Shown: positions 1 to 43,781 of the stretch, one piece after another
How the letters are laid out: every line of letters starts with the position of its first letter
How positions within the stretch are numbered: the first letter of the stretch is position 1
Assembly (NCBI GenBank): GCA_029776995.1
Contig: JAKOTZ010000068.1
Location: 1-43,781 of the forward strand
DNA from: Candidatus Hydrogenedentota bacterium
GTDB lineage: Bacteria > Hydrogenedentota > Hydrogenedentia > Hydrogenedentales > CAITNO01
Direction: 5' to 3'
DNA length: 43,781 nt
Notes under the pieces: generated by a model
Seen by the model: the letters and a program-made list of their open reading frames with translations, nothing else
Databases searched by the model: none
Told to the model about the DNA's origin: nothing
Made by a program: the position numbers and the translations under genes

Positions 1-489
1 CACCGGTTGACTTTCCGGGGATTCAGTTACACGGCCTACCTGAAATCGGCACATGTGGAACGCCTGGACGCGGAAGGTTCCCTGGGCATGGGCGAACTGC
101 ATCCCGACGTAAGGCTGATTCTGCAGGAGTGCCGGAATATACTGAGACGCCATTTCAACCTGCGGGAAGCGGAAGACGCCCAGCATACGCTTGAACTGTG
201 GAAACGCATCGGGCTTTACCCGTACGAGGGAGAACCCCAAAGCCAAAAAGACCTGCAGGAGCGGAAAGTCTTTGACATCTACGCCACGCACCTGTACCGC
301 ATGTTTGATGAATTTGCTGAAGCGCCATTCCGGGTACAGCGCGTAGTGCTGCGCATGCTGCAGGAACTGTCCCGGAGGGACGCAATAGAAACCGCGAAAA
401 TCCTGGATGAGCTGATCGCGGCCGCGAACGCGGCGCAGCCGTCCGTCCCGGAGCATCCGGCAGAATCGTCCGGCGCCGAAAACGCCTGA
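1..489 (+). CDS. hypothetical protein, probably 5'-truncated by the window edge
   Basis: The reading frame is already open at base 1 and stops with TGA at 487-489, so the true start is probably outside the window. A TTG at 7 or an ATG near 88 are only nominal starts. I recognise no family. The visible ~162 residues are mostly charged and helix-forming, with an Ala/Pro/Glu-rich tail (AQPSVPEHPAESSGAENA) that looks disordered. There is no signal peptide, membrane segment or cysteine motif. It lies co-directionally upstream of the GT2-GtrA gene with an 84-base gap. Codon use and GC look like the neighbours, which supports a real gene. Confidence 0.5.
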   Translation, partial: HRLTFRGFSYTAYLKSAHVERLDAEGSLGMGELHPDVRLILQECRNILRRHFNLREAEDAQHTLELWKRIGLYPYEGEPQSQKDLQERKVFDIYATHLYRMFDEFAEAPFRVQRVVLRMLQELSRRDAIETAKILDELIAAANAAQPSVPEHPAESSGAENA

Positions 490-526
490 ACACACCGCGG
501 ATTCAGCGGATTTAACTGCATACTTC

Positions 527-543
527 CATCATGTATCATGATG
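527..543. promoter_or_regulatory. perfect 7-bp inverted repeat upstream of the GT2-GtrA gene
   Basis: CATCATG-TAT-CATGATG forms a perfect dyad ending 30 bases before the TTG start at 574. It overlaps a possible -10 (TATCAT, 534-539) that has only a poor -35 (TTTAAC, 511-516) 17 bases upstream. This geometry would suit an operator, but no regulator is identified and the dyad is short. Confidence 0.25.
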
Positions 544-573
544 GCCAGATAATTCCCAAACAGGACCAGCGTA

Positions 574-1692
574 TTGGACTGCTATAACGATACCGAAAAA
601 GATCCGATCTCAGCCCGCGTAACCGTTATCATTCCCACGTACAGGGAAGCGGAGAATCTGCCGGAATTATTCAGCCGCCTTGCGGCGGTACGGAAGTCCC
701 GTCTGCCTGGATTGGATGTACTGGTCATGGATGATGACAGCGGCGACGGCACCCCGGACGTTATGGCAGCGTTGCATATCCCCTGGGCGAGGCTGGTCAC
801 CAGGCGGGAAAACCGCGGGCTGAGCCCTGCCGTCATTGACGGGTTCAAGCTGGCCACGGGAGACATCCTGGCCGTCATGGATGCCGACCTGAGCCATCCG
901 CCCGAAGCCCTGCCGGATCTGGTGGAAGCCATCCTGCGGGGCGCCGATTTTGCCATCGGCTCGCGCTATGTTCCGGGAGCGGGCACGGCCGAAAACTGGG
1001 GATGGTTTCGCCGGCTTAACAGCCGGATTGCCACCCTCCTGGCCCGGCCGTTTACCTCCGTATCTGACCCCATGAGCGGATTTTTCGCCTTTCCCCGCCG
1101 GATACTCGAAACAGGAACTCCGCTCAATCCCATCGGCTATAAAATCGGTTTGGAGGTATTGGTGAAATGCCGGTGCCGGCAGGTCGTGGAGATTCCCATC
1201 TTTTTTGATCAGCGCCACCGGGGCCAGAGCAAACTTTCATTCCGGGAGCAATGGCGGTACCTGCTGCACCTGCGGCGCCTGGCCATGTTCAAATACGACC
1301 ACCTGGCTCATTTTGCCCATTTCGGCCTGGTAGGATTCCTGGGTACAGGGGTCAATCTGGCCGTGCTGACCATACTGGACTGGGTAGGGATCCCCATACG
1401 CCTGTCCGTGGCCCTGGCCATTCTTACGGCCATGATATTCAATTACTTCCTGAACCGATGGATCACGTTCACCGACGGACCGAAAGGATCCATTCCCCGG
1501 CAGTTGGCCGCATTCATAGCCGCGTGTTCCTTCGGAGCCGTGGTGAATTATGCGGTCACCCTGAGCGTGATTGCGGTGTGGCCCCTGGCTTCGCGTTTCC
1601 CCCAGATCGCTTCCGTGATCGGTATTTTGTCGGGACTGGTTTTCAATTACCTGTCGAGCCGTTTCTGGGTATTCCGGCACCGGAAAGCGTAA
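574..1692 (+). CDS. polyprenyl-phosphate glycosyltransferase (GT2, DPM1-like) fused to a GtrA-type membrane domain
   Basis: Residues ~1-230 are a GT2 glycosyltransferase of the dolichol/undecaprenyl-phosphate mannosyl/glucosyl type. They show VIIPTYREAENL, the acidic DDDSGDGT, a DAD nucleotide-sugar/metal motif in MDADLSHPPE, and QRHRGQSKLS near the end. Residues ~245-370 hold four hydrophobic segments with GtrA hallmarks (GFLGTGVNLAV, FNYFLNRWITF, FNYLSSRFWVF). The first half should load a sugar onto a polyprenyl phosphate at the cytoplasmic face; GtrA proteins are thought to help flip such lipids. TTG at 574 is the only start compatible with a full N-terminus, because an in-frame stop lies at 550-552; an AGGA is 8-9 bases upstream. 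The 3' end overlaps the convergent SGNH gene by 50 bases. The substrate cannot be read from sequence. Confidence 0.88.
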   Translation: MDCYNDTEKDPISARVTVIIPTYREAENLPELFSRLAAVRKSRLPGLDVLVMDDDSGDGTPDVMAALHIPWARLVTRRENRGLSPAVIDGFKLATGDILAVMDADLSHPPEALPDLVEAILRGADFAIGSRYVPGAGTAENWGWFRRLNSRIATLLARPFTSVSDPMSGFFAFPRRILETGTPLNPIGYKIGLEVLVKCRCRQVVEIPIFFDQRHRGQSKLSFREQWRYLLHLRRLAMFKYDHLAHFAHFGLVGFLGTGVNLAVLTILDWVGIPIRLSVALAILTAMIFNYFLNRWITFTDGPKGSIPRQLAAFIAACSFGAVVNYAVTLSVIAVWPLASRFPQIASVIGILSGLVFNYLSSRFWVFRHRKA

Positions 1693-3250
1693 CGCCCCCG
1701 GGGCACGTCCCGACCAAAGGTTCGAGTGCTTCCGCGATTACCCTTGCTTTCTTCTCGATGCCGGGGTTGCGCATATGGCAGATATCACCGAACCATTTCA
1801 GCCCGCCGTTGACGGATTCCGCCACCGGAATACAGGGCGCGCCCAGGTTATCCGACATCTGACGCAACCCAAGGTTATAGCGGGACAACAGGTAATAATA
1901 GGCGGCATAGGAACATTGGTCCCCCCCCCACTCCCGTTCTATGCAGTATTCCAGATAGGAACGTTCCTCAGCGGTTAAGAGATCTGGATCCGGCGCGGCA
2001 AACGTACAGAAAACGACCTGAACGCCCCGCGCGAGAAAACCTTCCGCGACCGCCTTCAGATCCTCCTGAATGTTCCGTATCCTGCTGTCGATTTCCGGCT
2101 CATCGGGTAACACGATCCTCCACAAAACCCGTTTTACCGGACGCAGGCTCAGCAGTTGCCGCGGACCGTCCAGCCAGATTTTCATGGTTGGATAAATCAC
2201 ATGCATCACATCGTTCGCGCCCAGGTAAAACACCACGATGTCGGGCTGTAAAAAGAGATAATCGGCCATTTTCACCCGGTGTTTCGCGCTGTTCATGCCC
2301 GAAACGCCCGCATTGATCACGTCCACCCGTCTGGTCCCGATCTTCCGGTTCAGCAGATATTCCACAACCGAAGGATAGGTCAGCAGATTGTGCATCCCCT
2401 CGTAGGTCGTGGAAGCTCCGACGCAGAGCACGCGACAGACGTCCGACGGCTTGGGCAGGACGACATCATAATCCCGAAGTCCCACATTATTGATGGAAAT
2501 GAATGCTCCACGGGGCTGCCCCGGTCCCGGAGGCGGGTCGTCTTCTAGATAGTACGGCCGCATGGCAAAATATTCGCTGTCCCACAGGCTGTGTTCGGGC
2601 GAATCCACATTTCGGGGCACAAACAGAAAACGTGTGGCGGGCTCCGATGCGTTTCCGAAGGCAGTTTCGTGAACAGCCTGCCCTTGCTGAAAGCGTATCG
2701 CCCAGGGCGGGCTTCCGGTCCTGGCGGGATCCATAACCCATAATGGGTTTTCGTCCGCCACCCCCGGATCTGCCTCCAGCAGGGCTGTTAACGCCTCGGG
2801 CAGGATTTCCCCGGCTGGTACCCCGCCGGGCGCAGCCAGTTCATCCGGGTAACGGTTTATCACCCGACCGCGATCATCTGCGGCATAGACATCCACCCGG
2901 TACATCCGCGCGAAGGTGTACCGAAGCGGTTCGGGCAGACTGGCAAAGTGGCTGGTCCGGGCAAGCCAGCGATCCCGTTGCTGCTCCGCTGTAAGGGGAA
3001 CAGGCTGGAGTGATTTCCCCGGTCCAATCCATTTTTCCCGTTCCGCGATGTCCAGCTTGGCGGGATCCAACTGGGTATCGGCGGTAAGCGGCCAGTCTCC
3101 CCCCCCGTAACGGGCCTGGATGAACCGGTTGTTTACCAGGGAACTTTCAAATTCCCAGCGTCCCCAAAAGACTACCCCAAGGACCAGAACTCCGGTCCAG
3201 AGCACCGCCACAATTACACCAAAAAGGAAACGCGCGGCAGCATGTTTCAT
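1643..3250 (-). CDS. membrane-anchored SGNH/GDSL-hydrolase family protein (535 aa)
   Basis: One N-terminal membrane segment (residues ~8-30) is followed by a ~240-residue region of unknown fold and then an SGNH hydrolase core. Block I is GAST (278-281, nucleophile S280), block III GAND (343-346, oxyanion Asn345), and block V DICH (D488, H491), so the catalytic set is intact. Such proteins are esterases or, next to polysaccharide genes, O-acetyl/acyl transferases acting outside the inner membrane. The ATG overlaps the stop of the upstream GT-C gene (ATGA, 3247-3250), so the two are co-translated. The 3' end runs 50 bases into the convergent GT2-GtrA gene. The specific substrate is unknown. Confidence 0.85.
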   Translation of the reverse strand: MKHAAARFLFGVIVAVLWTGVLVLGVVFWGRWEFESSLVNNRFIQARYGGGDWPLTADTQLDPAKLDIAEREKWIGPGKSLQPVPLTAEQQRDRWLARTSHFASLPEPLRYTFARMYRVDVYAADDRGRVINRYPDELAAPGGVPAGEILPEALTALLEADPGVADENPLWVMDPARTGSPPWAIRFQQGQAVHETAFGNASEPATRFLFVPRNVDSPEHSLWDSEYFAMRPYYLEDDPPPGPGQPRGAFISINNVGLRDYDVVLPKPSDVCRVLCVGASTTYEGMHNLLTYPSVVEYLLNRKIGTRRVDVINAGVSGMNSAKHRVKMADYLFLQPDIVVFYLGANDVMHVIYPTMKIWLDGPRQLLSLRPVKRVLWRIVLPDEPEIDSRIRNIQEDLKAVAEGFLARGVQVVFCTFAAPDPDLLTAEERSYLEYCIEREWGGDQCSYAAYYYLLSRYNLGLRQMSDNLGAPCIPVAESVNGGLKWFGDICHMRNPGIEKKARVIAEALEPLVGTCPGGVTLSGAGIPRNGSTGN

Positions 3251-5556
3251 GGGCGGCCATCCCCGGCCGCAGTACCGGCGTTGTCCTGGGCGCCCAATTT
3301 CCGGCGGATCGTCTCCAACGCATCGCGGGGACGCGCGTCGGATGGATCCAGTTCAGCCGCCCGCGCGTAACTTTCCGCCGCCTCTCCTAACCGTCCCAAC
3401 CCTTCCAGCGCCATGCCATGCACTGTATGCGCCCAGGAATCGTTCGGCAGCAGCTTAAGCCCCTCCCGGACCGCTTCCAGGGCACCGGCATAATCTTCCC
3501 GGACCATCAGCAACTGGGCCAGGTTGAGATGGTCCCAGGGATAGGCCGACGGATTCAGGGCGGTTGACCGCTGAAATGCTTCGATCGCTTCCGCCACTGC
3601 GTTCATTTCTTTCAGGGCCATGCCCAGATAAGACCATGCGGTCACGTATTCCGGATCAATTTCCGTGGCGGTTCGGGCAACAGCCGTGGCGGTTTCGTAT
3701 TCGCCATTACGCCAGAATTCCAGGGAAAGGTCGGCAAATTCTTTCGCGAACCGTTCCCGTTCAGCAGGGTCAGCGGGACGGGGAAGAACAAATTCCCCCC
3801 GGAGATGGTTTTCAGGCTGAACAGAAGAAACACGGTAAAGCGCAACGTTCTGGATCGCGGGATACTCCCAGTATTCCCACGTCAACCCCCGCTCGGACAG
3901 ACGGGCTTCCAGCTCCGGTATGGGGCCCGTCGCGAAATAATCCGTCTGCAGGATGATCCACGGCGCGCGGAGCGATTTTACGTGTCCGGACTGCAGTTCC
4001 AACCGGCAGACATAGTCCGCTATCGCCGCCAGGGAATCCCATTTATCGCCGTAACTGACCACGTGGTCCGAGGGGCCCAGATTCCACGCGAACACCCGTT
4101 TCCACAGCCAGTTATGCACCAGCAGGATATCGTCAGGATTGCCCTGTTCTGTTATGGTCTGCCGGGCGCGCAGCCAGTCGGGATGCTGTGGTCCGCCCCA
4201 AAGCAGGGTCTGCTGGTATGCAAAAAAAATCAGGACGCCGGCTGTTACGGCCGCTTTGAGTCCCCTACCGGGCAACAGCGTGACCAGGCCAGAAATCAGC
4301 ACATAAAGCGCCAGGGAAGCGTGCAGGGTGTACCGGGGCATGATGCAGGGACGCCAGACCCACGAAGCCGTTAACAGTACCAGCGGCGGCAGCAGCATCC
4401 ATGCCGCCAGGACTAACACCCATCGGACTTCAAATCCAACCGGAAGCATCCGGTTACGTTCGACACAACCCGACGTAACATTTATCTCATCCCCATCCCG
4501 CGCGTCCCCATTCCGCAGCCTCCTCCACAGAGTCAACAGCGGCACTGCCAATACCACCCCAATGGTAAAGGCCATCCAGACCTTCGCGATTGTCCATCGC
4601 GCCCGGATCACGGCCACGGCCAGATCATCCGGCAGCAGTATTTTCCAAAAACCGTCCGTAGCGTACAGCTGGTAGGTCGCCCCGATGGCGTCATCCCCGA
4701 ACAGATCTCCCAGGAATTCGTGCCACAGGGGAATACGCATCCAGGAGTCTGTCGTATCCCGCTGCCAAAACCGAATGGACATTACGTAGACCGTAATCGG
4801 CACAAAAGCCAGCACCATCCAGATTCCCCAGAGAAACAGCCGGTTAAAATCCCTGGGAAATAAAATCAGCCAGCACAGCCCCTGGACAAAAGGCACCAGA
4901 ATCGCGAACGGATGGGTCCACAACAGGAACAGCGCCACCGCTCCATTGGCCAGCCACCAGCGAACGCGTCCCGTGCGGACCAGCATTACCCAGGTAAGTA
5001 TGGACAGCGCGGCCAGCAGGGTCATCAGGCCATACATGCGGATTTCCCGGGAAAACTGCACGTGTATGGGAGACAGGGCCACGCAGGCCATGGTCAGCAG
5101 CCCTGCCCAGCGCCCGTAGAAGACCGCGCCCAGCGCGAAAGCGGCTGGCAGCAGCAGCATCCCGATCAGAATCGAAAGCCACCGCAGGCTGGCCCAGTCG
5201 TTATCCAGATACCGGTTCCACAGGTACTCAAACGTATAGTAGAGGGGCATAGTAGCCGGGTCCAGGGTGCGGTTCTGCCGCCAGAACGCCATAAGGGAAG
5301 GCGCCGTTTCCCGGATCACCTGCTGATTCCACCGGGCGTAATCCGGCGACGCCTGCCACGCGGACGGCGGCTGCAGGTGCATCACGCTGGTGAACTCATC
5401 CCACCAGATCGATTCGCGTCCCAGCCCCTGAGCCCGCACGAGAAACCCGACGGCCAACACCAGGAAAAAACACAGAAGGAAACGCCTGTCTGCCTGCAGT
5501 CCCTTAAAAATCCGCTGGGATGTATCTGATGCGTTCAATGCGGGTACCACCTTCAT
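3247..5556 (-). CDS. GT-C (ArnT/PMT-like) polyprenyl-phosphate-dependent glycosyltransferase with C-terminal TPR repeats
   Basis: A 769-residue protein. The first ~440 residues carry many hydrophobic helices in the GT39/ArnT pattern: a first helix followed by WWDEF with the expected catalytic Asp in the first periplasmic loop, and SREIRMYGL in a later loop, a familiar motif of this superfamily. These enzymes move a sugar from a polyprenyl-phosphate carrier to an acceptor on the periplasmic side. After a soluble stretch, residues ~614-755 form about four TPR units (for example AWSYLGMALKEMNAVAEAIE and ALEGLGRLGEAAESYARA), which may hold a protein acceptor or partner. It is the first gene of a two-gene minus-strand operon and is divergent from the SGNH-DprE operon. 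Confidence 0.85.
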   Translation of the reverse strand: MKVVPALNASDTSQRIFKGLQADRRFLLCFFLVLAVGFLVRAQGLGRESIWWDEFTSVMHLQPPSAWQASPDYARWNQQVIRETAPSLMAFWRQNRTLDPATMPLYYTFEYLWNRYLDNDWASLRWLSILIGMLLLPAAFALGAVFYGRWAGLLTMACVALSPIHVQFSREIRMYGLMTLLAALSILTWVMLVRTGRVRWWLANGAVALFLLWTHPFAILVPFVQGLCWLILFPRDFNRLFLWGIWMVLAFVPITVYVMSIRFWQRDTTDSWMRIPLWHEFLGDLFGDDAIGATYQLYATDGFWKILLPDDLAVAVIRARWTIAKVWMAFTIGVVLAVPLLTLWRRLRNGDARDGDEINVTSGCVERNRMLPVGFEVRWVLVLAAWMLLPPLVLLTASWVWRPCIMPRYTLHASLALYVLISGLVTLLPGRGLKAAVTAGVLIFFAYQQTLLWGGPQHPDWLRARQTITEQGNPDDILLVHNWLWKRVFAWNLGPSDHVVSYGDKWDSLAAIADYVCRLELQSGHVKSLRAPWIILQTDYFATGPIPELEARLSERGLTWEYWEYPAIQNVALYRVSSVQPENHLRGEFVLPRPADPAERERFAKEFADLSLEFWRNGEYETATAVARTATEIDPEYVTAWSYLGMALKEMNAVAEAIEAFQRSTALNPSAYPWDHLNLAQLLMVREDYAGALEAVREGLKLLPNDSWAHTVHGMALEGLGRLGEAAESYARAAELDPSDARPRDALETIRRKLGAQDNAGTAAGDGRP

Positions 5557-5590
5557 GCCGCGCCTGATTCCGTATGCGTGTGCCGATGCC

Positions 5591-5621
5591 TTGGTTATCC
5601 ATTATGGCACTAACATATAAT
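5591..5621 (+). promoter_or_regulatory. candidate sigma-70 promoter of the SGNH-dprE1-dprE2-ubiA operon
   Basis: A perfect -10 TATAAT (5616-5621) lies 19 bases downstream of TTGGTT (5591-5596), in the 112-base gap between divergent genes. The start would be near 5628, leaving a ~40-base leader before the ATG at 5669. The same gap must also hold the promoter of the divergent GT-C operon; a CATAAT on the opposite strand near 5600-5605 is a weak candidate for it. Confidence 0.45.
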
Positions 5622-5668
5622 GAGGCCGCAATCGCGGGTTCTCTTAAAACGCAGGAATTATCCCCGGC

Positions 5669-6913
5669 ATGCGCTTCAGTATGAAAACAGCGGTATTTAC
5701 CCTGATCGCCCTGTTGGGCGCGCCACTGGCGGTTTTTCTGGCAGTAATTGCCGCAGACCGCCTGGTGATAAGCTCCCTGACTGCGCCCAAAATTCAGGGA
5801 ACCATGGAACTGATCTTCCCGCCCGGGGCGGAACAGCACTTTCGGTTCATGGAATTTTCCTACACCGCCCTGATTAACCGTTTAGGTCTCCGGGAACGGG
5901 ATCTGCCAAACGATACTTCCCTGTTCCGCATTGCCGCGATCGGTGATTCTTACACCTATGGATGGGGCGTGAATGCCGAAGACACCTGGCTGCGCGGGAT
6001 CGAAGCGTATCTGCTGGACCATGGGTTTCCGGTTTTTACCGTTAACATGGGAAAACCCGGTACGGGCCCCCCTTTCTACGCGGAAATCGCGGAAAAAGCC
6101 CTGCCGGTCATCCACCCCCGCCTGGTCATTGTGGGGATACTGCAGGGCAATGACCTTGCCGGCGCGGGACCGGAGGTGTCCCTGGCTCCGGCCGGTTTGG
6201 CAAACCGGGTGGCATGGGCCTTGTTTCCGAACACATTGCGGTGGATCCGCAACGCGCGGATTACGCGGCTGGGCGAAGCCCGCAGGCAGGAAATGCCCCC
6301 ACAGGTCAGTTCCGAGGAAGACAACCGCCGCTGGCAGGAAAACACCGCCCGGGACTTTTATGAAAAAATGACCGCGGAAGAAAAAGCGAAATTCGAAACC
6401 ATCGCGCCGGAAGTGCGCGAAGCCTTTTTCCGCGGGGAATTCAACCCCTACATGATAGACCTGGCCCTTAAGAACCCCAGAATTTACATCCTTCCGATGA
6501 ACATGGAGGATCCCTGGATTCAGCAGTGTGTGAAAAACATGGGCAACCAGCTGATCCGTATCCGGCGGGCGGCGGAACAGGAAGGCGCCCGGGTGGTCGT
6601 GCTGTCGATTCCCGATGGCCCCTACGTAAACCGCCATGCCTTCGAGGCAATACGTCAGGTGGGATTTGAAACGGACGCGAATCTGATGAATGCCCGGAAC
6701 GCCGATGAGGGGCCGCGACGGGCGGCCGCGCTGGCGGGACTGCCTTTTTTCACGGTCAGCGACGGTTTCCTGCAACACGCGGAGGACCCGGACCTTTTCT
6801 TCCGGTTTGACGGACACCTTTCAGCCAAAGGACATGCTCTGCTGGCGGCATTGTTCGCGCCGCAACTTGAGCAGTACCTGAAGGAAAACCGCCTGCTGGA
6901 GCCCGGCAAATGA
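5669..6913 (+). CDS. membrane-anchored SGNH hydrolase-type protein (414 aa)
   Basis: An N-terminal signal-anchor (residues ~6-28) precedes an SGNH fold: block I GDSYT (92-96, nucleophile S94), block III GND (160-162), and a C-terminal DGH (D381, H383) in place of the usual DxxH. A ~200-residue insertion sits between blocks III and V. It starts the operon that continues into a second SGNH gene and dprE1-dprE2-ubiA. The ATG at 5669 has AGGA 12 bases upstream; an ATG at 5681 is an alternative. Placement suggests acyl transfer to, or ester cleavage from, an extracellular glycan. Motifs and length differ clearly from the minus-strand SGNH gene, so this is not a recent duplicate. Confidence 0.82.
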   Translation: MRFSMKTAVFTLIALLGAPLAVFLAVIAADRLVISSLTAPKIQGTMELIFPPGAEQHFRFMEFSYTALINRLGLRERDLPNDTSLFRIAAIGDSYTYGWGVNAEDTWLRGIEAYLLDHGFPVFTVNMGKPGTGPPFYAEIAEKALPVIHPRLVIVGILQGNDLAGAGPEVSLAPAGLANRVAWALFPNTLRWIRNARITRLGEARRQEMPPQVSSEEDNRRWQENTARDFYEKMTAEEKAKFETIAPEVREAFFRGEFNPYMIDLALKNPRIYILPMNMEDPWIQQCVKNMGNQLIRIRRAAEQEGARVVVLSIPDGPYVNRHAFEAIRQVGFETDANLMNARNADEGPRRAAALAGLPFFTVSDGFLQHAEDPDLFFRFDGHLSAKGHALLAALFAPQLEQYLKENRLLEPGK

Positions 6914-8133
6914 CCGATGCGTCTGAAAAACTGGCGGATCGTGCGTCCGAAAGGGAGAATCCCCCGCCGAAACACCGCATCCGCGACGCCGTATTCAGCA
7001 TCCTTTGGATCGCCTGCGCCACGCTCTTTCTATTGGGCGTACTGGAAGGAATCGCCAGATTCCATGAAATATGGAATCCCCCCATGCGGGTCGATCTTGG
7101 TCAGGGCTTCGATGAATCCGTGCGACTGTTTATTCCCGACCCGGAAGACCGGCGTTTCATGCGGGTCAACCCGGACCGTCTGGTCTGCTTTCAGAATCAG
7201 CGATTCCGGCGCATTAAAGCGCCGGGAACCCTGCGTCTGGCGGCCCTGGGCGGATCTTCCGTCAACTATCTGCAATACGAATTTTCCCGCCTTCCAGAAC
7301 AGTTGCTTCCGGCGCTGAACGGCGCTTACAACAGCCTGGAAACGCTCAACTGCGGCGGATTATCCTACGGTTCTCACCGGCTGGTGCTCATCGCCCGGGA
7401 GGTCCTACAGTACGATCTGGACCTGCTCATGATTTACTCGGGCCATAACGAATTCGAAGAACTGCAGCAGCTTCGCCTGTCGGGAATTGAACAGGTCCGG
7501 GTCCAGCGGATATTTTCCAGAAGCGCGCTTTACCGCTGGATCCGCGACTTCCAGGCCCGCCGGGCCATCGGACAGCTGGAGGCCGACCGCCAGCGCCGTG
7601 AACTGGCCGTTTCAGTTCCGGACGCGTCCAAAGCATGGCTTCACGTGTTTACGCCGGAAGAAATCAGCAGCCGAATGGACGCGTACAGGAACAATCTGGA
7701 AACCATGATAAAAATGTGCCGCGATGCCGGAGTTCCGGTGGTTATCGGTACGGTGCCATCCAACCTCTATCGCCCCAACCTGTCCGGCCCGGAAGGCGAA
7801 CGTTTTGAAAAAGAAGTCCGGCCGCTGTACGAAGCGGGCAAATGGGAGGAAGGCCTGAATCTGGCGCGCCGTATCCTGATGGAGGCGTCCCCGCGCCACC
7901 AGTCTTCCGACCACGAGAACCGCATCATCCGTGAAGTGGCGAAAAAATGGCAGGTTCCTCTCGCCGACGTGGAATCAGCGGTGATAGCACGGGAACCCCA
8001 CGGCGTACCGGGAGAAACCCTGTTTTCCGACCACTGCCACCTGAATGAAAAAGGAAACCGGATCCTGATGGAAACCTTCCTGCCGAAAATGATTGAGGCG
8101 CTGACCGCAACCCCGGAACACGCTGTGCGCTGA
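6910..8133 (+). CDS. membrane-anchored SGNH hydrolase-type protein (407 aa)
   Basis: Starts inside the stop of the previous gene (ATGA, 6910-6913). After a charged ~25-residue cytoplasmic tail comes one membrane helix (~28-46), then the SGNH core: GGSS (114-117, S116), GHNE (178-181, Asn180) and SDHCH (D374, H377). The GGSS/SGHNEF form is the one I associate with a subfamily often linked to exopolysaccharide or TPR proteins. It is the third SGNH protein around the GT-C gene. The catalytic residues are all present, so an active periplasm-facing esterase or transferase is likely; the substrate is unknown. Confidence 0.82.
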   Translation: MTDASEKLADRASERENPPPKHRIRDAVFSILWIACATLFLLGVLEGIARFHEIWNPPMRVDLGQGFDESVRLFIPDPEDRRFMRVNPDRLVCFQNQRFRRIKAPGTLRLAALGGSSVNYLQYEFSRLPEQLLPALNGAYNSLETLNCGGLSYGSHRLVLIAREVLQYDLDLLMIYSGHNEFEELQQLRLSGIEQVRVQRIFSRSALYRWIRDFQARRAIGQLEADRQRRELAVSVPDASKAWLHVFTPEEISSRMDAYRNNLETMIKMCRDAGVPVVIGTVPSNLYRPNLSGPEGERFEKEVRPLYEAGKWEEGLNLARRILMEASPRHQSSDHENRIIREVAKKWQVPLADVESAVIAREPHGVPGETLFSDHCHLNEKGNRILMETFLPKMIEALTATPEHAVR

Positions 8134-8189
8134 TCTTCCGAATCGTGATAAAGTTATGTACAGCGGATTCGCGGAGCAGAAACAGCACG

Positions 8190-9560
8190 ATGAGCGGAAC
8201 CTTGTCCTGGACCACTGAAACAATCGCCGGATGGGGGCAGTATCGCCCCGCGACGGTGAAAATATGCCGTCCACGCAGTGGTCATCAGGTTGAAGAAGCT
8301 CTCCGCAACCCCTTTAAACCCATACTGGCCCGGGGTATGGGAAGAAGTTACGGGGATGCCGCCCAGTGTTCCGGCGGCGGCATCCTTGAGATGACTGCAT
8401 TGAACCGTTTCCGCGCCTTTGACGCGGATTCCGGCATACTGGATTGCGAAGCAGGAACCACGCTGTCCGAAATACTGGACTGGTTTGTCCCGCGCGGATG
8501 GACACTGCCGGTAGTCCCCGGCACCCGCATGATCACCGTGGGCGGCGCGATTGCCAATGACGTCCACGGAAAAAACCATCACGTCGACGGGTCTTTCTGC
8601 GCGCACGTTATTGACTTTGACCTGCTGACGCCGGACAGAGGCGTGGTGCGATGCTCACCGGAACAGGAAGCGTCCCTGTTTCAGGCAACGGCGGGCGGAG
8701 TCGGGCTTACGGGCATTATATTTAACGCCCGGTTGCGGCTGGAGCCCATCGAAAGCGCGTGGCTGGAGGTGGAGTATGAGCCCTGCCCGGATTTGGCCCA
8801 CGCGCTGGCCGTGCTGGACGCCACGGATGCCGGTTTCCGTTATTCTGTCGGATGGGTGGACGCCCTGTCCGGGGACGGTCGGGGACGAACCGTCCTCACC
8901 CGGGGCAACTGGCTTCCCGCCTCAGCCCTGCCGCCGGAACGCTGCGCCGCGCCGCTGCGGGTACCCCGCCGCCCGGAACTCAGTATTCCCTACAGGATGC
9001 CGGAATGGGTGTTGAATCCGACATCCATACGCTTTTTCAACGCGTTCAACTGGAAGCGGTTCTGTTCCCGAAAAAGAGCCGTCATCGACATGGACCGTTA
9101 TTTCTTTCCGCTTGACAGCGTGGCCAACTGGAACCGGATGTACGGCCGCAGGGGATTTGTTCAGTATCAGGCCACCGTGCCTTTGGAATCCGCCCAGTGC
9201 CTGACGGAACTGTTGCGGCGATCCTATCAGAACGGATTTTTTTCTTTTCTGGGCGTCCTCAAAAGGTTTGGGGCAGGCGGAATCGGCATGCTTTCGCATC
9301 CCATGCCGGGATACACCCTTACCCTCGACTTTCCGGTACGGGACGGGCTGGAGCGTTTCCTGCGCGAGTGCGACCGCCTCCTGCTGGACTGGGGCGGACG
9401 GCTCTACCTTGCCAAGGATATTCTGGCGCTGCCGGAAACCATTGCGGCCATGTACCCGCGCCTGAACGAGTTTCTGAAGGTCCGCGCGCATGTGGACTCG
9501 GCCCGTGTTCTGGGTTCCGATTTGTCTCGGCGCCTGGGATGGGATGACCGGAATGGATAA
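8190..9560 (+). CDS. dprE1: DprE1-like FAD-dependent decaprenylphosphoryl-beta-D-ribose 2'-oxidase
   Basis: The 456-residue protein follows the mycobacterial DprE1 layout end to end. Residues 48-59 RGMGRSYGDAAQ and ~109-131 VPGTRMITVGGAIANDVHGK...HH form the VAO-type FAD-binding half. The substrate half ends with PMPGYTLTLDFP and GGRLYLAKD, which keeps the catalytic Lys that I recall as K418. Known role: oxidises the 2'-OH of polyprenyl-phospho-ribose; the keto intermediate is then reduced by DprE2 to the arabinose form. The position of the benzothiazinone-target Cys (WNICVDFP, C387 in M. tuberculosis, from memory) is Thr here. ATG 8190 is chosen over an upstream GTG (8145) because it gives a family-like N-terminus and has GGAG 13 bases before it. 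Confidence 0.88.
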   Translation: MSGTLSWTTETIAGWGQYRPATVKICRPRSGHQVEEALRNPFKPILARGMGRSYGDAAQCSGGGILEMTALNRFRAFDADSGILDCEAGTTLSEILDWFVPRGWTLPVVPGTRMITVGGAIANDVHGKNHHVDGSFCAHVIDFDLLTPDRGVVRCSPEQEASLFQATAGGVGLTGIIFNARLRLEPIESAWLEVEYEPCPDLAHALAVLDATDAGFRYSVGWVDALSGDGRGRTVLTRGNWLPASALPPERCAAPLRVPRRPELSIPYRMPEWVLNPTSIRFFNAFNWKRFCSRKRAVIDMDRYFFPLDSVANWNRMYGRRGFVQYQATVPLESAQCLTELLRRSYQNGFFSFLGVLKRFGAGGIGMLSHPMPGYTLTLDFPVRDGLERFLRECDRLLLDWGGRLYLAKDILALPETIAAMYPRLNEFLKVRAHVDSARVLGSDLSRRLGWDDRNG

Positions 9561-9586
9561 GCCGTACGGCCTGATGGAGCAAAGCG

Positions 9587-10348
9587 ATGACGAGTGAAAA
9601 ACACATGCCGACGGTGCTGATTCTGGGAGGAACGTCTGACCTGGGCGTCTGCATGGCGCGCGAATTCCTGCGGCGCGGATGGCGCCCCGTACTGGCGGGG
9701 AGAAACGAAGAGATGCTGCGCCAGGCTGCCCGTGATCTGGAAACCCGATGCGGCATTACAATCCCCCTTATCGCCTACAATGCCGAAGATTTTGCCGCGC
9801 ATCCTGAATTGCCGGAACAGTGCCGTGCCGTTATCGGACGCCTTCCCGAAGGTGTTGTGTCCTGCGTGGGACTGCTGCCGGACCCGGACAGCGTCCGATG
9901 CGATAGTGAACTAGCCCGGACATGCCTTAACGCGAACCTGACCGGCATTATCACGTCTCTGGATCCTTTTGTGGAGCTGTTTGAACAGCGCCGTGCCGGA
10001 TTTCTGGGAGTTGTCACTTCCGTCGCCGGCGACCGCGGGCGCAAATCCAATTACCACTACGCGGCCGCCAAAGCCGGACTGGACGTATACCTGCAGGGAC
10101 TGCGTCACCGGCTGCACGGGTCCGGGGTAACCGTAACCACGGTCAAACCCGGCTACCTGCAAACTAAAATGATTTCGGGCATGTCGCTGCCCCGGGCGCT
10201 GATCACCGCTCCCGAAAAGGCCGCTGTTCAGGCGGTAAATGCCATCCTGAACGGCAGGCGCGTCGTGTATGTGCCCTTCTGGTGGCGGCTGATTATGCTG
10301 GCGGTCCGGATCATTCCGGAACCCCTGTTTGTCCGGACGAATATATGA
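9587..10348 (+). CDS. dprE2: DprE2-like SDR: decaprenylphosphoryl-2-keto-beta-D-erythro-pentose reductase
   Basis: A short-chain dehydrogenase of 253 residues with the DprE2-type nucleotide motif GGTSDLG near residue 14, a downstream SVAGDRGRKSNYHY segment, the catalytic YHYAAAK (YxxxK), and a C-terminal membrane-like stretch (VVYVPFWWRLIMLAVRIIP) typical of this family. It should reduce the DprE1 keto product, completing epimerisation of ribose to arabinose on the lipid. ATG 9587 has GGAG 7 bases upstream; an internal ATG (9605) is less well supported. It lies 26 bases after dprE1, and its stop overlaps the ubiA start. DprE1 next to DprE2 is the standard arrangement in mycobacteria. Confidence 0.87.
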   Translation: MTSEKHMPTVLILGGTSDLGVCMAREFLRRGWRPVLAGRNEEMLRQAARDLETRCGITIPLIAYNAEDFAAHPELPEQCRAVIGRLPEGVVSCVGLLPDPDSVRCDSELARTCLNANLTGIITSLDPFVELFEQRRAGFLGVVTSVAGDRGRKSNYHYAAAKAGLDVYLQGLRHRLHGSGVTVTTVKPGYLQTKMISGMSLPRALITAPEKAAVQAVNAILNGRRVVYVPFWWRLIMLAVRIIPEPLFVRTNI

Positions 10349-11262
10349 ACGGCACGGTGTCAGATACACATCGCCCACCGGCAACCGCCGGAGCGGTCTT
10401 GCGGCTGCTTCGGCCTTACCAGTGGATCAAGAACGGCGTGGTCCTGCTTCCGCTTGTTTTCGCCCAGGAACTGAACAACCCAACAGCCGTAACGCGGGCG
10501 CTGGCTGCCACGGGTATCTTTTGCCTAATTTCCTGTGCCGTATATATCTTTAATGATCTGCTGGACCGGGATCAGGATCGGCTGCACCCCGACAAACGGA
10601 ATCGACCTCTGGCCTCGGGAGCTGTTTCCGTGCGGACGGCCGCGCTGCTGTGCGTCGTGCTGGTGACCGCCGGACTTACGGGCGCGGCAGCCCTGAGCCC
10701 CCGGTTTTCACTGGCAGCGTTCGGATATCTTGCGCTGATGGCCGCGTATTCTCTGGGCCTCAAACATCTGCTGCTGATTGACGTGATATGCGTGGCCCTT
10801 GGCTTCGTGTTGCGCGCCACCGGGGGGGCTGTGGCCATTGACGTGCGTTTCTCGAACTGGCTGGTGGTTTGCACCCTCTTTCTGGCGCTGTTTCTGGCCC
10901 TCGGTAAACGCCGGCACGAGCTGGCCGTGCTGAACGCGGACGCTCCGGCGCACCGGGCCGTCCATGACGCGTATTCCGTTGATTTTCTGGATGCCATGAT
11001 CCTTCTGGTTGCCGGAGCGGCCATGGTGAGCTACACCATCTATACCTGTTCCCAGGAGGTGGTAACCCGCATCGGAACCGATAAAATGTACCTCACGCTG
11101 CCCTTCGTGGTATACGGACTGGGGCGTTATCTCTGGCTGATCCGTCAGGGACGCGACGGTGGAGATCCCAGCATGACCCTGTTGCGGGACTATCCGCTTA
11201 CGGTTACCGTTTTCTGCTGGCTTGCGTCCTGCGCGCTGGTCATGCATGGAGCGTTTTCATAA
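10345..11262 (+). CDS. ubiA: UbiA-family polyprenyl-phosphate 5-phosphoribosyltransferase (DPPR synthase-like)
   Basis: A 305-residue integral membrane protein with about eight or nine helices. The first Asp-rich motif is NDLLDRDQDRLHPDKRNRPL (NDxxDxxxD plus the HPxKRxRP form seen in DPPR synthases). The second region is YSLGLKHLLLIDVICVALGF, followed by RATGGAVAIDV. Mycobacterial Rv3806c of this type joins PRPP to decaprenyl phosphate, the step before DprE1. ATG 10345 overlaps the dprE2 stop (ATGA), so translation is coupled; earlier in-frame starts lie inside dprE2 and are rejected. Gene context rather than the motif alone separates it from quinone or haem prenyltransferases. The phosphatase that removes the 5-phosphate is not found nearby. 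Confidence 0.83.
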   Translation: MNGTVSDTHRPPATAGAVLRLLRPYQWIKNGVVLLPLVFAQELNNPTAVTRALAATGIFCLISCAVYIFNDLLDRDQDRLHPDKRNRPLASGAVSVRTAALLCVVLVTAGLTGAAALSPRFSLAAFGYLALMAAYSLGLKHLLLIDVICVALGFVLRATGGAVAIDVRFSNWLVVCTLFLALFLALGKRRHELAVLNADAPAHRAVHDAYSVDFLDAMILLVAGAAMVSYTIYTCSQEVVTRIGTDKMYLTLPFVVYGLGRYLWLIRQGRDGGDPSMTLLRDYPLTVTVFCWLASCALVMHGAFS

Positions 11263-11305
11263 CCCGGATTGCGCGGAGCCCCCGCGCCCCAAAGATGCGT
11301 AAAGG

Positions 11306-11335
11306 TTGCCTCGGAAAAGGGTTATGTGACAGAAT
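11306..11335 (+). promoter_or_regulatory. weak candidate promoter for the PmtA-like methyltransferase gene
   Basis: TTGCCT (11306-11311) and CAGAAT (11330-11335) are 18 bases apart in the 112-base gap after ubiA. Each matches the sigma-70 consensus at four of six positions. It would start transcription about 30 bases before the strong GGAGG ribosome site at 11362-11366. Confidence 0.3.
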
Positions 11336-11374
11336 ACTGATCATCAAGGGGCAGCCGAACCGGAGGTTTTTTCC

Positions 11375-11959
11375 ATGCCGTGGCTTACTTTCATGAAAGA
11401 AGTGATCGCCCATAACAAAACGACAGGCGCTTTCGCTCCCAGCAGCCGGGAACTCGCCGATGCCGTTACCGATCTGGCCGGAGTAAACACGGCAAACATC
11501 ATCGTGGAGTTTGGCGCCGGAGATGGCGTGTTTACCGAAGTCATTCTGGAGAAAAAAAAGCCTGAAGCGTTTTTCCTGTCGCTGGAGATTAATCCGACGC
11601 TGGCCGCGGCCGCAAAGAAACGGTGTCCCGGCGCCCTGATTATTCAGGATTCAGCGGAAAACGTCGCGCGGCACCTGCGGGACGCCGGATATGACCATTG
11701 TGACACGATCGTATCCAGTCTGCCATGGACCCGGTTTGAGGAAGAACTTCAGGACCGTCTGTTGCAGGCGGCCTGGGACGCGCTAGCGCCTGGCGGCAAA
11801 TTCGTCACTTTCGCCTATGCCATGAGCCCTTATATTCCTTCCGGAAAACGCTTCTTCGAAGGAAAATTGCCGGCCCGTTTCGGAAAAATCGAACGGGTCG
11901 GCCCTGTCTGGAAAAACATCCCGCCCAGCCTGGTGTATATGGGGCGAAAACAGGGATAG
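11375..11959 (+). CDS. class I SAM-dependent methyltransferase, PmtA-like phospholipid N-methyltransferase
   Basis: A 194-residue Rossmann methyltransferase. The N-terminal KTTGAFAPSSRELA is the pattern seen in PmtA-like and rRNA-adenine-methyltransferase-like proteins. Motif I is VEFGAGDGVFTEVI, an acidic LEIN follows strand 2, and SSLPWTRF replaces the NLPY-type motif of true rRNA dimethylases. The end NIPPSLVYM fits PmtA-like proteins. Likely action: methylation of phosphatidylethanolamine toward phosphatidylcholine, or of a related amphipathic substrate. GGAGG 8 bases before the ATG fixes the start. It stands alone between the arabinose operon and the AT-rich gene. A tiny rRNA or porphyrin methylase role cannot be excluded. 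Confidence 0.7.
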   Translation: MPWLTFMKEVIAHNKTTGAFAPSSRELADAVTDLAGVNTANIIVEFGAGDGVFTEVILEKKKPEAFFLSLEINPTLAAAAKKRCPGALIIQDSAENVARHLRDAGYDHCDTIVSSLPWTRFEEELQDRLLQAAWDALAPGGKFVTFAYAMSPYIPSGKRFFEGKLPARFGKIERVGPVWKNIPPSLVYMGRKQG

Positions 11960-11963
11960 CGAA

Positions 11964-12644
11964 TCATCTGAACCGGTTCATATATTCCCAATAAGATCGG
12001 TAATACTTTGAATCCTTTTCCAGATGGCCATGGTTTTTGATCCATTGAATATTTTGTTTAACAACTCGGGCCGGATTTCCAGCAATGATGCAGTTCTCCT
12101 CTGTAAACCGCTTAGTAACAACGCTTCCTGCCCCAATAACACACTCATCAGGAACCGTCACATTTTTCATAATGTATACCTTTTCCCCCACCCAGACATG
12201 ATTACCTATAAATACCCCCTCAGAAATATCAATATATTCACCCGTCTCTTTATCGAATAACAGGTGAGGCGACTCCCCGCATCTTATTGTTATCGAGTTG
12301 GAAAACAGACAGTTATCTCCAATTCTACAGACATTACCGCTATTGTGCATTAAAATAAAATTCGCTGTTTTCATTGATATATTAGTGCCAATATCAAGCT
12401 CCGTCCGATTGGCTGCCACGTGCGTTCCCACATTTATGGTCAAGTCCTTGACACAGAGAATGCTTCTTATTCTTACCGAGTTAAAGTTTCCTTTAATTGT
12501 AATTTTTAACCTGCTTGGCAGCTGGCATTCTCTGATTTCTACTGTGTTATTTTGCCCATTGATAGAAATAGTTATGCCCTCTTTATTACTATCATGAATA
12601 ATGATTTTGTTGTTTTGATCGCTCATAGATATATTATTTCCCAT
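11964..12644 (-). CDS. left-handed beta-helix (hexapeptide-repeat) O-acyltransferase
   Basis: The C-terminal half has hexapeptide-repeat coils and the standard end of sugar/serine O-acetyltransferases: GVFIGNHVWVGEKVYIMKN, then VIGAGSVVTKRF and IIAGNPARVVKQNI. It would transfer an acyl, usually acetyl, group from CoA to a sugar hydroxyl or amine. The N-terminal half (ITISINGQNNTVEIRE, LKITIKGNFNSVRI) also reads as stacked beta-helix turns of a different type. ATG 12644 is chosen because AGGAG lies 10 bases upstream; a TTG at 12743 would add 33 residues without a ribosome site. Composition is AT-rich, unlike all neighbours. Proximity to the glycan locus suggests glycan decoration, but it lies on its own transcription unit. 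Confidence 0.78.
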   Translation of the reverse strand: MGNNISMSDQNNKIIIHDSNKEGITISINGQNNTVEIRECQLPSRLKITIKGNFNSVRIRSILCVKDLTINVGTHVAANRTELDIGTNISMKTANFILMHNSGNVCRIGDNCLFSNSITIRCGESPHLLFDKETGEYIDISEGVFIGNHVWVGEKVYIMKNVTVPDECVIGAGSVVTKRFTEENCIIAGNPARVVKQNIQWIKNHGHLEKDSKYYRSYWEYMNRFR

Positions 12645-12782
12645 AGTAACCTTACTCCTTGTCCTTCTTAATAAGAACCATTTCATGGGGCAATCCGTTG
12701 TTATTAGCGTAAACCGTAATGATTTCAACAAACAATTTTTCAAGGAAAAATGTAGATTATTTGATCTGTATAAACTATTTAT

Positions 12783-12813
12783 ATTATATGAAATCTACTT
12801 TAAGCTTTGCCAA
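12783..12813 (-). promoter_or_regulatory. candidate promoter of the AT-rich acyltransferase gene
   Basis: On the minus strand, TTGGCA (12813-12808) is followed after 19 bases by TATAAT (12788-12783). Its -35 physically overlaps the candidate cysS -35 on the other strand (12807-12812), so the two units may compete for polymerase. Confidence 0.35.
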
Positions 12814-12835
12814 AAAAACTTGATGCGTGTAAGAT
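12807..12835 (+). promoter_or_regulatory. candidate promoter of the cysS-htrA-fol operon
   Basis: TTGCCA (12807-12812, five of six) and TAAGAT (12830-12835, four of six) are separated by 17 bases, about 42 bases before the cysS ATG. No T-box antiterminator (specifier or T-box sequence) is seen in the leader. Confidence 0.4.
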
Positions 12836-12877
12836 AATAACACCTTAACAAAAATCTGCAGTTCCGAAAGGCCGAGT

Positions 12878-14293
12878 ATGAGTATAAAATTTTGGAATAC
12901 CCTGACCCGATCTCTGCAGGAGTTCGTACCCATTGAGCCCGATCGGGTACGCATGTATACCTGCGGGCCAACCATCTACAACTATGCCCACATCGGCAAC
13001 TTCCGCGCCTACGTTTTTGAAGATTTACTGCGGCGTTACCTCGAGTACCGCGGATATCAGGTGTACCATGTCATGAACCTGACTGACGTGGAGGATAAGC
13101 TAATCCGCCTGTGCCGGGAAACCGGGCGGCCCCTCAAGGAAATCACCGGCTTTTATGCCCAGGCTTTTTTTGAAGACATCAAAACCCTGGATATTCTCCC
13201 GGCGCACATTTACCCGGCGGCCACGGATCACATCCCTGAAATGGTGGAAATGATCAAAATCCTCCGGGAAAAAGGGCACACCTATGAACATGAGGGAAGC
13301 GTCTATTTCAAGATCAGCACATTCGCTGAATACGGAAAACTGGCGCACATAGATCCGGAAGGACTCAAAGCCGGCGCCAGCGGGCGGGTCGATACCGACG
13401 AATACGAAACCGAAGAAGCGCGCGATTTCGCGCTGTGGAAGGCCTGGACCCCGGAGGACGGCGAGGTATTCTGGGATACCGAACTGGGCCGGGGGCGTCC
13501 CGGCTGGCATATTGAATGTTCCGCCATGAGCACGAAGTATCTCGGGCCTCACTTCGATATCCACTGCGGAGGAGTAGACAATATCTTCCCCCACCATGAA
13601 AATGAAATCGCCCAGTCCGTCTGCTGCACGGGCCAGCCGTTCGTGAACTACTGGCTGCACTGCGCCCACCTCATGGTGGACGGCCGGAAAATGTCAAAAT
13701 CCCTGGGGAATTTTTTCACCCTCAGAGACCTGTTGCAGAAAGGAATGGATCCCCGCGCGATCCGCTGGGTTTTGGCCGCCACGCACTACCGCCAGCCAAA
13801 CAATTTCACCTTTGAAGCCGTGGACGCGGCTGCCCAGGCGCTGAAACGGGTCCAGGACTTCCGGGTTCGCCTGGCCGAATGTGCCCGTTCCGGTAACGGC
13901 GGCGAAGAAGAGTGTCTCCGCTGCAGGTCTGAATTTGAAACCGCAATGGACGATGACCTGAATATATCCGCGGCACTGGGCGCCGTATTTAACTTCATCC
14001 GGGATATGAACCGCCTGCTGGACGACGGAAAAATCGGTTCGGACGGCGCAACCAGGGCGCAGGCCCTGCTGGACGATTTGCACCGCGCTACCGGGCTGTT
14101 TCCGCCGCTGGCATCCGAGGAAGTGCCGGCAGAAGTCATGGAGCAGGTCCATCTGCGTCAGGAAGCCCGCCGGCGCCGGGATTTTGCCGAAGCGGACCGT
14201 ATCCGTGACGCCCTGCTCAGCGCAGGGTGGCTGATTGAAGACACGCCAAAAGGTCCGCGGGTCCGCCGCGCCGGTGGAACCCCAGTAGGCTGA
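12878..14293 (+). CDS. cysS: cysteinyl-tRNA synthetase
   Basis: A full-length 471-residue class I synthetase. It has TCGPTIYNYAHIGNFRAY with HIGN (38-41) and zinc ligand C29, GWHIECSAMS and FPHHENEIAQS supplying the other zinc and cysteine-site residues, and KMSKS (271-275). The C-terminal DALR-type helical domain and the RRRDFAEADRIRDAL end of the family are present. It charges tRNA-Cys in the cytoplasm. ATG 12878 follows AAAGG by 8 bases. It heads a probable eight-gene operon, with only 19 bases to the protease gene downstream. The CDS is GC-rich again directly after the AT-rich island. Confidence 0.97.
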   Translation: MSIKFWNTLTRSLQEFVPIEPDRVRMYTCGPTIYNYAHIGNFRAYVFEDLLRRYLEYRGYQVYHVMNLTDVEDKLIRLCRETGRPLKEITGFYAQAFFEDIKTLDILPAHIYPAATDHIPEMVEMIKILREKGHTYEHEGSVYFKISTFAEYGKLAHIDPEGLKAGASGRVDTDEYETEEARDFALWKAWTPEDGEVFWDTELGRGRPGWHIECSAMSTKYLGPHFDIHCGGVDNIFPHHENEIAQSVCCTGQPFVNYWLHCAHLMVDGRKMSKSLGNFFTLRDLLQKGMDPRAIRWVLAATHYRQPNNFTFEAVDAAAQALKRVQDFRVRLAECARSGNGGEEECLRCRSEFETAMDDDLNISAALGAVFNFIRDMNRLLDDGKIGSDGATRAQALLDDLHRATGLFPPLASEEVPAEVMEQVHLRQEARRRRDFAEADRIRDALLSAGWLIEDTPKGPRVRRAGGTPVG

Positions 14294-14312
14294 CCAGACT
14301 CAAGGAACCGAC

Positions 14313-16385
14313 ATGACCATTCTAAAATACTGCCTGTTTTTGTCGATACCGCTGGTATTGGAAATCGGTATCGCTATGGCTGATACGTCGCCTCTGTCCA
14401 TGCAGCAGCCGCACGAGTCGATCACGGCGCTGCCGGACGCGGAAGAACATCAGGTGCGCCGCGTCGTGGAACAGGTCGGTCCGGCGCTCGTCCGGATCAG
14501 CGTGGTTGAGACGGATTACCGGGACGGCCGCGAGGTTAAGTCCCGCAGCTTTGGAAGCGGCGTCGTCATTCGGGAAGACGGGGCCATCGTCACCAACCAT
14601 CACGTGGCCGGACGCGCCCGCCACCTCCGGGTAACATTCTGGAATCGGGAGGAATACGACGCCGAACTGGTGGGGACAGACCCCCTTAGCGACATCGCGG
14701 TAATCCGCATCGTGCAGCCTACGGATACGCCTCCGAAAAAATTTCCCGCGGCTATCCTGGGGAATTCGGACGCCGTGAAAACTGGAGACCGGGTGCTGGC
14801 GATGGGCAGTCCGCTGGCCCTGTCACAGTCCGTTACGGCAGGCATCGTCAGCAATCCGCGGATGACCCTGCCGTTTTTCATGGCAGGTCGCCTGCGGCAG
14901 GAAGGGGAAGACCCGGGTGAACTCGTCGTATGGATCGGCCATGACGCCGAAATTTTTCCGGGCAATTCGGGAGGCGCTCTGGTTAACCTTTCCGGAGAGG
15001 TGATCGGTATCAATGAAATCCAGTTGGGACTAGGAGGCGCCATACCCGCCGCGCTGGTACGCCAGGTTACGGAAGCAATCCTGAGCAATGGATCGGTCAC
15101 CCGGGCCTGGCTGGGACTCGATGTGCAGGAGCGGCTGAAATCCTCAACCCAAAATCAGGGTGCCCTGGTGGCTGGTGTCATCCCCGGCGGGCCCGCGGAC
15201 AAAGCCGGATTTCTTCCGGGTGACCTGCTGCTGACCCTGGACAATCAGCCGGTTGATATCCAGTTTGACGTTCAGATCCCGGAATTCAGGCGGATTGAAG
15301 CCGCTCTGATCCCAAACAAACCCATACCGGCTACCCTCCTTCGCGACGGCCGCGAAGTCACGCTTGAGTTGACCCCGACCCTTCGCGAACCTTATGAGCC
15401 GCGAGAGAAGGAGTTGATCCCTTGGGGCATCACGGTCCGCGACCTCTCCTATCTGAAAGCCCGCGAAATGAACCGTGACACCACGGACGGTGTTCTGGTT
15501 ACGTCGGTTCGCACGGGAGGCCCTGCGGCTGAAGCGCGCCCAGCCCTGCAGCCGGATGATGTCATTGTGTCCGCAGGCGATACGCCGACGCCCAACCTGA
15601 AAACCCTCCTGCAAACCACTGAAAAATTGCTGCAGGAAACTTCTGAAAACCGGGTCCCGGTTTTGGTAACGTTTGAGCGCCGAAACGAGCGGCTGATTAC
15701 GGTGGTTTCCCTGGGCAAACCGGCGCTGGTATCGCCCGCCGCCGAAGCCCGGAAATCCTGGCTGGCCGTGGATACCCAGGTGCTTACCCGGGAAATTGCC
15801 CGCGCGCTGGGAAATCCTGATCTGCGCGGATTTCGCATCACCAGCGTATTCCCGAACGGGCCGGCCGATCGCGCGGGGCTCAGGGTGGGCGACCTGATCG
15901 TATCGGTGGATGGCACCCCCCTCACCGCGTCCCGCCAGGAAGAAGCGGAGGAACTGACCGTTCTTGTCCGGCAGTACCCGCCGGGCTCAGTAGTTAATAT
16001 TCAGATTCTCCGCGGCAATGAATCTCTGGATATACCGGTTACGCTGGAACTGGCGCCTCCCGCGGAACGGGAAATGAAACGCTTCCGGGATGATGTTCTG
16101 GAATTGGTTGTCAGGGATATGACATTCCGGGACCGCGTCTCCCGAAAAATCAGCGACCAGGTAAGCGGCGTCGTGACCGAAATGGTCACCGGTGGCGGAT
16201 GGGCGGATCTCGGCGGCCTGCGCGCGGGAGATTTGATCCTTTCGATTGACGGCGCCGCCGTTGAAAACGTATCCGTGTATGAAAACTGTGTTGAAACAGC
16301 CAGAAAGCAGGAGCGCTCCCGGTTGGTTTTCAAGATCCGCCGGGGCGTGCATACCCGGTTCATTGAAATTGAGCCCAAATGGTAG
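14313..16385 (+). CDS. HtrA/DegP-like trypsin-family serine protease with four PDZ domains
   Basis: A signal peptide (residues ~1-23, possible cleavage AMA|D) precedes a trypsin-like domain. The triad is H97 (TNHHV), D127 (DPLSDIAV) and S219 (FPGNSGGAL). Four PDZ-like modules follow, each with a carboxylate-loop-like G(x)L and an AGL.AGD motif: about 265-350, 370-450, 475-580 and 595-685. Typical HtrA proteins carry one or two PDZ domains, so this 690-residue form is extended. It should cleave or chaperone misfolded envelope proteins. AAGGA is 7 bases before ATG 14313. Position between cysS and the folate genes is unexpected. The last PDZ-like domain (GGGWADLGGLRAGDLI) is the most clear-cut after the first. 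Confidence 0.88.
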   Translation: MTILKYCLFLSIPLVLEIGIAMADTSPLSMQQPHESITALPDAEEHQVRRVVEQVGPALVRISVVETDYRDGREVKSRSFGSGVVIREDGAIVTNHHVAGRARHLRVTFWNREEYDAELVGTDPLSDIAVIRIVQPTDTPPKKFPAAILGNSDAVKTGDRVLAMGSPLALSQSVTAGIVSNPRMTLPFFMAGRLRQEGEDPGELVVWIGHDAEIFPGNSGGALVNLSGEVIGINEIQLGLGGAIPAALVRQVTEAILSNGSVTRAWLGLDVQERLKSSTQNQGALVAGVIPGGPADKAGFLPGDLLLTLDNQPVDIQFDVQIPEFRRIEAALIPNKPIPATLLRDGREVTLELTPTLREPYEPREKELIPWGITVRDLSYLKAREMNRDTTDGVLVTSVRTGGPAAEARPALQPDDVIVSAGDTPTPNLKTLLQTTEKLLQETSENRVPVLVTFERRNERLITVVSLGKPALVSPAAEARKSWLAVDTQVLTREIARALGNPDLRGFRITSVFPNGPADRAGLRVGDLIVSVDGTPLTASRQEEAEELTVLVRQYPPGSVVNIQILRGNESLDIPVTLELAPPAEREMKRFRDDVLELVVRDMTFRDRVSRKISDQVSGVVTEMVTGGGWADLGGLRAGDLILSIDGAAVENVSVYENCVETARKQERSRLVFKIRRGVHTRFIEIEPKW

Positions 16386-16408
16386 CGCGCGGACCGGATA
16401 TTTAACCC

Positions 16409-17188
16409 ATGGATGAAATGATCCAGGAAAACGGCCGTCTAGGAGAGCGGTGGGATATCAAAGGACGCATTGCCCTGGTAACGGGAGCATCTAAGCGGCT
16501 GGGACGGGCGATAGCCCTGGATCTGGCCTGCCGCGGCGCGCGGATCGCAGCCCACTGCGCGTCTTCTCTGGACGCGGCGGAGGACCTGGCCGGGAAAATC
16601 CGTCAAAACGGCGGCACGTGCCAGATATTTCCGGCTGATTTTGACTGTCCGGAGAACGCCGGGGAACTGGTCAGGCGTGTCGCGGCATCCATGGGGACCG
16701 TCAGCATCCTGATCAACAACGCCAGCATCTTTGATGAGCAGTCATTTCGCGAAATGTCTCTCCCTGAAATTGAAAGAAACCTCCGGATAAACGCATGGGC
16801 TCCGATGGAAGCCGCGCGGGCCATGGCCGCAACCTGTGAAGACGGCGTTATCATCAATCTGCTGGACACCCGGGTACTGGACTATGACCGGACACACGTG
16901 CCTTACCACCTCAGCAAACGTATGCTGGCCACCCTGAACCGGATCATGGCCCTGGAATTCGCCCCCCGCATCCGGGTAAACGCAATCGCGCCGGGACTGG
17001 TTCTGCCGCCTGAAGGAAAAGATGATTCATATCTTGCCGCTCTGGCCCCTTCAGTCCCTCTGCAGACGTGGGGAGGAACTCAGGATATTGTCGACGCGGC
17101 AATTTATCTGATTCAGGCCCGTTTTGTCACGGGACAGACCCTTTACGTCGACGGCGGGCGACACATGAAAGGGCATGTCTATGAATAA
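16409..17188 (+). CDS. folM: SDR-family pteridine reductase-like protein (FolM-type dihydromonapterin/dihydrofolate reductase)
   Basis: A short-chain dehydrogenase with TGASKRLGRAIA at ~residues 25-36. The TGxxxRxG variant with Arg is the mark of PTR1/FolM pteridine reductases rather than ordinary SDRs. NNAS, the DTRVLDYDRTHVPYHLSK active-site segment (YxxxK) and a C-terminal VDGG are also present. Known members reduce dihydropterins or dihydrofolate with NADPH. It overlaps folB by 14 bases and is followed by folK and folE, which supports a pterin role. The N-terminus has ~18 extra residues before the first beta strand; a later start is possible. It may stand in for an absent folA, but that cannot be judged from one window. 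Confidence 0.75.
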   Translation: MDEMIQENGRLGERWDIKGRIALVTGASKRLGRAIALDLACRGARIAAHCASSLDAAEDLAGKIRQNGGTCQIFPADFDCPENAGELVRRVAASMGTVSILINNASIFDEQSFREMSLPEIERNLRINAWAPMEAARAMAATCEDGVIINLLDTRVLDYDRTHVPYHLSKRMLATLNRIMALEFAPRIRVNAIAPGLVLPPEGKDDSYLAALAPSVPLQTWGGTQDIVDAAIYLIQARFVTGQTLYVDGGRHMKGHVYE

Positions 17189-17585
17189 CCGTCTCCCGGA
17201 ACTGCCGTCTGACCGGGTACACATCCGTGATCTGATGCTGCGTTGTATCGTCGGCATTTACCCGGAGGAGCGGGAAAACCTCCAGGATGTGATTATCAAT
17301 ATAACGATTCACGGAGACCTATCCCGGCCCTGCCGGTCTGATGACATCAGTGAAACAATCGACTATAAACGGATAAAAAAAGCGGTCGTGGCCCTGGTGG
17401 AAAACAGCTCCTTTTACCTGATCGAACGCATGGCGCAAGCAATCGCGGACTGCTGCCTGGGATTTGAAGGCGTTGAACGTGTCGACGTAACCGTTGATAA
17501 GCCCGGCGCGCTTCGTTTCGCCCGGAGTGTGGCGGTGGAAATATCCCGCGCGCGTTCTGGCGATTCAACGGAGAATAAGGCGTGA
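17175..17585 (+). CDS. folB: dihydroneopterin aldolase
   Basis: A 136-residue FolB/FolX protein: RCIVGIYPEERENLQDV near the N-terminus contains the conserved substrate-contacting region, DYKRIKKAVV and FYLIERMAQAIAD build the core helices, and VTVDKPGALRFARSV contains the catalytic Lys. It cleaves 7,8-dihydroneopterin to 6-hydroxymethyl-dihydropterin and glycolaldehyde; epimerase activity (FolX) is an alternative. It overlaps the folM-like gene by 14 bases, and its stop overlaps the folK start (GTGA). An ATG six bases downstream (17181) could also be the start. Confidence 0.92.
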   Translation: MSMNNRLPELPSDRVHIRDLMLRCIVGIYPEERENLQDVIINITIHGDLSRPCRSDDISETIDYKRIKKAVVALVENSSFYLIERMAQAIADCCLGFEGVERVDVTVDKPGALRFARSVAVEISRARSGDSTENKA

Positions 17586-18100
17586 CGTCTTGTCTGATAT
17601 CCGTTGCGGGCAATATTGATCCCCACCGCTGGCTTCCGCTTGCGGTGCGCCGGCTCAGCAAACATATGCGGATAGAAAAAACCTCCCGCTTTTACATTAC
17701 CCCGGCTCTGGGGCGGCCTGAACAGCCGGATTACCGCAATGGTGTCCTTCGCTGCCTGACCGACCAGCAGCCAAGGGGACTAAAATTCGAGATCCTGCGT
17801 CCCATTGAAGCTGAACTGGGACGCATCCGCACGGAGGACCCCTACAGCGCGCGAACCGTGGATCTGGATCTGCTGGACTGGGGAGGGATTTCGCTGGATG
17901 AAGCCGGGCTCCGGCTGCCCGACCCCGACGTATGCCAGCGGCCCTTTCTTGCGGCAGCTGTATTGGATGTCGCGCCCGAATACAAGCTGCCTGACGGATG
18001 TTTGCTTCGAGACCGGTTTACTTCCCACCCGGGGGAGGTATACCCTGTAGACATTATCCTGACACGAACCATTGAGGAGATGCTGATATATGAACATTGA
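17582..18100 (+). CDS. folK: 6-hydroxymethyl-7,8-dihydropterin pyrophosphokinase (HPPK)
   Basis: 172 residues with the HPPK signature [16 protein letters not shown] (R..D....ART.DLDLL), whose two Asp residues bind Mg-ATP. The N-terminal CLISVAGNI corresponds to the usual LSLGSNL. It transfers pyrophosphate from ATP to hydroxymethyl-dihydropterin, the step after FolB. GTG 17582 overlaps the folB stop by four bases, typical of coupled translation. It overlaps folE by 11 bases. The N-terminus (SVAGNI in place of the usual GSN) is somewhat divergent, but the catalytic signature is intact. Confidence 0.92.
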
Positions 18101-18659
18101 ACGGGTCAGCGAACTCGTGCGGCAGCTGCTGGTAGAAATTGGGGAAGACCCCGACCGGGAAGGACTGCTTAAAACCCCGGAACGGTACGCGTGGGCGCTG
18201 CAGTTCCTTACCTCAGGCTACTCAAAAAACATAGACCATGTCATCAACAATGCCATCTTCCAGTCCGAATCCAACAATATGATTATTTGCCGGGATATTG
18301 AACTCTACAGCCTCTGTGAGCACCACATGCTGCCATTCTTCGGCAAAGCACACGTGGGATACATCGCCCGAAAAAAGGTGATCGGCTTAAGTAAACTGGC
18401 CCGCATCGTTGACCTGTACGCCAGGCGGCTTCAAATCCAGGAACGGCTGACGGCCCAGATCGCCCGCGCCATTATGGACTATACGGAGGCCGAGGGGGTC
18501 GGCGTGGTACTGGAATGCCGCCACCTGTGCATGATGATGCGCGGCGTGGAAAAACAGAATTCCGTCATGACAACCTCATCCGTACTGGGCAGCTTCCACA
18601 ATGATCCCATTACCCGACATGAGTTCCTGCAGCTCATCCGGGAGCAAAGCAACCAGTGA
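18090..18659 (+). CDS. folE: GTP cyclohydrolase I
   Basis: A 189-residue type I enzyme: [18 protein letters not shown], then [18 protein letters not shown] (Cys and His zinc ligands), [20 protein letters not shown], and [14 protein letters not shown] with the second zinc Cys and [12 protein letters not shown]. It opens GTP to make 7,8-dihydroneopterin triphosphate, the committed step of pterin synthesis. It overlaps folK by 11 bases and its stop overlaps the next gene by 4. With folB and folK it gives most of the pterin branch; folP is not in this window. Confidence 0.97.
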
Positions 18660-19531
18660 AAAAAATAACTCAAACGTTTTTCTTCTTCGCCTGGTTTCTC
18701 TGCTGGCTGCTGGCCTGCACGGAAAGCATCCATGCTGACGCGCCAGGTAAAACCGCCCATTTGGCGGCTCAGGCTGTCTCACTCGGCCTGCCTCCGCCCA
18801 GGCAGGGCGGGGTATACGTTATCGCCCACCGGGGCGCCCACCTCGACCGGCCCGAAAATACCCTGGCTGCCTACCGTCACGCCATAGAACTGGGGTGCGA
18901 TTTTGTCGAAGTGGACCTGCGTGAAACCGCAGACGGACATATTGTCAGCGTCCACAACGCCACGCTGGATGACTACACCCGGGACGCGACCGGCCCGGTA
19001 AAACAATTCACCCTCGAGCAAATCAAACAGCTGGATATCGGGTCCCGTGTCGGGCCGCAGTGGAAGGACGAGCGGATTCCGGAACTGGAAGAAATTCTGG
19101 CGCTTTGCTCCGGAAAAATCGGCCTGTATATTGATCTTAAAGCAGCCGATCCCTGCAAAGTCGCTGAGGCGCTGCGCCGTTACGGCATGGAAAAACAGGC
19201 GGTGTGGTACGCCGGGCCGGGATCTCTCAAAAGCCTCAAAGAATGCTGTCCTGAATGCCATCCCATGCCGGATCCCCTCTCGCCGCGCGGACTCGAACGG
19301 CTGCTGGGCGGCGATCCCCCGCCTGTAATCGCCACGGATTTCCAGACCGTTACGCCGGAAATGATCCGACAATGCCATACCGCCGATGTGATGGTGTTCG
19401 TGGATGATGGAGGTCCGGGATCCTGGCCCGCGCTGCTGGAAATGGGCGCGGACGGCATCCAGACGGACGACCCGGCCGGCCTGATCGAACTGCTGCGCCA
19501 GCGAAACGCCCCCGCCGAACCTCGGAATTGA
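18656..19531 (+). CDS. glycerophosphodiester phosphodiesterase, probable lipoprotein
   Basis: GTG 18656 overlaps the folE stop (GTGA). The N-terminus has a Lys-rich start, a hydrophobic stretch and LLAC (18-21), a plausible lipobox with C21 as the lipidated residue. The GDPD domain begins at [15 protein letters not shown] (H58, R59, PENT 66-69), then [11 protein letters not shown] (metal-binding Glu and Asp) and [10 protein letters not shown] with the second catalytic His. It hydrolyses deacylated phospholipid headgroups to glycerol-3-phosphate and an alcohol, probably in the periplasm. Its place at the end of a folate operon appears to be only transcriptional linkage. Confidence 0.88.
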
Positions 19532-19534
19532 CTT

Positions 19535-20113
19535 ATGGACCGTCTTATCCACGCGACGCAATGGGCCATGCGCCTGCACGCCGGGCAGATTCGAAAAGGC
19601 CCGGGGAATATCCCTTATTGCGCCCACCTGTGGGCTGTTGCGGCGATGGTTGCTGAATATGGCGGTTCGGAGGATGCGGTCATTGCCGCCCTGCTTCACG
19701 ATGCCGCGGAAGACCAGGGCGGTTTACAAACGCTGGAAAAAATCCGGCAGGAATTCGGGGATACCGTCGCCGGTCATGTTGCCGCCCTGAGTGACACCAT
19801 GGTGTCCCCGAAACCGCCCTGGCGCGAACGTAAAGAGCTGTATCTCCGGAACCTGCGCGGCGCGCCGTCTGAAACAAAATTAATTGCTGCCGCCGATAAA
19901 ATTCATAACCTGCGCGCTATCCTCCGCGGACTGGACCAGGAGGGAGAGGCCACCTGGGGCCACTTCCGGGGAGGCCGGGAAGGAACGGCCTGGTACTTCC
20001 GCGCTGTATACGACGCGCTGGCGGGTGACGGCTGGGATCATCCCATTCTGCGTGAATTCCGGCATGAGCTGTCGCGCCTGAAAAATCTGCTGTCCGGAAA
20101 CCGGCCAGAATGA
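19535..20113 (+). CDS. RSH-type HD-domain hydrolase (putative small alarmone hydrolase)
   Basis: A 192-residue single HD domain in the RelA/SpoT hydrolase style: HAGQIRKG...PYCAHL at the N-terminus, the HD box LLHDAAED (HDxxED), FGDTVAGHVAALSD, and ADKIHNLRAI. All these residues belong to the Mn-dependent (p)ppGpp-hydrolase active site. There is no synthetase, TGS or ACT domain, so it could be a stand-alone alarmone hydrolase (SAH/Mesh1-like) or act on another nucleotide. It starts 3 bases after the phosphodiesterase stop and ends the cysS operon. The exact substrate is inferred. Confidence 0.8.
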   Translation: MDRLIHATQWAMRLHAGQIRKGPGNIPYCAHLWAVAAMVAEYGGSEDAVIAALLHDAAEDQGGLQTLEKIRQEFGDTVAGHVAALSDTMVSPKPPWRERKELYLRNLRGAPSETKLIAAADKIHNLRAILRGLDQEGEATWGHFRGGREGTAWYFRAVYDALAGDGWDHPILREFRHELSRLKNLLSGNRPE

Positions 20114-20292
20114 GCTCGTGAGCAAAATGCAACCATCATCCGACCCATGACGGGCCATCGGTCAGTTTAGGAATCCTGAGCATGCCGTCAGGACGCATTT
20201 GCGCCAAAGCGCTTTAGAATAATATGATTTTCACAGTTTCCGTGACGCGCGGAGGTCTCTTTTTTCCAATCAGTAGCCAAAGTCACGCATTT

Positions 20293-20985
20293 ATGTCTTA
20301 TATCGGTCATAACGCAGCCCGAATACGGGAACGGATCCATCAGGCGGCCGTCCGGGCAGGACGCAACGCCGAGGCGGTCCGGCTGATCGCTGTAACCAAA
20401 AGCGTGGGACAGGCTGAAATCCGGGAACTTTGGAACGCGGGTATCCGGGAGATGGCTGAAAACCGGGTCGAACGGGGATCTGTGGTGGTGCCCGATTCTC
20501 CAAAAGGTATAACCTGGCGCCTGATCGGACCGCTGCAGCGCCGGAAAACCCTCGAAGCCCTGCGGTGGTTCCACGCTTTCGACGCCGTGGACCGGGTCGC
20601 TGTGGCGGAAACCCTTCAGCGGCGTTGCGACGAGCTGGATCTTACTGTACCGATCCTGCTGGAAGTGAACGTATCGGGTGAAGCATCCAAACACGGCTTC
20701 GCGCCATCGGAACTGGATCAGGCACTGCGGGAAATTCGTCCCCTGGACCGGCTGAAGCTGGAGGGACTTATGACGATGGCCCCCTGGGGCGCGGAAGAAA
20801 AAATCTTGCGAACCGTTTTCAGGACGCTTAGGCAGCTGGCTGAAGCACGTGGCCTCCATGAAATATCCATGGGAATGAGCGATGATTTTGAAATCGCGGT
20901 AGAAGAAGGGAGCACTATGGTGCGCATCGGCCGGGCTCTGTTTGAGGCGCCTGTTGCGGATACTACGTGCGTACACGACAAGTAA
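20293..20985 (+). CDS. yggS: pyridoxal phosphate homeostasis protein (YggS/PROSC family)
   Basis: 230 residues with the family marks: AVTKS (Lys binding PLP), NVSGEASKHGF, LEGLMTMAP, and SMGMSDDFEIAVEEGSTMVR with IGRALF. It is a PLP-binding fold-type III barrel thought to buffer cellular PLP. ATG 20293 (MSYIGHNAARIRERI) matches the usual family N-terminus; an in-frame ATG at 20224 would add 23 residues with no homologous look and no ribosome site. It is followed 35 bases later by pheS. The segment where many homologues have HFIGxLQxNK is RLIGPLQRRK, consistent with the family. Confidence 0.92.
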   Translation: MSYIGHNAARIRERIHQAAVRAGRNAEAVRLIAVTKSVGQAEIRELWNAGIREMAENRVERGSVVVPDSPKGITWRLIGPLQRRKTLEALRWFHAFDAVDRVAVAETLQRRCDELDLTVPILLEVNVSGEASKHGFAPSELDQALREIRPLDRLKLEGLMTMAPWGAEEKILRTVFRTLRQLAEARGLHEISMGMSDDFEIAVEEGSTMVRIGRALFEAPVADTTCVHDK

Positions 20986-21020
20986 GCGGATCTGCTGAAA
21001 AAACATAACTGGATAACAAC

Positions 21021-22043
21021 ATGACTACGGAAATCACCGGAAAACTGAACGAACTGGAGCGCCGTGGACTGGAAGCGGTTGCGGCGTGTGACGACCCGCG
21101 TCAGCTGGAATCCCTGCGGGTTTCTCTGCTGGGACGCAAAGGCGAGCTGACGGAAATCCTGCGGGGATTGGCCTCGCTGTCGCCGGAAGAACGGCCCGAA
21201 GTCGGGAAAATCGCCAATCGGGTCAAGGAAGCGCTGACATCCGCGATCGACCGCCGCAAAGCGGAACTCGCCGAACTGGAGGAAGTCCGGCGGGCGCAGC
21301 AGACCTTCTTTGACTGGACCCTCCCTGGACGATCCCTGCCGCCGGGACGCACTCACCTCATCGCGCGCACGGCCCGCGAAGTGGTTGACGTGTTCCGCGC
21401 GATGGGGTTCAAGGTGGCGTGGGGACCGGACGTTGAAACGGAATATTACAATTTCGACGCCCTTAACACCCCTTCGGACCACCCGGCGCGGGACAGCCAC
21501 GATACCTTTTACGTCAGACCGGGAGTCGTGCTCCGCACGCAGACCTCTCCCGTGCAGATTCGCGTCATGGAACGTACCCAGCCGCCCGTGGCCATCGTGG
21601 CTCCGGGCAGGGTTTACCGCGTGGACTGGGATGCCACGCACAGCCCCATGTTCTTCCAAATCGAGGGGCTGCTTGTGGACAGGGATGTAACTTTTGCTGA
21701 TTTAAAGGGAACGCTTACTCATTTTGTCCGCGAATACTTCGGGCCAAAAACCCAGGTTCGTTTCCGCCCGCACTTTTTCCCCTTCACCGAACCTTCGGCC
21801 GAAATGGATATCCTCTGGACGGCTCCCGATCGGGAAGGCGGCGGCATGAAAACCCGCTGGCTGGAAATGCTGGGATGCGGTATGGTGCACCCGAAAGTAT
21901 TCGAAGCGGTCGGTTATGATTACCAGAAATATTCCGGCTTTGCTTTTGGTATGGGCGTGGACCGAATCGCGATGGTCCGGCACGGAATCAACGCCATCGC
22001 GCACCTGTATGAAAACGACCTTCGATTCCTGGAGCAATTCTGA
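21021..22043 (+). CDS. pheS: phenylalanyl-tRNA synthetase alpha subunit
   Basis: 340 residues: an N-terminal coiled-coil arm (~1-90) that binds tRNA, then the class II catalytic core with TFYVRPGVVLRTQTSPVQIR (motif 2 area), FFPFTEPSAEMDI, and the motif 3 GFAFGMGVDRIAMVRHGI. With PheT it forms an alpha2beta2 enzyme that charges tRNA-Phe. It ends 2 bases before pheT. No phenylalanine leader peptide or T-box is seen in the 35-base gap upstream. Confidence 0.97.
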   Translation: MTTEITGKLNELERRGLEAVAACDDPRQLESLRVSLLGRKGELTEILRGLASLSPEERPEVGKIANRVKEALTSAIDRRKAELAELEEVRRAQQTFFDWTLPGRSLPPGRTHLIARTAREVVDVFRAMGFKVAWGPDVETEYYNFDALNTPSDHPARDSHDTFYVRPGVVLRTQTSPVQIRVMERTQPPVAIVAPGRVYRVDWDATHSPMFFQIEGLLVDRDVTFADLKGTLTHFVREYFGPKTQVRFRPHFFPFTEPSAEMDILWTAPDREGGGMKTRWLEMLGCGMVHPKVFEAVGYDYQKYSGFAFGMGVDRIAMVRHGINAIAHLYENDLRFLEQF

Positions 22044-22045
22044 AC

Positions 22046-24463
22046 ATGCTTATCTCGCTGAACTGGTTACGGGAGTATGTGGACCTGCCGGAAACGGTAG
22101 AAGAACTGTGTGAACGGCTGACGCTGCTCGGCCTGGAAATTGAAAAAATCACGCGCCCCGGTGAAGGGATCGATAAAGTCATCATCGGGCAGGTGCTTTC
22201 GGTGGAGCCGCATCCCAACGCGGACAAACTGTCCGTGTGCCGCACGGATGTGGGCGCCGGTGAACCCCTGCAGATCGTCTGTGGCGCGACCAACATGAAA
22301 CCGGGCGATAAAGTGCCTACGGCTTTGGTCGGCGCGACGCTGCCCGGCGGCTTTGAAATCGGCCGGCGAAAAATGCGCGGTGTGGAATCGGCCGGCATGA
22401 TGTGCTCCGCGCGGGAACTCGGCCTGGGCGAGGATCATATGGGGCTACTGATCCTGCCGGAAGATGCGCCCATCGGACAGGACATCCGAACGTATCTCGG
22501 CCTGGATGACACCATTCTGGAGATCGAAGTCACCCCCAACCGGGGGGACTGGGCATCCATGATTGGGGTCGCCCGGGAACTGGCCGCGTGGTTTGGCAGG
22601 GAGTTCCGTGTGCCGCGGGCCGTACCCGGAGAGGGATCTCAGCCTGTACAGGCGTTAACCTCGGTCACCATTGAAGATCCCGAGGGATGCCCCCGTTACA
22701 TCGCGCGGGTCATTGAAGGCGTCAAAGTTGGCCCCTCCCCCGACTGGATGGCTCGGCGCCTCACCGCCGCGGGCATGCGTCCCATCAACAATGTCGTGGA
22801 CGTCACCAACTACGTGCTGATGGAAACCGGACATCCGCTGCACGCGTTTGATTACGATCGGCTCGCCGAAAACCGCATCGTTGTTCGGCGCGCACGTTCC
22901 GGCGAACAGATCACCACGCTGGACGGTGAACGCCGGAACCTCACGCCGGATATGCTGGTGATCGCTGATGCCCGCTGTCCGCAGGCCGTGGCCGGAATCA
23001 TGGGAGGCGCGGACAGCGAAGTCACCGAAAACAGCACGCGGATCCTGCTGGAGAGCGCCGTTTTCCAGCCCTCCCTGATCCGCCGCACCGCGAAAAACCT
23101 GGGGCTGGTCACCGAAGCCGCACAGCATTTCCAGCAGGGCGCGGACTGGAACATGGCGGAATACGCCATCAACCGCGCCGCCGATCTGATACTGCAGCTT
23201 GCCGGCGGAACCCTGGCTGCCGGACTTTGGGACGCTGCGCCCAACCCGCCAGCGCCCGTCTCTGTTCGGTTGCGGCATGACCGGGTTGCCTCTTTTCTGG
23301 GCGTGGAAATGCCGGTTGACGCGCAGCGCAAAACCCTGGAGCTGCTGGGGTTCACCCCCGAAGCGCAGGATGATTGCTCCACCACATTCCGGGTACCTTC
23401 CTGGAGAGTTCATGATGTCTCCATGGAAACAGATTTGCTTGAAGAACTGGCCCGTTTTTACGGTTATGACCGCCTTCCGGAGACATTGCCGCCTGTCCGG
23501 GCAAACGCGATGGTCTTCGCGCCATACGATGAACCCCAGGAGAAGGTTCGACGGTTTCTGGCGGACCGCGGGTTGACAGAGGTCTTCAACTGGACCTTCA
23601 GTTCCCCTGCCCTGGTTGAACGCGCGGGGCTGCCAGAGTCCTTCGCCCAGTTGGTCAGGCTGAGCAACCCCCTCACGGAAAATCACGTTGGGATGCGTAC
23701 TTCGCTGATTCCCGGTCTGCTATCCGTGGCGGAACGTAACGCGCGGCGGGGAGCACCCGGCCTGGCTGTATTTGAACTGGGGCCGGTGTTCCACCTGCCC
23801 GCCGGTGGCGAGGTAACGCCGGACACGCTGCCGGATGAACCGCCCGCTCTGGCTGTTCTGCTGGGCGGAAGTACCCCGCAGCACTGGAATATCCCTGCCA
23901 GAAATTATGATCTGTATGACCTGAAAGGGATTGTGGAATCGCTGGCGGCATGGTTGCGCGTCGATCTGCGGTTCAGGCCCGTGGAAAATCCATGGCCTCT
24001 GTTTGTTCCCGGACAGGCGGCGGAACTGCTGCTTCGGGATCAGGTTGTGGGCCGCGCGGGACAGGTTTCCGGACGCGTGATCCGCGCCTTTGACCTGCCC
24101 TTTGACTGCTGCGTGGCTGAGTTGGATCTTCGGGCAATCTTCGATGTTCCTTCGGATCTGCCGCAATTTCAGGAATTGCCGGCATTCCCGCCGAGCACTC
24201 GAGATCTCGCCGTACTGGTAGACCGGTCCCTGCCGGCCGGCGACCTGCTGGAAGCCGTACGCGAAAAGGGCGGGGCCATTTTGCGGGACGCGAAGATTTT
24301 CGACGTGTATACGGGAAAACAGGTGGCGCCCGACCGGAAAAGCGTCGCCATAAGCCTGGTATTCCAGTCTCCTGAACGAACCCTGACGGATGCGGATACC
24401 CAGCAGGCTTTTGACCGGATTGTCAAACATCTGGAACGTAAATTCCAGGCCACACTGCGCTAA
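22046..24463 (+). CDS. pheT: phenylalanyl-tRNA synthetase beta subunit
   Basis: An 805-residue bacterial-length PheT. Residues ~40-150 are the EMAP-type tRNA-binding fold (VIIGQVLSVEPHPNADKLSV). B3/B4 editing domains follow, including LDGERRNL and GIMGGADSEV, and then a B5 domain. The catalytic-like core includes NPLTENHVGMRTSLIPGLL, and the C-terminal ~95 residues are the FDX-ACB anticodon-binding domain (FPPSTRDLAVLVD). It forms the structural partner of PheS and hydrolyses mischarged Tyr-tRNA. GGAG at the pheS end serves as ribosome site. Confidence 0.97.
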   Translation: MLISLNWLREYVDLPETVEELCERLTLLGLEIEKITRPGEGIDKVIIGQVLSVEPHPNADKLSVCRTDVGAGEPLQIVCGATNMKPGDKVPTALVGATLPGGFEIGRRKMRGVESAGMMCSARELGLGEDHMGLLILPEDAPIGQDIRTYLGLDDTILEIEVTPNRGDWASMIGVARELAAWFGREFRVPRAVPGEGSQPVQALTSVTIEDPEGCPRYIARVIEGVKVGPSPDWMARRLTAAGMRPINNVVDVTNYVLMETGHPLHAFDYDRLAENRIVVRRARSGEQITTLDGERRNLTPDMLVIADARCPQAVAGIMGGADSEVTENSTRILLESAVFQPSLIRRTAKNLGLVTEAAQHFQQGADWNMAEYAINRAADLILQLAGGTLAAGLWDAAPNPPAPVSVRLRHDRVASFLGVEMPVDAQRKTLELLGFTPEAQDDCSTTFRVPSWRVHDVSMETDLLEELARFYGYDRLPETLPPVRANAMVFAPYDEPQEKVRRFLADRGLTEVFNWTFSSPALVERAGLPESFAQLVRLSNPLTENHVGMRTSLIPGLLSVAERNARRGAPGLAVFELGPVFHLPAGGEVTPDTLPDEPPALAVLLGGSTPQHWNIPARNYDLYDLKGIVESLAAWLRVDLRFRPVENPWPLFVPGQAAELLLRDQVVGRAGQVSGRVIRAFDLPFDCCVAELDLRAIFDVPSDLPQFQELPAFPPSTRDLAVLVDRSLPAGDLLEAVREKGGAILRDAKIFDVYTGKQVAPDRKSVAISLVFQSPERTLTDADTQQAFDRIVKHLERKFQATLR

Positions 24464-24483
24464 ACTTTCTTGTCAGCGCGAGG

Positions 24484-24792
24484 ATGAAAGTCGTGAATCC
24501 ATTGCTGGAACAGCAGTTTAACGCGCTGGAGCATCAGATTGCGGCGCTGCGGGAGGCGCTGGATGCCGCGGCCCGCCACCAGGAGGAAGCGTCTGCCCAC
24601 CGAAAGTTAATCCTCAAGCAGTTCTGGGATGCTGAGCGCCGGGCCGGCATCTACGAAGAAACCTACAGGCGGCTGCAGCGCGTACTCGCGGAAAATGACC
24701 TGCTCAAACGGCAGGTTACGGAAGCGCGGGAACGGACACGAAAAATCCTGGCTTTGGCGCGGGAGCTGTCCCGAAAGGCGGAAATTTCATGA
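24484..24792 (+). CDS. small coiled-coil protein between pheT and zapA (ZapB-like in form)
   Basis: A 102-residue, almost wholly helical and charged protein with heptad-like spacing (FNALEHQIAALREALDAA, then LQRVLAENDLLKRQVTEA). It has no cysteine motif or membrane segment. I cannot assign it to a family by sequence. Its stop overlaps the zapA start (ATGA), so the two are made together, and its length and coiled-coil nature resemble ZapB-type division proteins that bind ZapA; that is inference from context. The ATG at 24484 abuts the GAGG (24480-24483), so a GTG at 24493, 9 bases beyond it, may be the real start. Confidence 0.7.
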   Translation: MKVVNPLLEQQFNALEHQIAALREALDAAARHQEEASAHRKLILKQFWDAERRAGIYEETYRRLQRVLAENDLLKRQVTEARERTRKILALARELSRKAEIS

Positions 24793-25121
24793 TACAGCCG
24801 GTGGATCCCACAACCCGGGTTCATATCGGAAAAGTCACCCTTGAGGTACCTGTTTACCGGGACCCGGAAACCTCCGCGCGAATCGCCCGGGAGATTTCTG
24901 AACGGATAGAGGATATCGGAGCGCGCAGTACAACCGTCAATGCCCTGCATTTCGCGCTGCTGGCCGCTTACGAAATTGCCTGCGAACTGGACGCCTTGCG
25001 TCAGGAAAAAGAAAAAGACGACGCGGAAACCGCAAAGCGGTTGCAAAACCTGCACACCGCACTGCGACAACTGACCATCTACGCCCAGGAACTGTCTCCT
25101 GAACCAGATTCGGAGGCGTAG
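24789..25121 (+). CDS. zapA: cell division protein ZapA
   Basis: 110 residues with the ZapA pattern: HIGKVTLEVPVYRDPET as the N-terminal beta region, AREISERIEDI, then the long helix ALHFALLAAYEIACELDALR, which matches the conserved AA..IA.EL segment, and a coiled-coil tail. ZapA crosslinks FtsZ filaments at the Z-ring. Position after pheT is common in several phyla. It ends 30 bases from the convergent PPi-phosphofructokinase stop. No 6S RNA structure is visible beside it. Confidence 0.87.
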   Translation: MIQPVDPTTRVHIGKVTLEVPVYRDPETSARIAREISERIEDIGARSTTVNALHFALLAAYEIACELDALRQEKEKDDAETAKRLQNLHTALRQLTIYAQELSPEPDSEA

Positions 25122-25151
25122 TGCGCGGCGCGTCGGTTGGGTCGGCTGGAA

Positions 25152-26444
25152 TTAAGCTTTACGCAACGCCTGAGGAACGTACCGCTCCAGTTTCTGTTCG
25201 GCAAATTCCGGCCGCAGCCGGGCAAACCGCTGACGGCCATTAATTACGGGAACACTGGCCCAGTCTTCTCCGATCAGCGGTTTCGCGTACCGGATAAAAT
25301 CGTCCGTCACGTCAATCCGGTTCGGCGCGATCCAGGCTTCAGGGAAGGTGCGTTCCGAATTCGCCACCTGCTCCAGCGGCGCCTTGTCATACCGGACGTT
25401 ATAGATCACGCCCGGTTCCCGAAGAATCGTTGCCATCCACCCGTTCTCGCCGGATTTCGCGATCAGGACAGCCTGCTGCCCGACGCGGTAGGCTTCATCC
25501 AGATCTACTACCGACGCATACAGGCAGGTGCTGCGCTGGTCGGTGCCGGGTACCTGGCCCCTGGCCTTTCCTGCAACCGGCAGCCCGCGGTCATTGAGCA
25601 GATTCACTACCTTCTGCGCGGCGGTCAGCTTGGTGGAGCCATAAGTGGTATGCCCGAAGCTGTCACGGGCTTCCCCGAGGTCCCCCACGTCGAACCCCTC
25701 GCTTACCACCACGATGCACCGGCCGTCCCGCTTCAGCTGATCATTCACCAGGTCGCACATCTGCTCCGGGGTCACCCGCGACTCCACCATATATATCTGC
25801 AGCGGCATTTCCCGCCGCGGATCCGCCAGCCGCGCGGCAGCCGGAATGTATCCAATTTTGCGGCCCATCGCCTGAATGACCAGTACCGGGTCCGCCGGAC
25901 AGGAACCCGCGTTCTCTTCGTTTGCGTTCTGAATAAGGCCCATCCAGTATCGGGCCACACTGCCGTACCCCGGCGTATGGTCAATAAGTTTAAATTCCGC
26001 GTCGCCAACGTCATTATCAATGGTCTTCGGAACGCCCACAGCCACCAGATCCAAACCCTGCTCCGCGGCAAGTTTTGCAACCTTGTTGGCGGTATCCATG
26101 GAATCATTGCCGCCGTTGTAGAAGAAATAACCGATATTATGGGCGCGGAAAACATCAATGATCCGCTGGAAATCCTCCCGCTGGTGCTCCTTCAGTTTAT
26201 ACCGGCAGGTGCCGATCGCGCCTGCCGCCGGCGTATAACGAAGCAGCGCGATTTCCTCCTCATCCTGGACGGACAGGTTCAGCAGTTCTTCCTTCAGAAC
26301 CCCCTCAATGCCATGCCACCCGGCGTAAACCGTACCGAACGTATCCGGAAACATCCTGCAGGTTTCCACCACCCCCCGCAGTGAACTGTTGATGACCGGA
26401 CTGGGCCCTCCGGACTGCGCGACAATAACATTTTTCGGCGCCAT
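25152..26444 (-). CDS. pfp: pyrophosphate-dependent 6-phosphofructokinase
   Basis: A 430-residue PFK of the PPi-dependent group. GGNDS (111-115) has Asp where ATP enzymes have Gly (GGDGS), and PKTIDND (139-145) has Lys where ATP enzymes have Gly. These two changes are the recognised signature of PPi use. VIQAMGRKIGYI provides the MGR motif. It converts fructose-6-phosphate and PPi to fructose-1,6-bisphosphate reversibly. ATG 26444 has AGGAG ideally placed 6 bases upstream; an upstream in-frame start (26498) would add 18 unrelated residues. It is transcribed alone, divergently from mcsA. Confidence 0.93.
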   Translation of the reverse strand: MAPKNVIVAQSGGPSPVINSSLRGVVETCRMFPDTFGTVYAGWHGIEGVLKEELLNLSVQDEEEIALLRYTPAAGAIGTCRYKLKEHQREDFQRIIDVFRAHNIGYFFYNGGNDSMDTANKVAKLAAEQGLDLVAVGVPKTIDNDVGDAEFKLIDHTPGYGSVARYWMGLIQNANEENAGSCPADPVLVIQAMGRKIGYIPAAARLADPRREMPLQIYMVESRVTPEQMCDLVNDQLKRDGRCIVVVSEGFDVGDLGEARDSFGHTTYGSTKLTAAQKVVNLLNDRGLPVAGKARGQVPGTDQRSTCLYASVVDLDEAYRVGQQAVLIAKSGENGWMATILREPGVIYNVRYDKAPLEQVANSERTFPEAWIAPNRIDVTDDFIRYAKPLIGEDWASVPVINGRQRFARLRPEFAEQKLERYVPQALRKA

Positions 26445-26527
26445 ACAGCACTCCTTTTTTGGGTTTGCATTCCGTTCGAAACCACGCCCCCTGCACATAT
26501 CCCGAAAAACGGAAATGAATTACGGCT

Positions 26528-26557
26528 ATTTTACGTATCCAACAGGCAGAACGCCAA
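26528..26557 (-). promoter_or_regulatory. candidate pfp promoter
   Basis: On the minus strand TTGGCG (26557-26552) and TAAAAT (26533-26528) are 18 bases apart, leaving an ~80-base leader before pfp. Confidence 0.35.
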
Positions 26558-26567
26558 ATTCAGTGAA

Positions 26568-26597
26568 TTCGCATCGGGATCGGCAACGGGATATACT
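26568..26597 (+). promoter_or_regulatory. candidate mcsA-mcsB promoter
   Basis: TTCGCA (26568-26573) and TATACT (26592-26597) are 18 bases apart, with a predicted start ~23 bases before the mcsA ATG. No CtsR-type heptad repeat operator is seen around it. Confidence 0.4.
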
Positions 26598-26626
26598 TAT
26601 AGTGAAGGATTTATAGGAATCATCTG

Positions 26627-27157
26627 ATGATTTGCCAGAAGTGCCACCAAAAACCTGCAACAGCCCGATACATAGAGGTCGTTGAGGGCAAGGCGGTTGA
26701 GCAGCATGTCTGTGCGGAATGCCTTGCCAAATACCTTCAGGGCGGATCTGAAGCCTTCAGCCTGAATGAGATCAAACCCCGCATTTACGCGCCCGGCAGC
26801 CAGACAGAACAGCAGAAGCCCCCTCTGCGGCGGCCGCGACAGGCATGCCCGGCCTGCAATACATCGCTCGCCACCATCATGGAAAAGAAAATGGTGGGGT
26901 GCACTGAATGCTACCGGCACTTTTATGACACCATCGAGGAAATCCTGGGCCAGATACAGCCCGGCACCCGGCACCAGGGCCGTTCCAGCGCGCGGGACGA
27001 CGCAAGGTCCCGACTGCGGAATGATCTCCGGAGCAAACGGGCTTTGTTGCGTAGCGTGCTCAAGGTGGAAGATTATGAGCAGGCCGCAATCCTCAGGGAT
27101 GAAATCAGGCGGCTGGAAGCGGGACTGCAAATCGGCGGGGGAGAAGAACTTCCATGA
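26627..27157 (+). CDS. mcsA: McsA-like zinc-finger protein with UVR motif
   Basis: 176 residues. Two treble-clef-like CxxC pairs begin the protein (C3/C6 and C28/C31), then another two (C74/C77, C93/C96, in CPACNT and CTECYRHFY). The C-terminus has a UvrB/UvrC motif, DYEQAAILRDEIRRLE. This is the McsA layout; in Bacillus McsA activates the arginine kinase McsB and helps control CtsR and Clp proteolysis. ATG 26627 has AGGA 10 bases upstream. Its stop overlaps the next gene (ATGA), so both are co-produced. No ctsR or clpC is in the window. Confidence 0.9.
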   Translation: MICQKCHQKPATARYIEVVEGKAVEQHVCAECLAKYLQGGSEAFSLNEIKPRIYAPGSQTEQQKPPLRRPRQACPACNTSLATIMEKKMVGCTECYRHFYDTIEEILGQIQPGTRHQGRSSARDDARSRLRNDLRSKRALLRSVLKVEDYEQAAILRDEIRRLEAGLQIGGGEELP

Positions 27158-28371
27158 AACAGAGTGACCTGCTGCCAGCCGCCCTGCCTGAATGGTGCGG
27201 TTCAGACATGGAACCGTCTTCCTGGACGGAGATCGTTTCGTCCTGCACCCTCTGCAGGAACCTGCCAGATCTTCCCTTTCCCCCCGCTGCCCGGGCAGAA
27301 GAAAAACAGGAAGCGCTTCGCCGGGTTGAAGACGCAGTAAGATTGCTCTCTCCCCTGCAGGATCATCTGGCCTGTACAGAAAAAGAACTGGAATCGCCGC
27401 TTGGGTCCCTGCTGGCTGAACGCCACCTCGCTCCGCGCGAGGTATTGCACGGGCACGGTCCACGCGCCCTGTTCACGGACCGACGGGGCAGCCGCGCACT
27501 GATAATTAACGCCCTGGACCATGTGTCTATCCGGGCGCTTGCCCCGGGCAATAACACATCCATGGCCCTCCAGCAGGTTTTATCCGTGGAGGAAACCTTG
27601 GGAAGTGTGCTGGATTTCTCCTACGACGAACAGCGGGGATTCCTGACTTCCCGACTGACCTGCACGGGGACCGGACTTAAAGTATGCGTGCTGTTACACC
27701 TCCCCGCGCTAACCCTGATGGGCTTGCCAAAACTGTATCCGGGAACGGCCAAGACCCGGGACGTCGCTTTTTGCGGAGTCGCCGCGGGCAGTGGATTGGA
27801 TCTGCCGCATCTGGGCGCTCCACCCTCTGAGCCTCAGCAGCTTTCGGCTACGCCGTACATGCCCGTCGAGCCGATAACGGAACAGTGCTTGCTGACTGAA
27901 ATTGAAGGGTTCATACCCGTCCCGCCGGAAAAGTCCCCTGGCGCGTTGTACGCCGTTTTCAACCAGCATTCTCTCGGCGTTTCCGAAGAGGAAATTGCCT
28001 ATGGGGTATACCACGCCGCCAGGGAATGGTGCGTCAAAGAGGAAGAAACTCGCCTGACACTGCTCAAAAGCAACAGGCTTTGGCTGCAGGACTGGGTCGG
28101 ACGGGCGGTTGCCCTGGCGCGGGGAACCCATATTGCCGGTTTCGGTGAAGCGCTGGACTGGATTTCACGGATCCGGCTGGGGGCGGCTCTCGGTTTACTG
28201 CGCATGCCAGGGCTCACCCCGGCTGCGTTAAACCGGATGTTGATTGAAATCCAGGCCGCCCATCTGGCCAACGGAACCAGTGAAGAACTCTCATCCCGTC
28301 TCCACCTGGCAAGACTGCGCGCCGAAAAATTACGCGCCTTTCTGGCTCAGTGTGAAATTACCGCCTCCTGA
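27154..28371 (+). CDS. McsB-like ATP:guanido phosphotransferase homologue with degenerate active site
   Basis: The 405-residue frame follows McsB along its length, including GTGLKVCVLLHLPAL (177-186 area), FNQHSLGVSEEEI (269-281) and the helical C-terminal region. The catalytic motifs are altered. SSRxRLARN is SSCTLCRN (29-36); INEEDH is INALDH (118-123), losing both acidic residues; the catalytic CPTN is RLTC (167-170); RGxYGEG is EGFIPVP (251-257). The frame itself is uninterrupted and codon use is normal, so it is not a broken gene. Known McsB phosphorylates arginines to mark proteins for ClpCP; this one probably binds substrates or McsA without catalysis. It overlaps mcsA by four bases. 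Alignment was done by eye. Confidence 0.82.
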   Translation: MKQSDLLPAALPEWCGSDMEPSSWTEIVSSCTLCRNLPDLPFPPAARAEEKQEALRRVEDAVRLLSPLQDHLACTEKELESPLGSLLAERHLAPREVLHGHGPRALFTDRRGSRALIINALDHVSIRALAPGNNTSMALQQVLSVEETLGSVLDFSYDEQRGFLTSRLTCTGTGLKVCVLLHLPALTLMGLPKLYPGTAKTRDVAFCGVAAGSGLDLPHLGAPPSEPQQLSATPYMPVEPITEQCLLTEIEGFIPVPPEKSPGALYAVFNQHSLGVSEEEIAYGVYHAAREWCVKEEETRLTLLKSNRLWLQDWVGRAVALARGTHIAGFGEALDWISRIRLGAALGLLRMPGLTPAALNRMLIEIQAAHLANGTSEELSSRLHLARLRAEKLRAFLAQCEITAS

Positions 28372-28385
28372 CCGGAAACGCCGAT

Positions 28386-30095
28386 TTACGCGCCCAGATT
28401 AACCAGTACTTCCAGCAGGCGGTCCGCTATGGAGATAATCCGGACGGATCCCTGGAATGCCCGCTCGTAGGCGATCAGGTTCGTTACCTCTTCATCCATG
28501 TTTACGCCCGATACTTCTTCACGGCGGCGATCAAAATCCTGCGCAAAACCCTGCTCGACCTGAAGCGAGGCGCTGTTGTCCCGGCTCTGAATCCCCAGCC
28601 GGGCCACAGTCGCCTGATAAAATCCTTCCAGCGTCTGCCGGCCTGAGTCGGCAACCGACGAAGCGCGCAGGGCCTGCATGGCCAGCGCCGCGCGGTTATC
28701 GCCGGTCAGCCGGAAATTCGTTCCATAACCGGAACTGATCCACTCGAGGTTGGTTTCGAGGTGGTCTGAAAGTCGGATCGTTTCGGCATCCGTACCGCTG
28801 AACAGGCCATTCATACCCAATGATACCAGCGCGCCGGAGGTGTCATTGGCAAACGCGAATCCGAACCCGGTCGCGGAAGTTACCACCAGACGGCCGTCCG
28901 CGTCCACGTTTGCGGAAAGATTGGCCATGCCGTCAATGGCGGCGGCAATGTCCTGCGCGGAGGTTACACCGGACGTAACCGGAATGGTCAATGTCTCGGC
29001 CAGCGCGCCGGCGGCATCAAACACGTTGACTGTGAAAGAGCCATTTTGAAGAGAAAAGGGCACATCGCCTGCCGGATCATCCAGCGCAAGCGTCGGGTCT
29101 GTCCGGCGGACACCCCCGACAATAGTCCCCGACAGCGGCGCCAGCCCTCTGCCCTGGCTGTGAATGCCGTTTACCGATTCAATAAGGGCCCGCGCGATTT
29201 CATCGGTCCGATCCCGGTAATCCGCCGCCACGTAATCCCGCATAATCAGCAGGCCGCGCAGTTCTCCCCCGACAATCAACGTGTTCTGCCCGGTATCCGC
29301 CCATCGTACCCGCAACAGATCCGGACGGTCGGAATCTATGGTATCGTCTGCCGTTGCGGTCAGCGCCCGCCAGCGGTCCCCGTTGACCAGCTGCTCATCC
29401 CCCAGCAGCACCTCTACCTCTCCGTTGTCCCGTTCCCGGTAGCTGACTTTGACCAGCCGGGAAAGGCGGTCCAGCAGACGGTCCCGCTCATCGCGCAGGT
29501 CATTGGCCCGTGCGCCATTGGCTTCGATGCGCCGGATCGACACATTTGTCTCCGCGATGCGTTCCGCCAGCGCGTTGATTTCCGGAATCATATTCCGGAT
29601 TTCTTCGTTGGCATTCGACCGTACCACTTCGATCCGCCGCGCGGTTTCATTCAGCGCATTGGAAATTGCCCGGGTTTCCGAAAGAAGCGCCTCGCGCACT
29701 GAGGGATCTTCCACGTTTGAAGAAAATTCGGAAAGCGCCTCAAAAAACGCGCTGAGTCTGGCACCGAAACTTTGCTCTCCGGGTTCCTGAAAAATATCCT
29801 CCAGCCGGGTGTAGAATCGGTCCTGAACGTCCACCTGGCCAAGGCTGGCCATTTGGGTCCGATATACCTTGTCCAGAAATTCCTCGCGAACCCGGTTTAC
29901 CCCCGCTATCTTGGGGCCCCTTCCCAGTTCCCCATAGTACGTATAGTTGGGCTGCCAGGTGGTGACGTCTACCCGCTGGCGGGAATAACCTTCGGTGTTG
30001 ATATTCGCGATGTTATGGCCTGCCGTATCCAGCTGCGCCTGGGCCACCATCAGCCCATTTCTTCCGATATGCAGGGCACTGAACAAAGTTCCCAT
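28386..30095 (-). CDS. flgK: flagellar hook-associated protein 1 (FlgK)
   Basis: 569 residues. The N-terminal rod/hook motif is LDTAGHNIANINTEGYSRQR, and the C-terminus is VNMDEEVTNLIAYERAFQGSVR, the two regions that pair in a coiled coil and define FlgK. The variable middle is exposed in the filament junction. It joins hook and filament outside the cell. Unusually it stands alone: flgL, flgM, flgN and fliD are not adjacent. It converges on the mcsB-like gene with a 14-base gap. No strong Shine-Dalgarno precedes the ATG. Two flagellar sigma-factor candidates lie upstream. Confidence 0.95.
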   Translation of the reverse strand: MGTLFSALHIGRNGLMVAQAQLDTAGHNIANINTEGYSRQRVDVTTWQPNYTYYGELGRGPKIAGVNRVREEFLDKVYRTQMASLGQVDVQDRFYTRLEDIFQEPGEQSFGARLSAFFEALSEFSSNVEDPSVREALLSETRAISNALNETARRIEVVRSNANEEIRNMIPEINALAERIAETNVSIRRIEANGARANDLRDERDRLLDRLSRLVKVSYRERDNGEVEVLLGDEQLVNGDRWRALTATADDTIDSDRPDLLRVRWADTGQNTLIVGGELRGLLIMRDYVAADYRDRTDEIARALIESVNGIHSQGRGLAPLSGTIVGGVRRTDPTLALDDPAGDVPFSLQNGSFTVNVFDAAGALAETLTIPVTSGVTSAQDIAAAIDGMANLSANVDADGRLVVTSATGFGFAFANDTSGALVSLGMNGLFSGTDAETIRLSDHLETNLEWISSGYGTNFRLTGDNRAALAMQALRASSVADSGRQTLEGFYQATVARLGIQSRDNSASLQVEQGFAQDFDRRREEVSGVNMDEEVTNLIAYERAFQGSVRIISIADRLLEVLVNLGA

Positions 30096-30144
30096 GGCAA
30101 TTTTTTCCGTTTTATGGCCTTAACTGCAGGTTCTTCAAGTCCTA

Positions 30145-30160
30145 AGCACCTTCCATGCCG
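30145..30160 (-). promoter_or_regulatory. candidate sigma-54 promoter of flgK
   Basis: Read on the minus strand, CGGCATGGAAGGTGCT has GG and GC ten bases apart and keeps GGCA and TGC of the -24/-12 consensus. It lies 50 bases before the flgK ATG. The -24 T is C and the -12 first T is G, so it is an imperfect match. Confidence 0.4.
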
Positions 30161-30173
30161 CTTTTATAACCCT

Positions 30174-30181
30174 TTATCGGC
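30174..30181 (-). promoter_or_regulatory. possible sigma-28 (FliA) -10 element upstream of flgK
   Basis: On the minus strand GCCGATAA is an exact match to the FliA -10. The matching -35 (TAAA about 15 bases upstream) is absent; a TAAA lies only 3 bases upstream, so spacing is wrong. Confidence 0.25.
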
Positions 30182-30245
30182 AATTTTACAGGGTCACTGA
30201 ACCCGCCTATCCGACCTGTTGCCCACTACAGATCCCATGAAGTCC

Positions 30246-30274
30246 TTGAAAATTTTCTGAAAATGTGTTACAAT
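30246..30274 (+). promoter_or_regulatory. strong sigma-70-type promoter for the 30310 operon
   Basis: TTGAAA (30246-30251), a 17-base spacer and TACAAT (30269-30274) are each five of six to consensus. The predicted start near 30281 lies before the chosen start codon at 30310 and after a GTG at 30265, excluding that GTG. Confidence 0.65.
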
Positions 30275-30309
30275 TTACTCCGAAAAGACCGCAATTTACG
30301 CATCATGGG

Positions 30310-31041
30310 ATGATTATGGTTTTCCGGATCAAATACGGAATAAAACAGGCTGGCCGATTTCTCTTCGCTGCCGGAGGCGGAATCATTGTGGGCATCGGGC
30401 TGGTTGCCACGATCCAGACCCTGGCCATGTCGGTTCCAAAAACCGGGCTGAACAGGCCGAATCCAACTGCGACATCCATTCCCCGGCCGCCCCAGCCAGA
30501 CGAAACGGTAACGGACACACTGACAACGGATATCACCGAAGCCTCCGTCCCTTCCAGTTCCAATACCCAGTCCCGCAGTCCGGCATTCCGGTATGCGGAG
30601 GCGCTGATTTCGGGTGACGGGGACACCGCACTGGCCATGCTCTCCTGGGTTCGGGACCGTCTTGCGCACGTTCAGCGTATTCGGGGGGCTGGCGATCCCG
30701 TACGGCAGGAACGGGACCGTCTTGCCAGGGAACTGTTGAACCGCGCGCCGGAAGGGGCTGTCATCACGGAAGAAGGCATTGAAGACCAGTATGTTTTTGT
30801 CCCCGGCTGCCAACTGGAACTGATCGGACATGACGGCGGAGCTCAGGATCTGGAGGCGCCGGCGGCCGGCCGGGACTGGATCCGGATTACCTACCCCAGA
30901 CCGGAAAACGCCCCCCGGTCTCCATCAGGAAAGCCCTTCAAAACCCTGGTCGTTGGGGTTAACTGGGACGCAAATGGAATGATTCTTAAGGGTAACGTGA
31001 TCGGCAATCTGGAGATAGAAAGAGAAAACGCTTTCCGATAA
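30310..31041 (+). CDS. hypothetical membrane-anchored protein
   Basis: About 243 residues; no family recognised. A short basic N-terminus is followed by one glycine-rich membrane helix (FAAGGGIIVGIGLVATIQTL), a Thr/Pro/Ser-rich linker, and a soluble domain of ~150 residues. That domain includes FRYAEALISGDGDTALAMLS, a helical element resembling a nuclear-transport-factor-2/DUF4878-like start, and ends in beta-rich sequence (FKTLVVGVNWDANGMILKGNVIGNLEI). ATG 30310 or 30316 fits the promoter; an upstream GTG lies in the -10. It opens a long plus-strand run of envelope genes, with 24 bases to the next gene. Confidence 0.65.
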   Translation: MIMVFRIKYGIKQAGRFLFAAGGGIIVGIGLVATIQTLAMSVPKTGLNRPNPTATSIPRPPQPDETVTDTLTTDITEASVPSSSNTQSRSPAFRYAEALISGDGDTALAMLSWVRDRLAHVQRIRGAGDPVRQERDRLARELLNRAPEGAVITEEGIEDQYVFVPGCQLELIGHDGGAQDLEAPAAGRDWIRITYPRPENAPRSPSGKPFKTLVVGVNWDANGMILKGNVIGNLEIERENAFR

Positions 31042-31065
31042 CCGGAACACATGGAGGAAAAAACC

Positions 31066-31500
31066 ATGCCGCTGGCCAGCTGTCCACGATGCAAGAAAAT
31101 GTTCAACAAATCCAACACGCAGGTCTGTTCTGCATGTCAGGCCGACGAAAAAGCGGATCAGGACAAAGTCCGGGCGGTACTGGATGAAAACCCGAACCTG
31201 AATGCTGAAGCGTTGGCTGAACGGGCATCCGTATCACTGGGGGTTGTGGAACGCATGATGGCCGACGGTTCGCTGGCCATTCTCAACCTCACTGAAAACC
31301 AGCCCAAATGCGGACGTTGCGGCGCGCCTGCCATCAGCATGAGCAAACGGCTCTGCCAGGCTTGCCTGGAAAAACTGAATGCTGAAGTCGCGGAAATGCA
31401 GCGAAAAGTCCGGCTGAACGACAAACCTGAAGCCAAAATCGGCACTTATGACAATAAACTCAACGTAGTGGAAACGGTATACGTGAAACGAAAACAGTAG
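31066..31500 (+). CDS. YvyF-like (flagellar operon) zinc-ribbon protein
   Basis: 144 residues. CPRCKKMF...VCSACQ at the N-terminus is the zinc knuckle of the YvyF (TIGR03826-type) family from Bacillus flagellar operons; a helix-turn-helix-like segment follows (LNAEALAERASVSLGVVERMM), as in that family. A second zinc pair then comes (CGRCGAP...CQACLEKL), and a charged tail. The role is not established; relatives are linked to FlgM-region flagellar control. ATG 31066 has GGAGGA 7 bases upstream; the ATG at 31051 would place that site inside the gene. It lies one gene away from flgK but in a different transcription unit. Confidence 0.72.
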   Translation: MPLASCPRCKKMFNKSNTQVCSACQADEKADQDKVRAVLDENPNLNAEALAERASVSLGVVERMMADGSLAILNLTENQPKCGRCGAPAISMSKRLCQACLEKLNAEVAEMQRKVRLNDKPEAKIGTYDNKLNVVETVYVKRKQ

Positions 31501-31550
31501 TAGTATACTGGTACTGACAGGCTGAACCGCATGGAGGACCGGCCGCGATC

Positions 31551-31718
31551 ATGAGCCGCAGGGATATCATTGGTGCGGTAGTGCTGGCAGTACTGCTGAT
31601 ATTTCTCGGGGGGATTCTGGTTTGGACCTTCGCGCGCCCTTCGGGTAGCATACATGACCCGAAGGACAGTATTTTCGTGCGACAGCGAATTATCAACCTG
31701 CAAAAGAGCGCCCAATAG
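31551..31718 (+). CDS. 55-residue single-span membrane protein
   Basis: A short gene with GGAGGA 12 bases before the ATG. The sequence begins MSRRD, then a hydrophobic helix (IIGAVVLAVLLIFLGGILVW, residues ~6-25) with basic residues on its N-side, so the tail likely faces the periplasm. The 30-residue tail (SGSIHDPKDSIFVRQR...) is polar. The gene fills most of the 244-base space between the YvyF-like gene and the amidase gene and keeps the same GC and strand. No family recognised. Confidence 0.6.
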   Translation: MSRRDIIGAVVLAVLLIFLGGILVWTFARPSGSIHDPKDSIFVRQRIINLQKSAQ

Positions 31719-31744
31719 CGGCGGCGCGATCGAAAGGTCTGTAC

Positions 31745-32731
31745 GTGTGGAGTTCGAGGGTAACTGGTCGCGTCGGTCCGGCGTTAGTGGTGCTCCTGAT
31801 TGCGGTATTTTTCGCGTGGGCTCAGGGTACACAGGAGCCATCGCAGGTAAAGCCCATCGTTCCTCCGCCTGAGGCAGTGGAGACCGCTTCCCCTGAACCG
31901 ATCGTCCCGGAGCCCGAACCAGTTCATACGGAGTCTCCGGATGCGTTGCTTACACCCCTTCCGGACGCTTCGTTTCCGCCCGCCCAGCCGGTCCCGCAGC
32001 CGTCCTCCTCTGCCCCTCCCGCGCCGGCTGACTCAACGGTGCCCGAATCGTCAGAAACCCGCATCAATCAGGTCTCCCCTGAAAAACAATCCGATCAGAA
32101 AATGCCTGAAAATAATGTGGAAGAAAAAACCTCGGAAAAACAAACAGAGACCAGCGCCGACAATATACGCTTCGACGCGTTTATACTGGATGCCGGACAC
32201 GGCGGTATCGATCCGGGCGTGGTTGGTTCAGACGGCATCAAAGAAAAAGACCTGACCCTTTCTCTCGCGCAGGGAATCGGCCAGGCGCTGCTGAGCCGCG
32301 GAAAACAGGCACTGTTCACCCGCACCGAAGACCGGGCCATGACCGCGTCCCAGCGGGCTGCCTTAACTAAAAACCGGAAAAACGCGGTATTGGTGAGCCT
32401 GCACATTGGACGGTGCGTGGAAGCGCAGGCAGGCGCCCCAATCACCCTGGCGTGGGATAATGGCCAAACAGGGCAGACTCCTTCCGTTTTCATTGAACAA
32501 TCGCGGATCTTTGGAGAGAAGCTGGCCGCCGTGTTGCGAGAAAAAACATATGTTGTCCACACCGTTACTGCCCCCCTGCGGATGCAGCGGACATCTGAAA
32601 CGCCTGTGGTTTTGGTAGAATGCGGGTGTCTGGAAAACGGCGCGGGCAGACAGATGCTCACCGATGAAACGAATCGGAACGCGTTAATCCAATCGCTGGC
32701 AGAAGCTATTATGGCTGCTGCCGCGCCGTAA
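31745..32731 (+). CDS. N-acetylmuramoyl-L-alanine amidase (Amidase_3 domain)
   Basis: 328 residues. An N-terminal hydrophobic signal or anchor (~12-27) is followed by a ~110-residue Pro/Glu/Ser-rich linker and then the zinc amidase domain: ILDAGHGGIDPGVVG (first zinc His), KEKDLTLSLA (zinc Glu), LVSLHIG (second zinc His) and LVECGCLEN (catalytic Glu). It should cut the amide between MurNAc and the stem peptide. GTG 31745 has AAAGG 7 bases upstream. The stop overlaps an ATG at 32731 by one base; the linker suggests it must reach across the periplasm. The family domain is slightly shortened. Confidence 0.85.
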   Translation: MWSSRVTGRVGPALVVLLIAVFFAWAQGTQEPSQVKPIVPPPEAVETASPEPIVPEPEPVHTESPDALLTPLPDASFPPAQPVPQPSSSAPPAPADSTVPESSETRINQVSPEKQSDQKMPENNVEEKTSEKQTETSADNIRFDAFILDAGHGGIDPGVVGSDGIKEKDLTLSLAQGIGQALLSRGKQALFTRTEDRAMTASQRAALTKNRKNAVLVSLHIGRCVEAQAGAPITLAWDNGQTGQTPSVFIEQSRIFGEKLAAVLREKTYVVHTVTAPLRMQRTSETPVVLVECGCLENGAGRQMLTDETNRNALIQSLAEAIMAAAAP

Positions 32732-32748
32732 TGTTCGGGGGATTCTTG

Positions 32749-33423
32749 ATGTCGTGGTCAAAACGGATGCTTTCGCAGTTTGGGCTGGCCGTTTGGGCGC
32801 TGGTGACTTTTTCGCTGGCGGTTGCCACGTTGCTGCTCTACTGGCAGGTTGTGGAACTGGGCGCGCGGAATATCCGGCCCGCAACGGATGAAAACACGGT
32901 TTCAAACACGCCCGCTTCAACTTCCGCAGCTTCGGTCCGCGAAGCCCCCGAACAGCGAAATGTTGAAATCTACTGCTTTGATCCGGAGACAGGCGCGCTG
33001 ACGCCCAGAATCGTCGCCATGGAGTGGACATCAACCACCGCATTGAATTGCCGCCGCGCCATTGAATTGCTTTTGCAGCCTCCTCCTGCTGACAGCGGAT
33101 GCCAAAGCCCGTTCCCGCCGGAAACACGCGTCCGGGGACTCTACCTGCTGGGAAAAGAAGAGGTAGTGATTGATTTTTCCGGGGATATCACCCGTCTGGG
33201 GCCTGCTGCGGGAGGGAGTGTTCTTTGGGAAAATGCCATGGTCAGTTCGCTTGTCAAAACACTCTCCTCCCCTAATCTGGTGGCAGGTGATGGCGTTTCC
33301 ATACGTCGGGTAAGGATACTGGTCGACGGTTCGTCGCCCGGCAATGACTTTCCCGCCCATCTGGACCTGTCCAACGCAATAGACGTGGCCAATCAGCCGG
33401 ATGGGACCGGCATGCAGCCATGA
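32749..33423 (+). CDS. GerM-domain membrane-anchored protein
   Basis: 224 residues: an N-terminal membrane segment (FGLAVWALVTFSLAVATLLL), a Ser/Thr-rich linker, and a GerMN domain at ~75-205 with RVRGLYLLGKEEVVIDFSGD and the final VRRVRILVDG. GerM in Bacillus is needed for sporulation and germination; GerM-like domains occur widely near cell-wall genes. ATG 32749 has GGGGGA 6 bases upstream; an ATG at 32731 is an alternative. Its stop overlaps murI (ATGA, 33420-33423), matching the amidase-gerM-racemase association. Confidence 0.82.
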   Translation: MSWSKRMLSQFGLAVWALVTFSLAVATLLLYWQVVELGARNIRPATDENTVSNTPASTSAASVREAPEQRNVEIYCFDPETGALTPRIVAMEWTSTTALNCRRAIELLLQPPPADSGCQSPFPPETRVRGLYLLGKEEVVIDFSGDITRLGPAAGGSVLWENAMVSSLVKTLSSPNLVAGDGVSIRRVRILVDGSSPGNDFPAHLDLSNAIDVANQPDGTGMQP

Positions 33424-34247
33424 ACGGCCAGACGGTTCATTTTGACCGCAATGCCCCGGTTGGGATTTTTGACTCAGGCGTGGGCGGACTGACCGTAATG
33501 CGGCAAATCCGTCGGCTCCTGCCCCAGGAACATCTGATTTACCTCGGGGACACAGCCCGCGTTCCTTACGGGACCAAATCGCCGGAAACAGTGATCCGTT
33601 ACGCCACGCGTTGCGCGCAAACCCTTACGGTACGGGGCATAAAATTGCTGGTAGTGGCATGCAACACCGCTTCCGCCTACGCATTGGATGCCCTGCGCGC
33701 GGCGCTGCCGGTCCCGATTATCGGCGTGGTGGAACCCGGGGCCCAGGCTGCTGTCCGGTCAACCCATTCCGGAAAGATCGGCGTCATCGGAACGCCAGGC
33801 ACTGTCCGCAGCGGAGCATATGAGCGGGCTATCCGCCAGCTGGCGCCGGATGCCCGGGTGTTTCTCCAGGCCTGTCCATTATTCGTTCCGCTGGCCGAAG
33901 AAGGCTGGGTGCGGGGAGATGTTCCCTTCCTCGCCGCGAACCGGTACCTCGGCCGGCTGAAACAGCGCCAGGTGGACACCCTGGTTTTAGGCTGTACCCA
34001 CTATCCCCTGCTCCGCGGCGTTATCGGCAAGGTGATGGGGCCTGATGTTTCCCTGGTCGACAGCGCCCGCGAAACCGCCCGGGAAACCCGCCGTATTCTT
34101 TCGGCTGCGGGACTTATCCGAAACAACGGTAGACCGGGTAAAAATCTCTTTCTGGTCACGGACAACCCGAATACTTTTTCGGGAACAGGGGCTCGTTTCT
34201 GGGGACACCCCCTGGAACATGTAGAATGGGTAGACTTGAATCCTTAA
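33420..34247 (+). CDS. murI: glutamate racemase
   Basis: 275 residues with IFDSGVGGLTVM, YLGDTARVPYG, VVACNTAS (catalytic Cys) and VLGCTHYPLL (second catalytic Cys). It converts L- to D-glutamate for the peptidoglycan stem peptide. It starts within the gerM-like stop. Its own stop (TAA 34245-34247) lies inside a repeat array described separately. Confidence 0.96.
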   Translation: MNGQTVHFDRNAPVGIFDSGVGGLTVMRQIRRLLPQEHLIYLGDTARVPYGTKSPETVIRYATRCAQTLTVRGIKLLVVACNTASAYALDALRAALPVPIIGVVEPGAQAAVRSTHSGKIGVIGTPGTVRSGAYERAIRQLAPDARVFLQACPLFVPLAEEGWVRGDVPFLAANRYLGRLKQRQVDTLVLGCTHYPLLRGVIGKVMGPDVSLVDSARETARETRRILSAAGLIRNNGRPGKNLFLVTDNPNTFSGTGARFWGHPLEHVEWVDLNP

Positions 34248-34300
34248 TGCTGGGCTGAATTGGGTTGAATTCTTAATGCTGGGCTGAATTTGGGCTGCAT
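34243..34300 (+). repeat. two 29-bp imperfect tandem units over the murI stop, with four TGGGYTGMAT cores
   Basis: Units 34243-34271 and 34272-34300 both begin CTTAATGCTGGGCTGAATT. The ten-base core TGGGYTGMAT occurs at 34251, 34261, 34280 and 34291. The first unit spans the murI stop; the second ends directly before the ATG at 34301, replacing a normal ribosome site. The array may be a recent slip duplication or a translation-control element. Confidence 0.7.
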
Positions 34301-36124
34301 ATGGTAAGCGCGGACCGTGAGCAACATAACGGCCGCTCCTATCTGTTTGGATGGGGCGATATTTTTATTCTCTCCCTGCTGATCACGCTGTTCGGAGCGC
34401 TGGGATTTTCTGTCGCCACGTACATGAAACAGCGTCCCGTCAATGCAACACCGCTGCTCGAACCGCTGGCGGAACAGTTCGTGGATCTGCTGGCCGACAA
34501 TTTCATCCCGCCACAGAACATACGGTTGCTGCGAGAAGATGCGGTAGTGTCCGGCCAGGAACGTTATACCGTCCGCCGTTATGAGGTGCGTCTTCCGGAC
34601 ACAATCAATTGGCCGGGGCTCCGAAAACTGCTGGTGGAGTCGCTTGCCCGCAAGCAGGTCACGGTTGTTGAGAAAACTTCGGAAAATAAAGGTCAACATG
34701 AAATTGTGCTTTCGCTGGGGCGTTGTCCATTCGCGGAGGCCGTCTTCCTGACCCGGGAGAACAATGCAGTCGCAGAGCCCGACTGTTCAGAAGTGCTGGA
34801 CGTGGCGCGCCAGGCCATGCTGGCTGTCGGCGTAGTCTCCGGCGCAATCTCTCTGGAAACGCGGGACATATCAGACAGGCCTTATCCCACTTTAATCGTT
34901 CGTATGCCTCCGGGGATTACATCGTTGCGCCTGGAAAATGCCCTGGCCGACGCCGTAACCCCTTTTGACGGCTACCTGGAATTCGTAGAGGAAAAAGAGC
35001 TGGTACGCGTCAGCCGGCTGTGCAGAAAATCCGGTCCCTGCGCAGAACTGCATATTCTTTCTCCCAAGTCTGATAACGATAATACCCAGGGCATATCTTC
35101 AGCAGGCGCGCCCACAACGGAAAACGAAGCGCCCGTGGACAGGGAATTAAATCAACAGCCGTCCTCGACTTCAGAAACAACTTCTACTGAATCTGAAAAC
35201 CCCGAATCACCGGTTCAGCCTCTCTCTCAGGTTAGGCAACCAGCGGGACCTTTTATGAGTTTGGTGCCCTCCGCCACCCTCCTGGGAAGCCTGGCGGAGC
35301 AGCCGGAACCGGCGATCGCAATGGAATCCGCCCTCACGGAAACGGGTTTGGGAACCGCGTACGGGGTTGAGTCTGAAAATCCGTCACTTTACCCGAATAC
35401 GGATCCTGTCGTGGCGGAAGACGGCAGTATCCCGGCAGAAACAGCTTCCGAAACCGCAATCGTGCCAGAGTCCCGGCCACGGGTAGCCATCATTCTGGAT
35501 GACGGCGGATGGGGTGGGCGTGAAACAGAACAAATTCTGGCGCTCGATCCCAGGCTGACCCTTTCCATCCTTCCAAACACGCCTTTCGGTACGGAAACGG
35601 CCATGCGGGCCGCAGAGCTGGGATTTGAAATCATGCTGCACATGCCCATGCAAAACGGACACGGCCGATTCCCCGGAGAATTGCGGGTGGGCATGACTGC
35701 TGAACAGATCCGGGAACTGACCCTGCAGGCCGCGGAACAGATCCCCGGCGCCTGTGGTGCGAATAACCATACAGGCACCACCTTTACCCGGAACAGGGAA
35801 GGAATGGAACATTTCATGGATGTGATGGTCGAATTGGGATGGTTCTTTGTGGACAGCAGGACTACCCCGGGAAGCGTCGGATATGCCACAGCCTTGGAAA
35901 AAGGGGTTCCTGCGTTAAACAGAGACATTTTTCTGGATCATGAAAATACCTCGTCCTACATTAACCGACAGTTCGGCATCCTCCTGGCGACCGCGCGAAA
36001 AAATGGGTTTGCCGTGGGCATCGGGCATTTCCGGCCCAATACGGTTGCTGCGCTTGAAAAATGGATCCCAAAACTGGAAGAGGAAGGTATTGACCTGGTA
36101 CACGCTTCGGAATTACTGCCATGA
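34301..36124 (+). CDS. divergent polysaccharide deacetylase (YibQ-type) with long N-terminal extension
   Basis: 607 residues. A membrane segment (~17-42) precedes a ~200-residue unknown region, then a Ser/Thr/Glu-rich linker, and at ~385-607 the divergent polysaccharide deacetylase domain (PF04748-type): VAIILDDGG, LHMPMQN, GANNHTGTTF, and a late GIGHFRP. These proteins share the NodB-like fold; their activity is unproven. It follows murI in a peptidoglycan gene run and overlaps tsaD by four bases. The start has no standard ribosome site (see the repeat at 34243-34300). Most YibQ proteins are only ~250-400 residues, so this N-terminal half is unusual. Confidence 0.82.
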   Translation: MVSADREQHNGRSYLFGWGDIFILSLLITLFGALGFSVATYMKQRPVNATPLLEPLAEQFVDLLADNFIPPQNIRLLREDAVVSGQERYTVRRYEVRLPDTINWPGLRKLLVESLARKQVTVVEKTSENKGQHEIVLSLGRCPFAEAVFLTRENNAVAEPDCSEVLDVARQAMLAVGVVSGAISLETRDISDRPYPTLIVRMPPGITSLRLENALADAVTPFDGYLEFVEEKELVRVSRLCRKSGPCAELHILSPKSDNDNTQGISSAGAPTTENEAPVDRELNQQPSSTSETTSTESENPESPVQPLSQVRQPAGPFMSLVPSATLLGSLAEQPEPAIAMESALTETGLGTAYGVESENPSLYPNTDPVVAEDGSIPAETASETAIVPESRPRVAIILDDGGWGGRETEQILALDPRLTLSILPNTPFGTETAMRAAELGFEIMLHMPMQNGHGRFPGELRVGMTAEQIRELTLQAAEQIPGACGANNHTGTTFTRNREGMEHFMDVMVELGWFFVDSRTTPGSVGYATALEKGVPALNRDIFLDHENTSSYINRQFGILLATARKNGFAVGIGHFRPNTVAALEKWIPKLEEEGIDLVHASELLP

Positions 36125-37137
36125 GTCTGATTCTGGGAATTGAAACTTCCTGTGATGAAACCGGAATTGCCCTAGTCGAAGATGGTCGCCGGGTGATTGC
36201 CGAAACCCTCCTGTCGCAGGTGGACATCCACCGCGTATTCGGCGGGGTTGTGCCTGAGATTGCGTCCCGAAAACATATTGAAGTCATCTATCAGCTTACC
36301 CGGGACACCCTCGCCCAGGCAGGGCTGGACATGGCCTCCGGACGGCAGCAAATAGATGCCGTAGCCGCAACACGGGGTCCCGGATTAATGGGATCCCTAT
36401 TGGTCGGCATGGGATTCGCGCGTTCCCTGACCTGGGCCTGGCGAAAGCCGTTCGTGCCTGTGCATCACATAGAAGGGCACCTGTATGCCGCGTTTCTGGG
36501 AGAAAGGGTCCCCCAATTCCCCTTCCTGGCTCTGATTGTGAGTGGAGGGCATACGCAACTGGTGTATTGTCCAGAACCCCTGCGTTATGAACTGCTGGGC
36601 ACCACGCGGGACGACGCGGTAGGCGAATGTTTTGACAAGGTCGCCCGGCTCCTTGGGCTGCCTTACCCCGGGGGGCCTTCCATCCAGAAAGTAGCTCAAA
36701 CCGGCAATCCGGATGCCTGCCATTTCCCCCGGGCCATGCGGGACAGCGATACGCTTGACTTCAGCTACAGCGGACTCAAAACTGCTGTACTGTACATGCT
36801 GCGCGACCATCCAGACCTGCCGGTACCGGACGTAGCGGCCAGTTTTCAGCGGGCAGCCGTAGACATGCTGCTTGAACGGACTGAACAGGCAATCGCGCGC
36901 ACCGGCTGCGAGCGCCTGGTTGTCGCGGGTGGCGTGGCGGCCAACGCGCTACTCCGGGAATCCGTGCAACAGCTGGGTGTCGAGGTCTATCTTCCCGCGT
37001 TCCGCTGGTGCCTGGACAACGGCGCTATGATCGCCTGCGCCGCGCATTACCGACTGCAGGCAGGGTGTGCCGATCATACGCTCAGCGCGAGTGCTGATCC
37101 CTCACTGGACCTGATCTGCTCTGGCCAAGCCGGGTAA
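36121..37137 (+). CDS. tsaD: tRNA N6-adenosine threonylcarbamoyltransferase (TsaD/Kae1)
   Basis: 338 residues: ILGIETSCDETGIAL, GGVVPEIASRKHIE, ATRGPGLMGSLLVG, HHIEGHLYA (metal-binding His pair), LIVSGGHTQLV, and VAGGVAANALLR. It transfers threonylcarbamoyl to A37 of ANN-reading tRNAs. It starts inside the deacetylase stop (ATGA), so it may be the last gene of the 30310 operon. Confidence 0.97.
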   Translation: MSLILGIETSCDETGIALVEDGRRVIAETLLSQVDIHRVFGGVVPEIASRKHIEVIYQLTRDTLAQAGLDMASGRQQIDAVAATRGPGLMGSLLVGMGFARSLTWAWRKPFVPVHHIEGHLYAAFLGERVPQFPFLALIVSGGHTQLVYCPEPLRYELLGTTRDDAVGECFDKVARLLGLPYPGGPSIQKVAQTGNPDACHFPRAMRDSDTLDFSYSGLKTAVLYMLRDHPDLPVPDVAASFQRAAVDMLLERTEQAIARTGCERLVVAGGVAANALLRESVQQLGVEVYLPAFRWCLDNGAMIACAAHYRLQAGCADHTLSASADPSLDLICSGQAG

Positions 37138-37161
37138 TACTTTCAGCTGTTTTGTGGAATA

Positions 37162-37200
37162 GCCGCAGGGTACCAGCGGCATTTCAAAAAATTCTATAAT
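37162..37200 (+). promoter_or_regulatory. possible promoter of the bactofilin gene with adjacent dyad
   Basis: A consensus TATAAT (37195-37200) lies 46 bases before the bactofilin ATG. There is no good -35 at the normal distance; instead that place holds a GCCGC-N9-GCGGC dyad (37162-37166/37176-37180), which could bind an activator or act as a short hairpin. Confidence 0.35.
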
Positions 37201-37246
37201 GCCATTCAGCCTACATTGGGAACTCCCGACCCGGAAAGGGACAGCC

Positions 37247-37885
37247 ATGAGTGAACAAAATATTTCATCAGACGAAAAAAAACGCTCCGGCTGGATGAAA
37301 CGGTTGTTTTTGCGCCTGAACCAGACTATGGAACAGAACCGCGGCGGCGGCCGTTCTCTGGAAGCCACCCTGATGGCTGAAGAAGCCGAACAGATTGCTG
37401 AAAACACAGTCAGACGCAGTCGGAATACCGGAAACAGGCGTGTGGTTATACCTGATGGCGTGCATATAACAGGTTCTATCGTGGGATCCGCGGATGTGGA
37501 AATCGGGGGGCTTATAGAGGGAGACCTGAAGGCGGACGGCAGTGTTATGATTCTCAAGACAGGCACTGTCGGCGGCAAAATCAACGCGGTTTCTGTCCGC
37601 GTGGACGGTGAGGTACGGGGAACCATCCACGCGGGAGAACATGTCATGGTAAGCGGAACAGGTATCGTAAGCGCGCCAATACAGGCCGGTGGCAAGGTGG
37701 AGATCGGCGGCACAGTCGAAGGAGACATTACCACCCCGGACGGGGTGCGGATTCTGAAAACAGGACGTGTAAACGGCAACCTGAAAATGCACGTTTTATA
37801 TATGGAAGACGGAGGAATACTCAACGGGCAGTGCATGATGGGAATTCAGCGCCGTACTTCCGACACGGATGACGATAAGAAATAA
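37247..37885 (+). CDS. bactofilin-family polymer-forming protein
   Basis: 212 residues. The central ~110 residues are the bactofilin beta-helix: VHITGSIVGSADVEIGGLIEG, then repeats with G.V.G.I (TGTVGGKI, DGEVRGTI, GGTVEGDI, TGRVNGNL). Charged N- and C-terminal tails flank it. Bactofilins self-assemble into filaments that position envelope enzymes or shape appendages. ATG 37247 has AAAGGGA about 6 bases upstream; an upstream ATG (37199) lies at the -10 and is rejected. It lies directly before a membrane zinc peptidase, and after cell-wall genes. Confidence 0.9.
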   Translation: MSEQNISSDEKKRSGWMKRLFLRLNQTMEQNRGGGRSLEATLMAEEAEQIAENTVRRSRNTGNRRVVIPDGVHITGSIVGSADVEIGGLIEGDLKADGSVMILKTGTVGGKINAVSVRVDGEVRGTIHAGEHVMVSGTGIVSAPIQAGGKVEIGGTVEGDITTPDGVRILKTGRVNGNLKMHVLYMEDGGILNGQCMMGIQRRTSDTDDDKK

Positions 37886-37903
37886 GAAAGGAGCGTGAGG
37901 TTT

Positions 37904-38611
37904 ATGCTGCCTTACTTCTTCCATCCTGCTGATCTGCTGATGATTCCGGCCCTGCTTTTTGCGCTCTGGGCTCAGATGAAGGTGCACGGCGCTTACGCCA
38001 GGTACTCCAGAGTGGCTACCCGGTCCGGCCTGACCGGCCGGGACATCGCTGAAGAAGTACTTCGCAACGCCGGTGTCGGCAATGTCCGGATTGGGCGGGT
38101 ACCCGGTGAAATGACGGACCACTACAACCCGGCCACCCGGGAACTGAACCTGTCTGACGGCGTGTACCACTCCAATTCGGTAGCCGCGCTGGGTATAGCC
38201 GCCCATGAAGCGGGCCATGCGATCCAGCATGCCCGGGCTTACGCGCCCATGCAATTGCGCCAGATGGTTTACCCGATCAGCTCAATCGGATCCATGGCGG
38301 CATTTCCGCTGATCCTGCTGGGGGTCATTTTCGGTCCCATGGGCGGCGCGTGGCTGATCAACCTGGGCATCTGGATGTTCAGCGCGGCTGTCATGTTTAC
38401 ACTGATCACACTGCCGGTCGAGTTCGACGCCAGCAGAAGGGCCGTCCTGGCTCTGGCGCAGGGCGGATACCTAACCCAGGAAGAAATGAAAGGGGTAAAA
38501 GCCGTGTTGCGCGCGGCGGCGCTGACCTATGTCGCTGCCGCGGCGGCCGCCATTCTGCAGCTGCTTCGGCTGCTGCTGATCTTCGGCGGTCTTGGACGGA
38601 GCAACGAGTAA
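37904..38611 (+). CDS. membrane zinc metallopeptidase (YugP/DUF2227-like, PF04298-type)
   Basis: 235 residues: an N-terminal membrane helix, NLSDGVYHSNSVAAL, the zinc motif AHEAGHAIQHA (HExxH), two central membrane helices, LPVEFDASRRA with the third metal-ligand area, and a C-terminal helix (YVAAAAAAILQLLRLLL). This is the YugP-like putative neutral zinc peptidase family; substrates are not known. ATG 37904 has AAAGGAG 10 bases upstream, better than the GTG at 37895. It lies 18 bases after the bactofilin gene, likely in one operon. Confidence 0.88.
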   Translation: MLPYFFHPADLLMIPALLFALWAQMKVHGAYARYSRVATRSGLTGRDIAEEVLRNAGVGNVRIGRVPGEMTDHYNPATRELNLSDGVYHSNSVAALGIAAHEAGHAIQHARAYAPMQLRQMVYPISSIGSMAAFPLILLGVIFGPMGGAWLINLGIWMFSAAVMFTLITLPVEFDASRRAVLALAQGGYLTQEEMKGVKAVLRAAALTYVAAAAAAILQLLRLLLIFGGLGRSNE

Positions 38612-39826
38612 GTGCCGTCAGCGCTTCCCATAACTTTTCCTTCTGGAGGCGTCCGCCCGCGCGCGCGGGCGGCGCGTTTTTTTTTACAGACCGGTACGTT
38701 GGTCGCCGCGGCCATACCGATCTTGCTGGGTACAATACCGGGTTATGGGCTTTCGCCTGAGGACGTGCTGACCGTTCGGGTTACCGCGGAAGTTGAAGGC
38801 AGCGGTCCCACAGCCAGGCAAATGGCCGTGGATCGGGCAGAGCTCACGGCTATGGAAGAACTTATCCGCAGCTGGGTTCCGGAAACAGATCTGGAACCCT
38901 TCCGCGGATTGATGCGGCACGTTCGGGCATACGTCAAACAGACCGATGTCCTTCGAACAACCCGGGATGGGAATCTGTTTCGTCTCGAAGCAGACGTAAC
39001 CTTCCGTGAATTGCCGTTGCGACGGGACCTCGCGGCCGCGCTGCTGCCGCGGCTGCCGCAGAAACCGGCGCTGGTCCTGATTGCCCGGCCTACTGTCCAA
39101 GACCATTCCACAGGAGAAACAATACCCGGGCGCGTGATAAATCCAGCCATACGCCGACTTGCGGAGACGCTGGAGCAATTGGGCTTTTCCGTCCACGTGC
39201 CCGAACTGGACGGCCGTCTGACAGCCCAGTCTATTGAAACCGCTTTTCAGGGCGGCGTGGAACAGGTGGGAACGATGGCCCGGCAATTGGACCAGACCTT
39301 CCTGCTGGCCTGTGAGGGTTCTGTCAACAGCCGGCCGGTTCAGCCCCAGGCTAACGTCCTGCGCGTGGAAGCGACCTTCAACGCGCGCCTTTTCCGATGT
39401 GAAGACGGGAAAATGCTGGAGTCGCTGGGCATTACCTCCATCCTGCAGAGCGTGGAGATCACGGAAGGCGCCAGGCTGGCCCTGGAAGACGCAGCGACCA
39501 AATTGACTACAGACTGTGTCTCCGCCCTCATTTTGGCGGCTGCAGCGCTGCGGACAGCAGAACCGGACGCCGCCCTGATCATAATCGAACAGCCGCCGGA
39601 TGCCGACACGGTGGAGTCTCTTGCCGCAGTATTGCGAGAACTTCCTGAAACGGTTACTGCTGAAGTTTTGGCATCCGGTCCCGTTCTGGGGCGCATCCGC
39701 GTGCGGACTGCCCTTCACATGGCGGAACTGGCAGACCTGCTGCAGCAAACCGAGGTGGGGCCATACCGCCTGGAGTTGAAGAAAGCAGTCGGCCGGGACA
39801 TCCAGTTGCAAATAGTCCCCAGATGA
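38612..39826 (+). CDS. exported protein of unknown function with FlgT/LPP20-like N-terminal layout
   Basis: 404 residues if started at GTG 38612, which has GGAG 10 bases upstream and directly follows the previous stop. That start gives an Arg-rich n-region and hydrophobic stretch (FLQTGTLVAAAIPILLG), a plausible signal. A TTG at 38699 would start after the hairpin described below but with a weak signal and no ribosome site. The mature part begins VRVTAEVEGSGPTARQMAVDRAELTAMEE, the G-x-x-A..A pattern of FlgT-N/LPP20 lipoproteins, and a second segment (RPTVQDHSTGE...IRRLAETLEQLGF) resembles the FlgT middle domain. These are resemblances only; a flagellar basal-body role is possible. Confidence 0.65.
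   Translation: MPSALPITFPSGGVRPRARAARFFLQTGTLVAAAIPILLGTIPGYGLSPEDVLTVRVTAEVEGSGPTARQMAVDRAELTAMEELIRSWVPETDLEPFRGLMRHVRAYVKQTDVLRTTRDGNLFRLEADVTFRELPLRRDLAAALLPRLPQKPALVLIARPTVQDHSTGETIPGRVINPAIRRLAETLEQLGFSVHVPELDGRLTAQSIETAFQGGVEQVGTMARQLDQTFLLACEGSVNSRPVQPQANVLRVEATFNARLFRCEDGKMLESLGITSILQSVEITEGARLALEDAATKLTTDCVSALILAAAALRTAEPDAALIIIEQPPDADTVESLAAVLRELPETVTAEVLASGPVLGRIRVRTALHMAELADLLQQTEVGPYRLELKKAVGRDIQLQIVPR
38653..38685 (+). terminator. intrinsic terminator-like hairpin with nine-T run
   Basis: CCGCCCGC (38653-38660) pairs with GCGGGCGG (38665-38672), followed by CGCG and nine T (38677-38685). The stem is fully GC. It sits 41 bases after the zinc-peptidase stop, a usual terminator place, but inside the frame of the downstream gene if that starts at 38612. 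Confidence 0.7.
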
Positions 39827-39849
39827 TCCGAGGGGATAAACCTGACCTG

Positions 39850-39876
39850 GAAATTCGAATGGGTAATCCGAATTTC
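39850..39876. promoter_or_regulatory. 8-bp inverted repeat between convergent genes
   Basis: GAAATTCG (39850-39857) and CGAATTTC (39869-39876) form a perfect dyad with an 11-base loop in the 64-base space between the converging FlgT-like gene and ahcY. It may end transcription in both directions, but there is no clear T-run and the stem is AT-rich. Confidence 0.35.
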
Positions 39877-39890
39877 AAAAGCTGTTTGAA

Positions 39891-41348
39891 TCAGTAGCGG
39901 TAAAAATCAGGCTTGTACGGACCGTCAACCGGAACACCCAGGTAGGCCGCCTGTTTAGGCGTCAGGGTGTCCAGTGATACGCCCAGCTTGCCCAGATGCA
40001 GGCGCGCAACTTCTTCATCCAGTTTCTTGGGCAGGGTATACACCTTGCCCACCTCGTACTTCTCCGGTTCCGTAAACAGGGCAATCTGCGCGAGGGTCTG
40101 GTTGGTGAACGAATTGGACATTACAAAAGAAGGATGTCCCGTTGCGCAGCCCAGGTTAACCAGCCGTCCGCGGGCCAGCAGTATGATTTCTTTGCCGTCC
40201 GGAAACACAAATTTGTCCACCTGAGGCTTTACATTGATCTCCCGGATATCGGGTTGCGATTCGAGCCAGGCCACGTCAATTTCGGAATCAAAATGGCCGA
40301 TATTGCACACGATAGCCTGGTCTTTCATTTTTTTCATGTGTTCCCCGGTGATGACATCGCAGCATCCGGTTGCCGTGACAAAAATATCCCCGATGGAGGC
40401 CGCGTCGTCCATGCGCATCACCTGGTAACCCTCCATTGCGGCCTGCAGGGCGCATATCGGGTCAATCTCCGTAATGATCACGCGGGCTCCCAAACCCCGC
40501 ATGGCCTGGGCGCAACCCTTGCCTACGTCTCCATACCCCGCAATGACCACCACTTTGCCGGCCACCATAACATCCGTGGCGCGCTTTATGCCGTCCGCCA
40601 ACGACTCCCGGCATCCGTACAGGTTGTCAAATTTGGATTTCGTGACAGAGTCATTCACGTTCATCGCGCGGGTCAGCAGCTTCCCTTCAGCCATCATCTG
40701 GTACAGGCGGTGCACCCCGGTTGTGGTTTCTTCCGATACGCCGATCCATCCCTTTACCGTTTCGTGCCACACTCCTGGGCGCGCCTGATAAATCTCATGC
40801 AGAAGGGTATCTATAATCTCCAGTTCGCGGTGTTCACGGGATATTGGCGGCAGCTCTCCGGTTCGCATGACATGCTCTTCGAGCGCGTAACCCCGGTGTA
40901 TCAGCAGCGTGGCGTCTCCCCCGTCATCCACGATCATATTAGGCATCTGCCCCCCGTCAAACTGCATGGCCTGCCAGGTGCACCACCAGTATTCCTCCAG
41001 GGTTTCCCCTTTCCAGGCAAATACCGGGACGCCGGCCCGGACAATGGCCGCCGCGGCGTGGTCCTGGGTGGAGAAGATATTGCAGCTGGCCCAGCGCACT
41101 TCTGCGCCCAGGGCTTTGAGCGTTTCAATCAGCACGGCCGTCTGGATGGTCATGTGCAACGAGCCCATGATCCTCGCGCCCTTCAGCGGCTGCGCCGGGG
41201 CGTACCGTTCCCGCACCGCCATCAGGCCAGGCATTTCTTTTTCCGCCATTTCAATTTCTTTGCGCCCCCAGTCGGCCAGAGCAATGTCTGCCACTTTGAA
41301 GGCGGGCCGTTCCGTAACTTTGGGAAGTTCAATCCGCGCGACTGCCAT
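39891..41348 (-). CDS. ahcY: S-adenosyl-L-homocysteine hydrolase
   Basis: 485 residues: the substrate domain has [16 protein letters not shown] and [34 protein letters not shown] precedes the NAD-binding [19 protein letters not shown]; the end KPDFYRY is the family C-terminus, with the NAD-contacting Lys and Tyr. It splits SAH to adenosine and homocysteine in the methyl cycle. AGGAG lies about 8 bases before the ATG. It is the second gene after an adenosine kinase-like gene, an arrangement that would remove the adenosine product. No SAH riboswitch was recognised in the 67-base gap. Confidence 0.97.
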
Positions 41349-41415
41349 ATCTGTGCTCCTTTACGGTTTCATTCCAACTGTGAATCTTCAACCTTTTGAA
41401 AACATTATGCCGGGG

Positions 41416-42402
41416 TCAATTATTCAGTTTCTCCAGGCGCCGGCGAATATCCGCCAGCGCATCCATGGGCGGTACAGCGCCGATGCGGGTGACCGTTTCA
41501 GCGCCTAGCAGCGCGCCCGCCTGACCACACCAGCGCAGGGAACGCCCATCAAGCCAACCGTGCAGAAACCCTGCCGCCCAGCAGTCCCCCGCTCCCGTCG
41601 TGTCAACCGCATCGACGGATTCCGCCGGAACGAATACCCGCTCATCTCCCCTGCCCATCAGCGCTCCCCGGGGACCAAGCTTTACGGCAGCAGTAGGAGT
41701 CAGTTTCAGCAAAGCCTCCAGGGCAGCTTCCGGATCGTCCCGGCCGATAAACGCCTTGGCCTCATCTTCATTGGCGAATACTATATCTATGTCATCCCGA
41801 AGCAGGTCCGGAAGAATATCCCTCGCGGCTTCTACCACTTCAAATGACCCCAGGTCGAGGCTTACCGCGCAGCCTGCCTCCCGGGCGGATTCGATGGCTT
41901 TCACCGCCGTCTGACGGTCATACAGAAGATATCCTTCGATATGCGCCAGCGCGCATCCTGTAAAATCATCAGCCGTGATCATTTCCGGGCACAGTGCCTG
42001 CGCCGCCCCCAGACAGGTACGCATGGTGCGCTGAGAGTCTGGCGTAATCAGGCTGAGGCATCGGCCGGTAGGGCGCGCGGAAATCACGCGAATCCGATCG
42101 GCATGAACCCCCTCATATTCCAGTCGATCCCGGTAAAAACGCCCAGTTTCATCATCACCCACCGTACCCAGAAACCAAGTATCTCTACCCAGGCCTGCCA
42201 TGGCGCGAATGGTATTGGCCGCGGATCCGCCCGGCGCCCGTTCCGGCTCTTCCGGCAGGCGGTTACACAGATCTGCCATGGCAGATGCTTCCACCAGCAT
42301 CATGCCCCCCTTTCCTCCTCCGGCCGCTTCGATAAATTTGTCATCCACCCGAGCCAGGAGATCAACTATAGGGGAACCGATACCGATCACCGCGCTGTTC
42401 AT
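41416..42402 (-). CDS. PfkB-family sugar/nucleoside kinase, probably adenosine kinase
   Basis: 328 residues. PfkB signature 1 region is GGSAANTIRAMAGLG, with FLGTVGDDETG; the second signature is VDTTGAGDCWAAGFLHGW with the catalytic Asp. The RTMRTCLGAAQALCPE strand and NEDEAKAF loop resemble bacterial adenosine kinase-like members. Context upstream of ahcY supports adenosine phosphorylation to AMP; fructose or ribose kinase roles are less likely but not excluded. ATG 42402 is chosen over the GTG at 42408 because GGAGAAGG lies 5 bases before it. Confidence 0.82.
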   Translation of the reverse strand: MNSAVIGIGSPIVDLLARVDDKFIEAAGGGKGGMMLVEASAMADLCNRLPEEPERAPGGSAANTIRAMAGLGRDTWFLGTVGDDETGRFYRDRLEYEGVHADRIRVISARPTGRCLSLITPDSQRTMRTCLGAAQALCPEMITADDFTGCALAHIEGYLLYDRQTAVKAIESAREAGCAVSLDLGSFEVVEAARDILPDLLRDDIDIVFANEDEAKAFIGRDDPEAALEALLKLTPTAAVKLGPRGALMGRGDERVFVPAESVDAVDTTGAGDCWAAGFLHGWLDGRSLRWCGQAGALLGAETVTRIGAVPPMDALADIRRRLEKLNN

Positions 42403-42445
42403 GCGCACCTTCTCCGAAAGTATCCGTTTGTTGTCCGATTAAGTG

Positions 42446-42451
42446 TATAAT
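42446..42451 (+). promoter_or_regulatory. candidate -10 element for the radical SAM gene
   Basis: TATAAT lies 43 bases before the ATG at 42495, in an AT-rich stretch of the divergent gap. There is no recognisable -35 at 15-18 bases, so an activator or weak promoter is possible. Confidence 0.35.
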
Positions 42452-42494
42452 TGTAACAAAATAAGGCAGAGGTTACCTATCTTTAAGGTTTGAG

Positions 42495-43781
42495 ATGCGG
42501 GTTGTCCTGGTCGTAACACCTTTCAATTTGGGGCACTCCTGGGGGGGTAAATCTACAATGCGGGAAGGCATATTGCCGTCGCTGGGGGTAGGTTATCTCG
42601 CGGCTGTCCTGCGGCAGCGCGGACATGAGCTGGCCATTATTGACAGCCCGGCCCTGGGATACGGCATCGAGGATGCCGTTAACGCCATTCTTGGTAAACG
42701 CCCTGATCTCGTTGGCATATCCTGTATTACGGCCCGCGCCGGCGCGGCGTATGATCTGGTCCGCGCGCTTCGGAAAGCAAAACCGGATCTGACACTGGTC
42801 ATGGGTGGACCTCATGTGACGGCTTTTCATGAGCATATCCCCGATGAATGCCCGGAAATAGACGCGCTGCTTCCCGGAGAGGCAGAATGGACTTTCGCGG
42901 ATTACGTGGACGCTCTGGCGGTTGGCATAGATCCAGCGGGACTTCCAGGCGTTGACTGCCGGAACCGGAAGGGGCAGTGGATAGTCGGTCCACCCCATAA
43001 ACCCGAGTCTAAGCTGGACAACCTCCCTCTTGTCGCCTGGGACCTGTATGATCCGTCACGGTACCGTCCCTTGCCCAGTCAGGGACGGTACCATCCTGTG
43101 GCCATGATGCTGACGTCACGGGGATGCCCATGGTCCCGCTGCCGGTTTTGCTATCACAGATCCTGTTACGGTCATCCATACCGTCGCCGCTCACCGGAGC
43201 ACTGCGTGGAAGAAATCCGCTGGCTGGTGCGGGACCTGGGATATCGGGAAATCATCTTTTTTGATGATAATTTCTGCATCCATGAAAAGTGGATTGAGCG
43301 GTTCTGCGATTTGATTGACCGGGAAAAACTTCGGTTTGCCTGGACAGTAGAGGGGCACGTGCGGACCGTGACGCGGTCCATGCTGAAACGCATGGCGACT
43401 TCCGGCTGTTACAACATTTTTTACGGGATCGAATCTGGAAACCAGGAACTGCTGGATCTGATTGATAAAGGATACACGCTGGACAGGGTGCGCGAGGCTG
43501 TCGCATGGGCAAAAGAGGCCGGCATGGAAATCCGGGGCAGTTTTATCCTTGGCCTGCCTATGGAAACTCCCGAAATGTCCAGAAAAACCATTCGGTTCGC
43601 CTGCGAACTGGATATCGATTTTGCCCAGTTTATCCCATTCCACGTCTGGCCGGGTGTAGAATTGGAATCCTTTGCCCTGGCACATGGCAAAAAAGTTCCG
43701 TGGAACGATGTTTTTGTCGCGCCTTCCTACGTTCCTGATACCTACCCTGACGCGGAAACCCTGGCCGCAATGGTGCGTGAG
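42495..43781 (+). CDS. B12-binding-domain radical SAM protein, 3' end cut by the window
   Basis: The frame runs 429 codons to the window edge without a stop. AAGG is 6 bases before the ATG. Residues ~1-130 are a cobalamin-binding-like Rossmann domain (PSLGVGYLAAVLRQRGHEL, VGISCITA, LVMGGPHVTAF). The radical SAM domain follows, with cluster cysteines C211, C216 and C219 in SRGCPWSRCRFCYH, the FFDDNF and YGIESGNQELLD segments of this superfamily, and SFILGLPMETPE. The Cys spacing is CX4CX2C rather than the usual CX3CX2C. Members methylate or rearrange unactivated carbons in lipids, cofactors or peptides; the substrate cannot be told. Confidence 0.9.
   Translation, partial: MRVVLVVTPFNLGHSWGGKSTMREGILPSLGVGYLAAVLRQRGHELAIIDSPALGYGIEDAVNAILGKRPDLVGISCITARAGAAYDLVRALRKAKPDLTLVMGGPHVTAFHEHIPDECPEIDALLPGEAEWTFADYVDALAVGIDPAGLPGVDCRNRKGQWIVGPPHKPESKLDNLPLVAWDLYDPSRYRPLPSQGRYHPVAMMLTSRGCPWSRCRFCYHRSCYGHPYRRRSPEHCVEEIRWLVRDLGYREIIFFDDNFCIHEKWIERFCDLIDREKLRFAWTVEGHVRTVTRSMLKRMATSGCYNIFYGIESGNQELLDLIDKGYTLDRVREAVAWAKEAGMEIRGSFILGLPMETPEMSRKTIRFACELDIDFAQFIPFHVWPGVELESFALAHGKKVPWNDVFVAPSYVPDTYPDAETLAAMVRE
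43060..43092. repeat. perfect 12-bp inverted repeat inside the radical SAM gene
   Basis: GGTACCGTCCCT (43060-43071) and AGGGACGGTACC (43081-43092) flank a 9-base loop. It encodes the linker just before the iron-sulphur cysteines. It would form a strong RNA hairpin about 190 codons into the gene. Confidence 0.75.

Follow-up and report, generated by a model that had tools for sequence, protein, structure and literature searches.

The window, by which we mean the whole stretch of 43,781 nucleotides analyzed here, is contig C223 of a 3.4 Mb assembly in 262 contigs from a member of Candidatus Hydrogenedentota. It carries three adjacent and coupled genes on the forward strand, predicted to encode DprE1, DprE2 and a UbiA-fold polyprenyl-phosphate phosphoribosyltransferase (PPPRS), at the positions given in an earlier note on this DNA (Table 1). 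The stop codon of dprE2 and the start codon of ubiA overlap by four bases (ATGA), and 56 bp separate the end of the second upstream SGNH gene from the start of dprE1. The same order dprE1-dprE2-ubiA, on one strand and within about 3 kb, recurs in 25 of the 40 other neighbourhoods compared within the phylum, and hence the arrangement is not a product of chance. With good confidence these genes can be regarded as a three-gene operon for the synthesis of a lipid-linked pentofuranose donor, with which the second SGNH/GDSL gene is likely to be co-transcribed in the window.

Table 1. Predicted genes of the dprE cassette and of the region upstream of it
Feature	Position	Strand	Size, signals or domain matches
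GT2 glycosyltransferase fused to GtrA/DPMS membrane domain	574..1692	+	PF00535 and PF04138
SGNH protein, partner of GT-C/TPR gene	1643..3250	-	PF13472
GT-C glycosyltransferase (PMT_2) with C-terminal TPRs	3247..5556	-	PF13231 and TPR
SGNH/GDSL protein 1, upstream of cassette	5669..6913	+	PF13472
SGNH/GDSL protein 2, upstream of dprE1	6910..8133	+	PF13472
dprE1, predicted FAD-dependent polyprenyl-phosphoryl-ribose 2'-oxidase	8190..9560	+	456 aa; ATG 8190, stop 9560
dprE2, predicted SDR-family 2'-keto reductase	9587..10348	+	253 aa; stop 10346-10348
ubiA-fold, predicted polyprenyl-phosphate 5-phosphoribosyltransferase (PPPRS)	10345..11262	+	305 aa; ATG 10345, stop 11262

Assignment of the three cassette proteins

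The general UbiA fold of the third protein (match to PF01040) could speak for a quinone, haem or other prenyltransferase without any role in pentose transfer, but this alternative is extremely improbable and has already been largely refuted. The protein passes the curated cut-off of NCBIfam model NF008977 for decaprenyl-phosphate phosphoribosyltransferase (284.6 bits; cut-off 234), whereas profiles of haem, 4-hydroxybenzoate, chlorophyll and EboC prenyltransferases give 40 bits or less, and a search of solved structures retrieves Rv3806c of Mycobacterium tuberculosis (Mtb; 8j8j, E 4e-35). It contains the motifs NDLLDRDQDRLHPDKR and GKRRHE, corresponding to NDxxDxxxD of loop II and KRxxE of loop IV, and its NDLLDRDQD and GKRRHEL segments align to Rv3806c. 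The block NDxxDxxxDRxHPxKxxRPxAxG followed by KRxxE is found in Rv3806c as well as in the window protein, and in nearly all aligned phosphoribosyltransferase relatives, with a few single-residue exceptions, while both the NDxxDxxxD...HPxK and the KRxxE blocks are missing in E. coli UbiA and CyoE. In the Citrobacter enzyme, the N and D residues of the NDxxDxxxD motif were found to matter for activity (Kelly et al. 2024, PMC11127046). A tree of 70 rows, constructed by a quick method that resolves the deep branches between phyla poorly, places the window protein within a Hydrogenedentota group, together with those of its own genus and family, and Rv3806c in an actinobacterial group of the same ingroup. 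The outgroup, composed of E. coli UbiA, CyoE and a second, separate UbiA encoded at contig C41 of the host genome, has very long branches and is split from the ingroup with 89% support. Thus, grouping with quinone/haem prenyltransferases, regarded in the earlier note as an outcome that would speak against the pathway, was not obtained, and models, motifs and tree together rule out a quinone, haem or EboC-type enzyme. We infer that the window protein is a polyprenyl-phosphate phosphoribosyltransferase, a prediction founded on its family and active-site residues. A fused HAD phosphatase, as present in Citrobacter ORF15, is absent from it. The N-terminal extension of the longer UbiA frame at locus L070 looks, when read by eye, like non-coding read-through.

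The predicted DprE1 is composed of FAD_binding_4 and ALO domains and is about 38% identical to Mtb DprE1, which is retrieved in the solved-structure search with E 7e-99. Against NCBIfam model NF053785 it scores 471 bits (E 4e-141), below the curated cut-off of 500, a threshold passed by 21 of the 43 DprE1 proteins of the phylum. With the ligand-site residues numbered as in Mtb DprE1, eight of the ten active-site positions inspected are retained (Y60, H132, K134, W230, Q334, Q336, K367 and K418). N385 and C387, both of which vary across the family, correspond to Thr in the window protein; C387, the benzothiazinone target in Mtb, is replaced mostly by Thr or Ala among 119 relatives. In trees of DprE1 and DprE2, the Hydrogenedentota rows cluster as they do for UbiA.

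DprE2 is the weakest call among the three predicted assignments, since it falls below the cut-off of its own family model. Its best NCBIfam match is PRK07102 with 239 bits (cut-off 267), followed by the DprE2 model NF053786 with 156 bits (E 1e-45, cut-off 250), which ranks ahead of every generic SDR model. The YxxxK motif is found within SNYHYAAAK, the gene lies directly downstream of dprE1 in the window and throughout the phylum, and in the tree the protein groups with other dprE1-linked SDRs.

Relationship of the cassette to neighbouring genes

The earlier note had assigned the SGNH, GT-C and GtrA genes upstream to the same glycan locus as the cassette. A rival reading along these lines is that the adjoining genes and the cassette constitute one dedicated arabinosylation locus, in which the GT2-GtrA and GT-C/TPR proteins would use lipid-linked arabinose to decorate a protein or polymer of the surface, to be acylated or deacylated by the SGNH proteins. 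The modules are indeed adjacent, the same gene order is seen in G016, the only other species of the genus that was examined, and SGNH1-SGNH2-dprE1-dprE2-ubiA are read in one direction with short gaps. Nevertheless, such a dedicated locus appears unlikely. The GT-C/TPR gene occurs at dprE-free sites in eight other genomes, in most of them with its SGNH partners, and in other genera the SGNH protein encoded on the reverse strand stays with the GT-C/TPR gene and SGNH/GDSL protein 1 lies beside the PMT-TPR gene, apart from dprE. The GT2-GtrA gene is found near the GT-C/TPR module in two of these genomes (G003 and G012), and only in the genus of the window are the GT2-GtrA fusion and GT-C/TPR gene near the cassette. 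Conversely, most dprE cassettes of the phylum lie among unrelated genes, those of other genera among housekeeping or unrelated ones. Hence, the SGNH/GT-C/GtrA genes and the dprE cassette are separate modules, brought adjacent in this genus. The host genome furthermore contains 18 PMT_2 matches, of which the window GT-C/TPR gene is one, and with the modules being separate these neighbours give a weak basis for inferring any particular acceptor. The GT-C/TPR protein is a possible candidate user of the lipid-linked sugar, and as the transferase of the cassette it was set aside, having many paralogues and being unlinked to dprE outside the genus.

Among the annotated genes of the window, domain searches revealed no phosphatase, linked or fused, for the 5-phosphate step, in agreement with the earlier note, and the only PAP2 protein of the assembly is encoded at the edge of contig C183, unlinked to the cassette. 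Similarly, neither a dedicated flippase nor an arabinosyltransferase could be identified with the cassette in the window neighbourhood. A GT-C gene of family f7 that lies beside its cassette (L041, 1680-3257) was rejected as a general candidate for the dedicated transferase, as homologues are also present in genomes devoid of the phosphoribosyltransferase, and no homologue of it was found in the genome of the window at E 1e-15.

As a separate observation, in 20 genomes of families f2, f5, f7, f9 and f11 the ubiA gene is adjoined, mostly directly downstream, by glgC, whose product exceeds the cut-off of NCBIfam PRK02862 in the two members scanned, and in several of these genomes a GPH/MFS_2 transporter gene follows; the glgC orthologue of the window's genome is located on another contig. 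The GPH/MFS transporter is not a universal partner, as only 31 of the 68 genomes contain it at E 1e-40. As a tentative and rather improbable proposal, Hydrogenedentota may have inherited, at the level of the phylum, a pentofuranose donor pathway whose ancestral unit combined ubiA with genes for an ADP-glucose pyrophosphorylase of the GlgC type and for a transporter of the GPH/MFS_2 type. The transporter could be the donor flippase, and the pathway would supply an envelope glycan and a transferase that are both as yet undescribed.

Distribution in Hydrogenedentota and other phyla

Among 68 genomes of the phylum, whose fragmented assemblies mean that some gene absences may be gaps, DprE1 is found in 43 (E 1e-40) and the phosphoribosyltransferase in 50 (E 1e-25). 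Both are present in 40 genomes and neither in 15, with DprE1 alone in three and PPPRS alone in ten, a co-occurrence with a Fisher p of 3e-6, a statistic that ignores shared ancestry. The two genes usually belong to one compact unit, and ubiA, when not adjacent, is usually found elsewhere in the genome. Since groups in the UbiA tree largely match the family codes of the phylum, the relationships of these sequences suggest mostly vertical inheritance within Hydrogenedentota. The ten genomes with PPPRS only suggest ribofuranose-only versions of the pathway, and they are consistent with the model of Kelly et al., in which lipid-linked ribofuranose is the shared starting point and DprE1/DprE2 were added as a diversifier.

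In other phyla, dprE1 was observed together with a linked gene for the phosphoribosyltransferase in records of Planctomycetota, Bacillota, Actinomycetota, Gemmatimonadota, Pseudomonadota, Chloroflexota and Acidobacteriota, and the two genes are adjacent on a plasmid of the cyanobacterium Kovacikia. Given such units in many other phyla, the term mycobacterial-type used in the earlier note is apt for the chemistry only, as the window proteins form a Hydrogenedentota group with relatives across many phyla. The placement of Hydrogenedentota in the FCB group at NCBI leads one to expect a diderm envelope for the host.

Proposed pathway and its relation to known systems

The route from PRPP and polyprenyl phosphate via polyprenyl-P-ribose to polyprenyl-P-arabinofuranose, put forward in the earlier note, is retained as the best reading of these genes, with arabinose as the final sugar deduced from sequence relationships. 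The UbiA-fold protein, judged by its family and active-site residues, would transfer 5-phosphoribose from PRPP onto polyprenyl phosphate, and the 5-phosphate would be removed by a phosphatase encoded elsewhere, possibly the single PAP2 protein. By homology, DprE1 would oxidize C2 of the lipid-linked ribose and DprE2 would carry out reduction with inversion, yielding polyprenyl-phosphoryl-D-arabinofuranose. This donor is presumably flipped across the inner membrane, after which some GT-C enzyme would arabinosylate an envelope glycan or protein. Across the phylum, PPPRS is the commoner component and provides the predicted entry step, and DprE1/DprE2 would be an added stage that turns ribofuranose into arabinofuranose.

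The cassette thus very probably directs the synthesis of a lipid-carried ribofuranose that is turned into arabinofuranose, and the likely product is D-arabinofuranose, although product stereochemistry is a property that homology cannot fix. An alternative in which the proteins act on polyprenyl-P-ribose, with the final sugar being another epimer, or ribofuranose with DprE1/DprE2 acting on another substrate, draws on the score of DprE2 well below the cut-off of the DprE2 model and its best match to PRK07102, on the ten genomes with PPPRS but without DprE1, and on the fact that different epimerases acting after the same entry step generate different pentofuranoses (Kelly et al., PMC11127046). 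It is given a low probability, as DprE1, the committing C2 oxidase, is well conserved including the ligand-contact positions, and DprE1/DprE2 homologues accompany arabinofuranose glycans in the systems examined in the same work (PMC11127046).

By homology, the same three activities as in the decaprenylphosphoryl-arabinose pathway of mycobacteria (Rv3806c, Rv3807c, DprE1 Rv3790 and DprE2 Rv3791) are represented here, with DprE1 active-site residues and the UbiA motif block retained. Unlike the mycobacterial pathway, the window cassette lacks a linked phosphatase or stand-alone GtrA-like flippase, and it differs in the Thr at the position of C387 and in the dprE2/ubiA overlap. Citrobacter youngae O1 and O2 represent three-component pentofuranose systems (Kelly et al. 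2024, PMC11127046), which resemble the arrangement described here in having a polyprenyl phosphoribose synthase as the entry and an epimerase as the diversifier; however, the window UbiA is without a HAD phosphatase domain, and neither a linked MATE flippase nor a GT-C (GT136) transferase was identified for the cassette. The precedents named in the earlier note, Azorhizobium noeCHO (PMC2443382) and pilin arabinosylation in Pseudomonas paraeruginosa (PMC12369383, PMC11127046), were both borne out by the literature. Type IV pilin arabinosylation in P. paraeruginosa PA7/Pa5196 involves PSPA7_6245-6251 and TfpW (PMC12369383) and likewise offers arabinofuranose donor genes in a Gram-negative bacterium whose transferase is encoded at another genomic site, but no pilin or TfpW-type gene was recognized in the window neighbourhood. 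In the noeCHOP region of Azorhizobium caulinodans, noeC, noeH and noeO were proposed, on the grounds of their resemblance to M. tuberculosis proteins, to make a D-arabinose precursor (PMC2443382); these genes are tied to Nod-factor genes, a context that the window cassette lacks.

Taken together, there is good support for assigning the cassette, as a new member, to the pentofuranose donor pathway of Kelly et al. 2024, whose chemistry is already known. A caution follows for such loci, as the acceptor should not be read off neighbouring genes, because the cassette moves independently of these genes. Many bacteria have this pathway, which has been studied best in M. tuberculosis, and the present findings add an uncultured phylum of the FCB group, with a mostly vertical history, to the predicted makers of lipid-linked arabinofuranose or ribofuranose, with the distribution predicting which genomes should carry ribofuranose only.

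Phosphoribosyltransferase genes and their neighbours

Ten genomes of the Hydrogenedentota set (G001, G002, G003, G041, G048, G049, G050, G054, G056 and G057) encode the UbiA-fold phosphoribosyltransferase without DprE1, which suggests that these organisms make ribofuranose-only donors or employ a different epimerase. In 20 genomes of Hydrogenedentota, a gene for a GlgC-type ADP-glucose pyrophosphorylase adjoins the one for the phosphoribosyltransferase, and in several of them a GPH/MFS_2 transporter gene follows it.

Surroundings of the dprE1 cassette and other genes of the window

Within family f5, the dprE1 cassette is divergently adjoined in four genomes by a gene of the GH127 beta-L-arabinofuranosidase family, assigned by Pfam at locus L073 and by clustering at loci L059, L074 and L075. 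The window also carries a separate module that recurs across Hydrogenedentota, and, elsewhere, a pair of adjoining genes of McsB-like and flagellar type.

Coordinates of gene neighbourhoods in the window and at other loci
Feature	Location	Position
GlgC-type gene with phosphoribosyltransferase neighbour	L075	6188-7501
Same	L217	9178-12103
Same	L210	4943-7716
Same	17 further loci	
Recurring module of a GT2-GtrA fusion, a TPR-bearing GT-C and three SGNH proteins	window	574-8133
ATP:guanido phosphotransferase (McsB-like) gene adjoining FlgK-like gene	window	27154-28371 and 28386-30095

Relatives in other sequence records

A Hydrogenedentota-like cassette is present in JAACEL010000188.1 (locus L080), a record titled as Nitrospiraceae, and this label is probably wrong. 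Relatives of the phosphoribosyltransferase with 40-43% identity are found on haloarchaeal plasmids (matches H1, H2, H3 and H5), which indicates that the predicted entry step is not confined to bacteria.

Follow-up and report, generated by a model that had tools for sequence, protein, structure and literature searches.

The mcsA-mcsB* locus

The window analyzed here is a 43,781-nucleotide stretch of DNA from a Candidatus Hydrogenedentota bacterium (assembly GCA_029776995.1, contig JAKOTZ010000068.1, positions 1 to 43,781). Three genes within it define the locus, the second of which we designate mcsB*:

26627..27157, + strand: mcsA, McsB partner and activator, 176 aa; four CxxC motifs, UVR motif at the C terminus
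27154..28371, + strand: mcsB*, predicted McsB pseudokinase, 405 aa, with an ATG start
28386-30095, - strand: flgK, converging on mcsB*, the two stop codons 14 bp apart

The mcsA product matches NF053706 (103 bits across 168/176 aa) as well as UVR PF02151, and its four CxxC motifs and UVR motif make it recognizable as McsA. The start of mcsB* overlaps the mcsA stop by 4 bp (ATGA). An earlier note on this DNA had described an intact McsA coupled to an inactive McsB, and the coupling is borne out by this arrangement. Because flgK is convergent with mcsB*, the mcsA-mcsB* unit ends there and no clpC lies downstream. A second, intact mcsB was sought in the window's genome and none was found; mcsB* is the sole guanidino-kinase homologue there.

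The mcsB* product is a folded McsB homologue

McsB models match the mcsB* product in two stretches, well over noise and far under the NCBIfam equivalog cut-offs (161 bits for NF002194, cut-off 385; 128 bits for NF053707, cut-off 500). The PF00217 phosphotransferase domain is recognized at 75 bits, and a phmmer search of the PDB matched Geobacillus McsB with an E-value of 9e-24. An AlphaFold2 model, built with the window sequence and the sequences of related loci, has a pLDDT of 85.6 and a pTM of 0.86. The solved structures closest to this model are those of McsB from B. subtilis and Geobacillus, matched over the full length, with B. subtilis McsB 6tv6 as the top Foldseek hit (TM 0.91 by target, rmsd 2.3 Å, 22% identity). 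Based on the model and these structural matches, the fold of the mcsB* product is that of McsB. Both the PF00217 domain and the C-terminal McsB dimerization domain are present, confirming the product as a genuine, folded McsB homologue.

The catalytic and phosphoarginine-binding sites are lost

Canonical McsB marks damaged proteins for degradation by phosphorylating their arginines. Ten catalytic or ADP-binding positions were scored in the numbering of the 6fh1 chain (R32, R34, E124, E125, R129, C171, N174, R180, R211 and E216). The window protein retains 0/10 of them, with the replacements R32 to S, R34 to T, E124 to A, E125 to L, R129 to S, C171 to R, N174 to C, R180 to K, R211 to C and E216 to P, the last two lying on the lid loop. 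The affected segments are as follows:

27241..27249, + strand: SSRxR remnant (S30, T32), two nucleotide-phosphate-binding Arg lost
27511..27528, + strand: NEEDHxR remnant (A120 L121 D122 H123 V124 S125), acidic pair and Arg lost
27652..27663, + strand: CPTN remnant (R167 L168 T169 C170), catalytic Cys lost
27793..27903, + strand: disordered insertion, residues 214-250, AF2 pLDDT < 50, replacing the catalytic lid loop RGxYGEG
28306..28323, + strand: RDxxRA remnant LARLRA, phosphoarginine-binding motif, RD lost and RA kept

The earlier note had read the loss of every catalytic element on a preserved guanido-kinase frame, and this holds when the protein is aligned with the solved McsB structures, which do not bring the catalytic residues back. 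Two of its motif readings, INEEDH to INALDH and CPTN to RLTC, are reproduced exactly. A third, the loss of SSRxRLARN, stands with a corrected segment, VSSCTLCRN rather than SSCTLCRN. The fourth, RGxYGEG to EGFIPVP, does not survive as a residue-by-residue match, since an insertion of about 40 residues prevents clean alignment of the lid; the conserved Arg and Glu are nonetheless restored by no alignment. This insertion is missing from the ~350-aa members in families f4 and f5.

McsB has a further, allosteric site for phosphoarginine, R341/D342, which B. subtilis McsB numbers R337/D338 (PMC8370763). This site is also lost, with Leu and Ser/Ala replacing the pair and the adjoining Arg-Ala retained.

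Some pseudokinases stay active through migrated residues, and it is conceivable that McsB* is still an enzyme that uses re-wired residues for nucleotide binding or a different phosphotransfer. The cleft does keep R35 and N36, just downstream of the SSRxR remnant, along with N119, the invariant H123 of the NEEDHxR remnant and a conserved GTG. However, the five nucleotide-phosphate Arg, the acidic pair, the Cys and the lid Glu are replaced differently from member to member (the catalytic Cys alone becomes S, R, A, D, N, Q and others), which is what would be expected of released constraint rather than of a newly built catalytic centre. Six positions have been gained, all of them P, R, G or L, and no invariant acidic residue is among them. 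Cys170, three residues off the catalytic Cys position, is shared as a Cys by only 3/58 family members and is thus no family-wide replacement. We consider a re-wired enzyme very improbable. The pseudokinase reading of mcsB* is strongly supported: its product is McsB by homology, and by function is predicted not to be a protein-arginine kinase.

The loss is ancestral to the phylum

The earlier note covered a single gene. We examined 68 Hydrogenedentota genomes, which are drafts of varying completeness (the named records are all MAGs). PF00217 is present in 60/68 of these, and a homologue is carried by 54/60 relatives. A single-protein scan of genome contigs gave no confirmed relative; the scan with a narrower alignment as query succeeded. 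Every one of the 58 distinct Hydrogenedentota McsB sequences read has only 0-4 of the ten positions left, and no canonical McsB was found in the phylum. By comparison, 69/69 relatives outside the phylum (68 records, mainly Planctomycetota, plus the Firmicute Heliorestis) keep 10/10, even though they were ranked by likeness to the pseudokinase query.

In a maximum-likelihood tree, the Hydrogenedentota McsB sequences group as a single clade with an SH-aLRT of 100, and its stem is long (0.97 changes per column). A single loss that predates the radiation of the phylum explains this most simply. An origin ancestral to the phylum is strongly supported.

mcsB* is maintained by selection

Long branches and a long stem, together with the fast evolution of lineages such as the window's genus, could indicate a pseudogene on its way out or an artefact of MAG assembly. 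Several observations speak against this reading, and the dN/dS values contradict it. All near-complete homologues have an open frame, and the same state recurs in independently assembled genomes. Pairwise NG86 dN/dS among close congeners is 0.036-0.20 for mcsB*, compared with 0.02-0.20 for canonical planctomycete mcsB; NG86 is a simple method and dS is partly saturated. For the window gene and its congener in G001, dN/dS is 0.128 at a dS of 1.65, which is near saturation, and the same pair gives 0.11 for mcsA and 0.03 for clpC. In addition, 48 columns conserved in Planctomycetota stay conserved in Hydrogenedentota. Together with the dN/dS values, these columns argue that the mcsB* product is selected, and decay is hardly credible. 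By these sequence measures mcsB* is under purifying selection, somewhat looser than that on the enzyme, in agreement with the earlier note, which had concluded from the open frame and the mcsA overlap that the gene is maintained.

Partner interfaces are retained

Three elements involved in contacts with McsA or with a second McsB subunit are kept in the window protein:

27622..27642, + strand: McsA-binding loop, residues 157-163, YDEQRGF (YDEQLGY in S. aureus McsB), retained
28102..28104, + strand: R317 (S. aureus R262), dimer salt bridge, 69/69 in the phylum
28147..28149, + strand: E332 (S. aureus E277), partner in the dimer salt bridge, 69/69 in the phylum

In S. aureus McsB, the loop Y147-Y153 receives the McsA zinc finger (PMC12467219). 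On the McsA side, four CxxC motifs are found in 55/56 Hydrogenedentota proteins. McsA and mcsB* go together, in that a genome missing one also misses the other, with exceptions at contig ends; those with neither mcsB* nor a real McsA are G022, G024, G033, G047, G050 and G061. The octamer clamp Arg194 was considered as a further marker and is uninformative, as it is already Lys in Planctomycetota.

Eraser, CtsR and the ClpC pocket

LMW-phosphatase-family proteins occur in 57/68 Hydrogenedentota genomes. Among the 79 of these phosphatases with a readable P-loop, the motif is either of the tyrosine-phosphatase type (CLGNICRSP) or of the arsenate-reductase type (CTGN[S/A]CRSQ). The YwlE-type motif, CTGNTCRSP, has Thr at P-loop position 5, a residue that sets phosphoarginine specificity (PMC8001253). 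We found this ArgP phosphatase signature in 0/79 Hydrogenedentota P-loops, compared with a CTGNTCRSP protein in 10/10 sampled control genomes with canonical McsB. From the sequences, then, the writer, the eraser and the kinase's own reader site all appear to be missing across the phylum.

Two cases of domain fusion, the first only probable, concern phosphatases of this family. In the Planctomycetota loci L248-L256, YwlE-type (CTGNTCRSP) domains lie within open frames of about 385-474 aa; given this frame length, the phosphoarginine phosphatase there probably carries a second, fused domain, which may be Sua5-like. The window's genome has a gene (L110:981-1811, + strand) that joins an ArsR-like regulator to an LMW phosphatase domain of the arsenate-reductase type, and this gene adjoins an arsenite methyltransferase-like gene.

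CtsR was found in 0/68 Hydrogenedentota genomes and was rejected as a target of McsB* on these grounds. If the phosphoarginine code is gone, loss of the ClpC pocket glutamates might have been expected, but this was not borne out: Hydrogenedentota ClpC keeps both (E32 and E106), with TEH in both N-domain repeats. These glutamates also stabilize the ClpC resting state (PMC12583610). The residue preceding the first TEH is Arg in 42/42 Hydrogenedentota ClpC (e.g. L109:1706-4159, + strand); where the genome encodes a canonical McsB, the ClpC residue is Gly (11/11). We speculate that this change from GTEH to RTEH beside the E32 pocket could be a candidate matching change on the ClpC side.

Gene order links mcsB* to clpC in eight families

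The order mcsA-mcsB*-clpC is found in at least 36 genomes from 8 families of the phylum, 31 of them identified by ORF analysis and the other five by coordinates. Planctomycetota loci with canonical mcsB and enough room number roughly 60, and clpC directly follows mcsB in 1 of them; Heliorestis, the Firmicute, provides the other mcsB-clpC positive in the outside set. McsB*-ClpC fusions were considered for G032 and G055, which have long open frames, and rejected, as a stop separates the genes.

Within the window's family (f1), clpC is not beside mcsB*. It is present in the window's genome, unlinked, on contig C56 (818 aa), and the ClpC connection for this family therefore rests on other families. 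One genus of f1 (g7) carries stand-alone Clp N-domain genes, the first of which (in G015) lies 8 bp downstream of mcsB*:

L003:789-1469, - strand: stand-alone Clp N-domain gene, 226 aa, two Clp N-terminal repeats, no AAA domain
G012:C569:1438-1818, - strand: similar Clp N-domain ORF, genus g7

The g7 protein may serve as a ClpC decoy or docking module.

The absence of a neighboring clpC throughout f1, the window's genome included, would suit a McsB* with no direct ClpC role, one that assists or antagonizes McsA alone or else works on a different target, for example a transcription factor or an unfoldase such as ClpX or Lon. B. subtilis McsB indeed affects CtsR, and perhaps ClpX, independently of its kinase activity (PMC5506225, PMC7235348). 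Set against this are the gene order shared by the 8 families, the missing CtsR and, in g7, the Clp N-domain gene that takes the place of clpC beside mcsB*. We regard a McsB* without a direct role at ClpC as unlikely, if a more serious contender than a re-wired enzyme. The earlier note had suggested a regulatory or adaptor role in Clp proteolysis, and this suggestion gains support from the clpC linkage in other families.

Discussion

The phylum has probably given up the phosphoarginine code, with McsA-McsB* left as an adaptor or regulator of ClpC that works without kinase activity. The remaining parts serve contact with McsA, contact between McsB* subunits and, as gene order suggests, contact with ClpC, and those for phosphoarginine chemistry are removed, which makes an adaptor the most economical explanation. 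According to this model, McsB* would neither bind ATP canonically nor transfer phosphate to arginine. It would still fold as McsB, most likely dimerize, and bind McsA via the conserved loop. McsA would provide a zinc- and thiol-based stress sensor, and the complex would bring misfolded or specific clients to ClpC, switch ClpC on from its resting state, or both, in a phosphorylation-free manner. The retention of both ClpC pocket glutamates and the unlinked clpC of f1 weigh against a ClpC adaptor.

A precedent comes from B. subtilis, where kinase-dead McsB C167S still speeds MgsR turnover relative to the deletion (PMC7235348). MgsR, for which this kinase-independent adaptor activity is reported, is a ClpXP substrate. 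In B. subtilis, McsB is reported to depend on its kinase activity both for activating ClpC and for directing degradation by ClpCP (reviewed in PMC5506225), so the adaptor mode proposed here must differ and may call for ClpC itself to have changed.

McsB* resembles the McsB kinases of B. subtilis (6tv6), Geobacillus (6fh1) and S. aureus (8gqd) in its full-length fold, McsA loop, dimer bridge and the RA of RDxxRA, in having mcsA upstream and, in most of the phylum, clpC downstream. It differs in lacking the catalytic, nucleotide-binding and phosphoarginine-binding residues and in its disordered lid insert, and Hydrogenedentota differ from the kinase systems in being without CtsR and a YwlE-type phosphatase. 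C167S, like McsB* as predicted, is without kinase activity, and as an adaptor it still promotes the turnover of a substrate (PMC7235348), but it is a laboratory point mutant with the rest of the site intact, whereas the loss in McsB* is natural, ancient and complete. The proposed function, non-catalytic delivery and ClpC activation, is similar to that of MecA/YpbH, compared here by function from the literature only; these are unrelated by sequence. Bacterial Ser/Thr pseudokinase families are likewise natural and conserved across lineages, with an unrelated fold, and the review describing them sets arginine kinases aside (PMC12599244). Full-text searches of open-access papers turned up no description of an McsB pseudokinase occurring in nature.

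Annotation pipelines may label the Hydrogenedentota mcsB* genes as protein-arginine kinases. In Firmicutes, it is debated whether McsB is mainly a phosphoarginine writer or also a non-enzymatic ClpC adaptor, both roles being held in one protein. A phylum without writer and eraser that has McsA, McsB and ClpC separates these two roles, and a kinase-independent role of McsB becomes directly testable with purified proteins. On balance, we think that the whole phylum runs McsA-McsB-ClpC quality control without phosphoarginine, in which case a non-catalytic role of McsB would have been selected since the ancestor, possibly matched by the GTEH to RTEH change in ClpC.
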